Assembly (NCBI RefSeq): GCF_027497215.1
Contig: NZ_CP114904.1
Location: forward strand, 4,052,001-4,116,000
Reading direction: 5' to 3'
Origin: Micromonospora sp. WMMD812
GTDB taxonomy: Bacteria > Actinomycetota > Actinomycetes > Mycobacteriales > Micromonosporaceae
Length of the DNA: 64,000 nucleotides
Shown: positions 1 to 64,000 of the stretch, one piece after another
Layout: every line of letters begins with the position of its first letter
How positions within the stretch are numbered: the first letter of the stretch is position 1
Notes under the pieces: generated by a model
What the model saw: the letters and a program-made list of their open reading frames with translations, nothing else
Database searches by the model: none
Told to the model about the DNA's origin: nothing
Position numbers and translations under genes: made by a program

Positions 1-3000
1 CCGTTCGGAGGTGCGTGGCGGCCTCGTCGTCCTGACCGAGGGCGGTGGCGAGGTCGGCCAGGTGCCGGGCCACCGGGCCGAGGCTGAGCAGGCCGCTGCC
101 CGCCCCGGCCAGCTCGCCGGCGGCGGGCAGCAGCTCGGCGTACGCGTACCGCATGGCCGGCTCGTCGCCGGCGGCGAGCGCGGCGCGGGCGGTGAGACAG
201 AGGCGGGCCTCGCGGAGCAGGTCGTGCGGTGACTCCGGCTGGGCGCGCAGCGCGGCGACGGCCTCGTCGCGGCGGCCGGCGGCGGCCCGGGCCAGCGGCT
301 CGACCCAGGGCGCGTAGGGCTCCCAATCCAGGTGCCCCGGCACGTCGACGGGTGCACTCGGCGGCGCGTCGGCCACGCGCAGCGACAGCAGGGCGAGCGG
401 CAGCAGGCCCTGCTCCAGACCGGGCATCGCACCGGCGGGCAGGCGCTCCTGCGCCACGCGGTACGCCACCTCCGCCTCGGACGGACGCCCGGTGAGGGCG
501 AGGCGCAGCGCGGCGTACCACTGGGTGAACACCCCGACCAGCGGCAGGTCGTGCCGCGCGGCGAGGCGGTCGGCGGCGCCGGCGTGCGCGTCGGCGGTGT
601 ACAGGTCGGCGAGCGCGGCGTGGGCCTGCACCAGGATGAGGTGGCCGAGCACCTCGAACGTCACGAGGTCGTGCCGGGCGGCGACGTCGACCAGTTCCGC
701 CCCGACCCGGGCGCGCTCGGCCGCGAGTCCCGTGCGCCGGAAGCTGTGCATGAAGCGGGCGTTCAGCGCGAACGCCAGCAACGCCGGGTTCCGCAGCCGC
801 CGGGCCAGCGCCTCCGCCTCGACCGCCGCGCGGTACCCCCGGTCGGTGGTCGTGCCGCGCGACTCCAGGGCGAGCGTGCTCAGCAGGCGGCTGCGCCGTT
901 CCGGGTCGTCCTCGCCGGTCGCGGCCAGGGCGCGGTCGGCCGCCCGGACGATCCGGTGGGACAGCTCCTCGTCGTCGTTGCGGGTCCAGACGGCCGGCAC
1001 GTCGAACGCGGTGAGCACGGCCGCGGTCAGGGCCGGATCGTCCAGCGTCTCGGCCGTGCCGATCGCCTCGGCCCGGTACCGGCGGGTGCGATCCAGGTCC
1101 CCGGTGATGGCGAGGGCGCGGCCGAGCCCCATCACCGCCACCAGCCGTCCCGGCACGTCGTCGCCGCCCCGGTCGTGGGCGTCGACCGCCTGCTGCCACA
1201 GGCGGGCCGCCTGGTGCGGGTGGGCGCGGCGTTCGGCCTGCTCGGCGGCGGCCCGGGCGTAGCGGGCCGCCCGGCCGGCGGTGGCCCGGGTGCCGGCCCG
1301 ATCGAAGTGGTGGGCGAGGGCGACCACGTCGTCCGGGTGCAGCCGTTCGAGCGCCGCGCCGGCAGCGGCGTGCCAGTGGGCCCGGCGCGGTGCGGACAGG
1401 TCGCCGTAGAGCGTGTCGCGCACCAGGATGTGGGTGAACCGCAGACCGCCGTCCCCCTGCTCGGTGAGGAAACCCGCGCGCAGCGCGTGGTCGAGCGCGT
1501 CGAGCAGAGCGCCGTCGGTGTCGGCCGCCGCGACGGACCGGGCGCCGGCGGTCGCCGCGGATTGGCTGCCGGCGCCGGTGGGCGCAGCGGACCGGGTGCC
1601 GGCGCCGGTGGGCGCTGCGTGCGTCGTGCCCGCGCCCGCGGCCAGCGCGGCTAGGATCTCCGGGTCGACGTCCCGGCCGAGCACCGCGGCCCGCCGCAGC
1701 ACGTCCTGCGATGGTTCGGGGAGCCGGGCGAGCCGGTGCCGGATGACGTCCCGGACCCCCGCGGGCACGCGCTCCAGGGCCGCGTCCCCCTCGGCGGCGA
1801 GCAACCGGGCCAGCTCCCGGACGAAGAACGGGTTGCCGCCGCTGCGCCGGTGGATCAGGCGTACGGCGGGCGCGTCCAGGTCCCGCCCGACGACGGCCCG
1901 GGCGAGATCACCGGTAGCCACCTCGGCGAGGCCCCCCAGGTAGATCCGGAGCGGTTCCAGCCGGGCGAGCCGCGCCAGCGCCGCGGTCAGCTCCGGGGTG
2001 ATCTCGGTGGCCCGGTACGTGCCGACGAGAAGCGCCGGACCGTCGACGCGGGAGGGTTCGGTGAACAGGGCGGTCAGCAGGTCCAGGGTGCCCTCGTCCG
2101 CCCGGTGCAGGTCGTCGAGGACCAGCAGCACCGGCGCGCGGCCGGCCGCGGAGGTCACCTGCGCGGCGGCGGCGAGATGCAGCCCGAACCGGGCGGCGGC
2201 CGGGTCGCCGTCGATGGCGTCCGTCGGCTCGCCGTCGGCGCTCGCCGGGGTGCCTGCGCCGCCGTCGGCGCTCAACGGGGTGCGTGCGCCTTCGTCGGGG
2301 CTCGGCGGGGTGGGTGCGCCTTCGTCGACGCTCGCCGGTGTGGGTCCGCCCGACGCGGCCAGTTCGTCGGCGATTTGCCGCCACGGCCAGGCCACCGGGG
2401 CGCCCTCGTACTCGGGGCTGCGCCCCCACGCCGTCGTCCAGCCGTCCGCCGTCAGCCGCTCCGTCAGCGCCTCGGCGAGCGCCGACTTGCCGCCGCCCGC
2501 GTCCCCCGAGACCAGGACGAGCGCCGGCACGCCGTCCCGGACGACCTGGTCGGCCGCCTGGTGGAGGCGGTCCAACTCATCGCCGCGCCCGACGAACGGC
2601 CGCCGCACACCATTCGGGGTCGCGGGGACGGGCGGCGTCGCGGGGGCCGGCGGGGACGTTGGGGCCGGCGGAGTAGCTGGGGCCGGCGGGGTCGCGGGGG
2701 CGGCGAGGTGGGGGGCCTGGGCGAGGATGTCCGCCTCCAGCTGCCGCAGTCGGGGCCCCGGGTCGACCCCGAGTTCCGCCACCAGCGTCTCCCGGGCACG
2801 GCGCAGCGCGGCCAGCGCGTCGCCCTGCCGACCCGCGCGGTACAGGGCGAGCGCCAGCAGCCGCCAGGCGTCCTCTCGCAGCGGCTGGTCGGTGGCGTAC
2901 GCCCGCAGCTCGGACGCGGCCTCGGCGGCCCGGCCCACCGCCAGCAGCGCCTCGGCCCGCCGCTCCACGGCCAGCATGCGCAGCTCGTCCAGCCGGCCGA

Positions 3001-3478
3001 TCTCCGCGCGGGCCCAGCGCTGGTCGGCGTACTCGGCGTAGGCGGGGCCGCGCCACAGGGCGAGCGCGGCGTCGAGGCGGGCCAGCGCCGGCCCGGCAGC
3101 CCCGGTCGCGAGCAGCTCGCCGGACTCGCGGACGGCCGCCTCGAACCGCCACGCGTCCACCGCGTCCGGCGCCGAGTGCAGCGCGTACCCGGGCGGCTCG
3201 GTGACCAGCAGCCGGGCCGGCCGGCGGGGCGGCCGGTCCGGTTCCAGGGCGCGGCGTAGGTCGGCGACGAAGGTACGGATCGCCGCCACCGCCGCTTCCG
3301 GGGACTGCTCCGGCCACAGGGCGTCGACCAGCCGTTCGACCGGGACCACCCGCCCCCGGGCGACCAGCAGCCGGGCCAGGACCGCCCGCTGGCGGGCGCC
3401 GCGCAGCGGCACCGGGTCACCGGCGGCGACGGCCTGCACCGGCCCCAGCACGCCGAACCTCACCCCGGGACTGGTCAC
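1..3478 (-). CDS. SARP/AfsR-family transcriptional regulator with AAA ATPase core (3' end outside window)
   Basis: Translation gives an N-terminal winged helix (VRFGVLGPVQ..., about residues 6-90), a BTAD helical domain (about 95-240), a Pro/Ala linker, and a P-loop ATPase with Walker A GDAGGGKSAL near residue 326 and Walker B VLLVLDDLHRAD near 450. A long helical, TPR-like C-terminal part follows and is still open at base 1 (more than 1,150 residues). This is the architecture of large SARP-LAL regulators that activate nearby operons. The start is GTG at 3478: an in-frame TAG lies 4 codons upstream. TTG 3481 and GTG 3463 are alternatives. It is divergent from the hydrolase at 3717. Two blocks of in-frame 30-bp repeats lie in the ATPase region. 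The regulated target is inferred, not shown. Confidence 0.9.
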   Translation of the reverse strand, partial: MTSPGVRFGVLGPVQAVAAGDPVPLRGARQRAVLARLLVARGRVVPVERLVDALWPEQSPEAAVAAIRTFVADLRRALEPDRPPRRPARLLVTEPPGYALHSAPDAVDAWRFEAAVRESGELLATGAAGPALARLDAALALWRGPAYAEYADQRWARAEIGRLDELRMLAVERRAEALLAVGRAAEAASELRAYATDQPLREDAWRLLALALYRAGRQGDALAALRRARETLVAELGVDPGPRLRQLEADILAQAPHLAAPATPPAPATPPAPTSPPAPATPPVPATPNGVRRPFVGRGDELDRLHQAADQVVRDGVPALVLVSGDAGGGKSALAEALTERLTADGWTTAWGRSPEYEGAPVAWPWRQIADELAASGGPTPASVDEGAPTPPSPDEGARTPLSADGGAGTPASADGEPTDAIDGDPAAARFGLHLAAAAQVTSAAGRAPVLLVLDDLHRADEGTLDLLTALFTEPSRVDGPALLVGTYRATEITPELTAALARLARLEPLRIYLGGLAEVATGDLARAVVGRDLDAPAVRLIHRRSGGNPFFVRELARLLAAEGDAALERVPAGVRDVIRHRLARLPEPSQDVLRRAAVLGRDVDPEILAALAAGAGTTHAAPTGAGTRSAAPTGAGSQSAATAGARSVAAADTDGALLDALDHALRAGFLTEQGDGGLRFTHILVRDTLYGDLSAPRRAHWHAAAGAALERLHPDDVVALAHHFDRAGTRATAGRAARYARAAAEQAERRAHPHQAARLWQQAVDAHDRGGDDVPGRLVAVMGLGRALAITGDLDRTRRYRAEAIGTAETLDDPALTAAVLTAFDVPAVWTRNDDEELSHRIVRAADRALAATGEDDPERRSRLLSTLALESRGTTTDRGYRAAVEAEALARRLRNPALLAFALNARFMHSFRRTGLAAERARVGAELVDVAARHDLVTFEVLGHLILVQAHAALADLYTADAHAGAADRLAARHDLPLVGVFTQWYAALRLALTGRPSEAEVAYRVAQERLPAGAMPGLEQGLLPLALLSLRVADAPPSAPVDVPGHLDWEPYAPWVEPLARAAAGRRDEAVAALRAQPESPHDLLREARLCLTARAALAAGDEPAMRYAYAELLPAAGELAGAGSGLLSLGPVARHLADLATALGQDDEAATHLRT
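1536..1649. repeat. In-frame 30-bp minisatellite in the SARP gene (C-terminal block)
   Basis: Two near-identical 30-base units (1560-1589 and 1590-1619) are flanked by a 24-base partial copy (1536-1559) and a degenerate copy (1620-1649). On the coding strand they encode Ala/Gly/Thr-rich decapeptides such as AAPTGAGTRS. The length is a multiple of three, so copy changes keep the frame. Confidence 0.8.
2231..2350. repeat. In-frame 30-bp minisatellite in the SARP gene, four units
   Basis: Four units of exactly 30 bases (2231-2260, 2261-2290, 2291-2320, 2321-2350) share the pattern cgtcg-g-gctc--cgg-gtg-gt-cgcc. They encode a low-complexity insertion of the SADGGAGTPA type between the Walker A and Walker B segments of the ATPase. 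The repeat probably forms a surface loop. Confidence 0.85.
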
Positions 3479-3607
3479 CAACCCAATCTAGGCAGCCGGC
3501 CCGCCGCGCCGACCCGGCGGCGCCGATCGGTGACGGCTGAGGGAGTCGCCGGACGGCGTGTCGGGTCGCGGGAACGTCAGAGATCACGGCGTCGACCAAA
3601 GGGTTCC

Positions 3608-3640
3608 GCTTATTCGGTGCTGATCCGCTGCTGATCGCTC
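3608..3640 (+). promoter_or_regulatory. Putative SARP box: 11-bp-spaced heptamer direct repeats
   Basis: GCTGATC occurs at 3619-3625 and again at 3630-3636, exactly 11 bases apart. A degenerate copy, GCTTATT (5 of 7), sits 11 bases earlier at 3608-3614. Heptamers separated by 4 bases with an 11-base period are the known binding pattern of SARP winged helices. The site lies in the divergent region between the SARP gene and the hydrolase, 80-110 bases before the hydrolase start. Confidence 0.5.
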
Positions 3641-3716
3641 CCGGGCACGCTCGACCCGTACGCCGGGTGCGGGTGCTGTCCCGCGACCCGGACCTCCGCT
3701 CCCAGAAAGGTGCGAC

Positions 3717-4595
3717 GTGGACCCCAGGATCAAGGGTTTCGACTACCAGCGCGTCACGGTCGACGAGGGCGTGGCCCTGGCGGTGGCCGTCGGCGGCTCC
3801 GGTCCGCCGGTCGTGCTCCTGCACGGTTTCCCGCAGACCCACCTCATGTGGCGGCACGTGGCCGCCGACCTCGCGGCGGACCACACCGTGATCTGCCCCG
3901 ACCTGCGCGGTTACGGCGCCAGCGACAAGCCCGCCGACACCGACGGCACCCGGTACGCCAAGCGGACCATGGCCAACGATGTCGTCGCGCTCGCCCGGGC
4001 GCTCGGGCACGAGCGATTCGCCCTCGCCGGTCACGACCGCGGCGCCCTGGTCGCCGTCCGGGCCGGCCTCGACCACCCGGACGCGGTGACCCACCTGGCC
4101 GCGCTCGACGTGCTGCCCACCCTCGACATGTGGGACGTCCTGCACGGCACGACCGCCGCGGTCGGCTTCCACCTGTACCTGATGGCCCAGCCGCCCGGCC
4201 TGCCCGAGCAGCTCATCGGCGCGAGCGCGGACGCGTTCTTCGGGCACTTTCTGGACGCCTGGACCCGCGACCCGGAGGCGATCCCCGCCGAGGTGCGGGC
4301 GGCGTACCTGGCGGCCTCCCGGGCCGCGGTCACCTCGATCGTCGCCGACTACCGGGCCACCGCCGGCATCGACGTCGTGCATGACCGGGCCGACCGCGAG
4401 GCCGGCAACCGGCTGCGGATGCCGGTGACCGTCCTCCAGCAGGACTGGGGCGCCGCCCTCGGCTACGACGCCGCGGCGCTCTGGCGGGCGTGGACTCCGG
4501 ACCTGGCGCACCGTACGGTCACCAGCGGTCACTTCATGGCCGAGGAGGCGCCGGCGGAGGTGGTCGCCGAGCTGCGCGCGCTGCTGGCCCGGTAG
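3717..4595 (+). CDS. Alpha/beta hydrolase, haloacetate dehalogenase/epoxide hydrolase-like
   Basis: 292 residues, GTG start with AGAAAGG a few bases upstream. The protein has LHGFP (oxyanion region, residues 35-39), DLRGYGASDKP, the nucleophile elbow GHDRG with Asp107, a second acid at Asp131 (LDVLPT) and the catalytic His272 in SGHFMAEEAP. The spacing Asp107/Asp131/His272 matches Asp104/Asp128/His271 of fluoroacetate dehalogenase, and Arg108 and His152 fit its substrate and halide sites. The Trp expected next to that His appears to be Leu, so the natural substrate may not be a haloacetate; an epoxide or another ester is possible. It is cytosolic, with no signal peptide. It may be a target of the divergent SARP. 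Confidence 0.85.
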   Translation: MDPRIKGFDYQRVTVDEGVALAVAVGGSGPPVVLLHGFPQTHLMWRHVAADLAADHTVICPDLRGYGASDKPADTDGTRYAKRTMANDVVALARALGHERFALAGHDRGALVAVRAGLDHPDAVTHLAALDVLPTLDMWDVLHGTTAAVGFHLYLMAQPPGLPEQLIGASADAFFGHFLDAWTRDPEAIPAEVRAAYLAASRAAVTSIVADYRATAGIDVVHDRADREAGNRLRMPVTVLQQDWGAALGYDAAALWRAWTPDLAHRTVTSGHFMAEEAPAEVVAELRALLAR

Positions 4596-4653
4596 CCGCC
4601 GCGCGGCGGGGCAGCTGGTCGGTCCGGGGCGGGAGAGAATTTTCACGGGGCCG

Positions 4654-4680
4654 TGTCGATCCGCGCCGGTCCCGTTCGTC
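4654..4680 (+). promoter_or_regulatory. Candidate ECF42-type promoter (TGTCGA-N17-CGTC)
   Basis: TGTCGA at 4654-4659 is followed, after 17 bases, by CGTC at 4677-4680, 42 bases before the DGPF gene start. The signature reported for ECF42 sigma factors is TGTCGA (-35) and CG(A/T)C (-10) in front of DGPF genes. This suggests autoregulation by the sigma factor encoded at 5067. Confidence 0.6.
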
Positions 4681-4722
4681 GTCAGGTCGTACGGCAGCCC
4701 GAAGAGACGACAGGAGTCGGAC

Positions 4723-5058
4723 ATGAAGTACATGCTGCTCATCTACAGCGGTTCCAAGGACGCGCCGGACCCGTGCACTGTCGAGGACTGGATGGCCTAC
4801 GACAAGGAGGTCCAGGAGGCGGGGATCCTCGTCGGCGGCCACTCGTTGGCGGATCTGACCACCGCCACCACCGTTCAGGTCGGCCCGACCGGTGAGCGGA
4901 CGGTCACCGACGGCCCGTTCGCGGAGACCCGGGAGGTGCTCGGCGGCTACTACGTCATCGACGTGCCGGACCTCGACGTCGCCCTGAACTGGGCCGCCCG
5001 CTGCCCGGGTTCCCGGGGCAACGGGGCGGTCGAGGTGCGGCCGGTCGCCGAGTTCTAG
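4723..5058 (+). CDS. DGPF/YCII-domain protein, partner of ECF42 sigma factor
   Basis: 111 residues, start MKYMLLIYSGSK. It carries the defining DGPF motif (TDGPFAETREVLGGYYVIDV) and the C-terminal VEVRPVAEF strand of the YCII/DGPF fold, a small ferredoxin-like domain. The SD is AGGAGTCGG. Only 8 bases separate its stop from the sigma factor start, so they are surely one transcript. In the ECF42 family, DGPF genes are the conserved neighbours and targets of the sigma factor. The biochemical role is unknown; enzyme activity has been proposed but nothing here decides it. A second paralogue is at 36617. Confidence 0.9.
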   Translation: MKYMLLIYSGSKDAPDPCTVEDWMAYDKEVQEAGILVGGHSLADLTTATTVQVGPTGERTVTDGPFAETREVLGGYYVIDVPDLDVALNWAARCPGSRGNGAVEVRPVAEF

Positions 5059-5066
5059 GGCCGGAC

Positions 5067-6350
5067 GTGACGGACGAGCGGGCGGCCGGCACCCGCGCCT
5101 CGGTCGAGGCGGTGTTCCGCGAGGAACGCGGCCGGCTGCTCGCCGCCCTCGCTCACCGCTTCGGCGACCTCGACCTGGCCGAGGACGTCGCCTCCGAGGC
5201 GATCGAGGCGGCGCTGATCCACTGGCCCGTCGACGGCGTACCGACCCGGCCCGGCGCCTGGCTGCTCACCACGGCCCGGCGTCGGGCCGTGGACCGGCTC
5301 CGGCGCGACCAGACGTACGCCGCCCGGCTCGCCATCCTCGCCGCGGAGGCCGACCGGGCCGGGCCGGGCGCGCCGGCGGACACCGACGGCGGCCTGCCCG
5401 ACGAACGGCTGCGGCTCTTCTTCACCTGCGCCCACCCGGCACTGCCGGCGGCGGACCGCGGGGCGCTGACCCTGCGGTACCTCGCCGGGCTGACCACGCC
5501 CGAGGTCGCCCGGGCGTTCCTCGTGCCGACCGCGACGATGGCCCAGCGGCTGGTCCGGGCGAAGAAGAAGATCCGCGAGGCCCGCATCCCGTTCCGGGTT
5601 CCCGAGCCGGACGAGCTGCCCGCGCGCCTGCCCGGTGTGCTCCAGGCGGTCTACTCGATCTTCACCGAGGGGTACGCGGCCAGCGCCGGCCCGCACCTCC
5701 AGCGGCTCGACCTCGCCGAGGAGGCGATCCGGCTGGCCCGGATCCTGCGCCGGCTGCTCCCCGCCGAGCGGGAGGTGGCCGGGCTGCTCGGGTTGATGCT
5801 GCTGGTCCATGCCCGGCGGGACGCCCGGATCGGCCCGGCCGGCGAGCTGGTGCTGCTCGACGCGCAGGACCGCGACCGCTGGGACCGCGCGATGATCGAG
5901 GAGGGGCGGTCCCTGGTGCTGACCGCGCTGACCGGCGGCCCACCCGGCCCGTACGGGGTGCAGGCGGCCATCGCCGCCCTGCACGACGAGGCGCCCGACG
6001 CGGCGTCCACCGACTGGCCGCAGGTGGTGGCGCTCTACGACGTACTGGTCGCGCTGACGCCGTCGCCGGTGGTGGCGCTGAACCGGGCCGCGGCGGTGGC
6101 GATGCGCGACGGCCCGGCGGCCGGCTTGGCCCTGCTCGACGAGTTGGCCGGCGAGCCGCAGCTGCGCGGGTACGCCCCGTACCCGGCCGCCCGGGCGGAC
6201 CTGCTGCACCGGCTCGGTCGCCGGCCCGAGGCGGCGGCGGCCTACCGGGAGGCCCTCGACCTGGCCGGCACCGAGCCGGAGCGGGCGCACCTGCGCCGCC
6301 GGCTCGCCGAGATCGAACCGGCCGGCCGGAGCGCCGCCGCAGGCGACTGA
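5067..6350 (+). CDS. ECF42-family RNA polymerase sigma factor with C-terminal extension
   Basis: 427 residues, GTG start. Sigma region 2 spans about residues 15-85 (FREERGRLLAALAHRFGDLDLAEDVASEA) and region 4 about 135-185 (LTLRYLAGLTTPEVARAFLVPTATMAQRL). A roughly 200-residue helical, TPR-like extension follows (FTEGYAASAG, LNRAAAVAMRDGP), typical of ECF42. No anti-sigma factor gene is adjacent; in this group the C-terminal domain itself is needed for activity. It is translated with the DGPF gene at 4723. The last codons lie inside a 36-bp tandem duplication. Confidence 0.93.
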   Translation: MTDERAAGTRASVEAVFREERGRLLAALAHRFGDLDLAEDVASEAIEAALIHWPVDGVPTRPGAWLLTTARRRAVDRLRRDQTYAARLAILAAEADRAGPGAPADTDGGLPDERLRLFFTCAHPALPAADRGALTLRYLAGLTTPEVARAFLVPTATMAQRLVRAKKKIREARIPFRVPEPDELPARLPGVLQAVYSIFTEGYAASAGPHLQRLDLAEEAIRLARILRRLLPAEREVAGLLGLMLLVHARRDARIGPAGELVLLDAQDRDRWDRAMIEEGRSLVLTALTGGPPGPYGVQAAIAALHDEAPDAASTDWPQVVALYDVLVALTPSPVVALNRAAAVAMRDGPAAGLALLDELAGEPQLRGYAPYPAARADLLHRLGRRPEAAAAYREALDLAGTEPERAHLRRRLAEIEPAGRSAAAGD

Positions 6351-6396
6351 GCGCCCGCCGACCGGAACGCCGTCGAGGGCGACTGAGCGCCCGCCG
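6327..6396. repeat. 36-bp tandem duplication across the sigma-factor stop codon
   Basis: The 34-base stretch 6327-6360, including the TGA of the sigma gene, is repeated 36 bases later (6363-6396). GGCGACTGAGCGCCCGCCG is identical at 6342-6360 and 6378-6396. A weaker third copy starts near 6417. The duplicate adds a second in-frame TGA downstream. Confidence 0.75.
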
Positions 6397-6451
6397 TCAG
6401 GGCGTCGGCTCGGGTCGGAACGCCGCCGTCGGCGGCTGACGGGGTCGCTCG

Positions 6452-7360
6452 TCAGCCGGCGGCGCGGGCCCGCTCCTCGGCGACCAGCTCGCGGGCGGCC
6501 GGGGCGACCTCGTTGGCGAACAGCTCGATCACGGCCGGGTCGTCGCCGGCCAGGATGAAGGCGCTCACCCCGTGCTCCAGGGCGACTCCGGCGAGGTCCT
6601 CCGCCCACTGCTCCGGCGGGCCGTTGAGGAACGACCGGCCGGTCGCGGCGAACTGGCCGCCGATGTTCAGCAGCCGGCGGACCGAGGCGGGATCGCGCCC
6701 GGCCCCGGCGGCGGCCTCGTCGATCTGCTCGTTCATCGCCACCAGGTCGGCCGGCCCGCCCTGGAGGTACTGGAGGGTGGGCAGCCAGCCGTCGGCCACC
6801 CGCCCGGTCAGCCGCAGCATCCTCGGCTTGTACGCGCCGATCCAGATGTTCACCGGGTGGGCCGGCGCCGGCCCCCGCTTCGCACCCGCGACCCGGTAGA
6901 ACTCGCCGTCGACGCGGACCCCGCCCGGCTTGTCGGCCGCCCAGACCTCGCGGATCACCTGGATCGCCTCGTCCAGGGCCTTGACCGCCTGGCCGGGGGC
7001 GAGCCGCCGGCCGCCCATCGCCTCGATGGCGTCCCAGAACCCGCCCGCGCCGATGCCGAGCTCGAACCGGCCGCCGCTGAGCAGGTCGAGACTCGCGGCG
7101 CTGCGGGCCAGCACGGCCGGCTGCCGCAGCGGCAGGTTGAGGACGTTGCCACTGAGCCGGATCCGCTCGGTACGCGCGGCCACGTAGCTCAGCAGCGTCC
7201 AGGTGTCGTGGAACCGGGGCTGGTACGGGTGGTCCTGGAAGGTGACCAGGTCCAGCCCGGCCCGGTCGGCCACCACGGCCAGGTCCACGGCGTGCCGGAC
7301 GGGCTGGGCGGTGGGCGTGACGAAGGCGCCGAACAGGAGATCGTGCCCGTAGTCGGTCAT
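6452..7360 (-). CDS. LLM-class F420/flavin-dependent oxidoreductase
   Basis: 302 residues, ATG at 7360 overlapping the stop of the upstream gene (ATGA). It is a single-domain bacterial luciferase-like TIM barrel: early FGAFVTPTAQP strand, FQDHPYQPRFHDTWTLLSYVAART, SGNVLNLPLRQPAVLARSAASLDLLSGGR, GIGAGGFWDAIEAMGG and WIGAYKPRMLRLTGR. These are the hallmarks of actinobacterial F420-dependent LLM proteins; FMN use cannot be excluded. It is about as long as the N-terminal part of the neighbouring fusion protein and clearly paralogous to it, so the pair probably arose by tandem duplication. Both are presumably controlled by the MarR site at 9658. Confidence 0.9.
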   Translation of the reverse strand: MTDYGHDLLFGAFVTPTAQPVRHAVDLAVVADRAGLDLVTFQDHPYQPRFHDTWTLLSYVAARTERIRLSGNVLNLPLRQPAVLARSAASLDLLSGGRFELGIGAGGFWDAIEAMGGRRLAPGQAVKALDEAIQVIREVWAADKPGGVRVDGEFYRVAGAKRGPAPAHPVNIWIGAYKPRMLRLTGRVADGWLPTLQYLQGGPADLVAMNEQIDEAAAGAGRDPASVRRLLNIGGQFAATGRSFLNGPPEQWAEDLAGVALEHGVSAFILAGDDPAVIELFANEVAPAARELVAEERARAAG

Positions 7361-9645
7361 GACGTCGTCCTCGATGCGGAGTCGGGTGTGATGGCGAAGT
7401 TGTCCCGGAAGAGGCCGTCCGGGTCGTACCGCTCCTTCAGGGTGCGCAGCCGGGCGAGGGTGCGGGGCGGGAACGCCTCGGCCAGTCGTTCCGGCCGCTG
7501 GTCGGTCTCGAAGCTGAGGTAGGTGCCGCGCAGGTGCCCGGCGAGCAGACCGTCCCAGAGGGCGTCGAGCCGGTCGCGGTGCCGCCCGAACGCGCTGACG
7601 TGGAAGTTGACTCTCCGGTGGCTCCACGCCATGGCGTCGGGGTCGACGTCGGTGACCGCCCCGCCGACCGACCGGATGTGGAAGAAGAAGACCTCGCCGC
7701 TGGCCAGCAGCCGGGCGGCGGCCGTGGCGAAGTCGGGCGTGAGGTGCTCGATCAGGCCGGTGCGGGAGATCGGCTCCCCCTGGCCGTGGTGTGGGCCTTC
7801 GCTCGCGTTGGCCAGCACCGAGGCGTACGAGGTGATCACCACCTGCTGGTCGTAGCCGGGTGCGATGTCGGCGACCGGCTGGAGCGCCGCGACGATCGTC
7901 GCCGGATCGTCCGAGTCGACCATCGCCATCACCTGCGCCACCGACGGCTGGCCCAGCCGGGGCGGGCCCATGAGGAGCGCGCTGGTCAGGTCGCGCGGCG
8001 CCGCCTCGACCGCGGCGCCCCAGCGGGCCAGGAGGCCGGCCGGGTCGCTGGCGTCGAGGACGAACTGGGCCCAGCCCACCGGACCGACCTCGTCGACCTC
8101 GAACTCGAACGCGGTCACCACCCCGAAGTTGGCGCCGGCGCCGCGTACCGCCCAGAACAGGTCCGGGTTCTCGGTGTCGCTGGCCCGCACGGGGGTGCCG
8201 TCGGCGAGGACCAGCTCGACCGCGCGCAGGTGGTCGATGGTCAGCCCGTGCTTGCGGGCCAGCCAGCCGACACCGCCGGCGGTGGCCAGCCCACCGACGC
8301 CGACCCCGCCGTAGTCGCCGGAGGTGAGCGCCCAGCCGTGCGGTTCCAGCGCCGCGGCGACGTCCATCCACCGCGCGCCGGGCCCGATCCGGACCCGGCG
8401 GGTCGACTCGTCGAGCACCTCGATGTCGTTCATCCGGGCGAGGCTGATCACGATCCCGCCGTCGTTCGTGGACCGGCCGCTGATGCCGTGCCCGCCGCTG
8501 CGGACGCCCAGCGGCAGGTGCCGGTGCTCCCGGGCGAAGGCGAGCGCGTCGGCCACCTCGGCCGGGGTGCGGGGTCGCAGGACCAGGCCGGGCGCGCCGC
8601 CGCGCAGGTAGGTCGACTTCACCCGGGGGTAGCCGACGTCGCCGGGCTCCACGGCGGTGTCCGCGAGCGAGGCGGGCACCTGGTCGTACGCGATGCCGGG
8701 GCGCCGCTTCGCGCGGACGGTGACGCTGCGCCGGGCGGTGGTGGGCAGCGGCTCCGGGAGCTGCCGGTCGACGGCCTCGCGCAGCGCCGGAGCCACCTCG
8801 TGCGCGAACCGCTCCATGGTGTCGGGGTCGTCCGTCATCAGGATGAGGGTGCCGATGCCGTCCTCGACGACCAGGGGCAGCAGGTCCTCGACCCAGCTCT
8901 CGGCCGGGCCGTCCAGGAGGCCCCGGCGGGTGGGCGCGAACCGCCCGGAGATGTTGAGCAGCCGCCGGATCTCCGCCGGGTCGCGGCCCGCCTCCCGGGC
9001 CGCCTCGTCGATGGTCTCGTTGCCGGCGCGGAGGTCTCCGGGGCCGATCGGGCCGAGCGTCGGCAGCCAGCCGTCGGCCTTCGCACCGACCAGTCGCAGC
9101 ATGCGCGGCCGGTACGCGCCGAGCCAGATCGGGATGTGGTGGGCCGGCAGCGGGCCGGGCTGCGCGCCGTCGAGCCGGTAGTGCTCGCCGGCGTAGCGCA
9201 CCGGCGTGGGCTCGCCGGCGTCGAGCAGGGCGCGGATGACGTCGATCGCCTCGGCGAGCGCGTCGACCGCCTCGCCGGGACTCCGCCGCCGGCCGCCCAT
9301 CGCCTCGATCGCCGGCCAGAACGCGCCGGCGCCGAGGGCGAGGTCCAGACGCCCGTCGGAGAGCAGGTCCAGGCTGGCGGCGGAGCGCGCCAGCACCGCC
9401 GGGGACCGCAGCGGGAGGTTGAGCACGTTCGCGGCCAGGTGGATCCGCTCGGTCTTCCCGGCGACCCAGGACAGCAGCGTCCAGGTGTCCAGGAACGCCG
9501 GCTGGTACGGATGGTCCTGGAAGGTGACCAGGTCGTAGCCGAGTTCCTCGCTCCGCCGGGCGAGGGCCACCGGAGCATCGGGGGTCGCGTTCACCGGCGT
9601 GACGAACGTGCCGAACTCGAGGCGGTGGCGATAGGTACCGGACAC
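7357..9645 (-). CDS. Fusion: LLM-class oxidoreductase + FAD-linked (BBE-type) oxidase
   Basis: 762 residues. Residues 1-300 are an LLM TIM barrel (TFQDHPYQPAFLDTWTLLSWV, GALGAFWP-like loop, IWLGAYRPRMLRLVG). After a linker, about 345-762 are a PCMH-type FAD domain with LRPRTPAEVADALAFAREH, RSGGHGISGRS (the His that normally carries 8-alpha-linked FAD), VGVGGLATAGGVGWLARKHG and a C-terminal BBE segment ending RYDPDGLFRDNF. The second, cysteinyl FAD attachment residue of bicovalent oxidases seems absent (GDYGGVGVGG), so a single covalent link is expected. The GTG start follows GGGGGAG. Such fusions would let a reduced-cofactor enzyme and an oxidase act on one substrate; the substrate is unknown. 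Confidence 0.88.
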   Translation of the reverse strand: MSGTYRHRLEFGTFVTPVNATPDAPVALARRSEELGYDLVTFQDHPYQPAFLDTWTLLSWVAGKTERIHLAANVLNLPLRSPAVLARSAASLDLLSDGRLDLALGAGAFWPAIEAMGGRRRSPGEAVDALAEAIDVIRALLDAGEPTPVRYAGEHYRLDGAQPGPLPAHHIPIWLGAYRPRMLRLVGAKADGWLPTLGPIGPGDLRAGNETIDEAAREAGRDPAEIRRLLNISGRFAPTRRGLLDGPAESWVEDLLPLVVEDGIGTLILMTDDPDTMERFAHEVAPALREAVDRQLPEPLPTTARRSVTVRAKRRPGIAYDQVPASLADTAVEPGDVGYPRVKSTYLRGGAPGLVLRPRTPAEVADALAFAREHRHLPLGVRSGGHGISGRSTNDGGIVISLARMNDIEVLDESTRRVRIGPGARWMDVAAALEPHGWALTSGDYGGVGVGGLATAGGVGWLARKHGLTIDHLRAVELVLADGTPVRASDTENPDLFWAVRGAGANFGVVTAFEFEVDEVGPVGWAQFVLDASDPAGLLARWGAAVEAAPRDLTSALLMGPPRLGQPSVAQVMAMVDSDDPATIVAALQPVADIAPGYDQQVVITSYASVLANASEGPHHGQGEPISRTGLIEHLTPDFATAAARLLASGEVFFFHIRSVGGAVTDVDPDAMAWSHRRVNFHVSAFGRHRDRLDALWDGLLAGHLRGTYLSFETDQRPERLAEAFPPRTLARLRTLKERYDPDGLFRDNFAITPDSASRTTS

Positions 9646-9657
9646 GACTCCCCCATA

Positions 9658-9673
9658 GGTTGATGCGTCAACC
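9658..9673. promoter_or_regulatory. Palindromic operator, probably for the MarR regulator
   Basis: GGTTGATGCGTCAACC has perfect 6-base arms around TGCG and lies 13 bases before the start of the fusion oxidoreductase. The core TTGAT-N-TCAA resembles operators of MarR-family repressors. A MarR gene is transcribed divergently at 9779. Confidence 0.6.
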
Positions 9674-9778
9674 AGGGTACGGCGCTCACTCTCGACGTGC
9701 GTGTGATCCCGGTCATCCCCGACCGGCCGGCGTTTTCCGTCCCCGGCCGGGCCCGGGACGGCGAACTACGCTGGTCCG

Positions 9779-10258
9779 ATGGGCGAATCCGGTGACCGGC
9801 TCGACGAACGCGAGGACCACGTCTGGCGGACCTTCCGCCGGATGCGGGACCAGCTCGCGCTCGCCCTGAACCAGCACCTCCAGCAGGACGCGGGCATCTC
9901 CGAGGCCGACTTCCAGGTGCTCGCCGCGCTCACCGACGCCCCCGACCACGCCATGCGGGCCCGGACGCTGCGCACCGAACTGCAGTGGGAGAAGAGCCGG
10001 CTCGCCCACCAGATCCGCCGAATGGAGCAGCGCGGCCTGGTCGCCCGGCACGAGTGCGTGGAGGACGGCCGGGCGGCGATGGTCCGGCTCACCGACGCCG
10101 GCCTGGCCCGTGGCCGGGCCGCCGCGCAGGCCCACGCCGCCCTGGTCCGCGAGCTGTTCTTCCACCCGCTCGCCCCGGCGCAGGTCGACGCCCTGCACGA
10201 GGCCGCCGCCGTCGTGCTGGCGCGCCTCCAGCAGACCTGCCCGGCCGAGGCGCCGTGA
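9779..10258 (+). CDS. MarR-family transcriptional regulator
   Basis: 159 residues. Winged helix: ISEADFQVLAALTDAP (about 41-56), ALRTELQWEKSRLAHQIRRMEQRGLVARHE (recognition helix and wing) and the dimerisation helices before and after. The strongest motif is the MarR-like wing DGRAAMVRLTDAGLA. There is no Shine-Dalgarno sequence; TACGCT at 9767-9772 sits 6 bases before ATG, so the mRNA is probably leaderless. It probably represses the divergent oxidoreductase genes through the palindrome at 9658. Its last codon overlaps a GTG in the frame of the next gene, suggesting co-transcription. Confidence 0.9.
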   Translation: MGESGDRLDEREDHVWRTFRRMRDQLALALNQHLQQDAGISEADFQVLAALTDAPDHAMRARTLRTELQWEKSRLAHQIRRMEQRGLVARHECVEDGRAAMVRLTDAGLARGRAAAQAHAALVRELFFHPLAPAQVDALHEAAAVVLARLQQTCPAEAP

Positions 10259-10299
10259 TCGCGTTGACCGACATAGAATCCCGGCATGAGGCGGCCGGC

Positions 10300-11133
10300 G
10301 TGACCAGCGAGATGCTGCCCGCGGCGCCGTACGCACACGTCTGCTGGGTCCACGACGACCCGGCCCCGTTCCACCGGCAGGCCCGGGCGTTCCTCACCGC
10401 CGGGCTCGCCGCCGGCGAACGGCTCTGGTATGTCACCGCCGGTCCGGTCGATCCGGTCCTGGCGCGGCTCTCCGCCGCGCCGGCGCTGCGCGACGCGCTG
10501 GCCCGGGGAGTCGGCGAGGTGGTGTCACTGGAGGGGACCTACCGCTCCGGCGCCGTCGTGGACGGCCCGGAGCAGGTGCGGGCGTACGCGGCCGCCACCG
10601 ACGCCGCCCTGGCCGCCGGCTACCGCGGGCTGCGGGTGGTCGCCGAGGCCACACCGCTGGTCCGCACTCCGGCCCAGCGGGACGCGTTCGCCCGCTACGA
10701 ACACCTGGTCGACCGCTACATGCGCGGCCGGCCCTTCTCCGCGATGTGCGGCTACGACCGGCGCGAGCTGGGTGGCGCGGCGGCCGCGGAGTTGGCCTGC
10801 CTGCACCCGACGACGAACGCCGTCGAGGCACGGTTCCAGCTGTACGCGTGCGCACCGGCCGAGGACCGCGCCGGGCTCGCCGGCGAGCTGGACCCGAGCA
10901 GCGGTGAGTTGTTCGCCACCGCGCTGGAGCGGGCCGACCTGCGGCCGGTCGACGGCCGGCTGGTGCTGGAGGCGCCGCACCTGCGCTTCGTGGACCACCA
11001 CACGCTGCTGCTGCTGCGCGACTACGGCCGGCGCCGGGCCGCCACCGTGACGCTCCGCACCCCGCGCGCCGCCGCCGCCCGCCTGGCGGCGCTCCTCAAC
11101 CTGTCCGGGCTCGAGGTCGAGGTGACCCGATGA
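10300..11133 (+). CDS. MEDS-domain sensor protein with STAS-like C-terminal part
   Basis: 277 residues from GTG 10300 (GAGG 8 bases upstream); GTG 10255, overlapping the MarR stop, is an alternative. The N-terminal part is a MEDS/DcmR-type sensory domain (PYAHVCWVHDD, FLTAGLAAGERLWYVTAG, GPEQVRAYAAATDAALAAGYRGLRVVAE, PFSAMCGYDRREL). MEDS domains sense small organic ligands. The last ~90 residues (GELFATALERADLRPVDGRLVLEAPHLRFVDHHTLLLL) look like a STAS anti-sigma-antagonist fold. The next gene has a MEDS domain plus an anti-sigma-type ATPase, so the two may form a switch. TAGAAT at 10274-10279 could be an internal -10 box. Confidence 0.8.
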   Translation: MTSEMLPAAPYAHVCWVHDDPAPFHRQARAFLTAGLAAGERLWYVTAGPVDPVLARLSAAPALRDALARGVGEVVSLEGTYRSGAVVDGPEQVRAYAAATDAALAAGYRGLRVVAEATPLVRTPAQRDAFARYEHLVDRYMRGRPFSAMCGYDRRELGGAAAAELACLHPTTNAVEARFQLYACAPAEDRAGLAGELDPSSGELFATALERADLRPVDGRLVLEAPHLRFVDHHTLLLLRDYGRRRAATVTLRTPRAAAARLAALLNLSGLEVEVTR

Positions 11134-12086
11134 GGACGGGAGCCGCCGCCGGGCACCACGGCTACTACCACGAGGCCGTGTGCTACGACTCGGACGACGA
11201 ACTGCTCGCGGTCGTGCTGCCGTTCCTGCGCGGCGGCATCGAGGCCGGTGAACCGACGTTCGTGGCGCTCGGTGAGCGCACCGGCGGGCTGGTCCGGGCC
11301 GTGCTGCCCGCCGGATCGGGTGTGGAGTTTCTGCCCGGCGGCGACGTCTACGCCCGACCCACCGCCGCGATCCGCGCCTACCGGGAGCTGCTCGCCGCCC
11401 AGGTGGCGGCCGGCGCCGGTCAGATCCGGATCATCGGTGAACTGCCCCGGGTCGCGCTCGGCGCGACGTTCGACTGGTGGGCCCGGTACGAGTCGGCGAT
11501 CAACCACGCGTACGACGACTTCCCGCTGTGGAGCATGTGCGCGTACGACAGCCGGACCACCCCACCGGGGGTGCTGCACGAGGTCGCCCGCACCCACCCG
11601 CGGTTCGCCACCCCGGACGGCCGGCACCTGCCCAGCCCGGCGTACACCGAACCGACGACGTACCTGTGCGAACACCCGGCGGCGCCACCCGACCCGCTGC
11701 AGGCCACGCCGCCGCTCGTCGAGCTGACCGATCCCACGGCGGCGGAGGCCCGCGCCGCGGTGCACGCCATCGACCAGGGCGTCCTGCCGCCCGACGACGT
11801 GGACGACCTGGTCGTCGCGGTCAGCGAGACGGTCACCAACGCGCTGCGGCACGGCCGACCCCCGGTCCGGCTGCGCATCTGGGCCGGCACCGACCGGATC
11901 GTGGTGACCGTGCGCGACGGCGGCGCCGGCCCGAAGGACCCGTTCGCCGGGCTGCTCCCCTCCGGCACCGGCGCCACCGGCGGCCTCGGCCTCTGGATCA
12001 CCTACCAGTCGTGCAACCACGTGACCCTGCACCGGGACCCCGCGGGCGGCTTCACGCTCCGGCTCACCGCCGGAAACCCGCACTGA
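11130..12086 (+). CDS. MEDS-domain protein with anti-sigma-type histidine-kinase ATPase
   Basis: 318 residues, ATG overlapping the previous stop (ATGA). Residues 10-185 form a MEDS domain (YYHEAVCYDSDDELLAVV, FLRGGIEAGEP, WSMCAYDSRT). Residues about 200-318 are a HATPase_c_2 module with N-box SETVTNALRHG, G1 VRDGGAGP and G2 TGGLGLWI, as in RsbW-like anti-sigma kinases. No phosphoacceptor His domain is present, so it is not a classical sensor kinase. It likely phosphorylates or binds a STAS or sigma partner, for which the upstream gene is the obvious candidate. No sigma factor is adjacent. Confidence 0.88.
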   Translation: MRTGAAAGHHGYYHEAVCYDSDDELLAVVLPFLRGGIEAGEPTFVALGERTGGLVRAVLPAGSGVEFLPGGDVYARPTAAIRAYRELLAAQVAAGAGQIRIIGELPRVALGATFDWWARYESAINHAYDDFPLWSMCAYDSRTTPPGVLHEVARTHPRFATPDGRHLPSPAYTEPTTYLCEHPAAPPDPLQATPPLVELTDPTAAEARAAVHAIDQGVLPPDDVDDLVVAVSETVTNALRHGRPPVRLRIWAGTDRIVVTVRDGGAGPKDPFAGLLPSGTGATGGLGLWITYQSCNHVTLHRDPAGGFTLRLTAGNPH

Positions 12087-12153
12087 CCCCGCTGTCGCGC
12101 CCTATCTCCCCGAATCCGGTCATCTCCACCCGACCATCCGGATCCGAACCCGT

Positions 12154-12186
12154 CGGCCCGCCCCGGTTACCTTCCCCGGCGGGCCG
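12154..12186 (+). terminator. Hairpin after the MEDS pair
   Basis: CGGCCCGCC (12154-12162) pairs with GGCGGGCCG (12178-12186) around a 15-base loop. There is no U tract, as is usual in actinobacteria. It lies between the MEDS operon and the small ORF at 12250. Confidence 0.45.
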
Positions 12187-12249
12187 GGGAAGCGTGTGGT
12201 GCCCGGCGCGAGGCCGAGCCTCGTGCCCAACCCACGGACGGAGGCGGAG

Positions 12250-12408
12250 ATGACCGGCCGCGAACAACTGCACGACATGCGTCAGCAGGCCCACAACGCG
12301 GGCATCCCGGGCAACTCGAAGATGACCGAGAGCCAGCTGCGGGACGCCATGAAGAAGGTCTCCAAGGGCATGGACCCGAAGATGGCGAAGCAGCAGGCCA
12401 AGCGCTGA
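12250..12408 (+). CDS. Small basic protein, possible SAP/Rho-N-like helix-turn-helix
   Basis: 52 residues: MTGREQLHDMRQQAHNAG, then IPGNSKMTESQLRDAMKKVSKG and a Lys-rich tail (MAKQQAKR). ATG follows GGACGGAGGCGGAG. The pattern of two short helices joined by a GxxxxMTxxQLRDAM turn resembles SAP/LEM/Rho-N nucleic-acid-binding mini-domains. The assignment is weak because of length. A strong hairpin follows at 12421. Function unknown; DNA or RNA association is a guess from charge and fold. Confidence 0.75.
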   Translation: MTGREQLHDMRQQAHNAGIPGNSKMTESQLRDAMKKVSKGMDPKMAKQQAKR

Positions 12409-12420
12409 CGTCCCACCATC

Positions 12421-12457
12421 CCGCCGGCCGCTCGGGTGACCCCTGGGCGGCCGGCGG
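12421..12457. terminator. Bidirectional terminator between convergent genes
   Basis: CCGCCGGCCGC (12421-12431) and GCGGCCGGCGG (12447-12457) form a perfect 11-bp stem with a 15-base loop. It lies between the small ORF ending at 12408 and the copper-storage gene ending at 12467 on the other strand. Confidence 0.7.
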
Positions 12458-12466
12458 TCCTTCGCG

Positions 12467-12874
12467 TCAGCCGATCGCGGCCAGCAGATCCTGGCAGGCC
12501 CGCTCGCAGTCGCGGCAGGCCTCCGCGCAGACCCGGCAGTGCGGGTGCCTGTCGGCGTGCCGGGCGCACTCGTCACCGCACGACCGGCAGGCGATGGCGC
12601 ACGCCTCCAGCATGCTCCGGGTGACGTTGGCGTCGTAGCCGGTGTGCCGGGACAGCACCCGCGCGGTCGTGGTGCAGATGTCCGCGCAGTCCAGGTCCGA
12701 GCGGACGCACTTCGTCAGCTCGACCACCATGTCCTCGCTCAGGCAGGCGTCCGCGCACGCCGTGCAGGCCTGGGCGCACGCGTTGATCGTGTCGATCACC
12801 GCGGCGAGCTTCGCCCGGTCCAGGTTGATCGACTTCGGGTACGTCTCCAGCATCGACATCGTCACGCTCGCCAT
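12467..12874 (-). CDS. Four-helix-bundle copper-storage protein (Csp family, cytosolic)
   Basis: 135 residues with 16 Cys arranged along four predicted helices: ACAQACTACADAC, KCVRSDLDCADIC, ACAIACRSCGDEC and HCRVCAEACRDCERAC. Such CxxxC ladders bind many Cu(I) ions inside the bundle in Csp proteins. No signal peptide is visible, so it is the Csp3-like cytosolic form. ATG at 12874 is preceded by GGAGG. It is monocistronic and 29 kb from the copper locus at 42-48 kb. It may buffer copper together with that locus, but no CsoR-like site was seen in front of it. Confidence 0.92.
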   Translation of the reverse strand: MASVTMSMLETYPKSINLDRAKLAAVIDTINACAQACTACADACLSEDMVVELTKCVRSDLDCADICTTTARVLSRHTGYDANVTRSMLEACAIACRSCGDECARHADRHPHCRVCAEACRDCERACQDLLAAIG

Positions 12875-13058
12875 GGCCGGTTGCCTCCGATCGATGTCCG
12901 CATCGCTCCCGACCGGCCATACCCGGCCCGTTCGAGTCCATGCCTCATGGCCGGGACGGCGCGCCGCACCGGCCGGCGGGCCTCCGCCCTCCTCCCGGCG
13001 ACTACCCGCCGCCGCGCCGGGTAGTCGCGGTCCACCCACGCACGGTGAGGAGGAGCAC

Positions 13059-13127
13059 GTGTCGACCCTCGGGTTGCGCTTGGCCGGCGCCGCGCGGGCC
13101 ACCACCGTCCGGCCGGAGCCCACATGA
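13059..13127 (+). CDS. Possible 22-residue leader peptide upstream of the GH15 gene
   Basis: GTG at 13059 follows a very strong GTGAGGAGGAG Shine-Dalgarno and opens a 22-codon frame (MSTLGLRLAGAARATTVRPEPT). Its TGA overlaps the ATG of the GH15 gene (ATGA). The GH15 gene has no good site of its own, so translation is probably coupled. It could also simply be the true ribosome entry site of the operon. Function unknown. Confidence 0.45.
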   Translation: MSTLGLRLAGAARATTVRPEPT

Positions 13128-14986
13128 CCGAACCCCCCATCGACTCGTACGCCTTCCTCTCCGACACGCACACCACGGCGCTGGTCGGCCCCGACGGCGC
13201 CGTCGAGTGGTTCTGCGTGCCGCACGCCGAGGGCGACGCGGTGTTCGCGCGCCTGCTCGACCGGCGGATGGGCGGCGCGTTCGCGCTCTCCGTGGCGGGC
13301 TGCCCGACGCCGGTCCGCCGCTACCTGTCCGACGCCCTGGTGCTGGAGAGCCGGTACCGCGCGCCCACCGGCACGGCGGTCGGGCAGGACTTCCTGGCCG
13401 TCCGTCCCGGCGACCCCGAGCGGCCGATCCGGGCCGAGAAGCTGCTGGTCCGGCGGGTGACGGTCGAGCGCGGCACGGTGCGGCTGGCCGTCCGGGTGCA
13501 GCCGCGACCCGGCTACGGCGCCGAGACCGCCGAGTGGACGGCGGTCGACGGTCGATGGCGAGCCCGCGGCGTCCCGCTCGACGTGTGGTCCACGCTGCCG
13601 CTCGTCGACGACGGTGGCGCCCTGCGCGGCGAGATCCAGCTGCCCGAAGGGACGACGGCCACGGTGCTCGTCGGCTACGGGGACCGGTCGGGGTCGCCGG
13701 CGCCCGAGGAACTGCTGGACCACACCCGCCGCACCTGGCGGGACTGGTCGGCCCGCAGCGACTACGCCGGCTTCGGGGCGGACGCCGTCCGGCACAGCGC
13801 GCTGGTGCTGCGCGGCCTCTCCTTCGACGAGACCGGCGCGCTGCTCGCCGCCGCGACCACGTCCCTGCCGGAGGAGATCGGCGGGATGCGGAACTGGGAC
13901 TACCGGTTCACCTGGCACCGGGACGCCGCGCTGCTGCTGCTCGCCCTGTTCCGGCTCGGCCACGCCGAGGAGGGCCGGCGCTACCTGCGCTTCCTGCTCG
14001 ACGTCTGCGCCGCGGCGGGGGACACGCTGGCGCCGCTGGTCGGCATCCACGGCGCGACGACGGACGAGCGGGAGCTTCCGCACCTGTCCGGGTACGCCGA
14101 CTCGGCACCGGTCCGGATCGCCAACGAGGCCGCCGAGCAGGTGCAGTTCGACACGTACGGGCACGTGCTGGACGCCGCGCACGCGTACCAGGAGCTCACC
14201 GGCGAGCTGACCGCCGACCAGTGGCGGATGCTGTGCCGGCACGTCGACGCCATGGCCTACCGGTGGCGGGAACCGGACCACGGGGTCTGGGAGATCCGCG
14301 GGCCGCGGCGACACTACGTCAACAGCAAGGTGATGACGTGGGTCTGCCTCGACCGGGGCATCCGCCTCGCCGACCTGCTCGGCGACCGCGGTGCGCCGGT
14401 GCGGCGGTGGCGGGAGGCCCGCGACGCCCTGCACGCCGAGGTCTGCGACCGCGGCTACGACCCGGAGCTACGCACCTTCGTGATGGCGTACGGGTCCCGC
14501 GACCTGGACGCCTCGCTGCTGCGCATTCCCGTGGTCGGCTTCCTGCCCGGCGACGATCCACGGGTCGTCGGCACCGTCGACCGGATTCGTGAACGGCTCG
14601 GCGTCGAGCCCGGTCTGGTCCGGCGCTACGTGGTGGACGACGGGCTGCCGGGCGAGGAGGGCGCGTTCCTGCTCTGCTGCTTCGAACTCGTCTCCGCGCT
14701 GGCGCTGGGCGGCCGTCGGGACGAGGCGCGACGGATCTTCGACCGGCTCCGCGGGTACGCCGGTCCGCTCGGTCTCTACCCCGAGCAGCTCGCCGCCGAC
14801 GGCACGGCCCTCGGCAACCACCCGCAGGCGTTCACCCACCTCGCGCTGATCGAGGCGGCCCTCAACCTGGACGCCGGAACCGACCGGGACGCCCTGCACT
14901 CCTGGACCGAACGGCACGCGCCCGACCCGCACCGGCGGCCTACGGAACCGGCATTCGCCCGCCCGCCCGCCGCCGGAGCCGGCTAG
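13124..14986 (+). CDS. Glycoside hydrolase family 15 protein (glucoamylase/trehalase-like)
   Basis: 620 residues. The N-terminal beta domain begins IDSYAFLSDTHTTALVGPDGAVEWFCVPHAEGDAVFARLLD, and an (alpha/alpha)6 barrel follows. Barrel motifs include MRNWDYRFTWHRDAALLLLAL, ANEAAEQVQFDTYGHVLDA and the catalytic-base region DDGLPGEEGAFLLCCFELV. These match the cytosolic actinobacterial GH15 group, which acts on alpha-glucans or trehalose; the exact substrate cannot be read from the sequence. No signal peptide. Translation is probably coupled to the short ORF at 13059. A role in mobilising glycogen or trehalose under stress fits the neighbouring stress genes but is inferred. Confidence 0.92.
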   Translation: MTEPPIDSYAFLSDTHTTALVGPDGAVEWFCVPHAEGDAVFARLLDRRMGGAFALSVAGCPTPVRRYLSDALVLESRYRAPTGTAVGQDFLAVRPGDPERPIRAEKLLVRRVTVERGTVRLAVRVQPRPGYGAETAEWTAVDGRWRARGVPLDVWSTLPLVDDGGALRGEIQLPEGTTATVLVGYGDRSGSPAPEELLDHTRRTWRDWSARSDYAGFGADAVRHSALVLRGLSFDETGALLAAATTSLPEEIGGMRNWDYRFTWHRDAALLLLALFRLGHAEEGRRYLRFLLDVCAAAGDTLAPLVGIHGATTDERELPHLSGYADSAPVRIANEAAEQVQFDTYGHVLDAAHAYQELTGELTADQWRMLCRHVDAMAYRWREPDHGVWEIRGPRRHYVNSKVMTWVCLDRGIRLADLLGDRGAPVRRWREARDALHAEVCDRGYDPELRTFVMAYGSRDLDASLLRIPVVGFLPGDDPRVVGTVDRIRERLGVEPGLVRRYVVDDGLPGEEGAFLLCCFELVSALALGGRRDEARRIFDRLRGYAGPLGLYPEQLAADGTALGNHPQAFTHLALIEAALNLDAGTDRDALHSWTERHAPDPHRRPTEPAFARPPAAGAG

Positions 14987-15077
14987 GGCGTCAACGACGC
15001 GTCAAGATTGCCGGAGCCTCCGTCAAATCGCCGTATCGGCACGGGCTCCTCCGCCGTCGGCTCGTCACGATGGCGAC

Positions 15078-15515
15078 ATGACGTCACGACGGTTGCGGCA
15101 GCGGGATCGCGAGCCGGTACCGGCGGACGCCGGGTGGCGGAACGCCCGGCGGACGGTCGGACCGGTCGGCGGGCCGCCGCCTGCCTTCCCAGCCCCATCC
15201 GACGAGCCGGAACGACGGCACGAGGTGCTCGTCGACGTCCGGCTGACCGCCGCCACACCCGGCAGTCACCTCCTGGACTACCTGCGGACCGAACCCTGCG
15301 CCGTGGAGGCGTGGTGGATCGCCGCCGACATCGACGCCGTGGTCCGGCTCTCCGCCAGCAGCCTCACCGTGCTGCACCGCGCCGTGGCCGACCTGCAGCG
15401 GCGCGGCGGCACGGAGGTCGTCGCCACGCACAGCATCCTCCGTCCGCTCGACCTCTCGGGCGCCGACCAGACCACCATCACGACCGTCCCGGCGCGCCTG
15501 CCGTCACCGGCATGA
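15078..15515 (+). CDS. Stand-alone RAM/Lrp-effector-like domain protein (tentative)
   Basis: 145 residues. After a polar, Pro-rich 45-residue head, the sequence VLVDVRLTAATPGSHLLDYL, CAVEAWWIAADIDAVVRLSASSL and TVLHRAVADLQRRGGTEVVATHSILRPL follows. It has the beta-alpha-beta-beta-alpha-beta order of the Lrp/AsnC ligand-binding (RAM) domain, but there is no helix-turn-helix. The match is by pattern only. The gene overlaps the universal stress protein gene (ATGA), so they are co-translated. It could sense a small metabolite for that partner. No clear Shine-Dalgarno sequence is present. Confidence 0.75.
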   Translation: MTSRRLRQRDREPVPADAGWRNARRTVGPVGGPPPAFPAPSDEPERRHEVLVDVRLTAATPGSHLLDYLRTEPCAVEAWWIAADIDAVVRLSASSLTVLHRAVADLQRRGGTEVVATHSILRPLDLSGADQTTITTVPARLPSPA

Positions 15516-16015
15516 GCCGCCCGTCAGCCGCCGGCCGGATCGTGGTCGGTGTCGACCGGTCCTTCGCCGGGTTGCAGGCGTTGCGCACCGCCGTACGCCT
15601 GGCCCGCCGCGACGGCGCCCCGCTGCACGCGGTCCGGGCGTGGACGTTCGTGCCGCTCTGGCGCCCCGGCACCATGCCCTGGCTCTGGCAGGAGGAGTTC
15701 GCCCGGGCGGCCCGCTGCTACGTGCGGGACGCCTTCAACGCGGCCCTCGGCGGCGTGCCCCGGGACGTGACCGTGCGCGTCGTCGACGAGCAGGGCTATG
15801 CCGGTCAGGTGCTGGTCGACCACGCCTGGCGGGAAACGGACCTGCTCGTGGTGGGCAGCCCGCACCGTGGCCGGTTCGGCACGGGCGGCGGCCACGTCAC
15901 CCGGTACTGCGTGAAACGGGCGGCCGTCCCGGTGGTGACGGTGCCCGCGCCGGACTGGGCGCACGCCGACACGATCCGCCGGTTCGGTCGTGCCGTCGAT
16001 CGATTCTCCCGCTGA
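15512..16015 (+). CDS. Universal stress protein (UspA family)
   Basis: 167 residues, ATG overlapping the previous stop. Rossmann-like Usp fold: GRIVVGVDRSFAGLQALRTAVRLARRDGAPLHAVRAW at the N-terminus, VDEQGYAGQVLVDHAWRETDLLVVGSPHRG in the middle, and a C-terminal AAVPVVTVPAP strand. The nucleotide loop is altered (GSPHRGRFGTGGGHVTRYC instead of the usual G-x2-G-x9-G-S/T), so ATP binding is uncertain. It belongs to the co-translated pair with 15078 and precedes the SAV_915 gene by 48 bases. Confidence 0.9.
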   Translation: MSRPSAAGRIVVGVDRSFAGLQALRTAVRLARRDGAPLHAVRAWTFVPLWRPGTMPWLWQEEFARAARCYVRDAFNAALGGVPRDVTVRVVDEQGYAGQVLVDHAWRETDLLVVGSPHRGRFGTGGGHVTRYCVKRAAVPVVTVPAPDWAHADTIRRFGRAVDRFSR

Positions 16016-16063
16016 CCGGGCCCTCCGCCCGGTCGGTCATCTCGAAAGAAGGAAGGCAACACG

Positions 16064-16390
16064 ATGGACGAGGTTCCGGATACCTGGGCCGTCCCGGTGC
16101 ACACCGTGCCGGGACGGCAGGCGTCGACGGTGCGGACCGCCCGGCTCCCGCAGGGGGAGCGGGTCGGTCTCGCGTTCACCAGCCCGGAGAAGCTCGCCAG
16201 CGCCATGGGCGCGGACCAGCAGTGGACCCGGCTCTGTGAGTCGGCCCTGAGGGCCATGTTGACGCCGCTGGGCATCCACCGCATCCAGGTCGACCCGCTC
16301 CTGGTCGCGCCGCCGGTCGCGCCCGAACGACCCAGCGCGCCCGTCCCGGTGCGTCCCGTCGCCGCGCTCGCCGGCACCCGGCCGGTCTGA
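16064..16390 (+). CDS. SAV_915-family small protein
   Basis: 108 residues. The central segment LPQGERVGLAFTSPEKLASAMGADQQWTRLCESALRAMLTPLGIHRIQVDP matches the actinobacterial SAV_915 family (SseB-like alpha/beta fold). It is followed by a Pro/Val-rich tail. Strong AAGGAAGG Shine-Dalgarno. Function is unknown in the family. It precedes the frameshifted winged-helix gene by one base. Confidence 0.8.
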   Translation: MDEVPDTWAVPVHTVPGRQASTVRTARLPQGERVGLAFTSPEKLASAMGADQQWTRLCESALRAMLTPLGIHRIQVDPLLVAPPVAPERPSAPVPVRPVAALAGTRPV

Positions 16391-16391
16391 C

Positions 16392-16983
16392 ATGTCGACC
16401 CTCACCGTGCTGCCGCCGTCCGACCCCGTCGGCTCCGCGCCCGACGCCACCGGGTCGGGTGTGACCGTCGAGATCTCCGTGGTGGTCCGGGCCTCCGGCG
16501 CCGCGACGGAGGTCGCCCGGGACCTCGTGGAAGCCATCTCCGCGGTCGTCGCCGACGCGTCGCCGCCCGGGCGTCGACCCCCGCTCGCGCGGGCTCGTCC
16601 TGGACGGCCCGGCGCCGGACGCCGGACCCGTCCGCGGGCCGTCGCCGCGACACCTCCGGGTCGCCCCCGGCCCGGCCGGCGCCGGCCTGGTGCTCCGGCC
16701 GTCCCGCCGGACCGCCCTGCTGGACGGGGTCGCGGTGACGATGACCCGCCGCGAGTACGACCTCCTGCTTTTCCTGGCCCGCCACCCCTACCAGGCGCTG
16801 ACCCGGGACCAGCTGCTGCGGGACGTGTGGGGCTACCAGGCCTGCCTCGGCGGCCGCACCGTCGACGTGCACGTGCGCCGGATCCGGCAGAAGCTGGCCG
16901 GCCGGGGACCGGTCATCACCACCGTGCACGGCGTCGGTTACCGCCTCGACGCGCCGGAGCGGATGCGCCTCACCACCGACTGA
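16392..16983 (+). pseudogene. Winged-helix (OmpR-type) DNA-binding gene broken by an apparent frameshift
   Basis: From ATG 16392 frame 0 reads MSTLTVLPPSDPVGSAP...VTVEISVVVRASGAATEVARDLVEAISAVVADAS. It then becomes Arg/Pro nonsense after about base 16560. From about 16575 the +1 frame becomes natural: RGLVLDGPAPDAGP...LRVAPGPAGAGLVLRPSRRTALLDGVAVTMTRREYDLLLFLA, LLRDVWGYQ, RTVDVHVRRIRQKL, TVHGVGYRL, then stop at 16983. The second part is a full OmpR/PhoB winged helix without a receiver domain. Together they fit one orphan response-regulator-like protein of about 195 residues. Either an indel at 16555-16580 is real or it is a sequencing error; the alternative is a separate 97-residue ORF from GTG 16690. 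Confidence 0.7.
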
Positions 16984-16994
16984 CCGATCCCCCG

Positions 16995-17675
16995 TCAGGG
17001 ACGGTAGCGGTAGCCCATCCCCGGCTCGGTGATCAGATGCCGGGGACGGGCGGGGTCGTCCTCCAGCTTGCGCCGCAGCTGGGCCAGGTACTGGCGCAGG
17101 TAGTTGCTCTCGTTCTGGTATTCCGGCCCCCACACGTCGTGCAGCAACTGCCGCTGGCTGACCAGCTTGCCGGGGTTGCGCAGCAGCTTCTCCAGCACCG
17201 CCCACTGGATCGGGGTCAGCTTCACCTCGACGCCGTCGTCCCGCACGACCGTATGGTCGGCGAGGTCGACGGTGTTCCGGCCCAGCTGGAGGGTGGCGGT
17301 GGCGTCGGTCGGGGCGCCGAGCCGCCGGGTGACCGCCCGGATACGGGCGAGCAGTTCCTCGACGCCGAACGGCTTGGTCACGTAGTCGTCCGCGCCCGCG
17401 TCCAGCGCCTCGACCTTGTCGTCGCTGCCGGCCCGGCCGGAGAGCACGATGATCGGCACCGTCGTCCAGCCGCGCAGGCCGCGGATGACCTCGACGCCGT
17501 CCATGTCCGGCAGGCCGAGGTCGAGGACGACCAGATCCGGCGGGTGGCTCGCGGCCACCTTCAGCGCGCCGGCGCCGGTGTCGGCGACCTCGACGTCGTA
17601 CCGGCGGGCGCGCAGGTTGATCCGCAGGGCCCGCAGGATCTGCGGCTCGTCGTCGACGACCAGGATGCGGGTCAT
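16995..17675 (-). CDS. kdpE: KdpE response regulator
   Basis: 226 residues. Receiver domain MTRILVVDDEPQILRALRINLRARRYDVEVA with phosphoacceptor Asp in LVVLDLGLPDMDG and the Lys of VTKPFGVEEL. An OmpR-type winged helix follows (LTPIQWAVLEKLLRNPGKLVSQRQLLHDVWGPEYQNESNYLRQYLAQLRRKLEDD), with the NYLRQYLAQLR segment characteristic of KdpE. ATG 17675 overlaps the kdpD stop (ATGA). It controls the K+-uptake operon kdpFABC at low K+ or high osmolarity. Confidence 0.96.
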   Translation of the reverse strand: MTRILVVDDEPQILRALRINLRARRYDVEVADTGAGALKVAASHPPDLVVLDLGLPDMDGVEVIRGLRGWTTVPIIVLSGRAGSDDKVEALDAGADDYVTKPFGVEELLARIRAVTRRLGAPTDATATLQLGRNTVDLADHTVVRDDGVEVKLTPIQWAVLEKLLRNPGKLVSQRQLLHDVWGPEYQNESNYLRQYLAQLRRKLEDDPARPRHLITEPGMGYRYRP

Positions 17676-20224
17676 TCCTGAGGTCCCTCCGCCATGCTGT
17701 GGGTCGCGGCGGGCAGCCGCAGCACCATGGTCAGTCCACCACCCGGGGTGGTCTCCGGGGTGAGGCTCCCACCCATCGCCTCGGCGAGTCCGCGGGAGAG
17801 CGCCAGCCCGAGACCGACGCCGGTCTGGTTGTCCCGGTCGCCGAGGCGCTGGAACGGCAGGAACACGTGCTCCCACTTGTCCTCGGGAATGCCCGGGCCG
17901 GTGTCGATGACCCGCAGCTCGACCTGACCGGCGTGGGCGCTCGCGGTCACCGTCGGCGGCTGTTCGGGCGGGCTGTACCGGAGCGCGTTGGCGATGATGT
18001 TGACCAGGACCCGTTCCAGCAGGCCGGGGTCGGCGGTGACGGCGGGCAGGTCGGCCGGGATGTCGGTGGTGACGTCGGCGGCCGGCGGGCCCAGCTCGTC
18101 CAGGGCCAGCGGCACCGCGTCCTCAAGACCGATGACGGCCGGGGTGAGGCCGAGCGCGCCGGTCTGGAGGCGACTCATGTCCAGCAGATTGGCGACCAGC
18201 CGGGCCAGCCGGTCCAACGACTCCTCGGCGGTGGCCAGCAACTCCGCCCGGTCCTCCTCATCGAAGTCGACGTCGGGGCTCCGCAGGCTGGTCACCGCCG
18301 CCTTCGCCGAGGCCAGCGGCGTACGCAGGTCGTGGCTGACCGCCGCGAGCAGCGCGGTCCGCATCCGGTCGGCCTCGGCGAGCGGCCGGGCCGTGGCCGC
18401 CTCCTCGGCCAGCCGCTCCTGCCGCAGCGCCACGGCCGCCTGGGCGGCGAACGCCTCGACCAGCCGACGGTCGGCGGCCTCCAGCCGGCGGCCGCAGAGC
18501 ACCACGGTGATCCGCTCGTCGACCGGTACGGCCGTCTCGCCGCTGTCCGGGGTGGTGGCGGGTTGGTCGCCGACGCTGGCCACCACGCACCAGGCCCGCT
18601 CCTCCCGGGCCCGGGACGGGCGGCCGGCGGCCTCCTCGGCGAGTTCCAGGACGCTGACCGCGCGCAGCCCGAACGTCTCCCGGAGCTGGTCAAGCAGCGC
18701 GATCAGGGGCCGTTCGCCCCGCAGCACCCCGCCGGCCACCGCCGCGAGCGTCTGCGCGTCGGCGGCGGCGCGGGCGGCCTCCCGCGTACGCCGCGCGGCG
18801 AGGTCCACGATCCAGCTGACCGCGAGGGCCACGCCCACGAAGACGATCAGAGCGAGCAGGTTGTCCGGCTCGGAGATGGTCAGCGTGTTGTAGGGCGGGG
18901 TGAAGAACCAGTTGAGCAGCAGCGTCCCGCCGAGCGCGGCGACCAGCGCGGGCCAGACCCCGCCGACCAGCGCGACCACGACCACACCGGCGAGGAACAG
19001 GAGGATGTCGCTGGCCAGGGTGAGGTCGGGCAGCACCGTCAGCAGCAGGGTCAGCAGCGGCATGCCGAGCGCGGCGAGGCCGAAGCCGAACAGCCGCCGG
19101 CGCCGGGACAGCGCCGCCGGCAGGGCGACGATCCGGCGACCGCGCCCCGCCTCGGTGTGCGTGACCAGGTGCACGTCGATGGCGCCGGAGTTCGCGGTGG
19201 TGGTCACGCCGACCCCGCGGGAGAGGATCTGGGCGAACCGGCCGCGGCGGCTCGCGCCGAGCACCAGTTGGGTGGCGTTGACGCCGCGGGCGAAGTCGAG
19301 CAGCGCGGCCGGCACGTCGGTGCCGAGGACCTGGTGGTAGGTGCCGCCGAGGCTCTCGACCAGCACCCGCTGCCGGGCGAGCTGCGCCGGGTCGGCGCCG
19401 GCCAGGCCGTCGCTGCGGGCCACGTGCACGGCGAGCAGGTCGGCGCCCTTGCTGCGGGCGGCGACGCGGGCCGCCCGGCGGATCAGGGTCTCGCCCTCGG
19501 GCCCGCCGGTGAGCGCGACCACCACCCGCTCGCGCGCCTCCCAGGTCTCGGCGATGCCCTGCTGGCTGCGGTAGCGGCCGAGCTGCTCGTCGACCTTGTC
19601 GGCCAGCCAGAGCAGGGCCAGTTCGCGCAGCGCGGTGAGGTTGCCGACCCGGAAGTAGTTGCCCAGCGCCGCGTCGATCTTGTCGGGACGGTAGATGTTG
19701 CCGTGCGCCATCCGGCGGCGCAGCGCCTCCGGGGTCATGTCGACCAGCTCGACCTGCTCGGCGGCGCGGACGATCTCGTCGGGCACGGTCTCCCGCTGGA
19801 CGGTGCCGGTGATCTGCGTGACCACGTCGTTGATCGACTCGAGGTGCTGCACGTTGACCGTGGTGAGCACGTCGATGCCGGCGTCGAGCAGCTCCTGGAC
19901 GTCCTGCCAGCGCTTGCCGTTGCGCGAGCCGGGCACGTTGGTGTGCGCCAGCTCGTCGACGACGGCGACCTCGGGCCGGCGGGCGACGACCGCGTCGAGG
20001 TCCATCTCGGTGAACTCGGCGCCGCGGTACTCCAGGCTGCGGCGGGGCACCTGCTCCAGATCGCCGATCATCGCCGCGGTGTGCTTGCGACCGTGCGTCT
20101 CGACCAGCCCGATCACCACGTCGGTGCCCCGCTCGGCCCGGCGGTGGGCCTCCTCCAGCATGGCGTAGGTCTTCCCGACGCCAGGGGCGGCGCCGAGGTA
20201 GATGCGGAGTTCTCCTCGTGGCAC
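17672..20224 (-). CDS. kdpD: KdpD osmosensitive K+ sensor histidine kinase
   Basis: 850 residues from GTG 20224 (GAGAGGA upstream). In order: KdpD domain with P-loop LGAAPGVGKTYAMLEEAHRRAERGTDVV (residues 7-34), a Usp-like domain (about 240-365), a four-helix membrane domain (about 385-490), a GAF-like part, HisKA (AVSHDLRTPLASAKAAVTSL) and HATPase_c (NIIANALRYSP, DTGPGIPEDKWEHVF, GVGLGLALSRGLAEAMGG). The full KdpD layout is kept. It phosphorylates KdpE. A hairpin at 20267 separates it from kdpC, so kdpDE may be expressed partly on its own. Confidence 0.97.
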   Translation of the reverse strand: MPRGELRIYLGAAPGVGKTYAMLEEAHRRAERGTDVVIGLVETHGRKHTAAMIGDLEQVPRRSLEYRGAEFTEMDLDAVVARRPEVAVVDELAHTNVPGSRNGKRWQDVQELLDAGIDVLTTVNVQHLESINDVVTQITGTVQRETVPDEIVRAAEQVELVDMTPEALRRRMAHGNIYRPDKIDAALGNYFRVGNLTALRELALLWLADKVDEQLGRYRSQQGIAETWEARERVVVALTGGPEGETLIRRAARVAARSKGADLLAVHVARSDGLAGADPAQLARQRVLVESLGGTYHQVLGTDVPAALLDFARGVNATQLVLGASRRGRFAQILSRGVGVTTTANSGAIDVHLVTHTEAGRGRRIVALPAALSRRRRLFGFGLAALGMPLLTLLLTVLPDLTLASDILLFLAGVVVVALVGGVWPALVAALGGTLLLNWFFTPPYNTLTISEPDNLLALIVFVGVALAVSWIVDLAARRTREAARAAADAQTLAAVAGGVLRGERPLIALLDQLRETFGLRAVSVLELAEEAAGRPSRAREERAWCVVASVGDQPATTPDSGETAVPVDERITVVLCGRRLEAADRRLVEAFAAQAAVALRQERLAEEAATARPLAEADRMRTALLAAVSHDLRTPLASAKAAVTSLRSPDVDFDEEDRAELLATAEESLDRLARLVANLLDMSRLQTGALGLTPAVIGLEDAVPLALDELGPPAADVTTDIPADLPAVTADPGLLERVLVNIIANALRYSPPEQPPTVTASAHAGQVELRVIDTGPGIPEDKWEHVFLPFQRLGDRDNQTGVGLGLALSRGLAEAMGGSLTPETTPGGGLTMVLRLPAATHSMAEGPQE

Positions 20225-20266
20225 GGGTCCATCCTCTCCGGTGCCGCCCCGTCGGGCGGTGACGCC

Positions 20267-20302
20267 ACGGGGCGAGACCACCCCGTGGTGGTCTCGCCCC
20301 GT
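20267..20302. terminator. Perfect 16-bp stem hairpin between kdpC and kdpD
   Basis: ACGGGGCGAGACCACC (20267-20282) and GGTGGTCTCGCCCCGT (20287-20302) pair perfectly around CCGT. It sits 12 bases after the kdpC stop and 43 bases before the kdpD start on the same strand, so it probably terminates or attenuates the kdpFABC transcript before kdpDE. Confidence 0.8.
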
Positions 20303-20314
20303 CTGCGCGGTGGG

Positions 20315-21199
20315 TCAGCGGGCCGGGAACTCCCGGTCCAGGGCCAGGTTGAGCTCCAGCACGTTCACCCCGGGCTCACCCATGAACCCGAGGCTCCGGC
20401 CGGTGGTGTGCGCGTCGACCAGGCGACGGACCGCCGCCGGGTCCGCGCCGCGCTCACGCGCGACCCGGTTCACCTGCAGCTCGGCGTACGCCGGGCTGAT
20501 GTGCGGGTCGAGGCCGCTGCCGCTGGCGGTGACCGCGTCGGCGGGCACCGCGGGGTCGGCGGGCGCGTCGCCGCGGATCGGGGTGATGATCCCGCCCTCG
20601 GCCACGTAGTCCTGGTCCGGCTGGGCCAGCTCCACCGGCACGCCCTGGTAGCTGGCGAGGAACGGGGTGGCCGGGGCGGTCTGGTTGACGCTCACCACCC
20701 GGGTCACCGGGCCGGTGAGCCCGTCGGCCCGGAACACGGCCAGCACCGCGCCGACCCCGTCCGAGGTGCAGAACGCGCGGCCGCCGTCCACGCCGTTGAG
20801 CTCGCCGACGGCCTTGCTGCGCTCGCAGACCTGGGTGAGCAGGCTCTGCGTCGACTCCTCGGGGTCGCCGGCGATGGTGTCCACCACGCTCTCCGGCCCG
20901 AGGTTGCTGGCCGCGGTCGCGGTGGGGTCGTAGCCGTCGCCGGCGGCGGACGGGCGGCTCTGGAAGTAGCGCGAGATCGGGTTGCCGTCGCCGTCGGTGA
21001 ACGACTGGCCGATCAGGCTGCTGCCGACGGTCCGCCCGTCGACCGTGACGAGGGACCCGTCCGCCTTGCCGGCGAGGCCGGGGATCTGGCCGACGGCGAC
21101 CAGGGCGAGCGGGTAGGCCAGGCCGAGCAGGACGGTGAAGACGAGCAGGGCCCGTAGGGCAGCGAGGTGCTGGGCGAGCCAGTTGGGTAGGCGCATCAC
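20315..21199 (-). CDS. kdpC: KdpC, K+-transporting ATPase subunit C
   Basis: 294 residues; GTG 21199 and ATG 21196 are adjacent in-frame starts. One N-terminal transmembrane helix ([25 protein letters not shown]). The extracytoplasmic domain carries [67 protein letters not shown] and the C-terminal [22 protein letters not shown]. It is longer than the ~190-residue E. coli form because of an insertion of about 90 residues (about 105-205), a form common in actinobacteria. It stabilises KdpB nucleotide binding. GTGATG overlap with kdpB. Confidence 0.96.
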
Positions 21200-23412
21200 G
21201 AGATCCCTGGGATGAACTGGATGAGCAGGTCGATGAGCTTGATACCGACGAACGGCACGACGAGACCGCCGAGGCCGTAGAGCCAGAGGTTGCGGCCGAG
21301 CAGCTTCGACGCGCTCGCCGGCCGGTACCGCACGCCACGCAGGGCGAGCGGGATCAGCACGACGATGATGATCGCGTTGAAGATGACGGCGGACAGGATC
21401 GCCGACTCCGGGCTGGCGAGCCGCATGATGTTCAGCGCGTCCAGGCTCGGGTAGAGGCCGGCGAACATGGCCGGGATGATCGCGAAGTACTTCGCGACGT
21501 CGTTGGCGATCGAGAAGGTGGTCAGCGCGCCGCGCGTGATCAGCAACTGCTTGCCGATCTCGACGATCTCGATGAGCTTCGTCGGGTCGGAGTCGAGGTC
21601 GACCATGTTGCCGGCCTCCTTGGCGGCCGACGTACCGGTGTTCATCGCCACGCCGACGTCGGCCTGGGCGAGCGCCGGCGCGTCGTTGGTGCCGTCACCG
21701 GTCATCGCGACCAGCCGGCCGCCCTCCTGCTCCTTCTTGATCAGGGCGAGCTTGTCCTCCGGCGTGGCCTCGGCGAGGAAGTCGTCCACGCCGGCCTCGT
21801 CCGCGATCGCCTTCGCGGTCCGCGGGTTGTCGCCGGTGATCATCACGGTCCGGATGCCCATCCGGCGCATCTCGTCGAACCGCTCACGCATCCCGGACTT
21901 CACCACGTCCTTCAGGTGGATGACGCCGAGCGCGCGGGCCGGCTGGCCGTCGAGGTGCTCGGCGACCACCAGCGGGGTGCCACCGGTGCCGCTGATCGCG
22001 TCGACCAGGCTGCCGACCTGGGCGGTCGGGTGGCCACCGTTGTCGCGTACCCACTTCATCACCGCCGACGCGGCGCCCTTGCGGATCCGGCGGACGCCAC
22101 CGTCGACGCTCTCCGCACCGAGGTCGACGCCGCTCATCCGGGTCTCCGCGGTGAACGGCACGAAGGTGGCGTGCGGCATCACGCCGGGCTCGCGCTCACG
22201 CAGCCCGTACTCGTTCTTGGCGAGCACCACCACCGAGCGCCCCTCCGGGGTCTCGTCGGCGAGGCTGGAGAGCTGGGCGGCGTCGGCCATGTCCGCGTCC
22301 GCCACCCCGTCGACCGGGAGGAACTCGGCGGCCTGCCGGTTGCCGAGGGTGATCGTGCCGGTCTTGTCCAGCAGCAGCGTGTTCACGTCGCCGGCTGCCT
22401 CGACCGCTCGGCCGCTCACCGCGAGCACGTTGCGCTGCACCAGGCGGTCCATGCCGGCGATGCCGATCGCCGACAGCAGCGCGCCGATCGTGGTGGGGAT
22501 CAGGCAGACCAGCAGGGACACCAGCACCACGCCGGTGACCCCGGAGTCGGTGATCGCGCCGGTGTCCGTGGCGGCGGCCTGGTAGCCCTTGGAGAAGATC
22601 GCCAGCGGCTGGAGGGTGACCACCGCGAGCAGGAAGATCACCGTGAGCGCGGCGAGCAGGATGTTCAGCGCGATCTCGTTCGGCGTCTTCTGCCGGTTGG
22701 CGCCCTCCACCAGGGCGATCATCCGGTCGATGAAGCTCTCGCCCGGCTTCTGGGTGATCTTGACGACGATCCGGTCGGAGAGGACCTTGGTGCCGCCGGT
22801 GACCGCGCTGCGGTCGCCGCCGGACTCCCGGATCACCGGCGCGGACTCACCGGTGATGGCCGACTCGTCGACGCTGGCGATGCCCTCGACGACGTCGCCG
22901 TCGCCGGGGATGGTGCCACCCGCCTCGACCAGGACGATGTCGCCCTGCTTCAACTCCGGGGCGGGCACGGCCTCGTCCCGGTACCGGTTCGCCGGCATGC
23001 CCGGCGCCCAGCCGATCAGCCGGGTGGCGATGGTGTCCCGCTTCGCCTGGCGCAGGCTGGCCGCCTGCGCCTTGCCCCGGCCCTCCGCCACGGCCTCGGC
23101 CAGGTTGGCGAAGAGCACGGTCAGCCAGAGCCAGACGGTGATGGCCCAGGCGAACACGGACGGGTCCGCGATCGCGAGCACGGTGGTGAAGACGGCGCCG
23201 ATCTCGACGATCAGCATGACCGGGTTGCGCCACAGCGTGCGCGGGTCGAGCTTGCGCAGCGCGTCCGGCAGGGACCGGAACAGCTGCTTCGGGTCGAGCA
23301 GGCCCCCGCCGACCCGGTTGCCCTGGGTGGCCGGGGTGCCCGCGGTCGGCTGTTCGCCGGCCCCGGATGTCACCGACGTGACGGACATGTTCTCGTTCCT
23401 CATGGAGTTCAC
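21196..23412 (-). CDS. kdpB: KdpB, K+-transporting P-type ATPase catalytic subunit
   Basis: 738 residues. P-type ATPase signatures: TGES ([15 protein letters not shown]), phosphorylation site [44 protein letters not shown], and [43 protein letters not shown]. Membrane helices lie at both ends. The phosphorylation-loop residue set is complete, so the pump should be active. GTG 23412 overlaps the kdpA stop (GTGA) with GAGGGG upstream; the leader of about 40 residues before [20 protein letters not shown] is polar. Confidence 0.98.
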
Positions 23413-25064
23413 AGCCCCTCAGCCAGGGGGCCGAGCGCGAGTGCGGGCAGGAAGGTCAGCGCGACGAGGATCACCGTGACGCCGACGACCATCCCGATGA
23501 ACAGGGGCCGGTGGGTCGGCAGGGTTCCCTCGGACGCCGGGGTGGGCTGCTGCCGGGCCAGCGAGCCGGCCAGGGCGAGCACGAAGATGATCGGCAGGAA
23601 CCGGCCGAGCAGCATGCACAGCCCGAGCGCGGTGTCCCACCAGGTCGTGTTCACCGTGATGCCGGCGAACGCGGAGCCGTTGTTGTTGCTGGCCGAGGTG
23701 AACGCGTAGAGCACCTCGGAGAGCCCGTGCGGGCCGACGTTCAGCGCGGTCGCGTTGTTGCCGGTGGCGAACGCCGCGGCCGTGCCGATCAGCACCAGCG
23801 TCGGGGTGATCAGGAAGTACATCGAGGCGAACTTGATCTCCCGCGCCCCGATCTTCTTGCCCAGGTACTCCGGCGTGCGGCCGACCATGAGCCCGGCCAC
23901 GAACACCGTGATCACCGCGAGGATCAGCAGGCCGTAGAGGCCGGCGCCGACACCACCGGGGGCGACCTCGCCGAGCATCATGTTGACGAGCGGCATCATG
24001 CCGCCGAGCGCGGTGTACGAGTCGTGGAACGAGTTGACCGCGCCGGTCGAGGTCAACGTGGTCGCCGCGGCGAAGGTCGCCGAGTTCGACACGTCGAAGC
24101 GGACCTCCTTGCCCTCCAGCGCCGCGCCGACCGCCTGGGGCACGGTGCCGTGCCCGGCCAGTTCGAAGACGTTGGTCAGCGTGATGCTGGCCAGCGCGAG
24201 GATCGCCATCACGGCGGCGATGGCGTACCCCTGCCGGTTCTGGCCGACCATCCGGCCGAAGACCCGGGGCAGGCTGAACGGGATCACCAGGATCAGGAAG
24301 ATCTCGAGCCAGTTGGTCCAGGTGGTCGGGTTCTCGAACGGGTGGGCGCTGTTGACGTTGTAGAAGCCGCCGCCGTTGGTGCCCAGCTCCTTGATCACTT
24401 CCTGGCTGGCCACCGGCCCGCCGGTGATCGTCTGGCTGCCACCGGTCAGCGTGCTGACGTCGGTGCCGGCGGAGAGGTTCTGCACCGCGCCGCCGATCAT
24501 GAGCGCGATTGCGCCGAGGACCGCGATCGGCAGCAGGATGCGCAGCGTGATCCGGGTCAGGTCGACCCAGAAGTTGCCCAGCTGCTCGGTGCGGTGCCGG
24601 GCGAAGCCACGGACCAGGGCGACCGCGATCGCGATGCCGACCGACGCGGAGACGAAGTTCTGCACCGCCAGGCCGGCCATCTGCACCAGGTGGCCCATGG
24701 TCGACTCACCGGAGTACGACTGCCAGTTGGTGTTGGTCACGAACGACACCGCGGTGTTCCAGGCGCCGTGCGGCACCACCGCGTCGAAGCCCAGCGACAG
24801 CCAGAGCTTGTTCTGCACCCGCTGGAACAGGTAGAGGAAGAGGATCGAGACGGCCGAGAAGGCCAGCACGCTGCGGGCGTACACACCCCACGTCTGCTCG
24901 GCGGCCGGGTTGACCCCGACCAGCCGGTAGATCCCGCGCTCGACGCGGGACTGCCGGGTGCCGGAGACCACCCGGTACATGTAGTCGCCGAACGGCTTGT
25001 AGACGGCGACGAGCGCCACCACCAGCGACAGGACGAAGATGACGCCGGCTGTTGTCATGGTCAT
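23409..25064 (-). CDS. kdpA: KdpA, K+-binding and translocating subunit
   Basis: 551 residues, about 10 membrane helices. K+-selectivity loops are recognisable: [53 protein letters not shown] and [13 protein letters not shown]. The N-terminus [32 protein letters not shown] is typical. ATG 25064 shares one base with the kdpF stop (TGATG). High-affinity K+ uptake with KdpB/C/F at the cell membrane. Confidence 0.98.
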
Positions 25065-25153
25065 CAGAAGCGCTCCGGGAACAGCAGGGCGACGACCAGG
25101 AAGATCCCCAGGCCGATCGCCAGCACCAAGCCGACAGCGTTGACCGCGCTCAC
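25064..25153 (-). CDS. kdpF: KdpF, small stabilising subunit
   Basis: 29 residues, below most gene-finder limits. A single transmembrane helix ([19 protein letters not shown]) is followed by PERF, the conserved KdpF end. GTG 25153 overlaps the stop of another one-helix ORF (GTGA), and its stop overlaps kdpA. KdpF is lipid-like and stabilises the KdpABC complex. Confidence 0.9.
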
Positions 25154-25233
25154 AGCTTCTCCACCGCCCGGATCACCAGGGCGAGCGCCGCGAACAGCGC
25201 CACCGTCAAGACCACGAACACCACGTCAGACAC
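25150..25233 (-). CDS. 27-residue one-helix protein in front of kdpF
   Basis: GTG 25233 with GAGGAG 7 bases upstream opens [27 protein letters not shown]: one hydrophobic helix with a short charged end, like KdpF in build but different in sequence. It is the first gene of the operon and its stop overlaps the kdpF start (GTGA). It may be a second small regulator or stabiliser of the Kdp pump. No function is known to me. Confidence 0.75.
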
Positions 25234-25335
25234 GCTGACTCCTCGTACGGAAAGGGTCGTCGCGACCGCCTGCCGGTCGCGCCGGGCAATCAAAGCGCCA
25301 CGGGGTGCGCGGCGACAGGGTCCATAACGCGACCA

Positions 25336-25361
25336 TGACGGCGTCCGGCGCTTTCTTGACG
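25336..25361 (+). promoter_or_regulatory. Candidate K+-regulon element upstream of kdp (copy 1)
   Basis: TGACG (25336-25340), 11 bases, TTTCTTGACG (25352-25361). The TGACG half-sites are 21 bases apart, two helical turns, as expected for a response-regulator dimer or pair. It lies about 100 bases before the first kdp ORF, in the opposite orientation. The same 26-base layout occurs at 26577. CCATAACGC is also found beside both copies (25322-25330 here). Confidence 0.5.
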
Positions 25362-25429
25362 CTCTTTTCACAGCCCGTCCCCCATCAGGTGAAGCGGGCC
25401 ACAAGAGCCACGCACCCCTCCGACGGGGG

Positions 25430-26005
25430 TCAGGCGCGCGCGCCCCAACTGGGCAGGATCGGGGGGAGATCGGCCAGGAGCGCCGACGAGCCGCGCGCCG
25501 ACGGGGCGGCGGCCGGGTCGTCGGCCTGCTGCCGGCCGTACTGGTCGGGGAGATCACCCCAGCCCCGGTAGGGCCGGGGCGAGTCCGCCGGCCGCGGTTC
25601 GGGGGTCTCTCCCGATGGCTGCCGCACCCGGCAGAGATGGGTCCAGTCCTGGCCCAGGTCGAACACGTAGGCGAAGGACGCGCCCACCGGAACGAGGTCG
25701 AGATGGCTGGTCCGGCCGTCGCGGGTGCCCGGGAAGGCCGGGCCGTCGCGCCAGGCCGACCAGCTGACGTCGGTGCCGTCCGGCAGCACGAACATGCGCA
25801 GGTGCGCGAGGTCCCAGCGGCCGAACGCGACGTCGATCGCCTCGGCCAACTGGGCGAAGGTGTGCCGTCTGCCGGCGAGGAAGACCCGGCCGGGACGCGG
25901 CCACCAGTCCCGGCCCCGCCCGGTCACCAGCTCGACCGAGATCGACAACGACGCGTCCGGCGGCGCGGGAAGCACGCCGCCGGACGGTCCGGCCTTAGGC
26001 CGCAC
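25430..26005 (-). CDS. Plasmid pRiA4b ORF-3-like family protein
   Basis: 191 residues. The family core is visible: RRHTFAQLAEAIDVAFGRWDLAHLRMFVLPDG, then HLDLVPVGASFAYVFDLGQDWTHLCRV, with conserved aromatic/acidic residues in place of the usual YDFGDxWxH. The C-terminal 60 residues are Pro/Ala-rich and end LLADLPPILPSWG. The family is widespread and of unknown function, found on plasmids and chromosomes. Its start overlaps the end of the next upstream gene by 11 bases, so the two are probably co-transcribed. A K+ role is suggested only by position. Confidence 0.85.
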   Translation of the reverse strand: MRPKAGPSGGVLPAPPDASLSISVELVTGRGRDWWPRPGRVFLAGRRHTFAQLAEAIDVAFGRWDLAHLRMFVLPDGTDVSWSAWRDGPAFPGTRDGRTSHLDLVPVGASFAYVFDLGQDWTHLCRVRQPSGETPEPRPADSPRPYRGWGDLPDQYGRQQADDPAAAPSARGSSALLADLPPILPSWGARA

Positions 26006-26480
26006 GGTGCAACCCGGCGGGACCGTCCGGCGGCGCGACCACCGGCTGGGTGGTCGACGGCAGGGGGCGGGGCACGACGGTCGGGGCCGGACTCGGCGAC
26101 GGCCCCGGTGCCGGCACGGACGAGCGCATGTGGCGGTAACCGGTCCCCAGCGCGGCGGCGAACCCGATCACGGCGGTGTAGGCCCAGGCGGAGGTGGACG
26201 TGTCGACGAGTTCGCCGAACTGGTTGACCAGGAACCCGATGAAGGTCAGCGCGCCCAGCACGGTCACCGCGGCCACCGCCCGCAGGTCCGGTACGACGGC
26301 GGCGAACCCGCCGACGGCGATCGCCACCACGAGCAGCCGCCCGGGCAGATCGACCGGCGGGAAGAGCGCCGCCGCCAGCAGCGTCGCACCGATCACCAGC
26401 AGGGCACCGACCGCGATGTTGATCCCGGTCGGGGTCCGACAGTCCTCCGTCCCGGTTGCCCGGTCATGATCGCCGCTCAC
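25995..26480 (-). CDS. Small integral membrane protein (four helices, KdpD-transmembrane-like)
   Basis: 161 residues from GTG 26480 (GGAGG 7 bases upstream). Four hydrophobic helices: INIAVGALLVIGATLLAAALF, RLLVVAIAVGGFAAVV, VAAVTVLGALTFIGFLVNQFG and SAWAYTAVIGFAAALGTGY. A Pro/Ser-rich cytoplasmic tail of ~50 residues follows. The helix lengths and the loop after helix 3 resemble DUF4118/KdpD membrane domains, but no catalytic part is present; this likeness is weak. It sits between kdp and kimA. Confidence 0.75.
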   Translation of the reverse strand: MSGDHDRATGTEDCRTPTGINIAVGALLVIGATLLAAALFPPVDLPGRLLVVAIAVGGFAAVVPDLRAVAAVTVLGALTFIGFLVNQFGELVDTSTSAWAYTAVIGFAAALGTGYRHMRSSVPAPGPSPSPAPTVVPRPLPSTTQPVVAPPDGPAGLHRAA

Positions 26481-26576
26481 GGCACGCCTCCGCCGAACGC
26501 GAGCCCGCCGTCCGGGCCCGTACGTCGCCATACCAATCCGGCGGCCGGGCCACCGTCGATGGTTTTCACGCACCCG

Positions 26577-26602
26577 TGACGCCGGAAGCGGATTTCTTGA
26601 CG
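26577..26602 (+). promoter_or_regulatory. Candidate K+-regulon element upstream of kimA (copy 2)
   Basis: TGACG (26577-26581), 11 bases, TTTCTTGACG (26593-26602): identical layout and identical 3' decamer to the element at 25336. CCATAACGC follows at 26606-26614. It is about 130 bases before the KimA-like gene start and in the same orientation as that gene. Confidence 0.5.
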
Positions 26603-26732
26603 GCGCCATAACGCCGGTTCACCACGCGCGGCGGAGCGCCGGACGGCCGGCGTGAAAGTGCCGTACGTATTCGCGGCCGCGCCGTAAAGAACATGTATCG
26701 GAGGAGGAACTGGCCATCCCGCGCGGCGCATC

Positions 26733-28664
26733 GTGAGTCGCATGGTCAGCTCTCTCACCCCGCCCGGCACCGAGGCCGAGGAACCCCGCCGCCCGACCAC
26801 CCCACCACCGGGTGCCGCCACCCCCGGCGGTCGCCGGTGGCCGGTCGGCCGACGGGACCGCAACACGGCGGGCCGGGATCGGCTATCCGTGTCGGGCGGC
26901 CTGGCCGCGCTCTCGCTGGACGCGATGGCGTCGGTCTCGTACGGCCCGGAGGCGATCGTGCTGGTGCTCGCCGCCGCGGGCGGCGCCGGCCTGGGCCTCA
27001 CCCTGCCGGTCACCCTGGCGATCGCCGGCCTGCTCGCGGTGCTCGTGCTCTCCTACCGGCAGGTGATCGCCTCGTTCCCCGACGGCGGCGGCGCCTACGC
27101 CGTCGCTAAGCGGCACCTGTCCCGGCGTACCAGCCTTGTCGCGGCGGCCTCCCTCGTGGTCGACTACGTGCTGAACGTGGCCGTGTCGGTCGCCGCCGGC
27201 GTCGCCGCGCTGACCTCGGCCTTCCCGGCGCTGCTGCCGTACACCGTGCAGCTCTGCCTGGGCGTGCTGGTGCTGATCACCGCCGTCAACCTGCGCGGCA
27301 TCGCGGCCAGCGCCCGGGCGTTCATCGTGCCCACCGCGATCTTCGTCGGCGCGATCTTCACGGTGATCGTCGCGGGTCTGCTGCGGAGCGAACCGGCGCA
27401 CCTGAGCGAGGCGGCTCCGGCCGCCGGGCCGCTACAGGCGGTCGGTGCGCTGCTGCTGCTCAAGGCCTTCGCCAACGGCTGCGCCGCGCTGACCGGCGTG
27501 GAGGCGATCGCGAACGCGGTCCCGTCGTTCCGCGAGCCCGCCGTCCGACGCGCCCAGCGGGCCGAGGTCGCGCTCGGCGCCCTGCTCGGCGTCATGCTGA
27601 TCGGTCTGGCCACGCTGATCGGGCGATTCCAGCTTCACCCCGTCGAGGGGGTGACCGTCCTGGCCCAGCTCACCGACGCCGCGCTGGGGCACGGGGTCGG
27701 CTTCTACGTCGTGCAGTTCGCCACCATGGTGCTGCTCGCGCTGGCCGCGAACACGTCGTTCGGTGGGCTCCCGGTGCTGGCCCGGCTGCTGGCCGAGGAC
27801 AACTACCTGCCCCACGTGTTCGCCCTGCGCGCCCGCCGCCAGGTGCACCGCTACGGCGTCCTGGTGCTGTCCGCGGTCGCCGGTGTGCTGCTGGTGGCCG
27901 CGAACGGCCAGATGAACACGCTCGTCCCGCTCTTCGCGATCGGCGTCTTCGTCGGCTTCACCATCGCCCAGTACGGGATGGTCCGGCACTGGCTGCTCGA
28001 ACGCGGTCAGGGCTGGCGGTGGAAGCTGGCGCTCAACGGCTTCGGCGCCGTGCTGACCTTCGCCGCCGCCATCGTCACCACCGCCAGCAAGCTCTCCGAG
28101 GGCGCCTGGCTCATCGTGCTCACCCTGCCGCTGCTGGTGTTCGGCTTCGAGTGGGTGCACCGGGCGTACCAGCGCTTCGGCGTGAGCCTCCGGCTCGGCC
28201 AGACGCCCGCCCCGCCCCGGCCCGGGCCGTCGGTGGTGGTCGTCCCGGTCGGCGACGTCTCCGAGTTGACCCGGCGGGCCCTGGCCGCCGCGCTGTCCCT
28301 GGGCGACGAGGTCACCGCGGTCCACGTCACGTACGCGGACGAGCCGGGCTCCGCGGACCGGTTCCGCGGGAGGTGGGAGGCCTGGCACCCGGATGTGCCG
28401 GTGGCGGTCGTCGAGTCGACCGACCGGGACCTGGGCCGGCCGGTGGTCGAGCACCTCCGGCGGCACTACCCGGGACGGCACGTGTTCGTGGTCATCCCGG
28501 AGGTCGCGCCGCAGCGGCGGTGGGAGCGGATCCTGCGGAACAACCGCGGTGCCGTGCTGGAGCGGGCGGTCCGCCGGGACAGTGACGCGATCGTCTGCCG
28601 GATGCGCTTCCCGGTGCCCGCGCCGAATCGAGTCGCGCCCACGGACGCTCCGGCCGGGGCGTGA
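26733..28664 (+). CDS. kimA: KimA-like APC-family potassium importer
   Basis: 643 residues, 12 membrane helices plus a soluble C-terminal Usp-like domain (about 490-620, PSVVVVPVGDVSELTRRALAAALSLGDEVTAVHV). The signature LAALSLDAMASVSYGPEAIVLVLAAAG and FPDGGGAYAVAKRHLSRRTSLVAAASLVVDYVLNVAVSVAAGVAAL match the KimA/KUP-type APC branch that imports K+ with H+ and is inhibited by c-di-AMP in Bacillus. Start: GTG 26733, with ATG 26742 an alternative; the strong GGAGGAGG at 26699 is too far away to decide. It shares an upstream element with kdp. Confidence 0.85.
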   Translation: MSRMVSSLTPPGTEAEEPRRPTTPPPGAATPGGRRWPVGRRDRNTAGRDRLSVSGGLAALSLDAMASVSYGPEAIVLVLAAAGGAGLGLTLPVTLAIAGLLAVLVLSYRQVIASFPDGGGAYAVAKRHLSRRTSLVAAASLVVDYVLNVAVSVAAGVAALTSAFPALLPYTVQLCLGVLVLITAVNLRGIAASARAFIVPTAIFVGAIFTVIVAGLLRSEPAHLSEAAPAAGPLQAVGALLLLKAFANGCAALTGVEAIANAVPSFREPAVRRAQRAEVALGALLGVMLIGLATLIGRFQLHPVEGVTVLAQLTDAALGHGVGFYVVQFATMVLLALAANTSFGGLPVLARLLAEDNYLPHVFALRARRQVHRYGVLVLSAVAGVLLVAANGQMNTLVPLFAIGVFVGFTIAQYGMVRHWLLERGQGWRWKLALNGFGAVLTFAAAIVTTASKLSEGAWLIVLTLPLLVFGFEWVHRAYQRFGVSLRLGQTPAPPRPGPSVVVVPVGDVSELTRRALAAALSLGDEVTAVHVTYADEPGSADRFRGRWEAWHPDVPVAVVESTDRDLGRPVVEHLRRHYPGRHVFVVIPEVAPQRRWERILRNNRGAVLERAVRRDSDAIVCRMRFPVPAPNRVAPTDAPAGA

Positions 28665-28770
28665 CACCCGGCCCTGGTGGGTGGACGCCCTTTCGGCCGC
28701 CGGCACACGGCCGCCCCGGGCGCGTTCCGGATCTGTTGACACACCGCGGGGCGGGCACGAGGGTGGGGCC

Positions 28771-29931
28771 ATGCCGACGCCCGACCGCCACCCCTCGCCC
28801 TGGCGTGAGCCGGAGCACGACGACCTGGCCGACCTCGCCCGCACCTTCTTCACGAAGGAAGTGCTGCCGCACGCCGACCGACTGGCCGCCCAGGGGCACC
28901 CGGACCGCGAGCACTACCGCCGCGCCGGCGAGCTGGGCCTGCTCGGTCTCTCCGTGCCGGAGCAGTACGGCGGCGGGGGCGGCGGCTTCACCCACGAGGC
29001 GGTCGTGCTGCAGGAGCAGGCGTACGCCGGGGAGGCCAGCCTGGGCCTGGCCGTCCACAGCGGCATCGTCACCGGCTACCTGGTGGCGTACGGCAGCGAC
29101 GAACAGAAGCGGCGCTGGCTGCCCGGGCTGTGCAGCGGCGAGTTGGTCGGGGCCATCGCGATGACCGAGCCGGACGGCGGCTCGGACCTCCAGGCGATGC
29201 GCACCCGCGCGGTGCGCGACGGCGACGACTACGTGGTGACCGGGGCGAAGACCTTCATCAGCAACGGTGGCCTCGCCGACCTGATCATCGTGGCCGTCAA
29301 GACCGACCCGGAGCAGCGCGCGGCCGGCATCTCGCTGCTCGTCTGCGACGTGAGCGGCGATCCCGAGGGCTTCCGCCGCGGCCGGCTGCTCGCCAAGATC
29401 GGGCTGCACGCCAACGACACCGCGGAGCTGTTCTTCGACGGGCTCCGGGTGCCCGCCGCGAACCTGCTCGGCGACGCCGAGGGGCTCGGCTTCGTCCAGC
29501 TCATGCAGCAGCTCCCGCAGGAGCGGCTGGTGCTCGCCGTGGGCGCGGTGGCCGCGATGGAGCGGGCCGTCGAGCTGACCGTGGCGTACACCAAGGCGCG
29601 CACCGCGTTCGGCAAGCCGCTGCTCGGGCACCAGAACACCCGGATGGTGCTCGCCGAGTGCGCCACCCGGGCCCGCACCGGGCGGGTCTTCCTGGACGAC
29701 TGCGTCGCCCGGCACGCCCGGGGCGAGCTGGACGTGGCGACCGCCGCGATGGCCAAGTACTGGCTGACCGAGGGGCAGTGCGAGGTGATCGACCGGTGCC
29801 TGCAACTGTTCGGCGGCTACGGCTACACCACCGAGTACCCGATCGCCCGGATGTACGCCGACGCCCGGGCCCAGAAGATCTACGGCGGCACCAACGAGAT
29901 CATGAAGGAGCTGATCGCGCGTGCCCTCTGA
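28771..29931 (+). CDS. Acyl-CoA dehydrogenase
   Basis: 386 residues. Standard three-domain ACAD: N-terminal helices ([20 protein letters not shown]), FAD/substrate loop [57 protein letters not shown] helix, [58 protein letters not shown]. The Glu of GGTNEIM is the catalytic base of medium/short-chain enzymes. It oxidises an acyl-CoA to the enoyl-CoA and passes electrons to ETF. Its stop lies 11 bases inside the start of the racemase gene, so they act together, probably in branched fatty-acid breakdown. Confidence 0.95.
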
Positions 29932-31147
29932 CGGCGGTCCAGGACCGGTCCCGGCCGGGTCGGGCCCAGTCGGGTCGGGGGCGGACGGGCCCGGTGTGGG
30001 CGGCGGGGCTCTTGTGGGCGGTGGGGCTCCTGTGACCGGCGGGCCGCTCGCTGGGGTACGGGTGGTCGAGCTGGCCAGCCTCGCCCCCGCCCCGTTCGGC
30101 TGCATGGTGCTCGCCGACCTCGGCGCCGACGTGGTCCGCGTCGACCGGCCCGGTGGCCCCGCCGCCGGCCGGCTCGCCGCGCCGCCGGGCGGCCCGTTGC
30201 AGCGCGGCCGGCGGGTCACCGCGCTGGACCTGAAGTCGCCAGACGGGGTGGCGGACCTGCTTCGCCTGGTGGAGCGCGCGGACGTGCTCGTCGAGGCGTT
30301 CCGGCCGGGGGTGGCCGAGCGGCTCGGCTTCGGGCCGGAGACCTGCCGGGCCCACAACCCCCGACTGGTGTACGCCCGAATGACCGGCTGGGGGCAGGAC
30401 GGCCCGCTGGCGCCCCGGGCCGGGCACGACATCGACTACATCGCCGTGGCCGGCGCGCTGGAGCCGCTGGGCCGGGCCGACGAGCGTCCACACGCGCCGT
30501 TGAACCTGATCGGGGACTTCGCCGGTGGCGGGATGCTGCTCGCCGTCGGCGTGCTCGCCGCGCTGCTCGAACGGGAACGCTCCGGCGTCGGGCAGGTGGT
30601 GGACGCCGCCATGGTCGACGGCTCCGCGCTGCTCACCGCGTTTCTGCACGGAATGCTCGGCACCGGTCTCTGGTCCGCGGGGCGTGGGCGCAACCTGCTC
30701 GACGGCGGGGCGCCGTTCTACGACACGTACCGCACCGCCGACGGCGGTTTCGTGGCGGTCGGGGCGCTGGAGCCGGCGTTCTACGCCGCCCTCCTCACCG
30801 GCCTGGGCCTGGCCGACGACCCCGACCTGCCGGCCCAGTACGACCCGGCGGGCTGGGACGAGCTGCGCCGCCGGTTCGCGGACCGGTTCGCGACCCGGAC
30901 CCGGGACGAGTGGACGGCCGTCTTCGCCGACCTGGACGCCTGCGTGGCGCCGGTACTCGCCCCGGCCGAGGCGCACCGGCACCCGCACAACGCCGCCCGG
31001 GGCACCTTCGTCGAGGTCGGCGGGGAGGTCCAGCCAGCCCCGGCGCCCCGGTTCGGGCGTACGCCGGCGGCACCGCCGACCCCGGCGCCCGACCCGGACC
31101 GGGAGTTGCTGCCCGTGTCGACGGTGATCGAGGAGTGGTCGGCCTGA
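29921..31147 (+). CDS. Alpha-methylacyl-CoA racemase (CaiB/BaiF family)
   Basis: 408 residues from GTG 29921. GTG 30032 would remove a Gly/Pro-rich 37-residue head and give the usual length (371). Core: LAGVRVVELASLAPAPFGCMVLADLGADVVRVDRP, AGHDIDYIAVAGALEP, NLIGDFAGGG, VVDAAMVDGSALL and LLDGGAPFYDTYRTADGGFVAVGALEP. The His of GHDIDY and the Asp of GDFAGG are exactly 30 residues apart, as His126 and Asp156 in the M. tuberculosis racemase MCR. It converts (2R)- to (2S)-methylacyl-CoA before beta-oxidation, supplying the neighbouring dehydrogenase. Confidence 0.93.
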   Translation: MPSDGGPGPVPAGSGPVGSGADGPGVGGGALVGGGAPVTGGPLAGVRVVELASLAPAPFGCMVLADLGADVVRVDRPGGPAAGRLAAPPGGPLQRGRRVTALDLKSPDGVADLLRLVERADVLVEAFRPGVAERLGFGPETCRAHNPRLVYARMTGWGQDGPLAPRAGHDIDYIAVAGALEPLGRADERPHAPLNLIGDFAGGGMLLAVGVLAALLERERSGVGQVVDAAMVDGSALLTAFLHGMLGTGLWSAGRGRNLLDGGAPFYDTYRTADGGFVAVGALEPAFYAALLTGLGLADDPDLPAQYDPAGWDELRRRFADRFATRTRDEWTAVFADLDACVAPVLAPAEAHRHPHNAARGTFVEVGGEVQPAPAPRFGRTPAAPPTPAPDPDRELLPVSTVIEEWSA

Positions 31148-31221
31148 CCCGCTGAGCAGATCTTGGTTGGAAACGGCCCCTGGAGGGGCCGTTTCCAACC
31201 AAGATCCCGGCGGTCAGCGGG
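31148..31221. terminator. Long perfect hairpin between convergent genes
   Basis: Arms 31159-31180 and 31185-31206 are perfect 22-base complements around TGGA. Outside them CCCGCTGA (31148-31155) pairs with TCAGCGGG (31214-31221), which includes the stop of the dctA-like gene. It serves as a bidirectional terminator and may also be a copy of a dispersed repeat. Confidence 0.8.
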
Positions 31222-32608
31222 TTGCGGTGACCGGTTCCGGGGTCGGGGTGGCGGGGGTGGTGAGGGTGGGGTCTGGGTCGGGCTCGTCGTGGTGGTCGTC
31301 GAGCATGGTGGCCTCGTCGAACGGCAGTTCGCCGGCGAGCACCGCCTGGGCCTGGTCCCGGTCGAACTCGCCGGTCCAGCGGCCGACCAGGACGGTGGCG
31401 ACCGCGTTGCCGGCGAAGTTGGTCAACGCCCGCGCCTCGGACATGAACCGGTCGATGCCCACGATGAGGCCGACGCCGTCCACCAGGTCCGGGCGGTGCG
31501 ACTGGAGGCCGCCGGCCAGGGTGGCGAGGCCCGCGCCGGTGATGCCGGCCGCACCCTTCGAGGCGATGATCATGAAGACGAGCAGCGAGATCTGCTCGCC
31601 GACCGACAGCGGGTCGCCCATCGCCGAGGCGATGAAGAGCGAGGCCATGGTCAGGTAGATCGCGGTGCCGTCCAGGTTGAACGAGTACCCGGTCGGCACC
31701 GTGATGCCGACCACCGGCTTGCTGACCCCGAAGTGCTCCATCTTGGCGATCAGCCGGGGCAGCGCCGACTCCGACGAGGAGGTCGACACGATCAGCAGGA
31801 ACTCGCGGCCCAGGTAGCGCAGCAGCGAGAAGATCGAGATCCGGGCGACCAGCCACAGCATCGCGCCGAGCACCACCAGCACGAAGATCAGACACGTCGC
31901 GTAGAAGCCCAGCATGATCTGCGCCAGGCTCTTCAACGCGTCCACGCCGGTCGCGCCGACCACGGCGGCGATCGCGCCGAACGCACCGACCGGCGCCAGC
32001 CACATGATCATGGTGAGGATCTTGAAGACCAGCCGCTGGATCGTGCCGACGGCCCGCAGCACCGGCTCGCCCCGCCTGCCCATGCCCTGGACGGCGAAGC
32101 CGACCAGCAGGGCGACCAGCAGGGTCTGGAGCACCTCGCCGCCGGTCAGCGCCGAGAGCAGCGACGTCGGGATGATGCCGAGCAGGAAGTCGACGGTCCC
32201 CTGGCTCTCGGTGCCGGCGGCCTTCTGACCGGCCTCGGCCAGCTCGTTGCTCAGCTGCAGTCCGGCGCCGGGGTGGATCAGGTTGCCGACCACCAGGCCG
32301 ATGGCCAGCGCGACGGTCGACATGATCAGGAAGTAGCCGAGCGCCAGGCCGCCGACCTTGCCGACCTTGGCGGCCTGCCGGACGGAGCCGACGCCGAGCA
32401 CGATGGTGCAGAAGATGACCGGGCTGATCATCATCTTGATCAGCGCGACGAAGCCGGTGCCCAGGGGCTTGAGCTCCTGCGCCACGTCGGGTGCGACGAA
32501 GCCGAGGACGATGCCCGCCAGGACAGCGACGATCACCGCGAGGTAGAGGAGATGGGTGCGGTCCCGCCGGGGCCGCGTGGCCGGTGTGCTGGTGGTGGGG
32601 GTCTGCAT
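31214..32608 (-). CDS. dctA: DctA-type C4-dicarboxylate:cation symporter (DAACS family)
   Basis: 464 residues from ATG 32608; no strong Shine-Dalgarno sequence. Eight helices plus two re-entrant loops. HP1 loop STSSSESALPRLIAKME (SSSS-type), NLDGTAIYLTMASLFIA (NMDGT-like cation/substrate site) and the ASKGAAGITGAGLATLAGGL HP2 loop are all present, with VGIDRFMSEARALTNFAGNAVATVLVGRWTGEFD after it. The C-terminus is a 45-residue Asp/Pro tail. It is divergent from the CitA/DcuS-type sensor kinase at 32714, which fits C4-dicarboxylate-induced uptake. Confidence 0.95.
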   Translation of the reverse strand: MQTPTTSTPATRPRRDRTHLLYLAVIVAVLAGIVLGFVAPDVAQELKPLGTGFVALIKMMISPVIFCTIVLGVGSVRQAAKVGKVGGLALGYFLIMSTVALAIGLVVGNLIHPGAGLQLSNELAEAGQKAAGTESQGTVDFLLGIIPTSLLSALTGGEVLQTLLVALLVGFAVQGMGRRGEPVLRAVGTIQRLVFKILTMIMWLAPVGAFGAIAAVVGATGVDALKSLAQIMLGFYATCLIFVLVVLGAMLWLVARISIFSLLRYLGREFLLIVSTSSSESALPRLIAKMEHFGVSKPVVGITVPTGYSFNLDGTAIYLTMASLFIASAMGDPLSVGEQISLLVFMIIASKGAAGITGAGLATLAGGLQSHRPDLVDGVGLIVGIDRFMSEARALTNFAGNAVATVLVGRWTGEFDRDQAQAVLAGELPFDEATMLDDHHDEPDPDPTLTTPATPTPEPVTATR

Positions 32609-32713
32609 GGCTGAGACTGTGGCGCAGATCTCAACCGGAATCAGCCTTGCGTTCATTCTGTTCACCGACCTGAACTGTCGGCGAACCAGGGTGACCCGTC
32701 ACGACGAGGAGAC

Positions 32714-34303
32714 ATGACCGGACGGAAGTGGAGCATCGCCGGGCAGCTGTTCGCCCTCCAGGTCGTGGTGGTCACGCTGCTCGTGGCGGCCGCCACCGCG
32801 GGGGTCGCCCTGGTTGCCCGCGCCGACGCCCGGGCAGCGGCCCGCGAGGAGGTGCTCGCGGTGGCCGAGACGGTCGCCCGCTCGCCGCAGGTGGCCGCCG
32901 CGCTGCGCACCCCACGCCCGTCGGCCACCCTCCAGCCGTACGCCGAGTCGATCCGGGCCGCCACGAGAACGGACTTCGTGGTGGTGATGACCCCGGACCG
33001 GACCCGCCACTCGCACACGGACCCGGCGCAGATCGGCCGGCCGTTCATCGGCGAGATCGGCCCGGCGCTGGCCGGGGAACCGTTCACCGTGGTCAACACC
33101 GGCACGCTCGGCGAGTCGGTCCGGGCGGTGGTGCCGGTACGCGAGTCGGACGGCACGGTCGTCGGGCTGGTGTCGGTCGGCATCACCACCGAGGCGATCA
33201 ACCGGGAACTGCTCGACAGGTCCCCGCTGCTGCTCGTCGGCACCGCCGCCGCGCTGGCTCTGGCCGCCGCCGGGTCCTGGCTGCTCAGCCGGCGGCTGCG
33301 CCGGCAGACCCACGGTCTCGGCCCGGTGCAGATGACGCGGATGTACGAGTACTACGACGCGGTGCTGCACTCGGTCGGCGAGGGGCTGGTGGTGATCGGG
33401 CCGGACCGGCGGATCGGCCTGATCAACGACGAGGGCCGCCGCCTGCTCGGGCTGCCCGCCGACGCGCCGCTGGTCGACCGGCCGGTGACCGAGGTCGACC
33501 TGCCGGCCGCCCTGACCGAGCTGATCACGTCGGGCCGGGCCGCCCGGGACGAGCTGATCCTGACCGCCGACCGCGCGCTGGTCGCCAACCTCCGGCCGAC
33601 CGGTGCCGATGGCCGGGCCCTCGGCACCGTGCTGACCCTGCGCGACCACACCGACCTGCGTGCGCTGACCAGCGAGCTGGACTCGGTCCGCGGGCTCACC
33701 GAGGCGCTCCGGTCACAGGCGCACGAGGCCGCGAACCGGCTGCACACCGTGCTCACCATGGTCGAGCTGGGCCGCACCGAGGAGGCCGTCCGGCTCGCCA
33801 CCCGGGAGCTGGCACTGGCCCAACAGCTCACCGACCAGGTCGTCGGCGCGATCACCGAGCCGGCGCTGGCCGCGCTGCTGCTCGGCAAGTCGGCGCAGGC
33901 CGCCGAGCGGGGCGTCGAGCTGACCGTCGACCCGTCCTCCCGGCTCGACGTCGGCACCCTGCCCGCCGGGGACCTGCTCACCGTCGTGGGCAACCTCGTC
34001 GACAACGCGCTGGAGGCGGTCGCGTCCGGTGAACCGCCCCGCCGGGTCCGGGTGTACGTGGCCGAGACGGCCGGCGAGGTGCTGGTCGAGGTGACCGACA
34101 GCGGCTCGGGGCTCCCGACCGACCGGGTCGCCGACGCGTTCCGCCGAGGCTGGTCCACCAAGGCCAGCGGGCGAGGTCTCGGGCTCGCCCTGGTCGCCCA
34201 GGTGCTGGCCCGGCACGGCGGCCGGCACGAGGTGGCGACCGGCGCGGAGGGCGGGACGGTGTTCCGGGTCCGGCTGCCGGTCCCGGCGGGGCGGCCGACA
34301 TGA
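32714..34303 (+). CDS. CitA/DcuS-family sensor histidine kinase
   Basis: 529 residues. Membrane helix (LFALQVVVVTLLVAAATAGVALVA), an extracytoplasmic PDC/PAS domain (about 45-170, FVVVMTPDRTRHSHTDPAQIGRPF), a second helix, and a cytoplasmic PAS (YYDAVLHSVGEGLVVIGPDRRIGLINDEGRRLLGLPA). A kinase core follows: H-box LRSQAHEAANRLHTVLTMVELG, NLVDNALEAV, DSGSGLP, GRGLGLALVAQVLARHGG. Dicarboxylate or citrate sensing is typical of this family; linkage to dctA supports C4-dicarboxylates. ATGA overlap with its regulator. SD GACGAGGAGA. Confidence 0.94.
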   Translation: MTGRKWSIAGQLFALQVVVVTLLVAAATAGVALVARADARAAAREEVLAVAETVARSPQVAAALRTPRPSATLQPYAESIRAATRTDFVVVMTPDRTRHSHTDPAQIGRPFIGEIGPALAGEPFTVVNTGTLGESVRAVVPVRESDGTVVGLVSVGITTEAINRELLDRSPLLLVGTAAALALAAAGSWLLSRRLRRQTHGLGPVQMTRMYEYYDAVLHSVGEGLVVIGPDRRIGLINDEGRRLLGLPADAPLVDRPVTEVDLPAALTELITSGRAARDELILTADRALVANLRPTGADGRALGTVLTLRDHTDLRALTSELDSVRGLTEALRSQAHEAANRLHTVLTMVELGRTEEAVRLATRELALAQQLTDQVVGAITEPALAALLLGKSAQAAERGVELTVDPSSRLDVGTLPAGDLLTVVGNLVDNALEAVASGEPPRRVRVYVAETAGEVLVEVTDSGSGLPTDRVADAFRRGWSTKASGRGLGLALVAQVLARHGGRHEVATGAEGGTVFRVRLPVPAGRPT

Positions 34304-35019
34304 GCGAGCGAACCGACATCAGCGGGCGGAGCGACCTGAGCGCCATCCGGGTGCTCGTCGTCGAGGACGAGGAGCTGATCGCGGAGGCGCACCGCGCGTA
34401 CACCGAGCGGGTGCCGGGGTTCCGGGTGGTCGGGGTGTCGCACAACGCCCGGGAGGCGATGCGGGTGCTGCGCCGTACCGGAGACGACGCCGTCGACCTG
34501 GTGCTGCTCGACTTCCACCTGCCCGACGTGCACGGCCTGGACCTCTGCCGAGCCATGCGGGCGGCGGGCAGCGGCGCCGACGTGCTCGCCGTGACGTCGG
34601 CCCGGGACCTGACGGTGGTGCGCGCGGCGGTGGCCCTCGGGGTGACGCACTACCTGCTCAAACCGTTCACGTTCGCGGCCTTCCGCGACAAGCTGGAGCG
34701 CTACGCGGCGTACCGGCGGCAGGCGTCGGCGGGCGGGGCGGTCGCCGCCCAGCACGAGGTGGACCGGATGTTCGCCACCCTGCGCGGGACCGCGCCGGAC
34801 ACCCTGCCCAAGGGGCTGGGCGCGCAGACGCTCGACACCGTGCTTGACGTGCTGCGCCGGCAGCCGGGGCTGTCGGCCTCGGAGGTCGCCGAGCGCACCG
34901 GAACGTCCCGGGTCACCGCGCGCCGCTACCTCGAGCATCTGGTCGACACCGGTCGACTCACCCGCACCCCGCGGTACGGCACGCCGGGCCGGCCCGAGGT
35001 GGAGTACCGGCCCACCTGA
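34300..35019 (+). CDS. CitB/DcuR-family response regulator
   Basis: 239 residues. Receiver domain IRVLVVEDEELIAEAHRAYTERVPGFRVVG, phosphoacceptor in LVLLDFHLPDVHGLDLCR, and the Lys of YLLKPFTFAAF. The C-terminal HTH (TVLDVLRRQPGLSASEVAERTGTSRVTARRYLEHLVDTGRL) is the CitB type. It is co-translated with the kinase and very probably activates dctA at 31214. Confidence 0.95.
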   Translation: MSERTDISGRSDLSAIRVLVVEDEELIAEAHRAYTERVPGFRVVGVSHNAREAMRVLRRTGDDAVDLVLLDFHLPDVHGLDLCRAMRAAGSGADVLAVTSARDLTVVRAAVALGVTHYLLKPFTFAAFRDKLERYAAYRRQASAGGAVAAQHEVDRMFATLRGTAPDTLPKGLGAQTLDTVLDVLRRQPGLSASEVAERTGTSRVTARRYLEHLVDTGRLTRTPRYGTPGRPEVEYRPT

Positions 35020-35202
35020 GCGGCGGTGCGGAGACCGGGCTGCGCAACCCGGCCGGTCGTCCCGCGGACCGGACCGGACCCTGCCCCGGGTCGCCCCGCC
35101 GGCGGGAACTGCCCGGTTCCGGAGCCCGGGGAGCGCGACGGGCATGATCATGACTGATGGCGGCGTCGTACACCGCTGGACAACCGAGGAGGGGACGCGA
35201 CC

Positions 35203-36477
35203 GTGCCGGACGCCGAGGAGCTCATCACCGCCGCCGTGGCGGCCTCCCGCGGCACCGACGTACGCCTCGCGGAGCGGCGGCTGGATCTGCTCGTGGTCGG
35301 CACCGGCACCGCGGACGGCGCGACGGCGGTGGACGCGGCGCTGCTGCGTCGCCTGGCCGGGGCCGTCGGACGGCTCTGGCCGCGTGGCTGGCAGCCGGCC
35401 GACCTCGACCGGCTGGCCGGACGGCGGCTCGGTGCGCGGCCGGCCCGGCTGCTGCGGAACGCGACGGCCGCGCAGCGGCGCGACCATCCCGGCCCGGTCC
35501 CGTCCTGGTGGGACGACCAGCTGCGCGACCTGGACGCCCGGGTGTGGTGGGACGACGACGCCCGCCACCTCACCGCCTGGGCCGCCCGGGAAGGGGTGGA
35601 CCGGATCACCGCCCTGCGGGAGGCGGTCGAGGCGCTGGCGCTCGTGGAGAGCCTGCCGCCGATCGCCGTGCTCCGCCCGCCACCCGGATCGGCGACGACC
35701 GCGCCGGCGGGTGGATCGGCGACGACCGGTCCGGTCAGCCGCGGCGGTTCGCGGATCCTGGACCGGGTGCGGGCGCTGCTCGCCAAGGCGGAGTCGACCA
35801 CCTTCCCGGCGGAGGCCGAGGCGCTGACCGGCAAGGCACAGGAGCTGATGGCCCGGCACAGCCTCGACGAGGCGCTGCTGGCGGCCGAGGCGCCCCGCAC
35901 CGACCTGCCCGGCGGGGTGCGGCTCGGCACCGACCCCCCGTACGCGGGCGCGAAGGCGCTGCTCGTGCAGGAGGTGGCCGCGGCGAACGGCTGCGAGTCG
36001 GTCTGGTCGGACGACCTCGGCTTCGCCACGGTGCTCGGCTGGCCGGCCGACCTCGAGGCGGTCGAACTGCTCTACACGTCGCTGCTGGTGCAGGCCACCA
36101 CCGCGATGCTGCGCGGCCGGGGCGAGCGCCGGGCGGCCGCCGGTCGCCGGCGTACCCGCGGCTACGACGAGTCCTTCCTGCACGCGTTCGCGCTGCGCAT
36201 CGGGGAGCGGCTGCGGGCGGCCAGCGCGGCGGCGAACCGGGAGGCGGCGGAGGCCGCCGGTCCGGAGCGGCTGCTCCCGGTGCTCGCCGCCCGGAGCGAG
36301 GCGGTCCAGGAACGGCTGGAGACGCTGTTCCCGGGGGTCACCCGGCAGCGGCTGACCGTCCGGGACGCGGAGGGCTGGGCGTCCGGCACGTCGGCGGCCG
36401 ACCGGGCGTCGCTCCACCCGGGCGGCGGCACCCGGCCGGGCCGACAGGTCCGCGGCGGGGAGCGCCGTCCCCGCTGA
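35203..36477 (+). CDS. DUF2786-domain protein
   Basis: 424 residues, GTG start at 35203. The central DUF2786 motif is DRVRALLAKAESTTFPAEAEALTGKAQELMARHSLDEALL (about 187-226). It is preceded by an N-terminal helical part with LRRLAGAVGRLWPRGWQPADLDRLAGRRLG, and followed by an alpha/beta part (GAKALLVQEVAAANGCESVWSDDLGFATVLGWPADLEAVELLYTSLLVQATTAML). The C-terminus is Arg/Gly-rich. The family is common in actinobacteria and some phages, function unknown. It is isolated, in front of the second ECF42 module; a possible -10/-35 was not clear. Confidence 0.9.
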   Translation: MPDAEELITAAVAASRGTDVRLAERRLDLLVVGTGTADGATAVDAALLRRLAGAVGRLWPRGWQPADLDRLAGRRLGARPARLLRNATAAQRRDHPGPVPSWWDDQLRDLDARVWWDDDARHLTAWAAREGVDRITALREAVEALALVESLPPIAVLRPPPGSATTAPAGGSATTGPVSRGGSRILDRVRALLAKAESTTFPAEAEALTGKAQELMARHSLDEALLAAEAPRTDLPGGVRLGTDPPYAGAKALLVQEVAAANGCESVWSDDLGFATVLGWPADLEAVELLYTSLLVQATTAMLRGRGERRAAAGRRRTRGYDESFLHAFALRIGERLRAASAAANREAAEAAGPERLLPVLAARSEAVQERLETLFPGVTRQRLTVRDAEGWASGTSAADRASLHPGGGTRPGRQVRGGERRPR

Positions 36478-36616
36478 TCCGCCCGGCGTGGGCGCCGACG
36501 CTCCGCCGGAATTTCTGCGACCTTCTTCGGTACGGATGTAGGGAACGGGGTGTCGGCTCCGACCCCTCGGCGAGCCGCGCCACCGATCGGCGCGGCCAGG
36601 ACGCGAGGAGCAGGTC

Positions 36617-36982
36617 GTGAAGTACATGCTGTTGATCTGGAACCGGCCCGGCTTCGTCGAGGAGCTGTCCGAGCAGGAACGGGTCACGCTCTTCGGCGAG
36701 GTCGACGAGATCATGAAGGAGTTGTCCGAGTCCGGCGAGCTGGTGGGTGGGCAGGCGCTGGCCGATCCGTCGCAGACGCGTACGGTCCGGCTGGCCGGCG
36801 GGCACCCGGAGGTGGTCGACGGGCCGTTCATGGAGAGCAAGGAGCAGTTCGCCGGGTACGTCGCGGTGGACTGCGACAGCCCGGAGCGGGCGGCCGAGAT
36901 CGCCGCGCGCTGGCCGGACGTGCGCTACGGCGGCGTCATGGAGGTCCGCGCGATCATGCACGACGCGGGGACGGAGATGTGA
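36617..36982 (+). CDS. DGPF/YCII-domain protein, second copy
   Basis: 121 residues: MKYMLLIWNRPGFVEELSEQERVTLFGEVDEIMKEL, DGPFMESKEQFAGYVAVDC (the DGPF motif) and VRYGGVMEVRAIM. GTG at 36617 after GAGGAGCAGG. The stop overlaps the GTG of the sigma gene. A TGTCGG at 36551 may be the -35 of an ECF42-like promoter, but no matching CG(A/T)C lies 16-17 bases further, so I do not call it. Paralogue of the gene at 4723. Confidence 0.9.
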   Translation: MKYMLLIWNRPGFVEELSEQERVTLFGEVDEIMKELSESGELVGGQALADPSQTRTVRLAGGHPEVVDGPFMESKEQFAGYVAVDCDSPERAAEIAARWPDVRYGGVMEVRAIMHDAGTEM

Positions 36983-38226
36983 CGACCGGGGCGGGCGAGG
37001 TCGAGGAGCTGCTGCGCCCGCTGGCGCCGCAGGTCCTCGGCCTGCTCGTCCGACGGCACGGCCAGTTCGACCGGTGCGAGGACGCGGTCCAGGAGGCGCT
37101 GCTCGCGGCCGCCCTGCAGTGGCCGGAGCAGGGCGTGCCGGAGAACCCCCGCGCCTGGCTGCTCACCGTTGCCACCCGCCGGCTCGCCGACGAGTGGCGC
37201 AGCGAGTGCGCCCGCCGGGACCGCGAGGTCGCGGTGGCCGTCCGCGAGCCGGCGTACGCCCTGGTCGCTCCGCCGGCGGACGCGGAGTCGCCGGCCGGCG
37301 ACGACACCCTGCGGCTGCTCTTCCTCTGCTGTCACCCGGCACTGCCCCGGTCCGCGCAGGTCGCGCTGACCCTGCGCGCGGTCGGCGGCCTCAGCACCGC
37401 GCAGATCGCCCGGGCGTACCTGGTGCCGGAGGCGACGATGAGTCAGCGCATCCGCCGGGCCAAGCAGCGGATCGAGGCGACCGGGGCGCGGTTCACCATG
37501 CCGTCGCCAGCCGAGCGCGACGACCGGCTGGGCGCGGTGCTCCAGGTGCTCTACCTGATCTTCAACGAGGGCTACACCGCGTCCAGCGGGCCCGACCTGC
37601 ACCGGGCCGAGCCGACCGCCGAGGCGATCCGGCTCACCCGGATGCTGCACGGGCTGTTGCCCGACGACGGCGAGGTGGCCGGGCTGCTGGCGCTGATGCT
37701 GCTCACCGACGCGCACCGGGCCGCCCGCGTCGGGCCGGGCGGCGAGCTGGTGCCGCTCGCCGAACAGGACCGGGACCGGTGGGACCGGGCCGCGATCGCG
37801 GAGGGCGTCGCCCTGGTGACCGAGGCGCTGACCTGGTCGCCGCCCGGCCCCTACCAGCTGCAGGCGGCCATCGCGGCGGTGCACGCCGAGGCGCCGTCGG
37901 CCGCCGCGACCGACTGGCCGCAGATCGTGGCGCTCTACCGGCTACTCGCCCGGGTCACCCCGAACCCGATGGTCACTCTGAACCAGGCGGTCGCGGTGGC
38001 GATGGTGGACGGCCCGGGCGCCGGGCTGGCCCTGCTGACGCCGCTGGACGAGGACGACCGCACGGCGGGCCACCACCGCCTCGCCGCCGTCCGCGCCCAC
38101 CTGCTGGAACTGGCGGGCGAGCCCGGTGCGGCGCGGGACGCGTACCTGGCCGCGGCGCGCGCCACCACCAGCATTCCCGAGCGGCGCTACCTGGAGCTGC
38201 GGGCCGCCCGGCTGTCCGACTGCTGA
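36979..38226 (+). CDS. ECF42-family RNA polymerase sigma factor, second copy
   Basis: 415 residues from GTG 36979, overlapping the DGPF stop (GTGA). A longer reading from 36550 would run through the DGPF gene in another frame and is rejected. Region 2 LVRRHGQFDRCEDAVQEALLAAALQWP, region 4 LTLRAVGGLSTAQIARAYLVPEATMSQRIRRAKQRIE, then the long SnoaL/TPR-like ECF42 extension (FNEGYTASSGPDLHRAEPTAEAIRLTRML, LNQAVAVAMVDGPGAGLALL). Same organisation as 4723-6350, indicating a duplicated module with possibly different inputs. Confidence 0.93.
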   Translation: MTTGAGEVEELLRPLAPQVLGLLVRRHGQFDRCEDAVQEALLAAALQWPEQGVPENPRAWLLTVATRRLADEWRSECARRDREVAVAVREPAYALVAPPADAESPAGDDTLRLLFLCCHPALPRSAQVALTLRAVGGLSTAQIARAYLVPEATMSQRIRRAKQRIEATGARFTMPSPAERDDRLGAVLQVLYLIFNEGYTASSGPDLHRAEPTAEAIRLTRMLHGLLPDDGEVAGLLALMLLTDAHRAARVGPGGELVPLAEQDRDRWDRAAIAEGVALVTEALTWSPPGPYQLQAAIAAVHAEAPSAAATDWPQIVALYRLLARVTPNPMVTLNQAVAVAMVDGPGAGLALLTPLDEDDRTAGHHRLAAVRAHLLELAGEPGAARDAYLAAARATTSIPERRYLELRAARLSDC

Positions 38227-38243
38227 CGCGGGACCGGGGCCTG

Positions 38244-38354
38244 GCGCGTCCGGCCGCGGTGGGCCCTGCCGCGGCGACCGCCCGGCGCGTCCGGCTGCGG
38301 CAGGCCCTGCCACGGCGACCGCCCGGCCGCGGTGGGCTCTGCCACGGCGACCGG
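38244..38354. repeat. 41-bp minisatellite downstream of the second sigma gene
   Basis: Unit 1 (38244-38284) and unit 2 (38285-38325) are 41 bases long with four or so differences; a third partial unit (38326-38354) lacks the first 11 bases. It fills the gap between two convergent genes. Confidence 0.8.
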
Positions 38355-38369
38355 ACGGCGCACGGGGGG

Positions 38370-39854
38370 TCAGGCGGTCGGGTTCACCGCCGGGCACCGG
38401 GCGCCCCGGGCCGGCGCCACCACGTCGACGAGGTACCGGTCGACGGCCCGACCCACGCACGGGGTGGTCGTGTAGCTGCCGTGCCCCCAGCCCTCGTAGG
38501 TCAGCAGGACGCCGTGCCGGCCGAGCTGCCGCGCCACGTTGGTCGCCCAGTTGAAGCCGCTCGCCGGATCGTGCCGGGTGGCCGCCACGAGCAGCGGCAC
38601 GTCGGTGCGGACCCGGAGGCGGTGCTGCGGGTTGGCGACCGGCGTCGGGGTGCCCAGGCAGGTCGAGATGGCGAGCACCGCCTGCGGATACCGCAGGTCG
38701 AGCGCGATCCGGGCGGCCCGGCGCAGGTGGGCGGCGTACTCCCGATGGTCGCGCACGGGCAGGGCCCAGTCCTGGCAGAAGACGGCCAGGGGGTTCGGGC
38801 TGACCGCGGTGTCCGCCGTGGTGCCCGGTGCCGGTGCCGATGCCGGTGCCGGTGCCGGTGCCGGTGCCGACGTCATGGTGAGGATGTCCGCCGCCAGGCC
38901 GGGCCAGTCCGGCCCGTACAGCGCCTTCTGAGCGAGCCGGCTGAGCAGGAACGGCGTCAGCCGTACGGCAGGACGATCGGGATCGGCCAGCTCGCCCTGT
39001 TCGGCCCGGGCCCACAGGCCGGCCCAGACGGCTCGGACGTCCCGCCCGTGCAGCGCACAGCGGGGCTCGGCCGCGCACCAGGCGACGAACTCGTCGAACG
39101 AGTCCTGGACCGTGGCGGCCTGGGTGTCCAGGAAGGACCGGGTGCCGAGGCTGTGGTCGACCGCGGCCTCCAGCACCATCGCGCGTACCCGGTGCGGGAA
39201 CTGCTCCGCGTAGGTGAGACCGAGCAGCGTCCCGTAGGAACTGCCGTGGAAGGTCAACCGTCGCTCGCCCAGCGCGACCCGGACCGCCTCCAGGTCACGT
39301 GCCGCGCTCAGGGTGTCCACATGGTCGAAGAGCGGGCCAGTCCGCGCCCGGCAGTCGGCCCGCAACCGGGCGTTGCCGGCCAGCGTGGCAGCGAACTGCG
39401 CCTGGTCCTCGATGACCTGCGGCTGTGCGGCCAGCAGCGCGGTGGCGCAGACGACCGGGTGGCTCCGGCCGACGCCACGGGGGTCGAAGCTGACGATGTC
39501 GAACCGTCGGCGCAGGTCATCACTGAACCGGTGCATGCCGGTCACCACCCGGTCCACGCCACTGTCGCCCGGGCCACCGGGTCCGAACACCAGCGAGCCG
39601 ACCCTTTCGGCGCGGTCCGTGGCGGTGCGGCGGGCCAGCGCCAGGTCGAACCGCTCGCCGTCCGGTCGGCTCCAGTCGACCGGGACGGAGAGCGTCCCGC
39701 ATTCGGCGGTCCGGTCCTGGTCGCACGGGCGCCAGGTGATGGTCGGCTCCGATCCGGAACGGGCCGCCGCGGCCGGCGGACCACCCGCCCCGATCAGTGC
39801 GACCGCTGTCGCGACCGCCAGCGTCCAGCCGACGGATTTGCGTACGCGCAGCAC
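38370..39854 (-). CDS. Secreted alpha/beta hydrolase, tripeptidyl aminopeptidase-like (S33)
   Basis: 494 residues from GTG 39854 (GGAGAGGA upstream). Signal peptide VRKSVGWTLAVATAVALIGAGGPPAAAARS (cleavage about 30). Motifs: WRPCDQDRTAECGTLSVPVDWSRPDG, VFGPGGPGDSGVDRV, DIVSFDPRGVGRSHPVVC, LTFHGSSYGTLLGLTYAEQFPHRV (Ser nucleophile in GSSYG) and GWGHGSYTTTPCVGRAVDRYL (His). This is the Streptomyces Tap/SlpD-like architecture that removes N-terminal peptides outside the cell. An Ala-Pro repeat from a hexanucleotide tract (38827-38868) interrupts the lid. The gene stands alone. Confidence 0.93.
   Translation of the reverse strand: MLRVRKSVGWTLAVATAVALIGAGGPPAAAARSGSEPTITWRPCDQDRTAECGTLSVPVDWSRPDGERFDLALARRTATDRAERVGSLVFGPGGPGDSGVDRVVTGMHRFSDDLRRRFDIVSFDPRGVGRSHPVVCATALLAAQPQVIEDQAQFAATLAGNARLRADCRARTGPLFDHVDTLSAARDLEAVRVALGERRLTFHGSSYGTLLGLTYAEQFPHRVRAMVLEAAVDHSLGTRSFLDTQAATVQDSFDEFVAWCAAEPRCALHGRDVRAVWAGLWARAEQGELADPDRPAVRLTPFLLSRLAQKALYGPDWPGLAADILTMTSAPAPAPAPASAPAPGTTADTAVSPNPLAVFCQDWALPVRDHREYAAHLRRAARIALDLRYPQAVLAISTCLGTPTPVANPQHRLRVRTDVPLLVAATRHDPASGFNWATNVARQLGRHGVLLTYEGWGHGSYTTTPCVGRAVDRYLVDVVAPARGARCPAVNPTA
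38827..38868. repeat. Hexanucleotide repeat (GGTGCC)7 in the hydrolase gene
   Basis: Seven GGTGCC units (the third is GATGCC) encode Ala-Pro repeats on the minus strand. The period of six keeps frame on slippage. Confidence 0.85.
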
Positions 39855-39927
39855 GAGATGCTGTCCTCTCCTCGAAGGGGCATTGCGGTGAGAACTCGCC
39901 CGTGGGCGAGGTGATGCTGCTTTACAC

Positions 39928-39959
39928 CCGGGCCGTCGAGTTGCCCCTCGGCGGCCCGG
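39928..39959 (-). terminator. Hairpin downstream of the ArsR-type operon
   Basis: CCGGGCCGTCGAG (39928-39940) pairs with CTCGGCGGCCCGG (39947-39959), one G-U pair, 6-base loop. It follows the gene ending at 40018 and precedes the hydrolase start at 39854. A smaller palindrome CTCGCCC-GT-GGGCGAG lies at 39895-39910. Confidence 0.6.
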
Positions 39960-40017
39960 AACCTCCGGCGCCGGGCCAGGGCCTGTGTCATAGCCCCGGG
40001 CCGACCCGCGGCGGGCT

Positions 40018-40296
40018 CTAGTCGACGTCTCGCAGGACGCGTTCCAGCGCGGCCATCCGGTCCTCCATCCCACCGAGGCGGCCGTCCAACGCGGCGAGCA
40101 GACGCTCGTTGCTCTCCTGGGCCCGGACGGCACTCTCGGCGAGCCGGCGGTACTCCTCCTCGCGGATCCCGAGGACACGGGCCCGCCGGGTCTTCGCGAA
40201 CTGCACCACGGTCACCGTGATCACGCTGATCAGCAGGGCGAAGATGCCGATCGCCCCGACCACCTCGGTCCAGTCGTGTTCGCTCATTCCGGTCAC
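40018..40296 (-). CDS. Small one-helix membrane protein with coiled coil
   Basis: 92 residues; GTG 40296 overlaps the stop of the ArsR-type gene (GTGA). One membrane helix (VVGAIGIFALLISVITVTVVQF) is followed by a charged helix, LGIREEEYRRLAESAVRAQESNERLLAALDGRLGGMEDRMAALERVL, with heptad-like Leu/Ala spacing. Function unknown. Tight coupling with a winged-helix regulator suggests a sensor or anchoring role, which is inference. Confidence 0.8.
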   Translation of the reverse strand: MTGMSEHDWTEVVGAIGIFALLISVITVTVVQFAKTRRARVLGIREEEYRRLAESAVRAQESNERLLAALDGRLGGMEDRMAALERVLRDVD

Positions 40297-40640
40297 CGCT
40301 CGTCACCGTCCCGATCCTCGGCGGCCGGCGGGGTCAGCGTCCGGACCGCGTCCGCGATGACGTCCGGGGTGAGCCGGAGTGCGAACGGTTCCACCTCGTA
40401 GTACTTCATTGCCTTCCCGTCCTCCGACAACTCCAGATGGGCGGACACGAGACCGGCCGCCGTCAGCTTCCGCAGGTGGACCTGCAGCAGCGCACGGCTG
40501 ATGCCGAGATCCCGCGCGAGCCGACTGACGTACGCCCGCTCCCGGGCCAGCGCGGCGATCACCCGCAGCCGGTGCGGGTTGGCGAGGGTGCCGAGCACCC
40601 GGACCAGGTCGTCTCCCGACAGCGCCGGATCGCCACTCAT
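40293..40640 (-). CDS. ArsR-type winged-helix regulator
   Basis: 115 residues from ATG 40640 (AAGGG upstream). DNA-binding domain LVRVLGTLANPHRLRVIAALARERAYVSRLARDLGISRALLQVHLRKLTAAGLVSAHLELSEDGKAMKYYEVEPFALRLTPDVI. No metal-binding Cys pairs are visible, so it is not a typical arsenic/zinc sensor. A palindrome at 40650 overlaps the ribosome binding site, suggesting autorepression. Co-translated with the membrane protein at 40018. Confidence 0.9.
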   Translation of the reverse strand: MSGDPALSGDDLVRVLGTLANPHRLRVIAALARERAYVSRLARDLGISRALLQVHLRKLTAAGLVSAHLELSEDGKAMKYYEVEPFALRLTPDVIADAVRTLTPPAAEDRDGDER

Positions 40641-40649
40641 GACGCGCCC

Positions 40650-40661
40650 TTGCACATGCAA
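40650..40661. promoter_or_regulatory. Palindrome at the ArsR-type gene start, likely operator
   Basis: TTGCACATGCAA: perfect TTGCA/TGCAA arms around CA, 9 bases before the ATG and overlapping the AAGGG ribosome binding site. Confidence 0.5.
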
Positions 40662-40768
40662 AAGAAAGTTAGCGGGTGTCGGTCCACGATGCACGGCCCG
40701 GACGAATCAATCAGGGTGAGTTCCGGGTTACCCCGCACAGGGAGGAGTGCGTGCGCTCCGGGCTCTGC

Positions 40769-40894
40769 CGGGCCGTTCCTGCGGGCCTGCCCTCGGACCG
40801 GCCGTCCTGTCCGCCGGGCCGTTCCTGCGGGCCCGCCCTCGGGCCGGCCGTCCTGTCCGCCGGGCCGTTCCTGCGGGCCCGCCCTCGGGCCGGC
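40769..40894. repeat. 46-bp minisatellite, 2.7 units, upstream of the ArsR-type gene
   Basis: Units at 40769-40814 and 40815-40860 are 46 bases long with two differences; a third, partial unit covers 40861-40894. It ends 7 bases before the stop of the lipoprotein gene. Confidence 0.85.
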
Positions 40895-40901
40895 GGTCGG
40901 G

Positions 40902-41402
40902 TCAGGGGCGGCAGTCCCGCATCAGATCGGCGGGGATCCGGGTGAAGGTGTCGCTCAGCCACGCGGTCGGGCGAGCGGCCCGGGAACCGGCGTCGATCCG
41001 GTCGGCGACGCCCCGGACCAGAATCCCGATCCGCGGGTCCTCGGCGCGGCGGGCCTGCGCCCGCACGTGGTCGGCCAGCTCGGCGAGGTTCCGCCGGAGC
41101 TGGTCGGCGATCTGCTCGCCGGTCAGTTCACGCTCGGTCGCCGCGGCCGACTCCGTGGCGATCCTCCGACTGCTGGCGATGATGAGCCGGTCGACGGCCT
41201 GACAGACCGCGACCGTGTTGGCCGCGGTCACCGGCGACGGGCTGGCGGTGGACGGCGCCGTGGCGGGTGCGGCCACGGCGGTCGGCGTCGGTGCGCCGCC
41301 GAGCCCGTCGGTCTCCGCGCCGGGCGACTGGCAGCCGGCGAGCAGGGCCGCCAGCGCGACCGCGGCGACGGCCCACCGGCCGGTCACGATGGGCTGGGAC
41401 AT
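40902..41402 (-). CDS. Putative lipoprotein
   Basis: 166 residues. Type II signal peptide WAVAAVALAALLAGCQSP with lipobox LLAGC (Cys24), a Thr/Ala/Pro linker (about 30-58), then a helical domain: VAVCQAVDRLIIASSRRIATESAAATERELTGEQIADQLRRNLAELADHVRAQARRAEDPRIGILVRGVADRIDAG and AWLSDTFTRIPADLMRDC. Two Cys (CQAVD and DC) may bond. Membrane-anchored on the outer face. Function unknown. Confidence 0.88.
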   Translation of the reverse strand: MSQPIVTGRWAVAAVALAALLAGCQSPGAETDGLGGAPTPTAVAAPATAPSTASPSPVTAANTVAVCQAVDRLIIASSRRIATESAAATERELTGEQIADQLRRNLAELADHVRAQARRAEDPRIGILVRGVADRIDAGSRAARPTAWLSDTFTRIPADLMRDCRP

Positions 41403-41571
41403 CGACCCCTCCCGTTCCAGGTCGGCCGTCCGGCTCGGACGGTCGGCGTGGGCGGCACGCGGACGGAGTCGAGCGGCGACACCTCGTCCTGGCCAACGAT
41501 CCGGCGCCGACCCGAGACACGCGTACGCGCGCCGGGCCGGCGGTCACCGGCCCGACGCGCGTACGGTGCGG

Positions 41572-41745
41572 TCAGCTCTTGAAGGCGTCCTTGATCTTCT
41601 CGCCGGCCTGCTTGAGGTTGGCGGCGGCCTGGTCGTTGCGACCCTCGGCCTCCAGCCGCTCGTCGTCGGTGGCCCGGCCGGCCTGCTCCTTGACCTTGCC
41701 ACCCGCGTCCTCGGCGGCGTTGTTGATCTTGTCCTCGATACCCAT
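41572..41745 (-). CDS. CsbD-family stress protein
   Basis: 57 residues from ATG 41745, GGAGGT upstream. MGIEDKINNAAEDAGGKVKEQAGRATDDERLEAEGRNDQAAANLKQAGEKIKDAFKS matches CsbD proteins: short, hydrophilic, helical, expressed under general stress in many bacteria. Single gene. Confidence 0.93.
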   Translation of the reverse strand: MGIEDKINNAAEDAGGKVKEQAGRATDDERLEAEGRNDQAAANLKQAGEKIKDAFKS

Positions 41746-41827
41746 CACGCACCTCCAGTCCGAAGCATCGCTACAACCGGACAGGTACCCCACCCCCACC
41801 CACCCCAACCACCTCCCGACCGACCCG

Positions 41828-41900
41828 CGCCGGGTTGATCCTGAGGTCTACGGCAGATTCGGAGACCGAATTCGCCGTGAACCTCATGATCAACGCGGCG
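41828..41900. repeat. Imperfect 35-bp inverted repeat after copA (REP-like hairpin)
   Basis: Arms 41828-41862 and 41866-41900 match at 29 of 35 positions around a 3-base loop. The arms contain GTTGATC-TGAGGT. It ends 6 bases before the copA stop on the minus strand, so it can terminate copA. Its sequence style suggests a dispersed intergenic element. Confidence 0.75.
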
Positions 41901-41906
41901 GTGTGA

Positions 41907-44183
41907 TCAACGTTGCGGCGACGGGGTCGCCGGGCGGAAACGGCGGAGGCGGAGGCTGTTGGCGACCACGAACACCGAGGAGAGGGCCATCGTGGCGCCG
42001 GCGATCATCGGGTTGAGCAGCCCGGCGGCGGCCAGCGGCAGGGCCGCGACGTTGTAACCGAAGGCCCAGAACAGGTTGCCCCGGATGGTGTTCAGGGTGC
42101 GCCGGGCCAGCCGGATCGCGTCCACCGCGGCGGTCAGGTCACCCCGGACCAGGGTCAGGTCGGACGCCTCGATCGCCACGTCGGTGCCGGTCCCCATGGC
42201 CAGGCCCAGGTCGGCCCGGGCCAGCGCCGCCGCGTCGTTGACCCCGTCGCCGACCATGGCGACCGTCCGCCCCTCGGCCTGCAGCCGCGCGACGACGTCG
42301 ACCTTGTCCGTCGGCAGCACCTCGGCGATCACCTCGGTGATGCCGACCTCGGCCGCCACCGCGCGGGCGACCGTGGCGTTGTCGCCGGTGAGCAGCACCG
42401 GACGCAGCCCGAGGTCGCGCAGCTGGGCCACCGCGGCGCGGCTGGTCGGCTTGACCAGGTCGGCGACCGCGAGGACGCCCCGCGCCCGCCCGTCCCAGCC
42501 GGCCAGCACCGCCGTCCGGCCCGCGGCCTCCGCGTCGGTCGCCGCCCGCTCCACCTCCAGGGGTACGTCGAGCCCTCGCTCGCGCAGCAGCCGGAGCCGG
42601 CCGACCAGCACCGCACGCCCCTCCACGGAGCCGGTCACGCCCAGCCCCTCGACGTTGGCGAAGCCGGTGACCGGCGGCAGCGCGCCGGCCTCGGCCGCAC
42701 CGGCTGCCACCGCCCGGGCGATCGGGTGCTCGGAGGCGGCCTCCAGCGCCCCGGCCAGCCGGAGCAGCTCGTCGGCCTGGGTGCCGTTGGCGGGCAGCAC
42801 GTCCACCAGGGTCATCCGCCCGGTGGTCACCGTGCCGGTCTTGTCCAGCACGACGGTGTCGACCTTCCGGGTGCTCTCCAGCACCTCAGGTCCCTTGATC
42901 AGGACGCCGAGCTGGGCACCCCGGCCGGTGCCGACCAGCAGCGCGGTCGGCGTGGCCAGCCCGAGCGCGCAGGGGCAGGCGATGATCAGCACGGCCACCG
43001 CGGCGGTGAACGCGGCGGTCGGCCCCGCCCCGGTGCCGAGCCACCAGCCGAGGGTGCCGACGGCCAGGGCGATGACGACCGGGACGAAGACTCCGGAGAT
43101 CCGGTCGGCCAGCCGCTGCACGGCCGCCTTGCCGCTCTGGGCCTCCTCGACCAGGCGGGCCATCTGGGCCAGCTGGGTGTCGGCGCCGACCCGGGTCGCG
43201 GTGACCACCAGCCGGCCGCCCGCGTTCACCGTGGCGCCGACCACCGCGTCGCCCGGGCCGACCTCGACCGGAACGGACTCCCCGGTCAGCATGCTCGCGT
43301 CGACGGCCGACGTGCCCTCGTCGACCACGCCGTCGGTGGCGATCTTCTCCCCCGGCCGGACCACGAACCGGTCCCCGACGGCCAGCTGGTCGGCCGGGAT
43401 CCGCGTCTCCACCCCGCCGCGCAGCACCGCGACGTCGCGGGCGCCGAGTTCGAGCAGGGCGCGCAGCGCGGCCCCGGCGGTCCGCTTCGAGCGGGCCTCG
43501 AAGTAGCGGCCGGCGAGGATGAACGCGGTCACCCCGGCCGCCGCCTCCAGGTAGATGTTCCCGGCGCCGTCGGAGCGGGTGATGTCGAACCGGAAGGCAT
43601 GCGTCATCCCGGGCATCCCGGCGTCGCCCAGGAAGAGCGCCCAGAGCGACCACCCGAACGCGGCCAGCGTGCCCACCGAGACCAGGGTGTCCATGGTGGC
43701 GGCGCCGTGCCGCAAGTTGATCAATGCGGCCCGGTGGAACGGCAGGCCGCCCCACACCACGACCGGCGCGGCCAGGGTCAGCGACAGCCACTGCCAGTAG
43801 TCGAACTGCCAGGCCGGCACCATGGCCAGCACGATCACCGGCACGGTCAGCGCCACGGACGCCCAGAGCCGGGTACGCAGCCCGCGCAGCTCGTCGACCG
43901 GCTCGGCGGAGGCGGACGTACCGACCGAGGCGGGTGGGGGCGGCAGCGCCGCCGTGTAGCCGGTCTTCTCCACGGTCGCGATCAGGTCGTCCGTGGTGAC
44001 GTCGTCGGCGTACCGGACGGTGGCCTTCTCGGTGGCGTAGTTGACCGTGGCGGTGACGCCCTCCATCCGGTTCAGCTTCTTCTCGATGCGGGCCGCACAG
44101 GAGGCGCAGGTCATACCGCCGATGGCGAGCTCGATCAGGTTCGGTGCCGTCGGCAGCGGCGTACTGCTGGTGGTGGTCATCAC
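41907..44183 (-). CDS. copA: CopA-type Cu(I)-exporting P1B ATPase
   Basis: 758 residues; GTG 44183 or ATG 44180. One N-terminal metal-binding domain with [19 protein letters not shown] motif in the membrane ([16 protein letters not shown]), TGES in [16 protein letters not shown] phosphorylation site, HP motif (SEHPIARAV), [37 protein letters not shown] and a C-terminal pair of helices with [36 protein letters not shown]. Exports Cu(I) from the cytosol. Third gene of copZ-secreted protein-copA. Confidence 0.97.
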
Positions 44184-44192
44184 GGTTCCCGT

Positions 44193-45179
44193 TCAGTCGT
44201 GCCCGTGACCGGGCTCGCCGTGTTCGGCGTCGCCGGTCGGGGTGGGTGCGCTCGGGGCGGGCGCGGGGCTGCCCGGCGCGTCGGCCGGGCCGGCGGGAGC
44301 CGCCGCGGCGCCGGCCACGACGGTGAACTCCGCGGTGCGCACCTTCCCGCCGTGCTTGAAGTCGAGGTAGAGCCGGTAGGCGCCGACGGACGGCACCTCG
44401 GCGAAGAAGGTCACGGCCGGCCCGGGCGCGGTCCGCCCGTCGCCGGGCGTGCCGTCCGGGTGCACGTGCAGGTACGCCAGGTCGCCCTGGCGCAGGGCCA
44501 CCAGGTGGCCGTACGCGCCGAGGTAGGGCTCCAGCTCGGTGACCGGAACACCGCCCCGGCTGACCGTCAGGGTCAGCTCCGCGGTGCGGCCGGGCTGCGG
44601 GCTGCCGGCCAGGGTGACCGTGTAGCCGTCGACCGTGGTGCTGGTCGCCGGCGGCGGCAGCGGCCGCTCGGTCAGCGGGCCGGGGACGGTGAGGTCGACA
44701 CCGAGCGTCAGTGGCCCACCCCCGGTGGGGGTGAAGTCGGCGAACGCGCGCCACGCGCCGGGCCCGTCGAGTGGGGAGGCGACCCGCCAGGTGCCGTCCG
44801 TCCCCAGCTCGGGGTGCACGTGCCGGAAGCCGGAGAGGTCGCGGCGCGTCACGATCAGGTGCATCCGCTTGTCGTGTGCCACGTCGTACGCGGTCACCGG
44901 CCGGCCGTCCGGCCCGGTGATCTGGAAGGCGAACTCGCCGGCCGGTGCGGTGACCGGCGCGAGGGTGTAGCCGCGGTCGGAGACGAGCAGGCCGCCCGGC
45001 AGGTGCCCGGACCCGCTCTCCTCGCCGCCGGTCGCGCCGTGCCCGGCGCGGGTGGTGGTGTCGTGGCGGGATTCGGCGGCCGGGGAGACGGGGCCGGCCA
45101 CCTGGCCGAGCCCGTACGCCGCGCCGAACACCGCCGCGAGGCCGAGCGCGAAGCCGCTCAGCTTCATCGTGGTGTTCAT
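44193..45179 (-). CDS. Secreted/anchored protein with duplicated HVHP domains in the copper operon
   Basis: 328 residues. N-terminal hydrophobic segment (MKLSGFALGLAAVFGAAYGLG), then two related beta-rich domains. Residues 70-165 carry HLIVTRRDLSGFRHVHPEL (107-125) and residues 186-290 carry HLVALRQGDLAYLHVHPDG (225-243). His, Arg and HVHP align without gaps. A Pro/Ala and His-rich tail (GDAEHGEPGHGHD) follows. The duplicated His sets are good copper ligands. It lies between copZ (26 bases) and copA (9 bases) on one strand. Likely binds or hands over copper outside the membrane. I do not know a named family. Confidence 0.85.
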   Translation of the reverse strand: MNTTMKLSGFALGLAAVFGAAYGLGQVAGPVSPAAESRHDTTTRAGHGATGGEESGSGHLPGGLLVSDRGYTLAPVTAPAGEFAFQITGPDGRPVTAYDVAHDKRMHLIVTRRDLSGFRHVHPELGTDGTWRVASPLDGPGAWRAFADFTPTGGGPLTLGVDLTVPGPLTERPLPPPATSTTVDGYTVTLAGSPQPGRTAELTLTVSRGGVPVTELEPYLGAYGHLVALRQGDLAYLHVHPDGTPGDGRTAPGPAVTFFAEVPSVGAYRLYLDFKHGGKVRTAEFTVVAGAAAAPAGPADAPGSPAPAPSAPTPTGDAEHGEPGHGHD

Positions 45180-45205
45180 CCTGGCCCCTCGTTGTCAGGC
45201 GCCGG

Positions 45206-45415
45206 TCACGCGTCGACGAGGTCGTAGCCGGCCTCGTCGACCGCGGCGCGCACGGACGCGGTGTCCAGCGGGCTCTCGCTGCTGACGGTGACCTGGCCGC
45301 TGGCCAGGTCGACCCGGACGTCGTCGACGCCCGCGATCGCGCCGATCTCGGCGCTGACCGCGCTGACACAGTGCCCGCAGGTCATGCCCTGCACCTGGTA
45401 CGTCGTGGTGACCAT
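45206..45415 (-). CDS. copZ: CopZ-like copper chaperone (HMA domain)
   Basis: 69 residues, beta-alpha-beta-beta-alpha-beta fold: YQVQGMTCGHCVSAVSAEIGAIAGVDDVRVDLASGQVTVSSESPLDTASVRAAVDEAGYDLVDA. MTCGHC is the Cu(I) site. First gene of the copZ-44193-copA operon, with ggaagggaggg in front and a CsoR-like operator 28 bases upstream. Passes Cu(I) to CopA. Confidence 0.94.
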   Translation of the reverse strand: MVTTTYQVQGMTCGHCVSAVSAEIGAIAGVDDVRVDLASGQVTVSSESPLDTASVRAAVDEAGYDLVDA

Positions 45416-45442
45416 CGGACCCTCCCTTCCACCGCCTCAGCC

Positions 45443-45459
45443 TATACCCCCCAGGGGTA
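45443..45459. promoter_or_regulatory. CsoR operator 1 (copZ side)
   Basis: TATACCCCCCAGGGGTA; the core TACCCCCCAGGGGTA is identical to operator 3 and is the known CsoR site (GC-rich palindrome with AT ends). It overlaps the presumed copZ promoter (TATAGGC on the minus strand). Confidence 0.85.
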
Positions 45460-45494
45460 AAGCGAGGACGGACTCCGCCCTGTCGGTGTACCGG

Positions 45495-45509
45495 TACCCG
45501 GTGGGGGTA
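45495..45509. promoter_or_regulatory. CsoR-like site 2, degenerate, midway
   Basis: TACCCGGTGGGGGTA keeps TACCC and GGGGTA of the CsoR core but differs in the central four bases. It sits between the two strong operators. Confidence 0.5.
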
Positions 45510-45531
45510 TCCGCCACGAGGAGGACCATAC

Positions 45532-45548
45532 CATACCCCCCAGGGGTA
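45532..45548. promoter_or_regulatory. CsoR operator 3 (csoR side)
   Basis: The core TACCCCCCAGGGGTA lies just before TATCCT (45552-45557), a -10 placed 7 bases from the csoR ATG. The operator therefore covers the -10/-35 spacer of the csoR promoter, so autorepression is expected. Confidence 0.85.
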
Positions 45549-45564
45549 GGCTATCCTTGTCCGC

Positions 45565-45861
45565 ATGACCACACCCACTCCGATCCGCGGATACACCGCC
45601 AGCAAGGACCAGCTGCTCGCGCGGCTGCGGCGCGTCGAGGGGCAGGTCCGCGGCGTCGAGAAGATGGTCGACGACGACCGCTACTGCATCGACGTGCTCA
45701 CCCAGATCTCCGCCATCCAGGCCGCGCTCGACAAGGTCGCCCTCGGCCTGCTCGACGGGCACGCGCGGCACTGCATGCACGAGGGGGCGGCCGAGGGCCG
45801 CGCCGACGAGATGGCCAGCGAGATGATGGCCGCGGTCGGCCGCCTGATGAAGCGCGGCTGA
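45565..45861 (+). CDS. csoR: CsoR-type copper-sensing repressor
   Basis: 98 residues, all-helical DUF156 fold: SKDQLLARLRRVEGQVRGVEKMVDDDRYCIDVLTQISAIQAALDKVALGLLDGHARHCMHEG. The Cu(I) ligands Cys (RYCID) and H-x3-C (HARHC) are all present. No Shine-Dalgarno sequence; TATCCT 7 bases before ATG suggests a leaderless mRNA. It would repress both its own promoter and copZ through the three upstream sites and release when Cu(I) binds. Confidence 0.95.
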   Translation: MTTPTPIRGYTASKDQLLARLRRVEGQVRGVEKMVDDDRYCIDVLTQISAIQAALDKVALGLLDGHARHCMHEGAAEGRADEMASEMMAAVGRLMKRG

Positions 45862-45864
45862 CCC

Positions 45865-48030
45865 TCAGCCGGGGTCGAGGCGTACCCGGCGCAGCAGTTG
45901 GGCGTTCAGCGCCACCACGATGGTGGACGCGGACATCAGCACCGCGGCGAGCGCCGGGCTCAGCGCGAGACCGGCCCAGGCCAGGACCCCGGCCGCCAGC
46001 GGGAGCGCGACGACGTTGTAGCCCGCCGCCCAGGCGAGGTTCTGGAGCATCTTCCGGTACGACGCGCGAGAGAGCCGGATCACCGCCGTGACGCCCCGCG
46101 GGTCCGACGAGGCGAGCACCACCCCGGCCGACTCGATCGCGACGTCGGTGCCGGCGCCGATCGCGATGCCGACGTCGGCCCGGGCCAGCGCCGGGGCGTC
46201 GTTCACCCCGTCGCCGACCATCGCCACGGTCAGCCCGCGCCGCTGCAACTCGGTCACCCTGCCGTCCTTGTCCGCCGGCAGCACCTCGGCGAAGACCTCG
46301 TCACCGGGGCCGAAGCCGAGGTCGGCGGCGACCGCCTCGGCGACCGGGCGGGCGTCGCCGGTGATCATGGCGATGGTCCGGACGCCCTGGGCCCGCAGCT
46401 CCGCGATCGCCTCCCGCGCCGCCGGGCGCACCTCGTCGGTCAACGCGAGCGCGCCGAGCACGGTGCGCGGCAGCCGGACCAGATACAGCACCGCCGCACC
46501 CCGAGCGGACCACCGGTCCACCGCCGGGACCAGCTCGTCGGGCAGCCGCACGCCCAGCTCCCGCACCAGCGCCGGCCCACCCACCGCGTACTCCGTGCCG
46601 TCGACGGTGGCCTGCACACCGCGGCCCGGCAGCGACCGGAAGCCCGTCGCCCGGGTGGCGCCGCCCCGCTCACCCGCCGCCGCCACGATGGCCCGGGCCA
46701 GCGGATGCTCGCTGTCGGACTCGACGCCGGCGGCCAGCCGCAGCAGTTCGTCACGGTCGACGCCGGACACCGCGGCCCGGTCGGTGACCGCGTGCTCGCC
46801 CCGTGTCAGAGTCCCGGTCTTGTCGAAGAGGACCGCGTCGACGGTCCGCATCCGCTCCAGCGCGAGCCGGTCCTTCACCAGGATCCCGGAGCGCGCGGCC
46901 AGCGCCGTGGAGAGCGCGATCACCAGCGGGATCGCCAGGCCGAGCGCGTGCGGGCAGGCGATCACCAGGACCGTCACGGCGCGGACCACCGCCTCGTCGA
47001 CCCGGTGGAGCGCCGTCCAGACCAGCACCGTGACCAGGGCGGTGGCCGTGGCCAGGTAGAAGAGCGCGGCGGCGAACCGGTCGGCGAGCAGCTGCGCGCG
47101 GCCGCTGGACTGCTGCGCCTCGGCGACCATCCGCTGGATGCCGGCGAGCGTGGTCTGCTCGCCGACCGCCTCGACCCGCACCCGGAGCGCCGAGTCGGTG
47201 GCCACGGTGCCGGCCACCACCCGGTCCCCGACCGCCCGCGGCACCGGACGGGATTCGCCGGTGATCATCGACTCGTCCAGTTCGGCGGCACCGTCCACCA
47301 CCCGGCCGTCCGCCGGCACCCGACCGCCCGGCCGGACCAGCACCACGTCCCCGACCCGCAGGTCGGCGACCGGGGCCGGCTCGACCCGCCCGTCCGCAGC
47401 CACCCGCTCGGCCTGGTCGGGCAGGAGCGCGGCGAGCGCGGCGAGCGCCCCCCGGGCCTGCCCGATGGCCCGCATCTCCTGCCAGTGGCCGAGCAGCATG
47501 ATGGTGACCAGCGCGGCGAGCTCCCACCAGAAGTCGAGGTCGAAGGCGCCCAGGCTGGTGGCGAGCGACGCCACGTACGCGACGGTGATCGCCATGGCGA
47601 CCAGCAGCATCATGCCCGGCGCCCGGTCCCGCACCTCGCGCACGGCGCCGACCAGGAACGGCCACCCGCCCCACCAGAACACCACCGAACCCAGCACCGG
47701 GCCCACCCAGGACCGGCCGGGAAACGCCAGCTCATAGCCGAACCACTCCATCACCAGGTGGCTGGTGACCACGACCGGCGCGGTGAGCACCAGGCAGAGC
47801 CAGAACCGCCGCCGGAACATCTCCGGGTCGTGCCCGGCGTGCTTGTCGTGCCCGCCCCGGCCGCCGTGCCCGCCTCGACCGCCGTGCCCACCCTGACCGC
47901 CGTGCCCGCCTGCAGCGGCGCCGTGCGCACCCGCGCCGCCGGCGTGGGCGCCCCGGCCGCCGTGCCCGGGATGGCCGGCGGGCGGCGGTGTGCCGTGATC
48001 CGGCGAGGACTGCGACGGGTGCGCGGACAT
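45865..48030 (-). CDS. CopB-type P1B ATPase with His/Gly-rich N-terminus
   Basis: 721 residues. N-terminal HGG/RGG repeats (about 15-68) with 14 or so His. Membrane motif CPH (VIACPHALGLAIPLVIAL) instead of CPC, the mark of the CopB (P1B-3) group. SMITGESRPVP, FDKTGTLTRGEHAV, SEHPLARAI and [42 protein letters not shown] complete the ATPase. Likely copper export, substrate form Cu(I) or Cu(II) unresolved. It ends 3 bases from csoR on the other strand. No CsoR-like site was found in front of it. Confidence 0.93.
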   Translation of the reverse strand: MSAHPSQSSPDHGTPPPAGHPGHGGRGAHAGGAGAHGAAAGGHGGQGGHGGRGGHGGRGGHDKHAGHDPEMFRRRFWLCLVLTAPVVVTSHLVMEWFGYELAFPGRSWVGPVLGSVVFWWGGWPFLVGAVREVRDRAPGMMLLVAMAITVAYVASLATSLGAFDLDFWWELAALVTIMLLGHWQEMRAIGQARGALAALAALLPDQAERVAADGRVEPAPVADLRVGDVVLVRPGGRVPADGRVVDGAAELDESMITGESRPVPRAVGDRVVAGTVATDSALRVRVEAVGEQTTLAGIQRMVAEAQQSSGRAQLLADRFAAALFYLATATALVTVLVWTALHRVDEAVVRAVTVLVIACPHALGLAIPLVIALSTALAARSGILVKDRLALERMRTVDAVLFDKTGTLTRGEHAVTDRAAVSGVDRDELLRLAAGVESDSEHPLARAIVAAAGERGGATRATGFRSLPGRGVQATVDGTEYAVGGPALVRELGVRLPDELVPAVDRWSARGAAVLYLVRLPRTVLGALALTDEVRPAAREAIAELRAQGVRTIAMITGDARPVAEAVAADLGFGPGDEVFAEVLPADKDGRVTELQRRGLTVAMVGDGVNDAPALARADVGIAIGAGTDVAIESAGVVLASSDPRGVTAVIRLSRASYRKMLQNLAWAAGYNVVALPLAAGVLAWAGLALSPALAAVLMSASTIVVALNAQLLRRVRLDPG

Positions 48031-48376
48031 GACTCCACCATGCCCGTCCGGTCGGCCCGCGGGGTTCCTTCCCCGCCACCCGCACCGCCGACACCGGCCG
48101 CGCGAACCGGCGTCGGGGGGCGAGCCTGGTTAGCATTCCGACGATGGCTCTCCGGATTCCGTACCGCCCGGCCCGCTCCGGCCCCCCGGCCCGCTCCCGC
48201 CGCCGGGCGCCGACCGCCGCCCGCGGCCGGTCCGGCCCGAGCGCCCCGCTCACGGTACGCAGCCGTTCTGCCACCCTCGGCCGTGGTGGGGCGTCCGCTC
48301 CGGCGATCGTCCGGCGTCGCTGAACCGATCGTCCCGCCGGCACGTACCCCGCCTCGGATTCGTTGGGAGACTCGCA
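48031..48376. other. 346-base intergenic region, no gene called
   Basis: It separates divergent copB-like and YibE/F-like genes. It contains GGTTAGCATTCC (48129-48140) and an Arg/Pro-rich 59-codon frame from 48144 that does not look like protein. It probably holds both promoters; no clear -10/-35 or repeat was seen. Confidence 0.5.
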
Positions 48377-49747
48377 TTGGGCGCCGACCACACCCGTCCC
48401 GCTCCGTCCACCCCGCCGCGGGTGCGACGGATCCTCGTCGCGACGGTGGTCCCGCTCGTCCTCGCCACCGTGGTCGCCGCCCTGGTGCTCTGGCCGTGGA
48501 ACGCGCCGGAGCCGGACGCCGGCGCCGACGTGCCGAGGTACCACGGCACGGTCACCCGGGTGGTCACCGAGCCCTGCCCGCCCGCTCCGGAGAGCCCGGA
48601 GGGCACGCCGCAGACCGGATCGGGCCCGTGCGGCACGGTCGGCGTACGGGTCGACAGCGGCCCGCGGACGGGTCAGCAGGTGGAGACCCCGATCCCGGAC
48701 GGGCCCGGGGCGCCGACCGTCGAGGTCGGCGACGAGATCATCCTGGTCGAGCTGACCGACCCGGCCGACCCCACGTCGAGCAGCTGGAACATCGCCGAGC
48801 ACCAGCGCGGCAAGCCGCTGATCTGGCTGGCCGTGGTCTTCGCCGCCGCCATCGTCGCGTTCGGCCGGTGGCGGGGCCTGGCCGCGCTCGCCGGCCTGGC
48901 CGCGAGCTTCGCCATCCTGCTCACCTTCGTGCTGCCCGGGATCAGCGCGGGCCGCTCGCCCCTGCTGGTCGCGGTGGTCGGCGCCGCGCTGATCATGTTC
49001 GTGGTGCTCTACCTGACGCACGGGGTGAATGCGCAGACGTCGGTGGCCGTCCTGGGCACCCTGGGCAGCCTGGTGCTCACCGGAGCCCTCGGCACCGTGG
49101 CCACCGCCGCCACCCACCTCACCGGCTTCGGCAGCGAGGACGCCACCACGCTGTCGATGTTCCAGGCCGACGTGGACCTGCACGGTCTGCTGCTGGCGGG
49201 CATCATCATCGGTTCGCTCGGCGTGCTCGACGACGTCACCGTCACCCAGGCGGCCACGGTCACCGAGCTGGCCCACGCGAACCCGGGGTTGTCCCGGCTC
49301 CAGCTCTACCGCGCGGCGACCCGGGTCGGCCGGGCGCACATCGCCTCGACGGTGAACACCATCGTGCTGGCGTACGCCGGCGCCTCCCTGCCGTTGCTGC
49401 TCCTGCTGACCGCCGACTCGCGGGGGGTGAGCCAGATCCTCACCAGCGAGTTCCTGGCCCAGGAGATCGTCCGCAGCGCGGTCGCCACGCTCGGTCTGAT
49501 CGCCGCCGTCCCGCTGACCACCGGGCTGGCCGCGCTGGTGACCACGGCCGGTCGTGGCGACGCGGCCGAGGACGCCGAGGCGGCGGCGCCGCCCACCCCA
49601 CCGGCCGCCCGGCCGGCACCGGACCGGGCCGAGGCGCTGGAGGCACTCAGCGCCGGCCGGGCCGGCCCGACACGGAATCCGGAACCATCCCCCGCCGCCC
49701 ACCCGGGGTGGCCCGACCCGGACAGGAGCACGGACAGCGCATGGTGA
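48377..49747 (+). CDS. YibE/F-family membrane protein
   Basis: 456 residues from TTG 48377 (GGGAGA upstream); GTG 48419, before RRILVATVV, is possible. One helix, a ~90-residue outside domain (VPRYHGTVTRVVTEPCPPA, EVGDEIILVEL), then seven or eight helices with WLAVVFAAAIVAFGRWRGLAALAGLAASFAILL, GSLGVLDDVTVTQAATVTELA and RAHIASTVNTIVLAYAGASLPLLLLL, the YibE/F core. Pro/Ala-rich cytoplasmic tail. Function unresolved in the family. Confidence 0.92.
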   Translation: MGADHTRPAPSTPPRVRRILVATVVPLVLATVVAALVLWPWNAPEPDAGADVPRYHGTVTRVVTEPCPPAPESPEGTPQTGSGPCGTVGVRVDSGPRTGQQVETPIPDGPGAPTVEVGDEIILVELTDPADPTSSSWNIAEHQRGKPLIWLAVVFAAAIVAFGRWRGLAALAGLAASFAILLTFVLPGISAGRSPLLVAVVGAALIMFVVLYLTHGVNAQTSVAVLGTLGSLVLTGALGTVATAATHLTGFGSEDATTLSMFQADVDLHGLLLAGIIIGSLGVLDDVTVTQAATVTELAHANPGLSRLQLYRAATRVGRAHIASTVNTIVLAYAGASLPLLLLLTADSRGVSQILTSEFLAQEIVRSAVATLGLIAAVPLTTGLAALVTTAGRGDAAEDAEAAAPPTPPAARPAPDRAEALEALSAGRAGPTRNPEPSPAAHPGWPDPDRSTDSAW

Positions 49748-49859
49748 CACTCCGCAGCGTGATCGCGCGGGCAGGGCGGACTGACGACCGCGTCACTGAT
49801 CACCCAGCGCAATGGCGAAATGACGCTTTTAGTCGGCATCCGGACGTAGATCCCCAGGA

Positions 49860-50034
49860 GGACTCTCGGGTAACCTCGCTGCCGGTCACCGACGAAGGCG
49901 CGCAGCGGCGCCTGCGGTGCCGCCGCCCAATCGCCACCTGGCGAGCCGGGAACCCAGGTACGTGGGGTGAATCCGCGACAGCGGTAGGGGCCACTTCCGC
50001 CCCGAACCCGTCAGCTAACCCGGTCGGCGGTCGA
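49860..50034 (+). ncRNA. ydaO/yuaA c-di-AMP riboswitch
   Basis: Near its 3' end lies CCCGAACCCGTCAGCTAACC (50001-50020), the most conserved strip of the ydaO RNA, followed by CGGTCGGCGG. Upstream are GGTGAATCCGCGA (about 49967-49980) and GAGCCGGGAACCCAGGTA (about 49942-49960), the other conserved parts. The ribosome binding site GGAAGGGAA starts directly after it and the GTG is at 50049. It controls the following cell-wall gene; c-di-AMP binding usually turns expression off. Exact ends are approximate. Confidence 0.88.
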
Positions 50035-50048
50035 CGGAAGGGAACACT

Positions 50049-51068
50049 GTGACGGCACCCCTACGCCGCTGGTTGACACCTGTGGTGGCCGTGTTCGCCG
50101 CGCTCACCGTGCTCGCCGGGCCCCTACCGGCGTCCGCGGCGCCGAACCCGACGACGCCCTCCGGGCACGAGGAGGACGCCGAGCCCAAGCTGCTCACCGA
50201 TGTGATCGAGCTGACCAACCGCAACTACACGGCGGCGAAGGCCAAGCTCGAGAAGTCCAAGAAGCGCCAGCTGGAGCTGGCCCTCGAGGTGGAGCGGGCC
50301 CAGGCCGAGTTGGACGCGCTGGCTCCGCAGGTCTCCGAGATCGCGGCCCAGTCGTACCGGACCGGGCGGATCGGCGCGATGGCGATGCTGCTGGAGAGCA
50401 GGTCGCCCGACTCGTTCGTCGAGCGGGCGAACGGCCTCGACGAGCTGAACCTGGTCAACTCGCAGAAGCTGGCCGAGGTCAACGCGGTCAAGAACCGCGC
50501 CGAGCTGGCCAAGCTGGCGATCGACACCGAGGTCCGCGAGCAGCAGAAGCAGGCCGCCATCATGGCCAAGCAGAAGCGCGACGCGGACAAGGCGCTGGCC
50601 CTGGTCGGCGGCAAGGGCTTCACCGGCGGCCTGGTGTCCGCCACGTCCCCGGTCGCCCGGGTCGGCCCCGGCCGGAGCGCCGACGGCGACTGGAAGCCGG
50701 AATCCTGCAGCGAGGACGACCCGACCACGTCGGGGTGCGTCACGCCGCGCACGCTGCACGCGTACAAGGAGGTCAAGCGGGCCGGCTTCAACCGGTTCGT
50801 CGGCTGCTACCGCTCCGGTGGCCCCTGGGAGCACCCGAAGGGCCGGGCCTGCGACTGGTCGCTGCAGAAGAGCGGCTTCGCACCGTGGCACAACAACGAC
50901 ACCCGGATGTACGGCAACAACCTCGCCGCGTTCCTGATCCGCAACGCCGACCGGCTCGGCATCTACTACGTGATCTGGAACCGGCAGATCTGGTTCCCGG
51001 CAACCGGCTGGAAGTCCTACAGCGGGCCCTCCAACCACACGGACCACGTACACATGTCGCTGCTGTAG
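50049..51068 (+). CDS. Secreted coiled-coil protein with ARB_07466-like C-terminal domain
   Basis: 339 residues, GTG start. Signal peptide LRRWLTPVVAVFAALTVLAGPLPASA (cleavage about 30). A long coiled coil (about 45-180: LTDVIELTNRNYTAAKAKLEKSKKRQLELALEVERAQAELDALAPQVSEIAAQSYRTG) resembles the N-terminus of actinobacterial peptidoglycan hydrolase regulators. The C-terminal domain (VTPRTLHAYKEVKRAGFNRFVGCYRSGGPWEHPKGRACDW, NHTDHVHMSLL) is ARB_07466-like, a possible peptidoglycan-binding or peptidase-like fold with His/Asp. Preceded by a c-di-AMP riboswitch, which fits a cell-wall role. Confidence 0.9.
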   Translation: MTAPLRRWLTPVVAVFAALTVLAGPLPASAAPNPTTPSGHEEDAEPKLLTDVIELTNRNYTAAKAKLEKSKKRQLELALEVERAQAELDALAPQVSEIAAQSYRTGRIGAMAMLLESRSPDSFVERANGLDELNLVNSQKLAEVNAVKNRAELAKLAIDTEVREQQKQAAIMAKQKRDADKALALVGGKGFTGGLVSATSPVARVGPGRSADGDWKPESCSEDDPTTSGCVTPRTLHAYKEVKRAGFNRFVGCYRSGGPWEHPKGRACDWSLQKSGFAPWHNNDTRMYGNNLAAFLIRNADRLGIYYVIWNRQIWFPATGWKSYSGPSNHTDHVHMSLL

Positions 51069-51084
51069 CGACCCGCCGGACCCG

Positions 51085-51122
51085 GAAGAGGGCCGCTCCG
51101 CGTAGGCGGGGCGGCCCTCTTC
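51085..51122. terminator. Bidirectional terminator between convergent genes
   Basis: GAAGAGGGCCGCTCCGC (51085-51101) pairs with GCGGGGCGGCCCTCTTC (51106-51122) around GTAG, one G-U pair. It lies between the cell-wall gene and the carbonic anhydrase gene. Confidence 0.85.
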
Positions 51123-51139
51123 GCGTACGTCCGGAGCGC

Positions 51140-51874
51140 TCAGACCGCCGGGGCCGCCGTCGGGCCGGGCTGCGGCGGCAGGCCGGACATCATGCCCGGC
51201 GGCACCGCGGCGACCTCGTGCACCTCGCCCGCGGCGAGCCGGTACGACATGCCGACCACCGCACAGCGCCCGGCGGCCACCTCGGCGGCCAGCAGCGCGG
51301 AGTTGTCGAGCAGGGCCTCGACGGTCTGGGCGATGTGGAGGTCGACGATCCCGTTGATGTCGTCCACCCCCTGGGCGGCGGCCCGGCGGAGGCTGGGCAC
51401 AACGGCGTCCACCACCGCGCCGAGGTGACCCGGCGGCGGAGCGCCGGTGGCGACCGCGTCCCGGGCCGCCTGCACCGCTCCGCACGAGTCGTGACCGAGC
51501 ACCACCACCAGCGGAGCGCGCAGCACGGTGACCGCGTACTCGACGCTGCCCAGCACCTCGGGGCCGGTGGTGTGCCCGGCGGTGCGGACCACGAAGAGGT
51601 CCCCGAGGCCACGGTCGAAGATGATCTCGGCGGCGAGCCGCGAGTCGGCGCAGCCGACGATCACGGCGAACGGGTGCTGCCCGTCGGCGACGGCAGCCCG
51701 GCGGCCGGCGTCCTGGTTCGGGTGGCGGGGGGCGCCGGTCACGAAGCGCTGGTTGCCCGCGCGCAGCTCGGCGAGCGCCTGCTCCGGACCGGGGACCAGC
51801 CCCGCCTCCCCCTCCGACTGACCAGGGGTGCGCTGCGCGCCCGGGTGTGCTCCGGACGATCCGGGTCCACTCAT
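51140..51874 (-). CDS. Beta-carbonic anhydrase
   Basis: 244 residues from ATG 51874 (GAGG 8 bases upstream); GTG 51895 adds 7. Zinc ligands: VIVGCADSRLAAEIIFD (Cys, Asp-Arg pair) and VVVLGHDSCGAVQAA (His, Cys). ALAELRAGNQRFVTG and FVVRTAGHTTGPEVLGSVEYAV are typical of the plant-type beta class. Reversible CO2 hydration; cytosolic. The Pro/Gly-rich tails are longer than in most members. Confidence 0.95.
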   Translation of the reverse strand: MSGPGSSGAHPGAQRTPGQSEGEAGLVPGPEQALAELRAGNQRFVTGAPRHPNQDAGRRAAVADGQHPFAVIVGCADSRLAAEIIFDRGLGDLFVVRTAGHTTGPEVLGSVEYAVTVLRAPLVVVLGHDSCGAVQAARDAVATGAPPPGHLGAVVDAVVPSLRRAAAQGVDDINGIVDLHIAQTVEALLDNSALLAAEVAAGRCAVVGMSYRLAAGEVHEVAAVPPGMMSGLPPQPGPTAAPAV

Positions 51875-52070
51875 CCCCGCACCTCGACTCCCCACGTGAT
51901 CGGCCTGGTCAACCCGGCCGCAGGCTGCGATCCACGGTCACACCCGGCGCAAGATACGTCAAGGGATACGTGATTTGCATTTCAGGTGTTGGCGGGATGG
52001 CGGAACCGGACCGGCCGCCCCGGCCCGCCGCGGGATCGACGAACGGCGGAAACCGCCGCGGGGTCATACC

Positions 52071-52403
52071 ATGTCCGCCATGGCGACAACCGCGAGCGGG
52101 TACGGGAGCACCCGGAACTGGACGTTCCTCACCAATCATGGCCACGTGCTGCTCGCCATCGCCCGAAACCCCACCGCCCGGCTCCGCGACGTCGCCGACG
52201 AGGTGGGCGTGACCGAGCGCGCCGCCCAGGCGATCGTCGCCGACCTGGAGGCCGGCGGCTACCTGGTCCGCACCCGGGTGGGTCGCCGCAACGAGTACAC
52301 CCTCAACCCGGCCGGCCGGTTCCGCCACCCGGCGGAGGCGGACCGGGAGGTCGGCGCCCTGCTCGCCCTCTTCGCCGAGAACGCGACACCCGACCGGCGC
52401 TGA
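52071..52403 (+). CDS. Small winged-helix regulator (MarR-like)
   Basis: 110 residues from ATG 52071; ATG 52080 is possible. WTFLTNHGHVLLAIARNPTARLRDVADEVGVTERAAQAIVADLEAGGYLVRTRVGRRNEYTLNPAGRF is a compact winged helix common in actinobacteria. CGGCGG lies about 15 bases upstream, not a strong Shine-Dalgarno. Single gene; target unknown. Confidence 0.88.
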   Translation: MSAMATTASGYGSTRNWTFLTNHGHVLLAIARNPTARLRDVADEVGVTERAAQAIVADLEAGGYLVRTRVGRRNEYTLNPAGRFRHPAEADREVGALLALFAENATPDRR

Positions 52404-52660
52404 TCCCGGCCACGACGCACGCCGAGCCACCCTCGTCGCCGCTCGACGGATGCTTCGTCTTCGCATGCCGGGCTCTCCCTCGCCGCACGTCGGGCTCCCC
52501 TCGCCGCGCGACGGAGGCATCCGTCGTGGCACGCCAGGCTTCCGTCGCCGCTCACGGATGCCTCGGTGCACCGCACGACGCATGCGCCGCCGCACGCCGG
52601 ACTCCCGGCGCCGCACGACGAGGGCTCCCGTCGCCCTATGACGGGCGCGACGGCGGTAGT
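52404..52660. repeat. Degenerate non-coding repeat tract with small hairpins
   Basis: The region repeats the words TCGCCGC, CGACGGATGC, GCACGACG and GGCTCCCGTCGCC in varied order at about 20- to 45-base steps. Small palindromes occur: GACGGAGGCATCCGTC (52523-52538) is perfect with a 4-base loop. No frame in it looks like protein. It separates the winged-helix gene from the first mycosin gene. Confidence 0.5.
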
Positions 52661-52668
52661 CTCAGCGC

Positions 52669-53916
52669 GTGCGCGAGAGCAGGCGACCGGACGGTGGAAG
52701 GGTGGTCCGCCGTGCCGGGCGGGGCGCGCGGGCGGTCCTCTGTGGAGCGTTCACCGTCCTTCTCGGAACCGCCGTCGTGCCCCCGTCGCCGGCCGCCGCC
52801 GCGCCGACCTGCGGCCCGCCCGGCGACCCAGCCCCCTCCGCCGCCCCGTGGGCGCTACGCCGGCTGGACCCCTCCTCGGCCTGGCGGATCTCCCGTGGCG
52901 CCGGCGTGACCGTGGCCGTCATCGACTCCGGCGTCTCGGCCACCCACCCGCTGCTGGCGGGCCAGGTCGGCGAGGGCGCCGACTTCAACGATCTTCCCGC
53001 CAACCAGGGCCGCTGCGACCTCGCGGGGCACGGCACGATCATTGCTGGGATCATCGCCGGCAAGGAGGGCACGGGAGCCCCGTTCACGGGCATCGCCCCG
53101 CAGGCCCGGATCCTGCCGATCCGAGTGCTCCCCGACAACCAGACCAGACGGGACGAGGGACTGCCCGGGGAGATCGCGGAGGCGATCCGCTGGGCGGTCG
53201 ACCACGGCGCCGACGTGATCAACCTGTCCCTGGTGACCCTGCCGAGGCCGGAGCTCGCCGACGCGGTGGATTACGCGCTGCGCAAGCGCGTCGTCCTGGT
53301 GGCCGCGGCCGGCAACCGCCAGGAGCAGCAGCAGGACCAGCCGGCGTACCCGGCCCGGTACCCGGGTGTGATCGCGGTCGCCGGGGTGGACGAGCAGGGC
53401 GCGCACGTCGACAGCTCGGTCAGCGGCGACTATGTCGACATCGCCGCGCCCGGGCTGAACATCGTGGGGCCGGCGCCGGGCGGGTCCGGCTACCTCGCCG
53501 TGGCGCAGGGCGGCACCAGCTTCGCCACCGCGTACGTCTCCGGAGTGGCCGCGCTGGTGCGCGCCGCGCATCCGGACCTCAGTCCGCAGCAGGTGACGGA
53601 CCGGTTGACCCAGACGGCGGACAACCCGCCGGAGGGCCACAACGCCGAGATCGGCTACGGGGTGGTGAACCCGTACCGGGCGGTGACGGCGGTGCTCGGC
53701 ACCCGGACCGACCCGCCACCGGGGGCGATGGCCGCCCCGGCCCCGCCGCAGGACGACCTCGATTGGCAGCGGAGCGTGGCGATCTGGGTGGCCGTCGTCG
53801 GCGCGCTGCTCGCCGCGGTGCTGCTGGCGGTCAAGCCGATCCTGGTCCGGGGCCGGCGGCGGGGTTGGCGTCCCGGACGCCGCTCGTCCGGAGTGGACAC
53901 CCCCGTCACCGGCTGA
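52669..53916 (+). CDS. mycP: Mycosin-like subtilisin protease (MycP), first of two
   Basis: 415 residues, GTG 52669; TAGTCT 6 bases before it suggests a leaderless mRNA. Signal peptide ARAVLCGAFTVLLGTAVVPPSPAAAA. Catalytic triad: Asp in VTVAVIDSGVSATHP, His in LAGHGTIIAGIIAGKEG, Ser in GGTSFATAYVSGVAALVRAAHP. Oxyanion Asn in VAAAGNRQ. C-terminal helix (VAIWVAVVGALLAAVLLAV) and Arg-rich cytosolic end. Mycosins process ESX components and stabilise the secretion complex. It is on the strand opposite to the ESX genes, at the edge of the locus. Confidence 0.93.
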   Translation: MRESRRPDGGRVVRRAGRGARAVLCGAFTVLLGTAVVPPSPAAAAPTCGPPGDPAPSAAPWALRRLDPSSAWRISRGAGVTVAVIDSGVSATHPLLAGQVGEGADFNDLPANQGRCDLAGHGTIIAGIIAGKEGTGAPFTGIAPQARILPIRVLPDNQTRRDEGLPGEIAEAIRWAVDHGADVINLSLVTLPRPELADAVDYALRKRVVLVAAAGNRQEQQQDQPAYPARYPGVIAVAGVDEQGAHVDSSVSGDYVDIAAPGLNIVGPAPGGSGYLAVAQGGTSFATAYVSGVAALVRAAHPDLSPQQVTDRLTQTADNPPEGHNAEIGYGVVNPYRAVTAVLGTRTDPPPGAMAAPAPPQDDLDWQRSVAIWVAVVGALLAAVLLAVKPILVRGRRRGWRPGRRSSGVDTPVTG

Positions 53917-53930
53917 GCGGCGGCGGCGCG

Positions 53931-53957
53931 CCGCCGGCCAACCGGACCGGCCGGCGG
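53931..53957 (+). terminator. Hairpin after the first mycosin gene
   Basis: CCGCCGGCC (53931-53939) pairs with GGCCGGCGG (53949-53957) over a 9-base loop. A palindrome GGCGGCGCGCCGCC at 53922-53935 overlaps it. It lies 14 bases after the stop. Confidence 0.6.
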
Positions 53958-54064
53958 ACGGCTGCCGCCGGCAGCCGCCTGCCGCGGCCGCTGCCGCTGC
54001 CGTTCACCCTCGCACGAACGGCAGAGCGCCGCCCGACCCGCCAGGGGTCGAACGGCGCCCAGTG

Positions 54065-54096
54065 AGCCGATCAGCCGATCAGCCGATCAGCCGATC
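54065..54096. repeat. 8-bp tandem repeat (AGCCGATC)4 at the end of the ESX substrate gene
   Basis: Four exact copies at 54065, 54073, 54081 and 54089. The stop codon of the minus-strand gene (54097-54095) lies at the repeat edge, and every unit contains another TGA on that strand. Confidence 0.9.
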
Positions 54097-55447
54097 AGCG
54101 CAGGATGCCGGGAGCGCCGTCGCCGTCCGCGCCCCACACGTCCTCGTCCTCCTCGAGCCAGGTGTTGCGGGCGCTCTCCTCCTCGCCGTAGCCGGCGCCG
54201 CCCGGGCCCATGCCGGCGACGCCGGCGCCCCGGGCGCCCACGCCCCGGGCGCCGCCCACCCCACCCTTGCCGCCGGCACCGCGACCGGCGGCGCCGCCAC
54301 CGGCCATGCCGCCCATCGCGGGCATCATCCCGCCGGCCCCGAGCTTGCCCGCGCCGAGCCGGCCACCGCCCCGACCTCCGCCGCGACCGGCGCCGGCCGC
54401 ACCACCGCCCATCATCGGCGGCATGCCGGGGCTGACCGCACGGCCCAGGCCGCCGCCACCCGGAATCATCCCGGCCCCGGCGCCGCCGCCACCGCCGCCG
54501 CCCAGACCCGTGCCACCGCCGAGCCCGGTGCCGCCGCCGCCCAGACCGGTGCCGAGGCCCGGCGCGGTGGCGGTGCCGCTGCCGGCCCCGGCCAGGCCGG
54601 TGCCGTAGTCGTCGGGCATCCCGCCGCCGCCGACGCCACCCGGGAGGCCACCAGCACCGGTGCCGGGGTAGTCGTTGGAGAGATCCGGATGGGTGCCGGA
54701 GCCGATGCCCGGGTTGCCGGTCTCGGGAAGTCCGCCCGGCTTCACCGTCGGCGTGTCGCCGATGCCGCCGGTCTTCGGCATCCCGCCCACGTCACCTACC
54801 GAGCCGACGCCCTTCCCGCCGCCCCCGGTGTCGAGGTTGGGCACGTCGGTGTTGTACGTCTCCGCCGTCTTCGGCATGACGTTGCCCGGCGTCTCCATGA
54901 CCCGGTCGCGGTACTCGCCGTTGAGCGTGTCGTAGACGCGACGCGCGTCCTCCTCTTGGTCCGAGAACCAGCCGCTCACCCAGTCGGCGAGCTTGCCCGC
55001 CTGCTCGGCCGGCCAGCTGCCCATGAGGTCGGCCGTGACCTTGGTCTCGAACATGCCGATGCCGAGGGTCAGCTCACCGTTGCGGGCCGCCAGCACGTCG
55101 CCGACGCAGGCCGCCGGAACCGGCATGCTGTTCTGCGCCGTCTCCAGGTTCTTGGCCGCCGTCTCCAACGTGGTCACGATGCTGACCTTGCCGCGGCCCG
55201 GGTTGTTGATGTCGTCCTGGAGATTCCCGGCCTGCTTGGCCAGGCCCTCGATGTGCGTCTTGAACGCCTCGTACGCCGGGCCCTTCCAGACCACGCCGAG
55301 GTCCTTGGCGTTCTTCTCGAGGCTCTCCTTGACCTCGCCGATGTTCTTGATCAGCTCTTTCCAGCCCAGCGCGGCGCTCGCGATGTAGTCCGGCCGGCCC
55401 GCCACCAGCACCTCGCGGGCCATCTCCTCCCAGCTCTTCCCGCCCAT
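54095..55447 (-). CDS. ESX-type secreted protein with WXG-like head and Ala/Gly-rich body
   Basis: 450 residues from ATG 55447. Helical head (about 1-190: MGGKSWEEMAREVLVAGRPDYIASAALGWKELIKNIGEVKESL, VVWKGPAYEAFKTHIEGLAKQAGN) with W-K-G in the WXG position. Gly/Pro/Met-rich low-complexity body (about 215-420) follows. Conserved tail NTWLEEDEDVWGADGDG, a feature of actinobacterial T7SS substrates. It looks like the PPE/large-substrate class of non-mycobacterial ESX loci. It precedes the companion gene at 55465. Confidence 0.85.
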   Translation of the reverse strand: MGGKSWEEMAREVLVAGRPDYIASAALGWKELIKNIGEVKESLEKNAKDLGVVWKGPAYEAFKTHIEGLAKQAGNLQDDINNPGRGKVSIVTTLETAAKNLETAQNSMPVPAACVGDVLAARNGELTLGIGMFETKVTADLMGSWPAEQAGKLADWVSGWFSDQEEDARRVYDTLNGEYRDRVMETPGNVMPKTAETYNTDVPNLDTGGGGKGVGSVGDVGGMPKTGGIGDTPTVKPGGLPETGNPGIGSGTHPDLSNDYPGTGAGGLPGGVGGGGMPDDYGTGLAGAGSGTATAPGLGTGLGGGGTGLGGGTGLGGGGGGGAGAGMIPGGGGLGRAVSPGMPPMMGGGAAGAGRGGGRGGGRLGAGKLGAGGMMPAMGGMAGGGAAGRGAGGKGGVGGARGVGARGAGVAGMGPGGAGYGEEESARNTWLEEDEDVWGADGDGAPGILR

Positions 55448-55464
55448 GTCCCCGTCCCCCCGCT

Positions 55465-55995
55465 CTAGTGGTCGCCGCTCGCGGCCTTGGTGAACGCCTG
55501 CTGCATCTCCTGTGCCGTCATGGCGTTGGCGCCCTCGGCGTCCTCGTAGTTCCGCTTGACGGTGCGCAGGGCGTCCGCCGCGTTGTAGAGGCTGTCCGAG
55601 AGGTTGCGCAGCCCGGTCTCGGTGCCGGCGTACAGCTCGGTGTGCCGCTGGGCCAGCTGGGTCGCGTACTGGAAGCCGCCCAACGGACCCTCGCCCGCCG
55701 CGGCCTGGTCGCCGCCGAGCTTGTCCTTGATCTCGACCATGTCGTAGGAGAGCCGGTAGAGGTAGCTGGCGTGCGCCTCGAGCCAGGTGATGGCCGAGTC
55801 CAGGTTGCCCGCGTCCCACTCGGTCCGTACGCCCTGCTCGCCCGAGCCGGCCACCAGCCCACTGGGCGTCTCGGCCTGGTCCACCCCGGTCCGGTCCCAG
55901 CTCATTCCCCGGATGTCGCCCGCGAACGGAAGCGTCGGGTTGATCGGCATGGGGATCGGGGTCCTGACCTCGACCCGGTCGTTCTCGTCGCTCAT
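55465..55995 (-). CDS. ESX-associated helical protein
   Basis: 176 residues from ATG 55995 (GGGAGGA upstream). N-terminal polar part, then two long helices: LDSAITWLEAHASYLYRLSYDMVEIKDKLGG and FQYATQLAQRHTELYAGTETGLRNLSDSLYNAADALRTVKRNYEDAEGANAMTAQEMQQAF. Size and helical hairpin fit a PE-like or WXG100-related partner of the next gene (stop 17 bases before its start). Called by context; no exact family. Confidence 0.8.
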   Translation of the reverse strand: MSDENDRVEVRTPIPMPINPTLPFAGDIRGMSWDRTGVDQAETPSGLVAGSGEQGVRTEWDAGNLDSAITWLEAHASYLYRLSYDMVEIKDKLGGDQAAAGEGPLGGFQYATQLAQRHTELYAGTETGLRNLSDSLYNAADALRTVKRNYEDAEGANAMTAQEMQQAFTKAASGDH

Positions 55996-56029
55996 TGCTG
56001 TCCTCCCCTGGCGCGGCTGAACGGTCTGG

Positions 56030-57544
56030 TCACTGACGCGGCTGCGGATCGGTCGGCGGTGCCGCCGGCGCACCGTGCGGCGGCGCGGGCGGCACGACGC
56101 CCGGCGGCGCGGGCTGCTGCGGCGCCCCGTACGGCGGAGCGGCGACCGGCGGGCCGGCCGGTGTCGACGGGTACGGATGCGGCCCGGGCGGCGGCCCGAA
56201 CCCGCCGGGCGGCGGTGGTCCGAAGCCGGCGGGCGGTGGCGGGTACGGCTGGTGTGCCTGGTGCGGCCCCGGTGGCCGGTAGGAACCCGGTGCGGGATAC
56301 GCGCCCGGCGGCGGGTAGGTGACCGGCGGTGGCCCGGCCGACGCGCGGCGGCGGGCCCGGCGGTTGACCAGCACGAGGGTCACGATGATCGCCACCGCGA
56401 CGAGCACGGCCAGCAGGCAGAGCACGATCTGCAGCCCGGCGTTGTCCGCGAGCCCGAACGACACCGCCGGCCCGTCGTCGCCGTCCTCCTCGGCGCCGCC
56501 GGCCGGCGCGCCCGCGCTGGGCGAGCCGGCGACGGGCGCGGCCAGCGGGTTCGCCTTGACCGCCGGCACGGAACGGGACAGCGCGGCGAGCACGTCGACG
56601 GAGCCGAAGCCGTACTCGGGGTCCCGCCCGGCCGGGCCGCGGTCCCGGGCGGTGCGGATCAGGCGGTTGACGACGTTGGCGGCGTCGAGGTCCGGATAGC
56701 GGGCGCGGACCAGTGCGGCGACGCCGGAGACGACGGCTGTGGCGTTGCTGGTGCCGTCGGAGACGAGGTAGCCGTTCGGAGAGGCGCCGGGCGGAGCGGG
56801 CGCGATGAGGCGCTCGCCGGGCGCGGAGAGGGCCATCTCGGGGCCGGTCACGGTCTCGCCCCAGAGGCCACCGGAGCGGGTGGCGGCACCCACCGCGATC
56901 ACGCCGGGAATGCTGGCCGGCTCGGGGATCTGCCGGTAGCCGCTGTCCCGGTTGCCCGTCGCGGCGACGACCACCACGTCCTTGCTCAGCGCGTAGCGGA
57001 CCGCGTCGGCGGTCTCCTGGTCCGGGCCCTGCCCGCCGAACGACAGGTTGAGCACGTCGGCGCCCGCGTCGACGGCCCAACGGATGGCCGCGGGCGCCTC
57101 TCGGTAGCCGGCCTCCTCGGGGCCCAGGCCGAGCGGAAGGATCTTCGCCTCGGGTGCGATGCCGAGCGCGTGCATGGCGCCGCCGCCCCGGCCGGCGATG
57201 ATGCCGGCCATCGCGGTGCCGTGCCCGCCCTTCACGTCCGGATCCGTCCGCCCGTCGGCGGCCACCCCCGGCCCGAGGCCCCGGCCCCGCAGCACCTGCC
57301 CCTTCAGATCGGGATGAGCCGCGTGGACGCCGCTGTCGACGACCGCCACGACGACCCCGCGCCCCTTCGACAGCCGGTGGGCCTCGGAGATCTTGAGAGT
57401 GTCGAGGTGCCACTGGAGTTCGCGTACCGTGTCGGCCTGGGCCGGCGCCGGCGCCACCAGCGGGCCGACGCCGACCGCGGCGAGCAGCGTGAGCACGGCG
57501 CAGACCGACCGGGTGACCGGTCGGAGACGCTTCCGGGCAGGCAT
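56030..57544 (-). CDS. mycP: Mycosin-like subtilisin protease (MycP), second of two
   Basis: 504 residues from ATG 57544. Signal peptide (VTRSVCAVLTLLAAVGVGPLVAPAPAQA). Triad: Asp in VVVAVVDSGVHAAHPDLKG, His in KGGHGTAMAGIIAG, Ser in SDGTSNATAVVSGVAALVRARYPDL; oxyanion Asn in VVAATGNRDSG. One C-terminal helix (LQIVLCLLAVLVAVAIIVTLVLV) and a Pro-rich cytosolic tail of ~100 residues, much longer than in the first copy. Lies between the ESX substrate genes and the WXG100 pair, same strand. Confidence 0.93.
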   Translation of the reverse strand: MPARKRLRPVTRSVCAVLTLLAAVGVGPLVAPAPAQADTVRELQWHLDTLKISEAHRLSKGRGVVVAVVDSGVHAAHPDLKGQVLRGRGLGPGVAADGRTDPDVKGGHGTAMAGIIAGRGGGAMHALGIAPEAKILPLGLGPEEAGYREAPAAIRWAVDAGADVLNLSFGGQGPDQETADAVRYALSKDVVVVAATGNRDSGYRQIPEPASIPGVIAVGAATRSGGLWGETVTGPEMALSAPGERLIAPAPPGASPNGYLVSDGTSNATAVVSGVAALVRARYPDLDAANVVNRLIRTARDRGPAGRDPEYGFGSVDVLAALSRSVPAVKANPLAAPVAGSPSAGAPAGGAEEDGDDGPAVSFGLADNAGLQIVLCLLAVLVAVAIIVTLVLVNRRARRRASAGPPPVTYPPPGAYPAPGSYRPPGPHQAHQPYPPPPAGFGPPPPGGFGPPPGPHPYPSTPAGPPVAAPPYGAPQQPAPPGVVPPAPPHGAPAAPPTDPQPRQ

Positions 57545-57630
57545 GACTTTCCCCCAGGGCCGGTGTGGACTCGTAACGCACCACGGCTCCGGCCCGGTCG
57601 AACCGGACCGGAGCCGCGCGGGCGATCTGG

Positions 57631-57912
57631 TCAGCTGCTCCAGACCTTGGAGTTGCTCATCTCGGTGCTGACGTAGTTCTCGCGGGCGATGCCGACCGCG
57701 CCACCGATGTCGTTCAGGATCTTGTTGATGTCCCGGACGGCGGTGTCCCACTGGGCCTGGTGCTGCTCGTAGGCGACCCGGTCCTCGCCCTCCCACTGGA
57801 GCTTGGACAGCATCTGGCGGAGCGTGTCCAGCTTCTCGTCGATCGTCCGCGAGATGGCCAGCATCTGCTGGTTGCTGCTCTCGAGGACCGCGTAGTCAAC
57901 CTTGATCGTCAC
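57631..57912 (-). CDS. WXG100-family protein (EsxA/EsxB-like)
   Basis: 93 residues, GTG 57912 (GAGGAAG). Two helices with LQWEGEDRVAYEQHQAQWD at the turn (W-E-G). No signal peptide; such proteins leave through the T7SS as dimers with a partner, presumably the next gene. Confidence 0.92.
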   Translation of the reverse strand: MTIKVDYAVLESSNQQMLAISRTIDEKLDTLRQMLSKLQWEGEDRVAYEQHQAQWDTAVRDINKILNDIGGAVGIARENYVSTEMSNSKVWSS

Positions 57913-57940
57913 GACTTCCTCCTCTGCTCCTGGCTGCGGA

Positions 57941-58249
57941 TCACGGGTTGAGGGCAGAGTGGAACTTGTCCAGCATCTGCTGCTGCTCTTCGTCGTTGAC
58001 CTGGTGCGTCGTCCCCGACTTGTCGAGCAGATCGGCGATGTTGTCCATCGCCGTCAGCAACTTCGCGGTGTCCTCGTTCCAGCGCGTCATGAGCGACTGG
58101 AAGCCGGTGGACGCCTGACCCTTCCAGGCGATGGCCAGATCGTCGACCACGTTCCACAGCTTCTTCAGCTCGCCGTCGACCTCGCTGCGCGTGGACCGCA
58201 CGTCACTCGCGGCGGTATGCAGAGTCGCAGCTTCGACCTCGAACGCCAT
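57941..58249 (-). CDS. WXG100-family protein (EsxA/EsxB-like), partner
   Basis: 102 residues, ATG 58249 with GGAAGG upstream. MAFEVEAATLHTAASDVRSTRSEVDGELKKLWNVVDDLAIAWKGQASTGFQSLMTRWNED carries the W-K-G turn. It is 28 bases upstream of the other WXG100 gene; heterodimer likely. CAATATGAC on the minus strand about 20 bases upstream is AT-rich and may be part of a promoter. Confidence 0.93.
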   Translation of the reverse strand: MAFEVEAATLHTAASDVRSTRSEVDGELKKLWNVVDDLAIAWKGQASTGFQSLMTRWNEDTAKLLTAMDNIADLLDKSGTTHQVNDEEQQQMLDKFHSALNP

Positions 58250-58465
58250 GCTTCACACCCTTCCGTCATATTGTGGCGGCGGTTCTGCCGCGCCCTCCCC
58301 CGCGGCAAGGCGAATCACCCCACCGACGGACACTCCTGTGAAGACCGTAGCTGACCGGGTCCAGCGCGCGCAGCCCTGGCCCGATGTCTTTCGATGCACC
58401 ATTGTGGATCCGTCCGGGGCCTCTGGCCGGGCCCAGAGCCCTCGACCGGGGCCCGGTGACCCGCG

Positions 58466-61400
58466 CTACGTCGGTTCGGACCAGGCGGTCTGGATGAGTT
58501 GCTGGCCGTCGCGGCGGCGTACGAGCGTGCCGCGGCCGGGCGGCTGCGGGCTCGGCCGCAGGTTGCCGAAGACCGCGCCCTCCTCCCGGTTGCCGGACAT
58601 CAGCAGGCCCGGAGAGTCCAGCTCGCGCAGGCGTTGCAGAACCGGCTCGTAGAGAGCGCGGGCCACGCCGCCCACCCGCCGGGTGATGATCAGGTGCAGC
58701 CCGATGTCACGGGCCTGCGGCAGCAGCTCGTGCAGGGCGCTCAGCGGGTTGCTGCCGCCCGAGGCCACCAGGTCGTAGTCGTCGACCAGGATGTAGAGGT
58801 CCGGCCCCTTCCACCAGCTGCGGTCGCGCAGCTGGGCGGTGGTGACGTCCGGGCCGGGCAGCCGGTTCGAGAGAGCGCTGCGGATCGACCCCAGCCCCTG
58901 CGCGAACACCTGGTTGGACGGCGCGTAGTCGAGCAGGTGGTCGCCCTCCACCGCGCCGAGCAGCCCGCGCCGGTAGTCCGCGATCACCAGCCGGGCCTGG
59001 GCCGGGGTGTAGCGCTCGGTGATGCCCCGGGCGATCAGCCGGAGCAGGTTGGTCTTGCCGCACTCGGCGTCGCCGAAGACGGTCAGGTGCGGCTCGTTCG
59101 CCAGGTCGAGGTAGACCGGCGCCAGCGCCGACTCGTTGACCCCGATCGGCAGGCCGGGCGCCGACCGGTCGATGATCCGGGCGAGCTCGTGCACCGGCAG
59201 CCGGCGCGGCAGCAGCCGCACCTTCGGCGCCGGGCGGGCCGGCCAGTTCTCCGCCACGTGCCGGGCCAGCGCCATCGACGCCTCGCTGAGGTCCTCGATG
59301 GTGCGCCGCCCGTCGATACGCGAGACGGCGGCGAGGAACTGCAGCTTGTCGCGGGTCAGACCACGACCGGGCGAGCCGACCGGGACGTTCTGCGCGGCCC
59401 GCCGGTCGATCTCCGACTCGGCCGCGTCGCCGAGCCGCAGCTCCAGCTTGGTGCCGAGCAGGTCCCGCATGTTGATCCGGATCTCCGCCCACCGTACGGC
59501 CGTGATGACCACGTGCACGCCGAAACCCAGCCCCCGGTTGGCCAGGTTCGTGATGGTCTGCTCCAGCTCCTCGTACTCCTGGCGCAGGGTGTTCCAGCCG
59601 TCCACCACCAGGAAGACGTCGCCGAACGGGTCGTCGGCGAACTCGCCCGCGGCCCGCCGGCGGCGGTAGCTCGCCACCGAGTCGATGCCGTGCTGGGCGA
59701 AGCGCGCCTCCCGGTCGTCGATGATGGCCACCACCTCGGCGACCGTCCGGCGGACCGCCTCGGTGTCCCGGCGGCCGGCGACCCCGGACATGTGCGGCAG
59801 CCCCTCCAGGCTGCGCAGCGCGCCACCGCCGAAGTCGAGGCAGAAGAACTGCACCTCGCGCGGGGTGTGGGTGAGCGCGAGCGAGGCGAGCAGCGACCGC
59901 AGCATCGTGCTCTTGCCGCTCAGTGAGGCGCCGACGATGACCACGTTGCCGCCCGCGCCGGCCAGGTCCACCATCATCGGGTCGCGCCGCTGCTCGTACG
60001 GGCGGTCCACGACACCGACCGGCACGGCGAGCCGGCCCCGGCCGGGCCAGTTCGCGGTGCACAGACCGAACGTCGGATGCACGGCCAACTGCGGCAGCAG
60101 CTCGCCCAGGCCGGGCGGGTCGGCCAGCGGCGGCAACCAGACCTGGTGCGCCGGGCGGCCCTGGCCCTTGAGCCGGTCGATGAGCACGTCTAGCATCGCC
60201 ACGGCCTTGCCGTCGGCGGGCTGCTCGGGCTCCGGCGCGGTCTCCACCGGCAGCTGCGGCGCCTGCATCGGCACGAAGTTCACCCCGTACGGCACGATCC
60301 TTCGCTGCACCAGTGCCTGCGACCGGGAGACCTGCTGCCCGGGCGCACGGTACGGCCCGGAGACGTACGCGGCCCGGAACCGGAGCATGGTGCTGGTGTC
60401 CGTCTTCAGGTAGCCGTGACCGGGCGCGCTCGGCAGCTCGTACGCGTCCGGCACGCCGAGCACGATCCGGCTCTCCACCGCGGAGAACGTGCGCAGACCG
60501 ATCCGGTACGACAGGTGGGTGTCCAGGCCGCGCAGCTTGCCCTCCTCCAGCCGCTGGCTGGCCAGCAGCAGGTGCACGCCGAGCGACCGGCCCAGCCGGC
60601 CGATCATCACGAAGAGGTCGATGAAGTCGGGCTTCGCGGCGAGCAGCTCGCTGAACTCGTCGCAGATGATGAGCAGGCTGGGCATCGGCTCCAGCGGCTC
60701 ACCGGCCGCCCGGGCCTTCTCGTACTCGTACCGGGAGACGTAGTTGCCGGCCGCGCGCAGGACCTCCTGGCGGCGGTTCATCTCCCCGGCGAGCGCGTCC
60801 CGCATGCGGTCGACCAGCGGCAGCTCGTCGGCCAGGTTGGTGATCACCGCGCTGGTGTGCGGCAGCGCCTCGAGCGACGCGAACGTCGCACCACCCTTGA
60901 AGTCGACCAGGACGAAGTTGAGCTCCTCCGAGGAGTGGGTGACCGCCAGCGCGGCGACCACCGTGCGGAGCAGCTCGCTCTTGCCGGATCCGGTCGCGCC
61001 GATGACCAGGCCGTGCGGGCCCATGCCCTCGTGCGCGGACTCCTTGAAGTCCAGCTCGACCACGTTGCCGTCCGGGCCGACGCCGAGCGGGATGCGCAGC
61101 CGGTCCCGGTGGCTGCGCGGCCGCCAGGTGTGCTGCACGCTCACCGCGGCGGCGTCGCCCACCCCGAGCAGATCGGGCAGCTCCATGCTGCGGGCCAGCG
61201 GCTCCTCGGTGGTGGCCTGCTGCTGGGAGAGCCGGTAGGGGGCGATCTGGCGGGCCAGGCCCTCCGCGGCCGACGCGCCGAGCCGGTCGGGCCGGCCCAG
61301 CCGGGACGACGACGCACCCCGCACCAGCTCGAGTGAGCTGCCGTCGCCCGCGTCCAGGCAGAGCAGCCAACGGCCGGCGTCGCGGGGGACGGTGCCGGAG

Positions 61401-62428
61401 AGGTCCATGACCGTGGCGCCGAGCAGACCCGGCCCCATCAGCTGGCAGGTCGGCGAGACCTCGCCGCCGTCGAGCACCACCACGACGTGCGGTGCGGTGG
61501 TCAGCGGCTTCGCCTCGGGAGCGAAGCGGGGCCGGCCGGCCAGGTCGTCGGCGAGCGACTCCTCGGCCTCGGCCAGGCTGGCGAAGACCAGCCGGCGCGC
61601 GCCGGCCGCGTCGGTCCGACCGTAGTGGTGGGAGTGCGGCAGCCACTTGACCCAGTCCCAGGTGTGCTGCCGGTCGGGCGCGGCGACCACCGCGATCACC
61701 ATGTCGTCCGGGGCGTGGAAGGTGGCCAACTGGCCGAGGGCGGCCCGGGCGAGGTCGAGCACCGGCTCCCGGTCGCCCCGCAGCACGACCCGGCTGAACG
61801 CCCGCACCGACAGCGCCGTCGGCAGGTCGGGCACTGTGGAGTGTGCGCGGACGAACCGGCGCAGCGCGATGGCGCTCATCGGTTCGAGGTCCTCCACCGG
61901 CTTGGTCTCCGGCGGCACGATCTCCACCGCCAGCCGCTGCGGCCCGAGGGCGATCCGGGTCTCGCCGAAGTCGTCCTCGGTGATCCTCCGCTCCCAGAGC
62001 CGTCGCGACGCCGCGATCGACCAGAGCGCGTCCGGCTCGGGGTGCCGCCAGGCCATCGCCGCGCGCTGCTGCTCGGCCGCGCGCCGGGTGCGCTTGCGCA
62101 TCTGGGCCAGGTAGCGCATGTAGTCGCGGCGGTCGGCGTTCAGCTCCGCCTTGTCGTTGCCGCCGTTGCTCAGCGAGCCGATCGCCATCCCGAGCATCGA
62201 GACGCCGAAGAGGCCGCCGGCGACGTAGGTCATCATGCCGCCGCCGCGCCCGGCGTAGAGGAACGCCATCGCGCCGACGCCGCACACCATCGGCAGGATC
62301 ATCAACAGCTGCCCCATGCCGCGGGGCGTCGGCTCCGGCAGCTCCGGCGGGGACTCCAGCAGCACTTCGCCGCGCGGCAACGCTGGTCCCGGCTGACGCG
62401 GGAGCCGGCGGAACACCACCGTGCTCAC
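58466..62428 (-). CDS. eccC: EccC, FtsK/SpoIIIE-type ATPase of the type VII secretion system
   Basis: 1320 residues, GTG 62428 after GGAGGAGA. Two N-terminal helices ([39 protein letters not shown]), a DUF domain, then three ATPase domains: [18 protein letters not shown] with Walker [32 protein letters not shown] with [12 protein letters not shown]; and [17 protein letters not shown] with [12 protein letters not shown]. The first is the main catalytic domain in this family; the second Walker B acid is replaced (VVDGW). It drives export of WXG100 substrates. Confidence 0.96.
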
Positions 62429-62595
62429 GGCTGTCTCCTCCCCAGAAGCGGCCTTGATGAAGTTCTGCGACGGATCGGACTCGTCGGGTGGGCATCGTAC
62501 GTGGCTGCCATCGTAGGTAATCTCCCGTGGGCGTCGCCGACCCGTGGGGCGATGTTGCCGGCCAGGTAATCGTACGAGAGCACGAGGAGGCCACT

Positions 62596-63993
62596 GTGGC
62601 GACGAAGACGGCGACCGGTGGCCTGAGCCGGATCACCATCGTGGCGCCCCGCACCAGGATGGACCTCGCGCTGCCGTCCGACGTGCCGCTCGCCGACCTG
62701 CTGCCGACGTTGCTGCGTTACGCCGGGGAGGACCTGGCCGACGAGGGCGTACGGCACGGGGGCTGGAGCCTGGCACGGCTCGGCGGGCAGCCGCTCGACG
62801 GCGGGCGTACGGTCGCGCAGCTCGGTATCCGTGACGGCGAGGTGCTCTACTTCAACCCGCGCGCCGCGACCGCTCCCGAGGTGGTCTTCGACGACGTGGT
62901 GGACGCGGTCGCGACGGCGACCAACCAGCGGCCCGGCGCGTGGCAGGCCGGCACCACCCGGTCCTTCGCGGTGCTGTTCGCCGCGGCGGCCCTCGCCGCC
63001 GGCGCGGTCGCCGCGCTCTTCGCCGGGCCGCCGCAGCTGCCCGGTGCGCTGGCCGCCCTGCTCGTGGCGGTCGCCCTGCTGGTCAGCGCCGCCGTGCTGT
63101 CCCGCGCCGCCGGCGACAGCCGGACCGGCGCCGTGCTGGCCATGGTCGGCCTGGGCTACGCGGGCACCGGCGGCCTGCTGCTGCTCGCCGGCGATCGGAA
63201 GCTGACCGAGCTGGCCAGCCCGCACGTCCTGCTCGCCGCCACCGCGGTGGTGCTGTTCGCCGCGGTGGCGGCGCTGGCCGTGGGCGACCGGCTCCCGCTC
63301 TTCTTCGGCGCGGTCGCGGTCGGCGTGGCCACGGGCCTCGGAGCCGTGCTGTCGCTGGCCTTCGGCATCAGCGCGACCGCCGCCGCGGCGGTGGTGGCGA
63401 CGGTCGCCTTCGGCGCGGTGCCCGCCCTGCCGATGGCCTCGTACCGGCTGGCCCGGCTGCCCGTCCCCTCCATCCCGACCGGCCCGGACGACCTGAAGAC
63501 CGACACCGAGTCGGTCGACGGCCGGCGGGTGCTCCAGCTCAGCGAGCGCGCCGACGAGTTCCTCACCGGTCTGGTGTGGACGGTGTCCCTGGTGGTGCTG
63601 GGCGCGCAGGTGGTGCTCGCCCTGAACGGTCGGCTGCCGGCCGTGCTGCTCTGCCTGGTCTTGGCCCTGCTGTCGCTGCTGCGGGCCCGGCCGTTCCTCG
63701 GCCGGGGCCAGCGGACGCCGGTGCTCTTCGCCGGGACCGCCGGGCTCGGCCTGACCGCCGCGGCCACCTTCGCCGGCGGCGCGATGGCCGTCCGGCTCGG
63801 CGTGATCGTCGGCGGCCTGCTGCTGGCCGCCGTGGTCAGCCTGATCTACGGCCTGACGGTGGCCGGCAAGCGGATCTCGCCGGTCTGGGGCCGGCTGCTG
63901 GACATCCTGGAGATCCTGCTGATCATCGCGCTGGTGCCGCTGGCCGTCTGGGTCCTCGGCCTCTACGGCTGGATCGTCAACCTGCGGCCCTGA
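62596..63993 (+). CDS. eccD: EccD, type VII secretion membrane channel subunit
   Basis: 465 residues from GTG 62596 (GAGGAGG); GTG 62527 is an alternative start. Ubiquitin-like N-terminus ([59 protein letters not shown]), then 11 membrane helices ending [32 protein letters not shown]. Divergent from eccC. EccB and EccE would be expected to the right, beyond base 64000. Confidence 0.95.
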
Positions 63994-64000
63994 CCGACCC

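Follow-up and report, generated by a model that had tools for sequence, protein, structure and literature searches.

A four-box promoter array in Micromonospora as a candidate KdpE operator for potassium uptake genes

KdpDE is known mostly through kdpFABC. Wider roles, virulence among them, have been reported (PMC3610689), and according to unpublished data mentioned in PMC10117811, alongside the venezuelae K+ transporters, growth on the media used there did not require KdpDE. The Micromonospora locus described here raises the question of whether KdpE also acts on a second K+ uptake gene. The 64-kb window (the whole stretch of DNA presented for analysis) holds two copies of a 26-bp element, TGACG-N11-TTTCTTGACG, copy A upstream of kdp and copy B upstream of a kimA-like gene, and the original prediction was that KdpE binds both copies and that kimA is a new member of the KdpE regulon.

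The shared element and the four-box array

Both copies, at 25336-25361 and 26577-26602, are present with zero mismatches, CCATAACGC lies beside each of them (25322-25330 and 26606-26614) and the TGACG half-sites are spaced 21 bp, just as originally described. Many matches at unrelated places in the genome would have counted against a specific site, and these are absent: the exact pattern occurs twice in the 7,134,996 bases of this genome, both times as one of the two copies, and its backward control not at all, while the base composition of the window leads to an expectation of about 0.001 matches per genome. The pattern was picked after the fact, and relatives provide a separate test. If the element serves kdp it should recur there in related genomes, and it does. 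Of the 121 genus genomes scanned, the present one among them, 51 carry the exact pattern, with 52 occurrences in all, and the backward control gave no match; KdpA was found in 89 of the 121 genomes, and 50 of the 52 matches sit 308-348 bp upstream of the start of the KdpA domain. Of the remaining two, one is copy B itself and the other comes from G096, a genome in which no KdpA match was found. The latter locus (L009), one of 30 exact-pattern loci taken from relatives, has no kdpA match and by eye no four-box array, and is likely a chance match.

The TGACG pair is real, but the true unit is larger. In 29 relatives and the window the conserved unit spans 50 bp and comprises four direct-repeat boxes with the consensus GTNANRR, starting at 0, +11, +32, and +43 (i.e., 11, 21, and 11 bp apart) and separated by variable spacers. 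The array is directional; it is read on the minus strand because kdp lies on that strand, and copies A and B both point to the left. A and B have nearly identical inner boxes but have exchanged their outer ones, and this explains why CCATAACGC was seen on opposite sides of the two copies. The window contains four such arrays, C and D being additional to the two copies first noted (Table 1). The genomes directly show the arrays themselves, how they are spaced and oriented, how well they are conserved, and which genes they accompany.

Arrays were scored with a broad matrix whose training sites came from kdp, o25995, and ORF15078, among them A, B, and D as well as two misregistered ORF15078 loci; neither C nor any kimA site was used. 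Control windows were drawn from the same loci as the arrays, and the counts of arrays given below ignore relatedness, relatives not being independent draws. The next site in the window after the four arrays scores 11.9. In a background sample of the own genome (60 stretches, 1.2 Mb, over the first 6.07 Mb) no site scored at least 20, while 3, 6, and 35 sites scored at least 16, 12, and 8, respectively, some of those scoring at least 8 falling in one tandem repeat. When the whole genome is searched with a stricter four-box pattern that tolerates 3 mismatches, A and B are the sole matches; this pattern is too strict for C and D, and the result is no census of arrays. C and D deviate from the box consensus at several positions. 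Past the array, at about 28-33 bp, a -10-like signal is seen in five gene classes. In three of them, the kdp, o25995, and ORF15078 classes of Micromonospora, it is clear; in the kimA class and in kdp from outside the genus it is weak, with two or three positions reaching about 1 to 1.5 bits.

Table 1. Arrays, putative promoter hexamers and genes in the window, in order of position
Feature	Positions	Strand	Basis or remark
Array D, GTCAACG-N4-GTCAAGA-N14-GTCAAAT-N4-GTATCGG, facing ORF15078	14990..15039	+	score 30.0 (broad matrix)
Putative -10 CACGAT	15066..15071	+	predicted; one base earlier than in A-C
ORF15078, 145-aa protein, no assigned family	15078..15515	+	
Universal stress protein (Usp)	15512..16015	+	Pfam PF00582, 64.8 bits
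kdpE, response regulator, 226 aa, proposed array binder	16995..17675	-	E. coli KdpE chain 4kny, E 4.6e-66
kdpD, sensor kinase	17672..20281	-	Pfam PF02702, 331.3 bits vs cut-off 26.1
kdpC	20315..21199	-	Pfam PF02669
kdpB	21196..23412	-	P-type ATPase domains and operon position
kdpA	23409..25064	-	Pfam PF03814, 772 bits; TIGR00680 above cut-off
kdpF, 29 aa	25064..25153	-	presumably kdpF; named by resemblance to KdpF
Small hydrophobic ORF, 27 aa, heads kdp operon	25150..25233	-	sequence
Putative -10 TTTGAT, kdp promoter	25289..25294	-	offset 28-33 after array A; predicted from conservation
Array A, kdp operator, GTGAAAA-N4-GTCAAGA-N14-GTCATGG-N4-GTTATGG	25322..25371	-	score 35.3 (broad matrix)
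o25430, 191 aa	25430..26005	-	weak PRiA4_ORF3-like match, 24.6 bits, below cut-off 26.6
o25995, 161-aa hypothetical membrane protein	25995..26480	-	about 4 hydrophobic helices (by eye)
Putative -10 TGGTAT for o25995	26530..26535	-	offset 28-33 after array B; predicted
Array B, GTTATGG-N4-GTCAAGA-N14-GTCACGG-N4-GTGAAAA, facing o25995	26563..26612	-	score 34.4 (broad matrix)
Array C, GTGAAAG-N4-GTACGTA-N14-GTAAAGA-N4-GTATCGG, weaker, facing kimA	26652..26701	+	score 24.7 (broad matrix)
Putative -10 CATCGT of kimA	26729..26734	+	offset 28-33 after array C; predicted
kimA-like K+ transporter, 640 aa	26742..28664	+	KimA 6s3k, E 3.3e-113, residues 32-608

The kdp promoter and KdpE as its candidate activator

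With the broad matrix a forward array was found ahead of kdpA at all 30 loci examined in the genus, that of the window among them, its end 244-261 bp upstream of kdpA, although several of these loci had helped to train the matrix. A wider set, in which one of 50 loci is from Micromonospora (L068), was scanned with a matrix made from Micromonospora kdp sites only. Here a forward array was found at 41 of the 50 usable kdpA starts, with 0.94 expected, and in 38 of these the end of the array lies 238-294 bp upstream of kdpA. Among the KdpA places found in the 43 searched kimA genomes (see below), 30 loci were scanned. Reverse arrays precede kdpA at 15 of the 50 wider-set loci, which also exceeds expectation; the excess of reverse arrays, seen before kimA as well as before kdpA, arises partly because kdpD or kdpA is divergent there. 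Nine of the 15 reverse arrays before kdpA, in genomes reached through Nocardia kimA loci (L149-L151, L153, L154, L156, L157, L165, and L168), are strong (23-31). In G126, for example, kdpD is divergent at that place, which suggests that kdpDE may be autoregulated. The DNA of the 27-residue hydrophobic ORF before kdpF is well conserved in M. antibiotica. Genome G116 has a second KdpA match, at C1:924860-926467.

The array is most likely a binding site for KdpE, judging from homology of the regulator and the likeness of the site to known ones. Of 102 NCBIfam models KdpE is the best match to the response regulator of the locus, at 254.2 bits and below the equivalog cut-off of 325, and the name is supported because the gene adjoins kdpD, the product of which is likewise below its NCBIfam equivalog cut-off (519.9 vs 1123 bits). 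The regulator aligns lengthwise with E. coli KdpE, and counterparts of the DNA-contact residues R193, R200, and T215 are kept (positions counted by hand). In M. smegmatis KdpE is reported to regulate kdpFABC positively at low K+, and footprinting and gel shifts defined CCGTAAAGAAACCATCAAGGCC as its minimum binding sequence (PMC5401905). This sequence contains GTAAAGA-N4-ATCAAGG, i.e., a 7-bp box and an 11-bp period equal to those of the array; its authors saw no noticeable similarity to earlier sites (PMC5401905). As here, the M. smegmatis site is followed by a 5' UTR and a small kdpF, but it is described as a single 22-bp sequence (PMC5401905), whereas the present arrays have four boxes and at least three further proposed target gene sets. 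The E. coli KdpE half-sites TTTATA and TTTACA, 5 bp apart, read GTAAA and ATAAA on the other strand, 11 bp apart as in the array period, although the E. coli site is an AT-rich single pair, unlike the four-box array (PMC3264566). The match of the half-sites to the M. smegmatis site and their conservation at kdp promoters thus favor the original proposal of a response-regulator site of the KdpE kind.

It is conceivable, if unlikely, that another regulator of K+ genes from the OmpR/PhoB family binds the boxes without KdpE. Other family members also use direct repeats with this period; for example, M. tuberculosis PhoP is reported to bind as a dimer to direct repeats whose 7-bp motifs are 4 bp apart, as here, although it is a different regulator with other targets and the comparison covers the repeat layout (PMC4832192). 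A winged-helix domain is also encoded nearby in the window (16690-16983). On the other hand, box and period both agree with the M. smegmatis KdpE site (PMC5401905), the arrays are found at kdp promoters in a wide set of loci, and KdpD is present in 43 of the 43 genomes searched for it.

It is likely, as far as sequence can tell, that KdpE binds arrays A-D as activator arrays and through them drives a small K+-starvation regulon. Two KdpE dimers would occupy the two tandem box pairs (1-2 and 3-4) on one face of the DNA, the boxes being 11 bp apart within a pair and 21 bp apart from box 2 to box 3. Some 27 bp lie between the end of the last box and the -10-like hexamer, which would place the array at roughly -89 to -40. 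At low K+ KdpD would phosphorylate KdpE, and the array-bound KdpE would then help to recruit RNA polymerase to kdpFABC(DE) at array A, o25995-o25430 at B, kimA at C, and ORF15078-Usp at D. In this scheme, what KdpE binds, where the promoters lie, which genes share a transcript, and how they respond to K+ are inferred from the sequences.

Array B, array C and the question of kimA

Copy B had been assigned to kimA, and this part of the original prediction is not supported. Because B points away from kimA, because its -10-like hexamer faces o25995, and because the array is kept in the absence of kimA, B does not appear to be the element of kimA; it probably belongs to o25995, opposite in direction. 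Of 26 o25995 loci, two were left out for want of a blast start; a forward array was found before 22 of the 24 usable ones, with 1.16 expected, and the other two lack one. By estimate the start codon follows the array at 81-87 bp in 17 loci and at 44-62 bp in the remaining 5. Of these 22 array-bearing loci, 20 have no kimA and 7 no kdpA in the fetched stretch; in L018 and L019, for example, o25995 and the array are present and this kimA is absent. The o25995 protein itself has no match in Pfam or NCBIfam, and its 25 database matches, itself included, comprise only Micromonospora hypothetical proteins among those named by NCBI. It is found in 24 of the 121 genus genomes, all 24 of them KdpA-positive (hypergeometric p 0.0002, ignoring relatedness). 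The o25430 gene overlaps the end of o25995 and is perhaps on the same transcript. The idea that o25995 is a detached KdpD membrane domain (DUF4118) was rejected, as hhalign gave a probability of 0.1 and thin alignments.

That B is nevertheless a KdpE site for kimA is quite improbable. In its favor, the intergenic region is divergent and about 130 bp separate the end of B from the kimA start codon; activators can at times work in both directions, and arrays are frequent at kimA relatives. Against this stand the direction of B, its retention at the o25995 loci without kimA, and the candidate array of its own, C, that kimA has. Moreover, a close kimA is present in just 2 of the 121 genus genomes (100 and 83 % identity, the next match being at 42 %). 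The second of these, G116, which is taken as M. antibiotica, keeps the box spacing of B although the spacer has diverged, and this also bears on a further alternative, namely that the likeness of A and B reflects a recent duplication of kdp promoter DNA that left B without function. The two arrays do share the same core, lie close together, and point in the same direction. However, their outer boxes are swapped and their N14 spacers differ, and together with the M. antibiotica spacing and the frequency of arrays at o25995 loci this makes such a duplication very improbable. That the likeness arose by chance, a suspicion invited by a pattern chosen after the fact, can practically be dismissed given the tiny expectation per genome, the empty backward control in 121 genomes, and the placement of nearly all exact matches upstream of kdpA.

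If B is set aside, kimA is still probably in the KdpE regulon, via another site, because 40 of 80 relatives carry a forward array where 0.82 are expected, as scored with the broad matrix, which holds no kimA sites (reverse arrays, 10 of 80). The membership proposed for kimA is thus upheld in general, although its route would be array C and not copy B. The relatives are the best 80 of 125 actinobacterial loci, with 60-84 % identity, one of them from this genus. With the kdp-only matrix a forward array was found at 28 of the 80 loci and a reverse array at 6, 0.54 forward arrays being expected, a number raised by the kdp promoters included in the control windows. Where the fetched DNA includes kdp genes, 20 of 32 kimA loci have forward arrays, and where it does not, 20 of 48; 43 of the latter 48 genomes were searched, and KdpA and KdpD were found in all 43. 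Half of the 80 loci have no forward array at the cut-off, and several of those from Nocardia have the downstream pair alone (by eye). The layouts are varied where kdp genes occur near kimA (32 of 80 loci, L064-L143, with up to 10 kb on each side); kimA may lie just downstream of kdpDE, for example, or be divergent from kdpA.

Array C is the weakest of the four. It scores 7.9 with the kdp-only matrix, boxes 2 and 4 contributing -7.2 and -2.5, and is outscored under that matrix by a site at 7356 (13.5). Its M. antibiotica counterpart (L068, 9827-9876) scores 19.1 with the same matrix. In the window the kimA ATG is at offset 41 after array C, a leaderless layout, and in M. antibiotica the hexamer CATCCT and the kimA ATG are found at the same offsets (28-33 and 41). 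The KimA paralogues of the genus, with about 40 % identity, were considered as further targets and rejected, 0 of 28 examined, out of many more such matches, having a forward array of 8 or more, and they served as a negative control.

Neither a report of KdpE control of kimA nor the phrase 'KdpE regulon' was found in the literature searched, from which subscription journals are largely absent, so that absence from print is not established. The KimA of B. subtilis is a transporter likewise tied to K+ homeostasis, and the control described for it in PMC10117811 is inactivation by c-di-AMP, whereas a two-component promoter array is proposed here. No c-di-AMP riboswitch was found near kimA in the window at the Rfam threshold. 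Such a riboswitch was also rejected as the shared element; the sole Rfam match in the window, a c-di-AMP riboswitch (RF00379, 83.7 bits), is at 49914-50044 (+), distant from both kimA and kdp.

ORF15078, Usp and a proposed wider regulon

The fourth array, D, leads to ORF15078, which has no Pfam match. Matches to ORF15078 are found in 22 of the 121 genus genomes (own included), and all 22 are KdpA-positive (hypergeometric p 0.0005, ignoring relatedness). All 22 ORF15078 loci score above the cut-off, with 0.00 expected. As the scoring sites in L205 and L207 overlap the start, 20 of the 22 arrays are counted as regularly placed, the start codon following after 39-40 bp (partly by eye). In the window the ATG at 15078 follows six bases past CACGAT, again a leaderless layout. 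The Usp gene overlaps ORF15078, and the two likely share one transcript.

On balance we lean toward a broader reading, in which actinobacterial KdpE would run a K+-starvation regulon by means of four-box arrays, comprising the Kdp pump, a KimA-type symporter, a Usp operon, and o25995 as a possible modulator of pump or sensor. The last is a lineage-specific membrane protein, here confined to genomes with kdp. A directional operator that is readable from sequence would make the actinobacterial KdpE regulon predictable, would place two K+ uptake systems, a pump and a symporter, under one sensor, and would offer two unstudied families, o25995 and ORF15078, as K+-starvation genes.

Between Usp and kdpE lies what is possibly a winged-helix regulator gene split over two frames (16392-16983, +), its Trans_reg_C domain being the one noted above; the split could reflect a frameshift, an artefact, or two genes.
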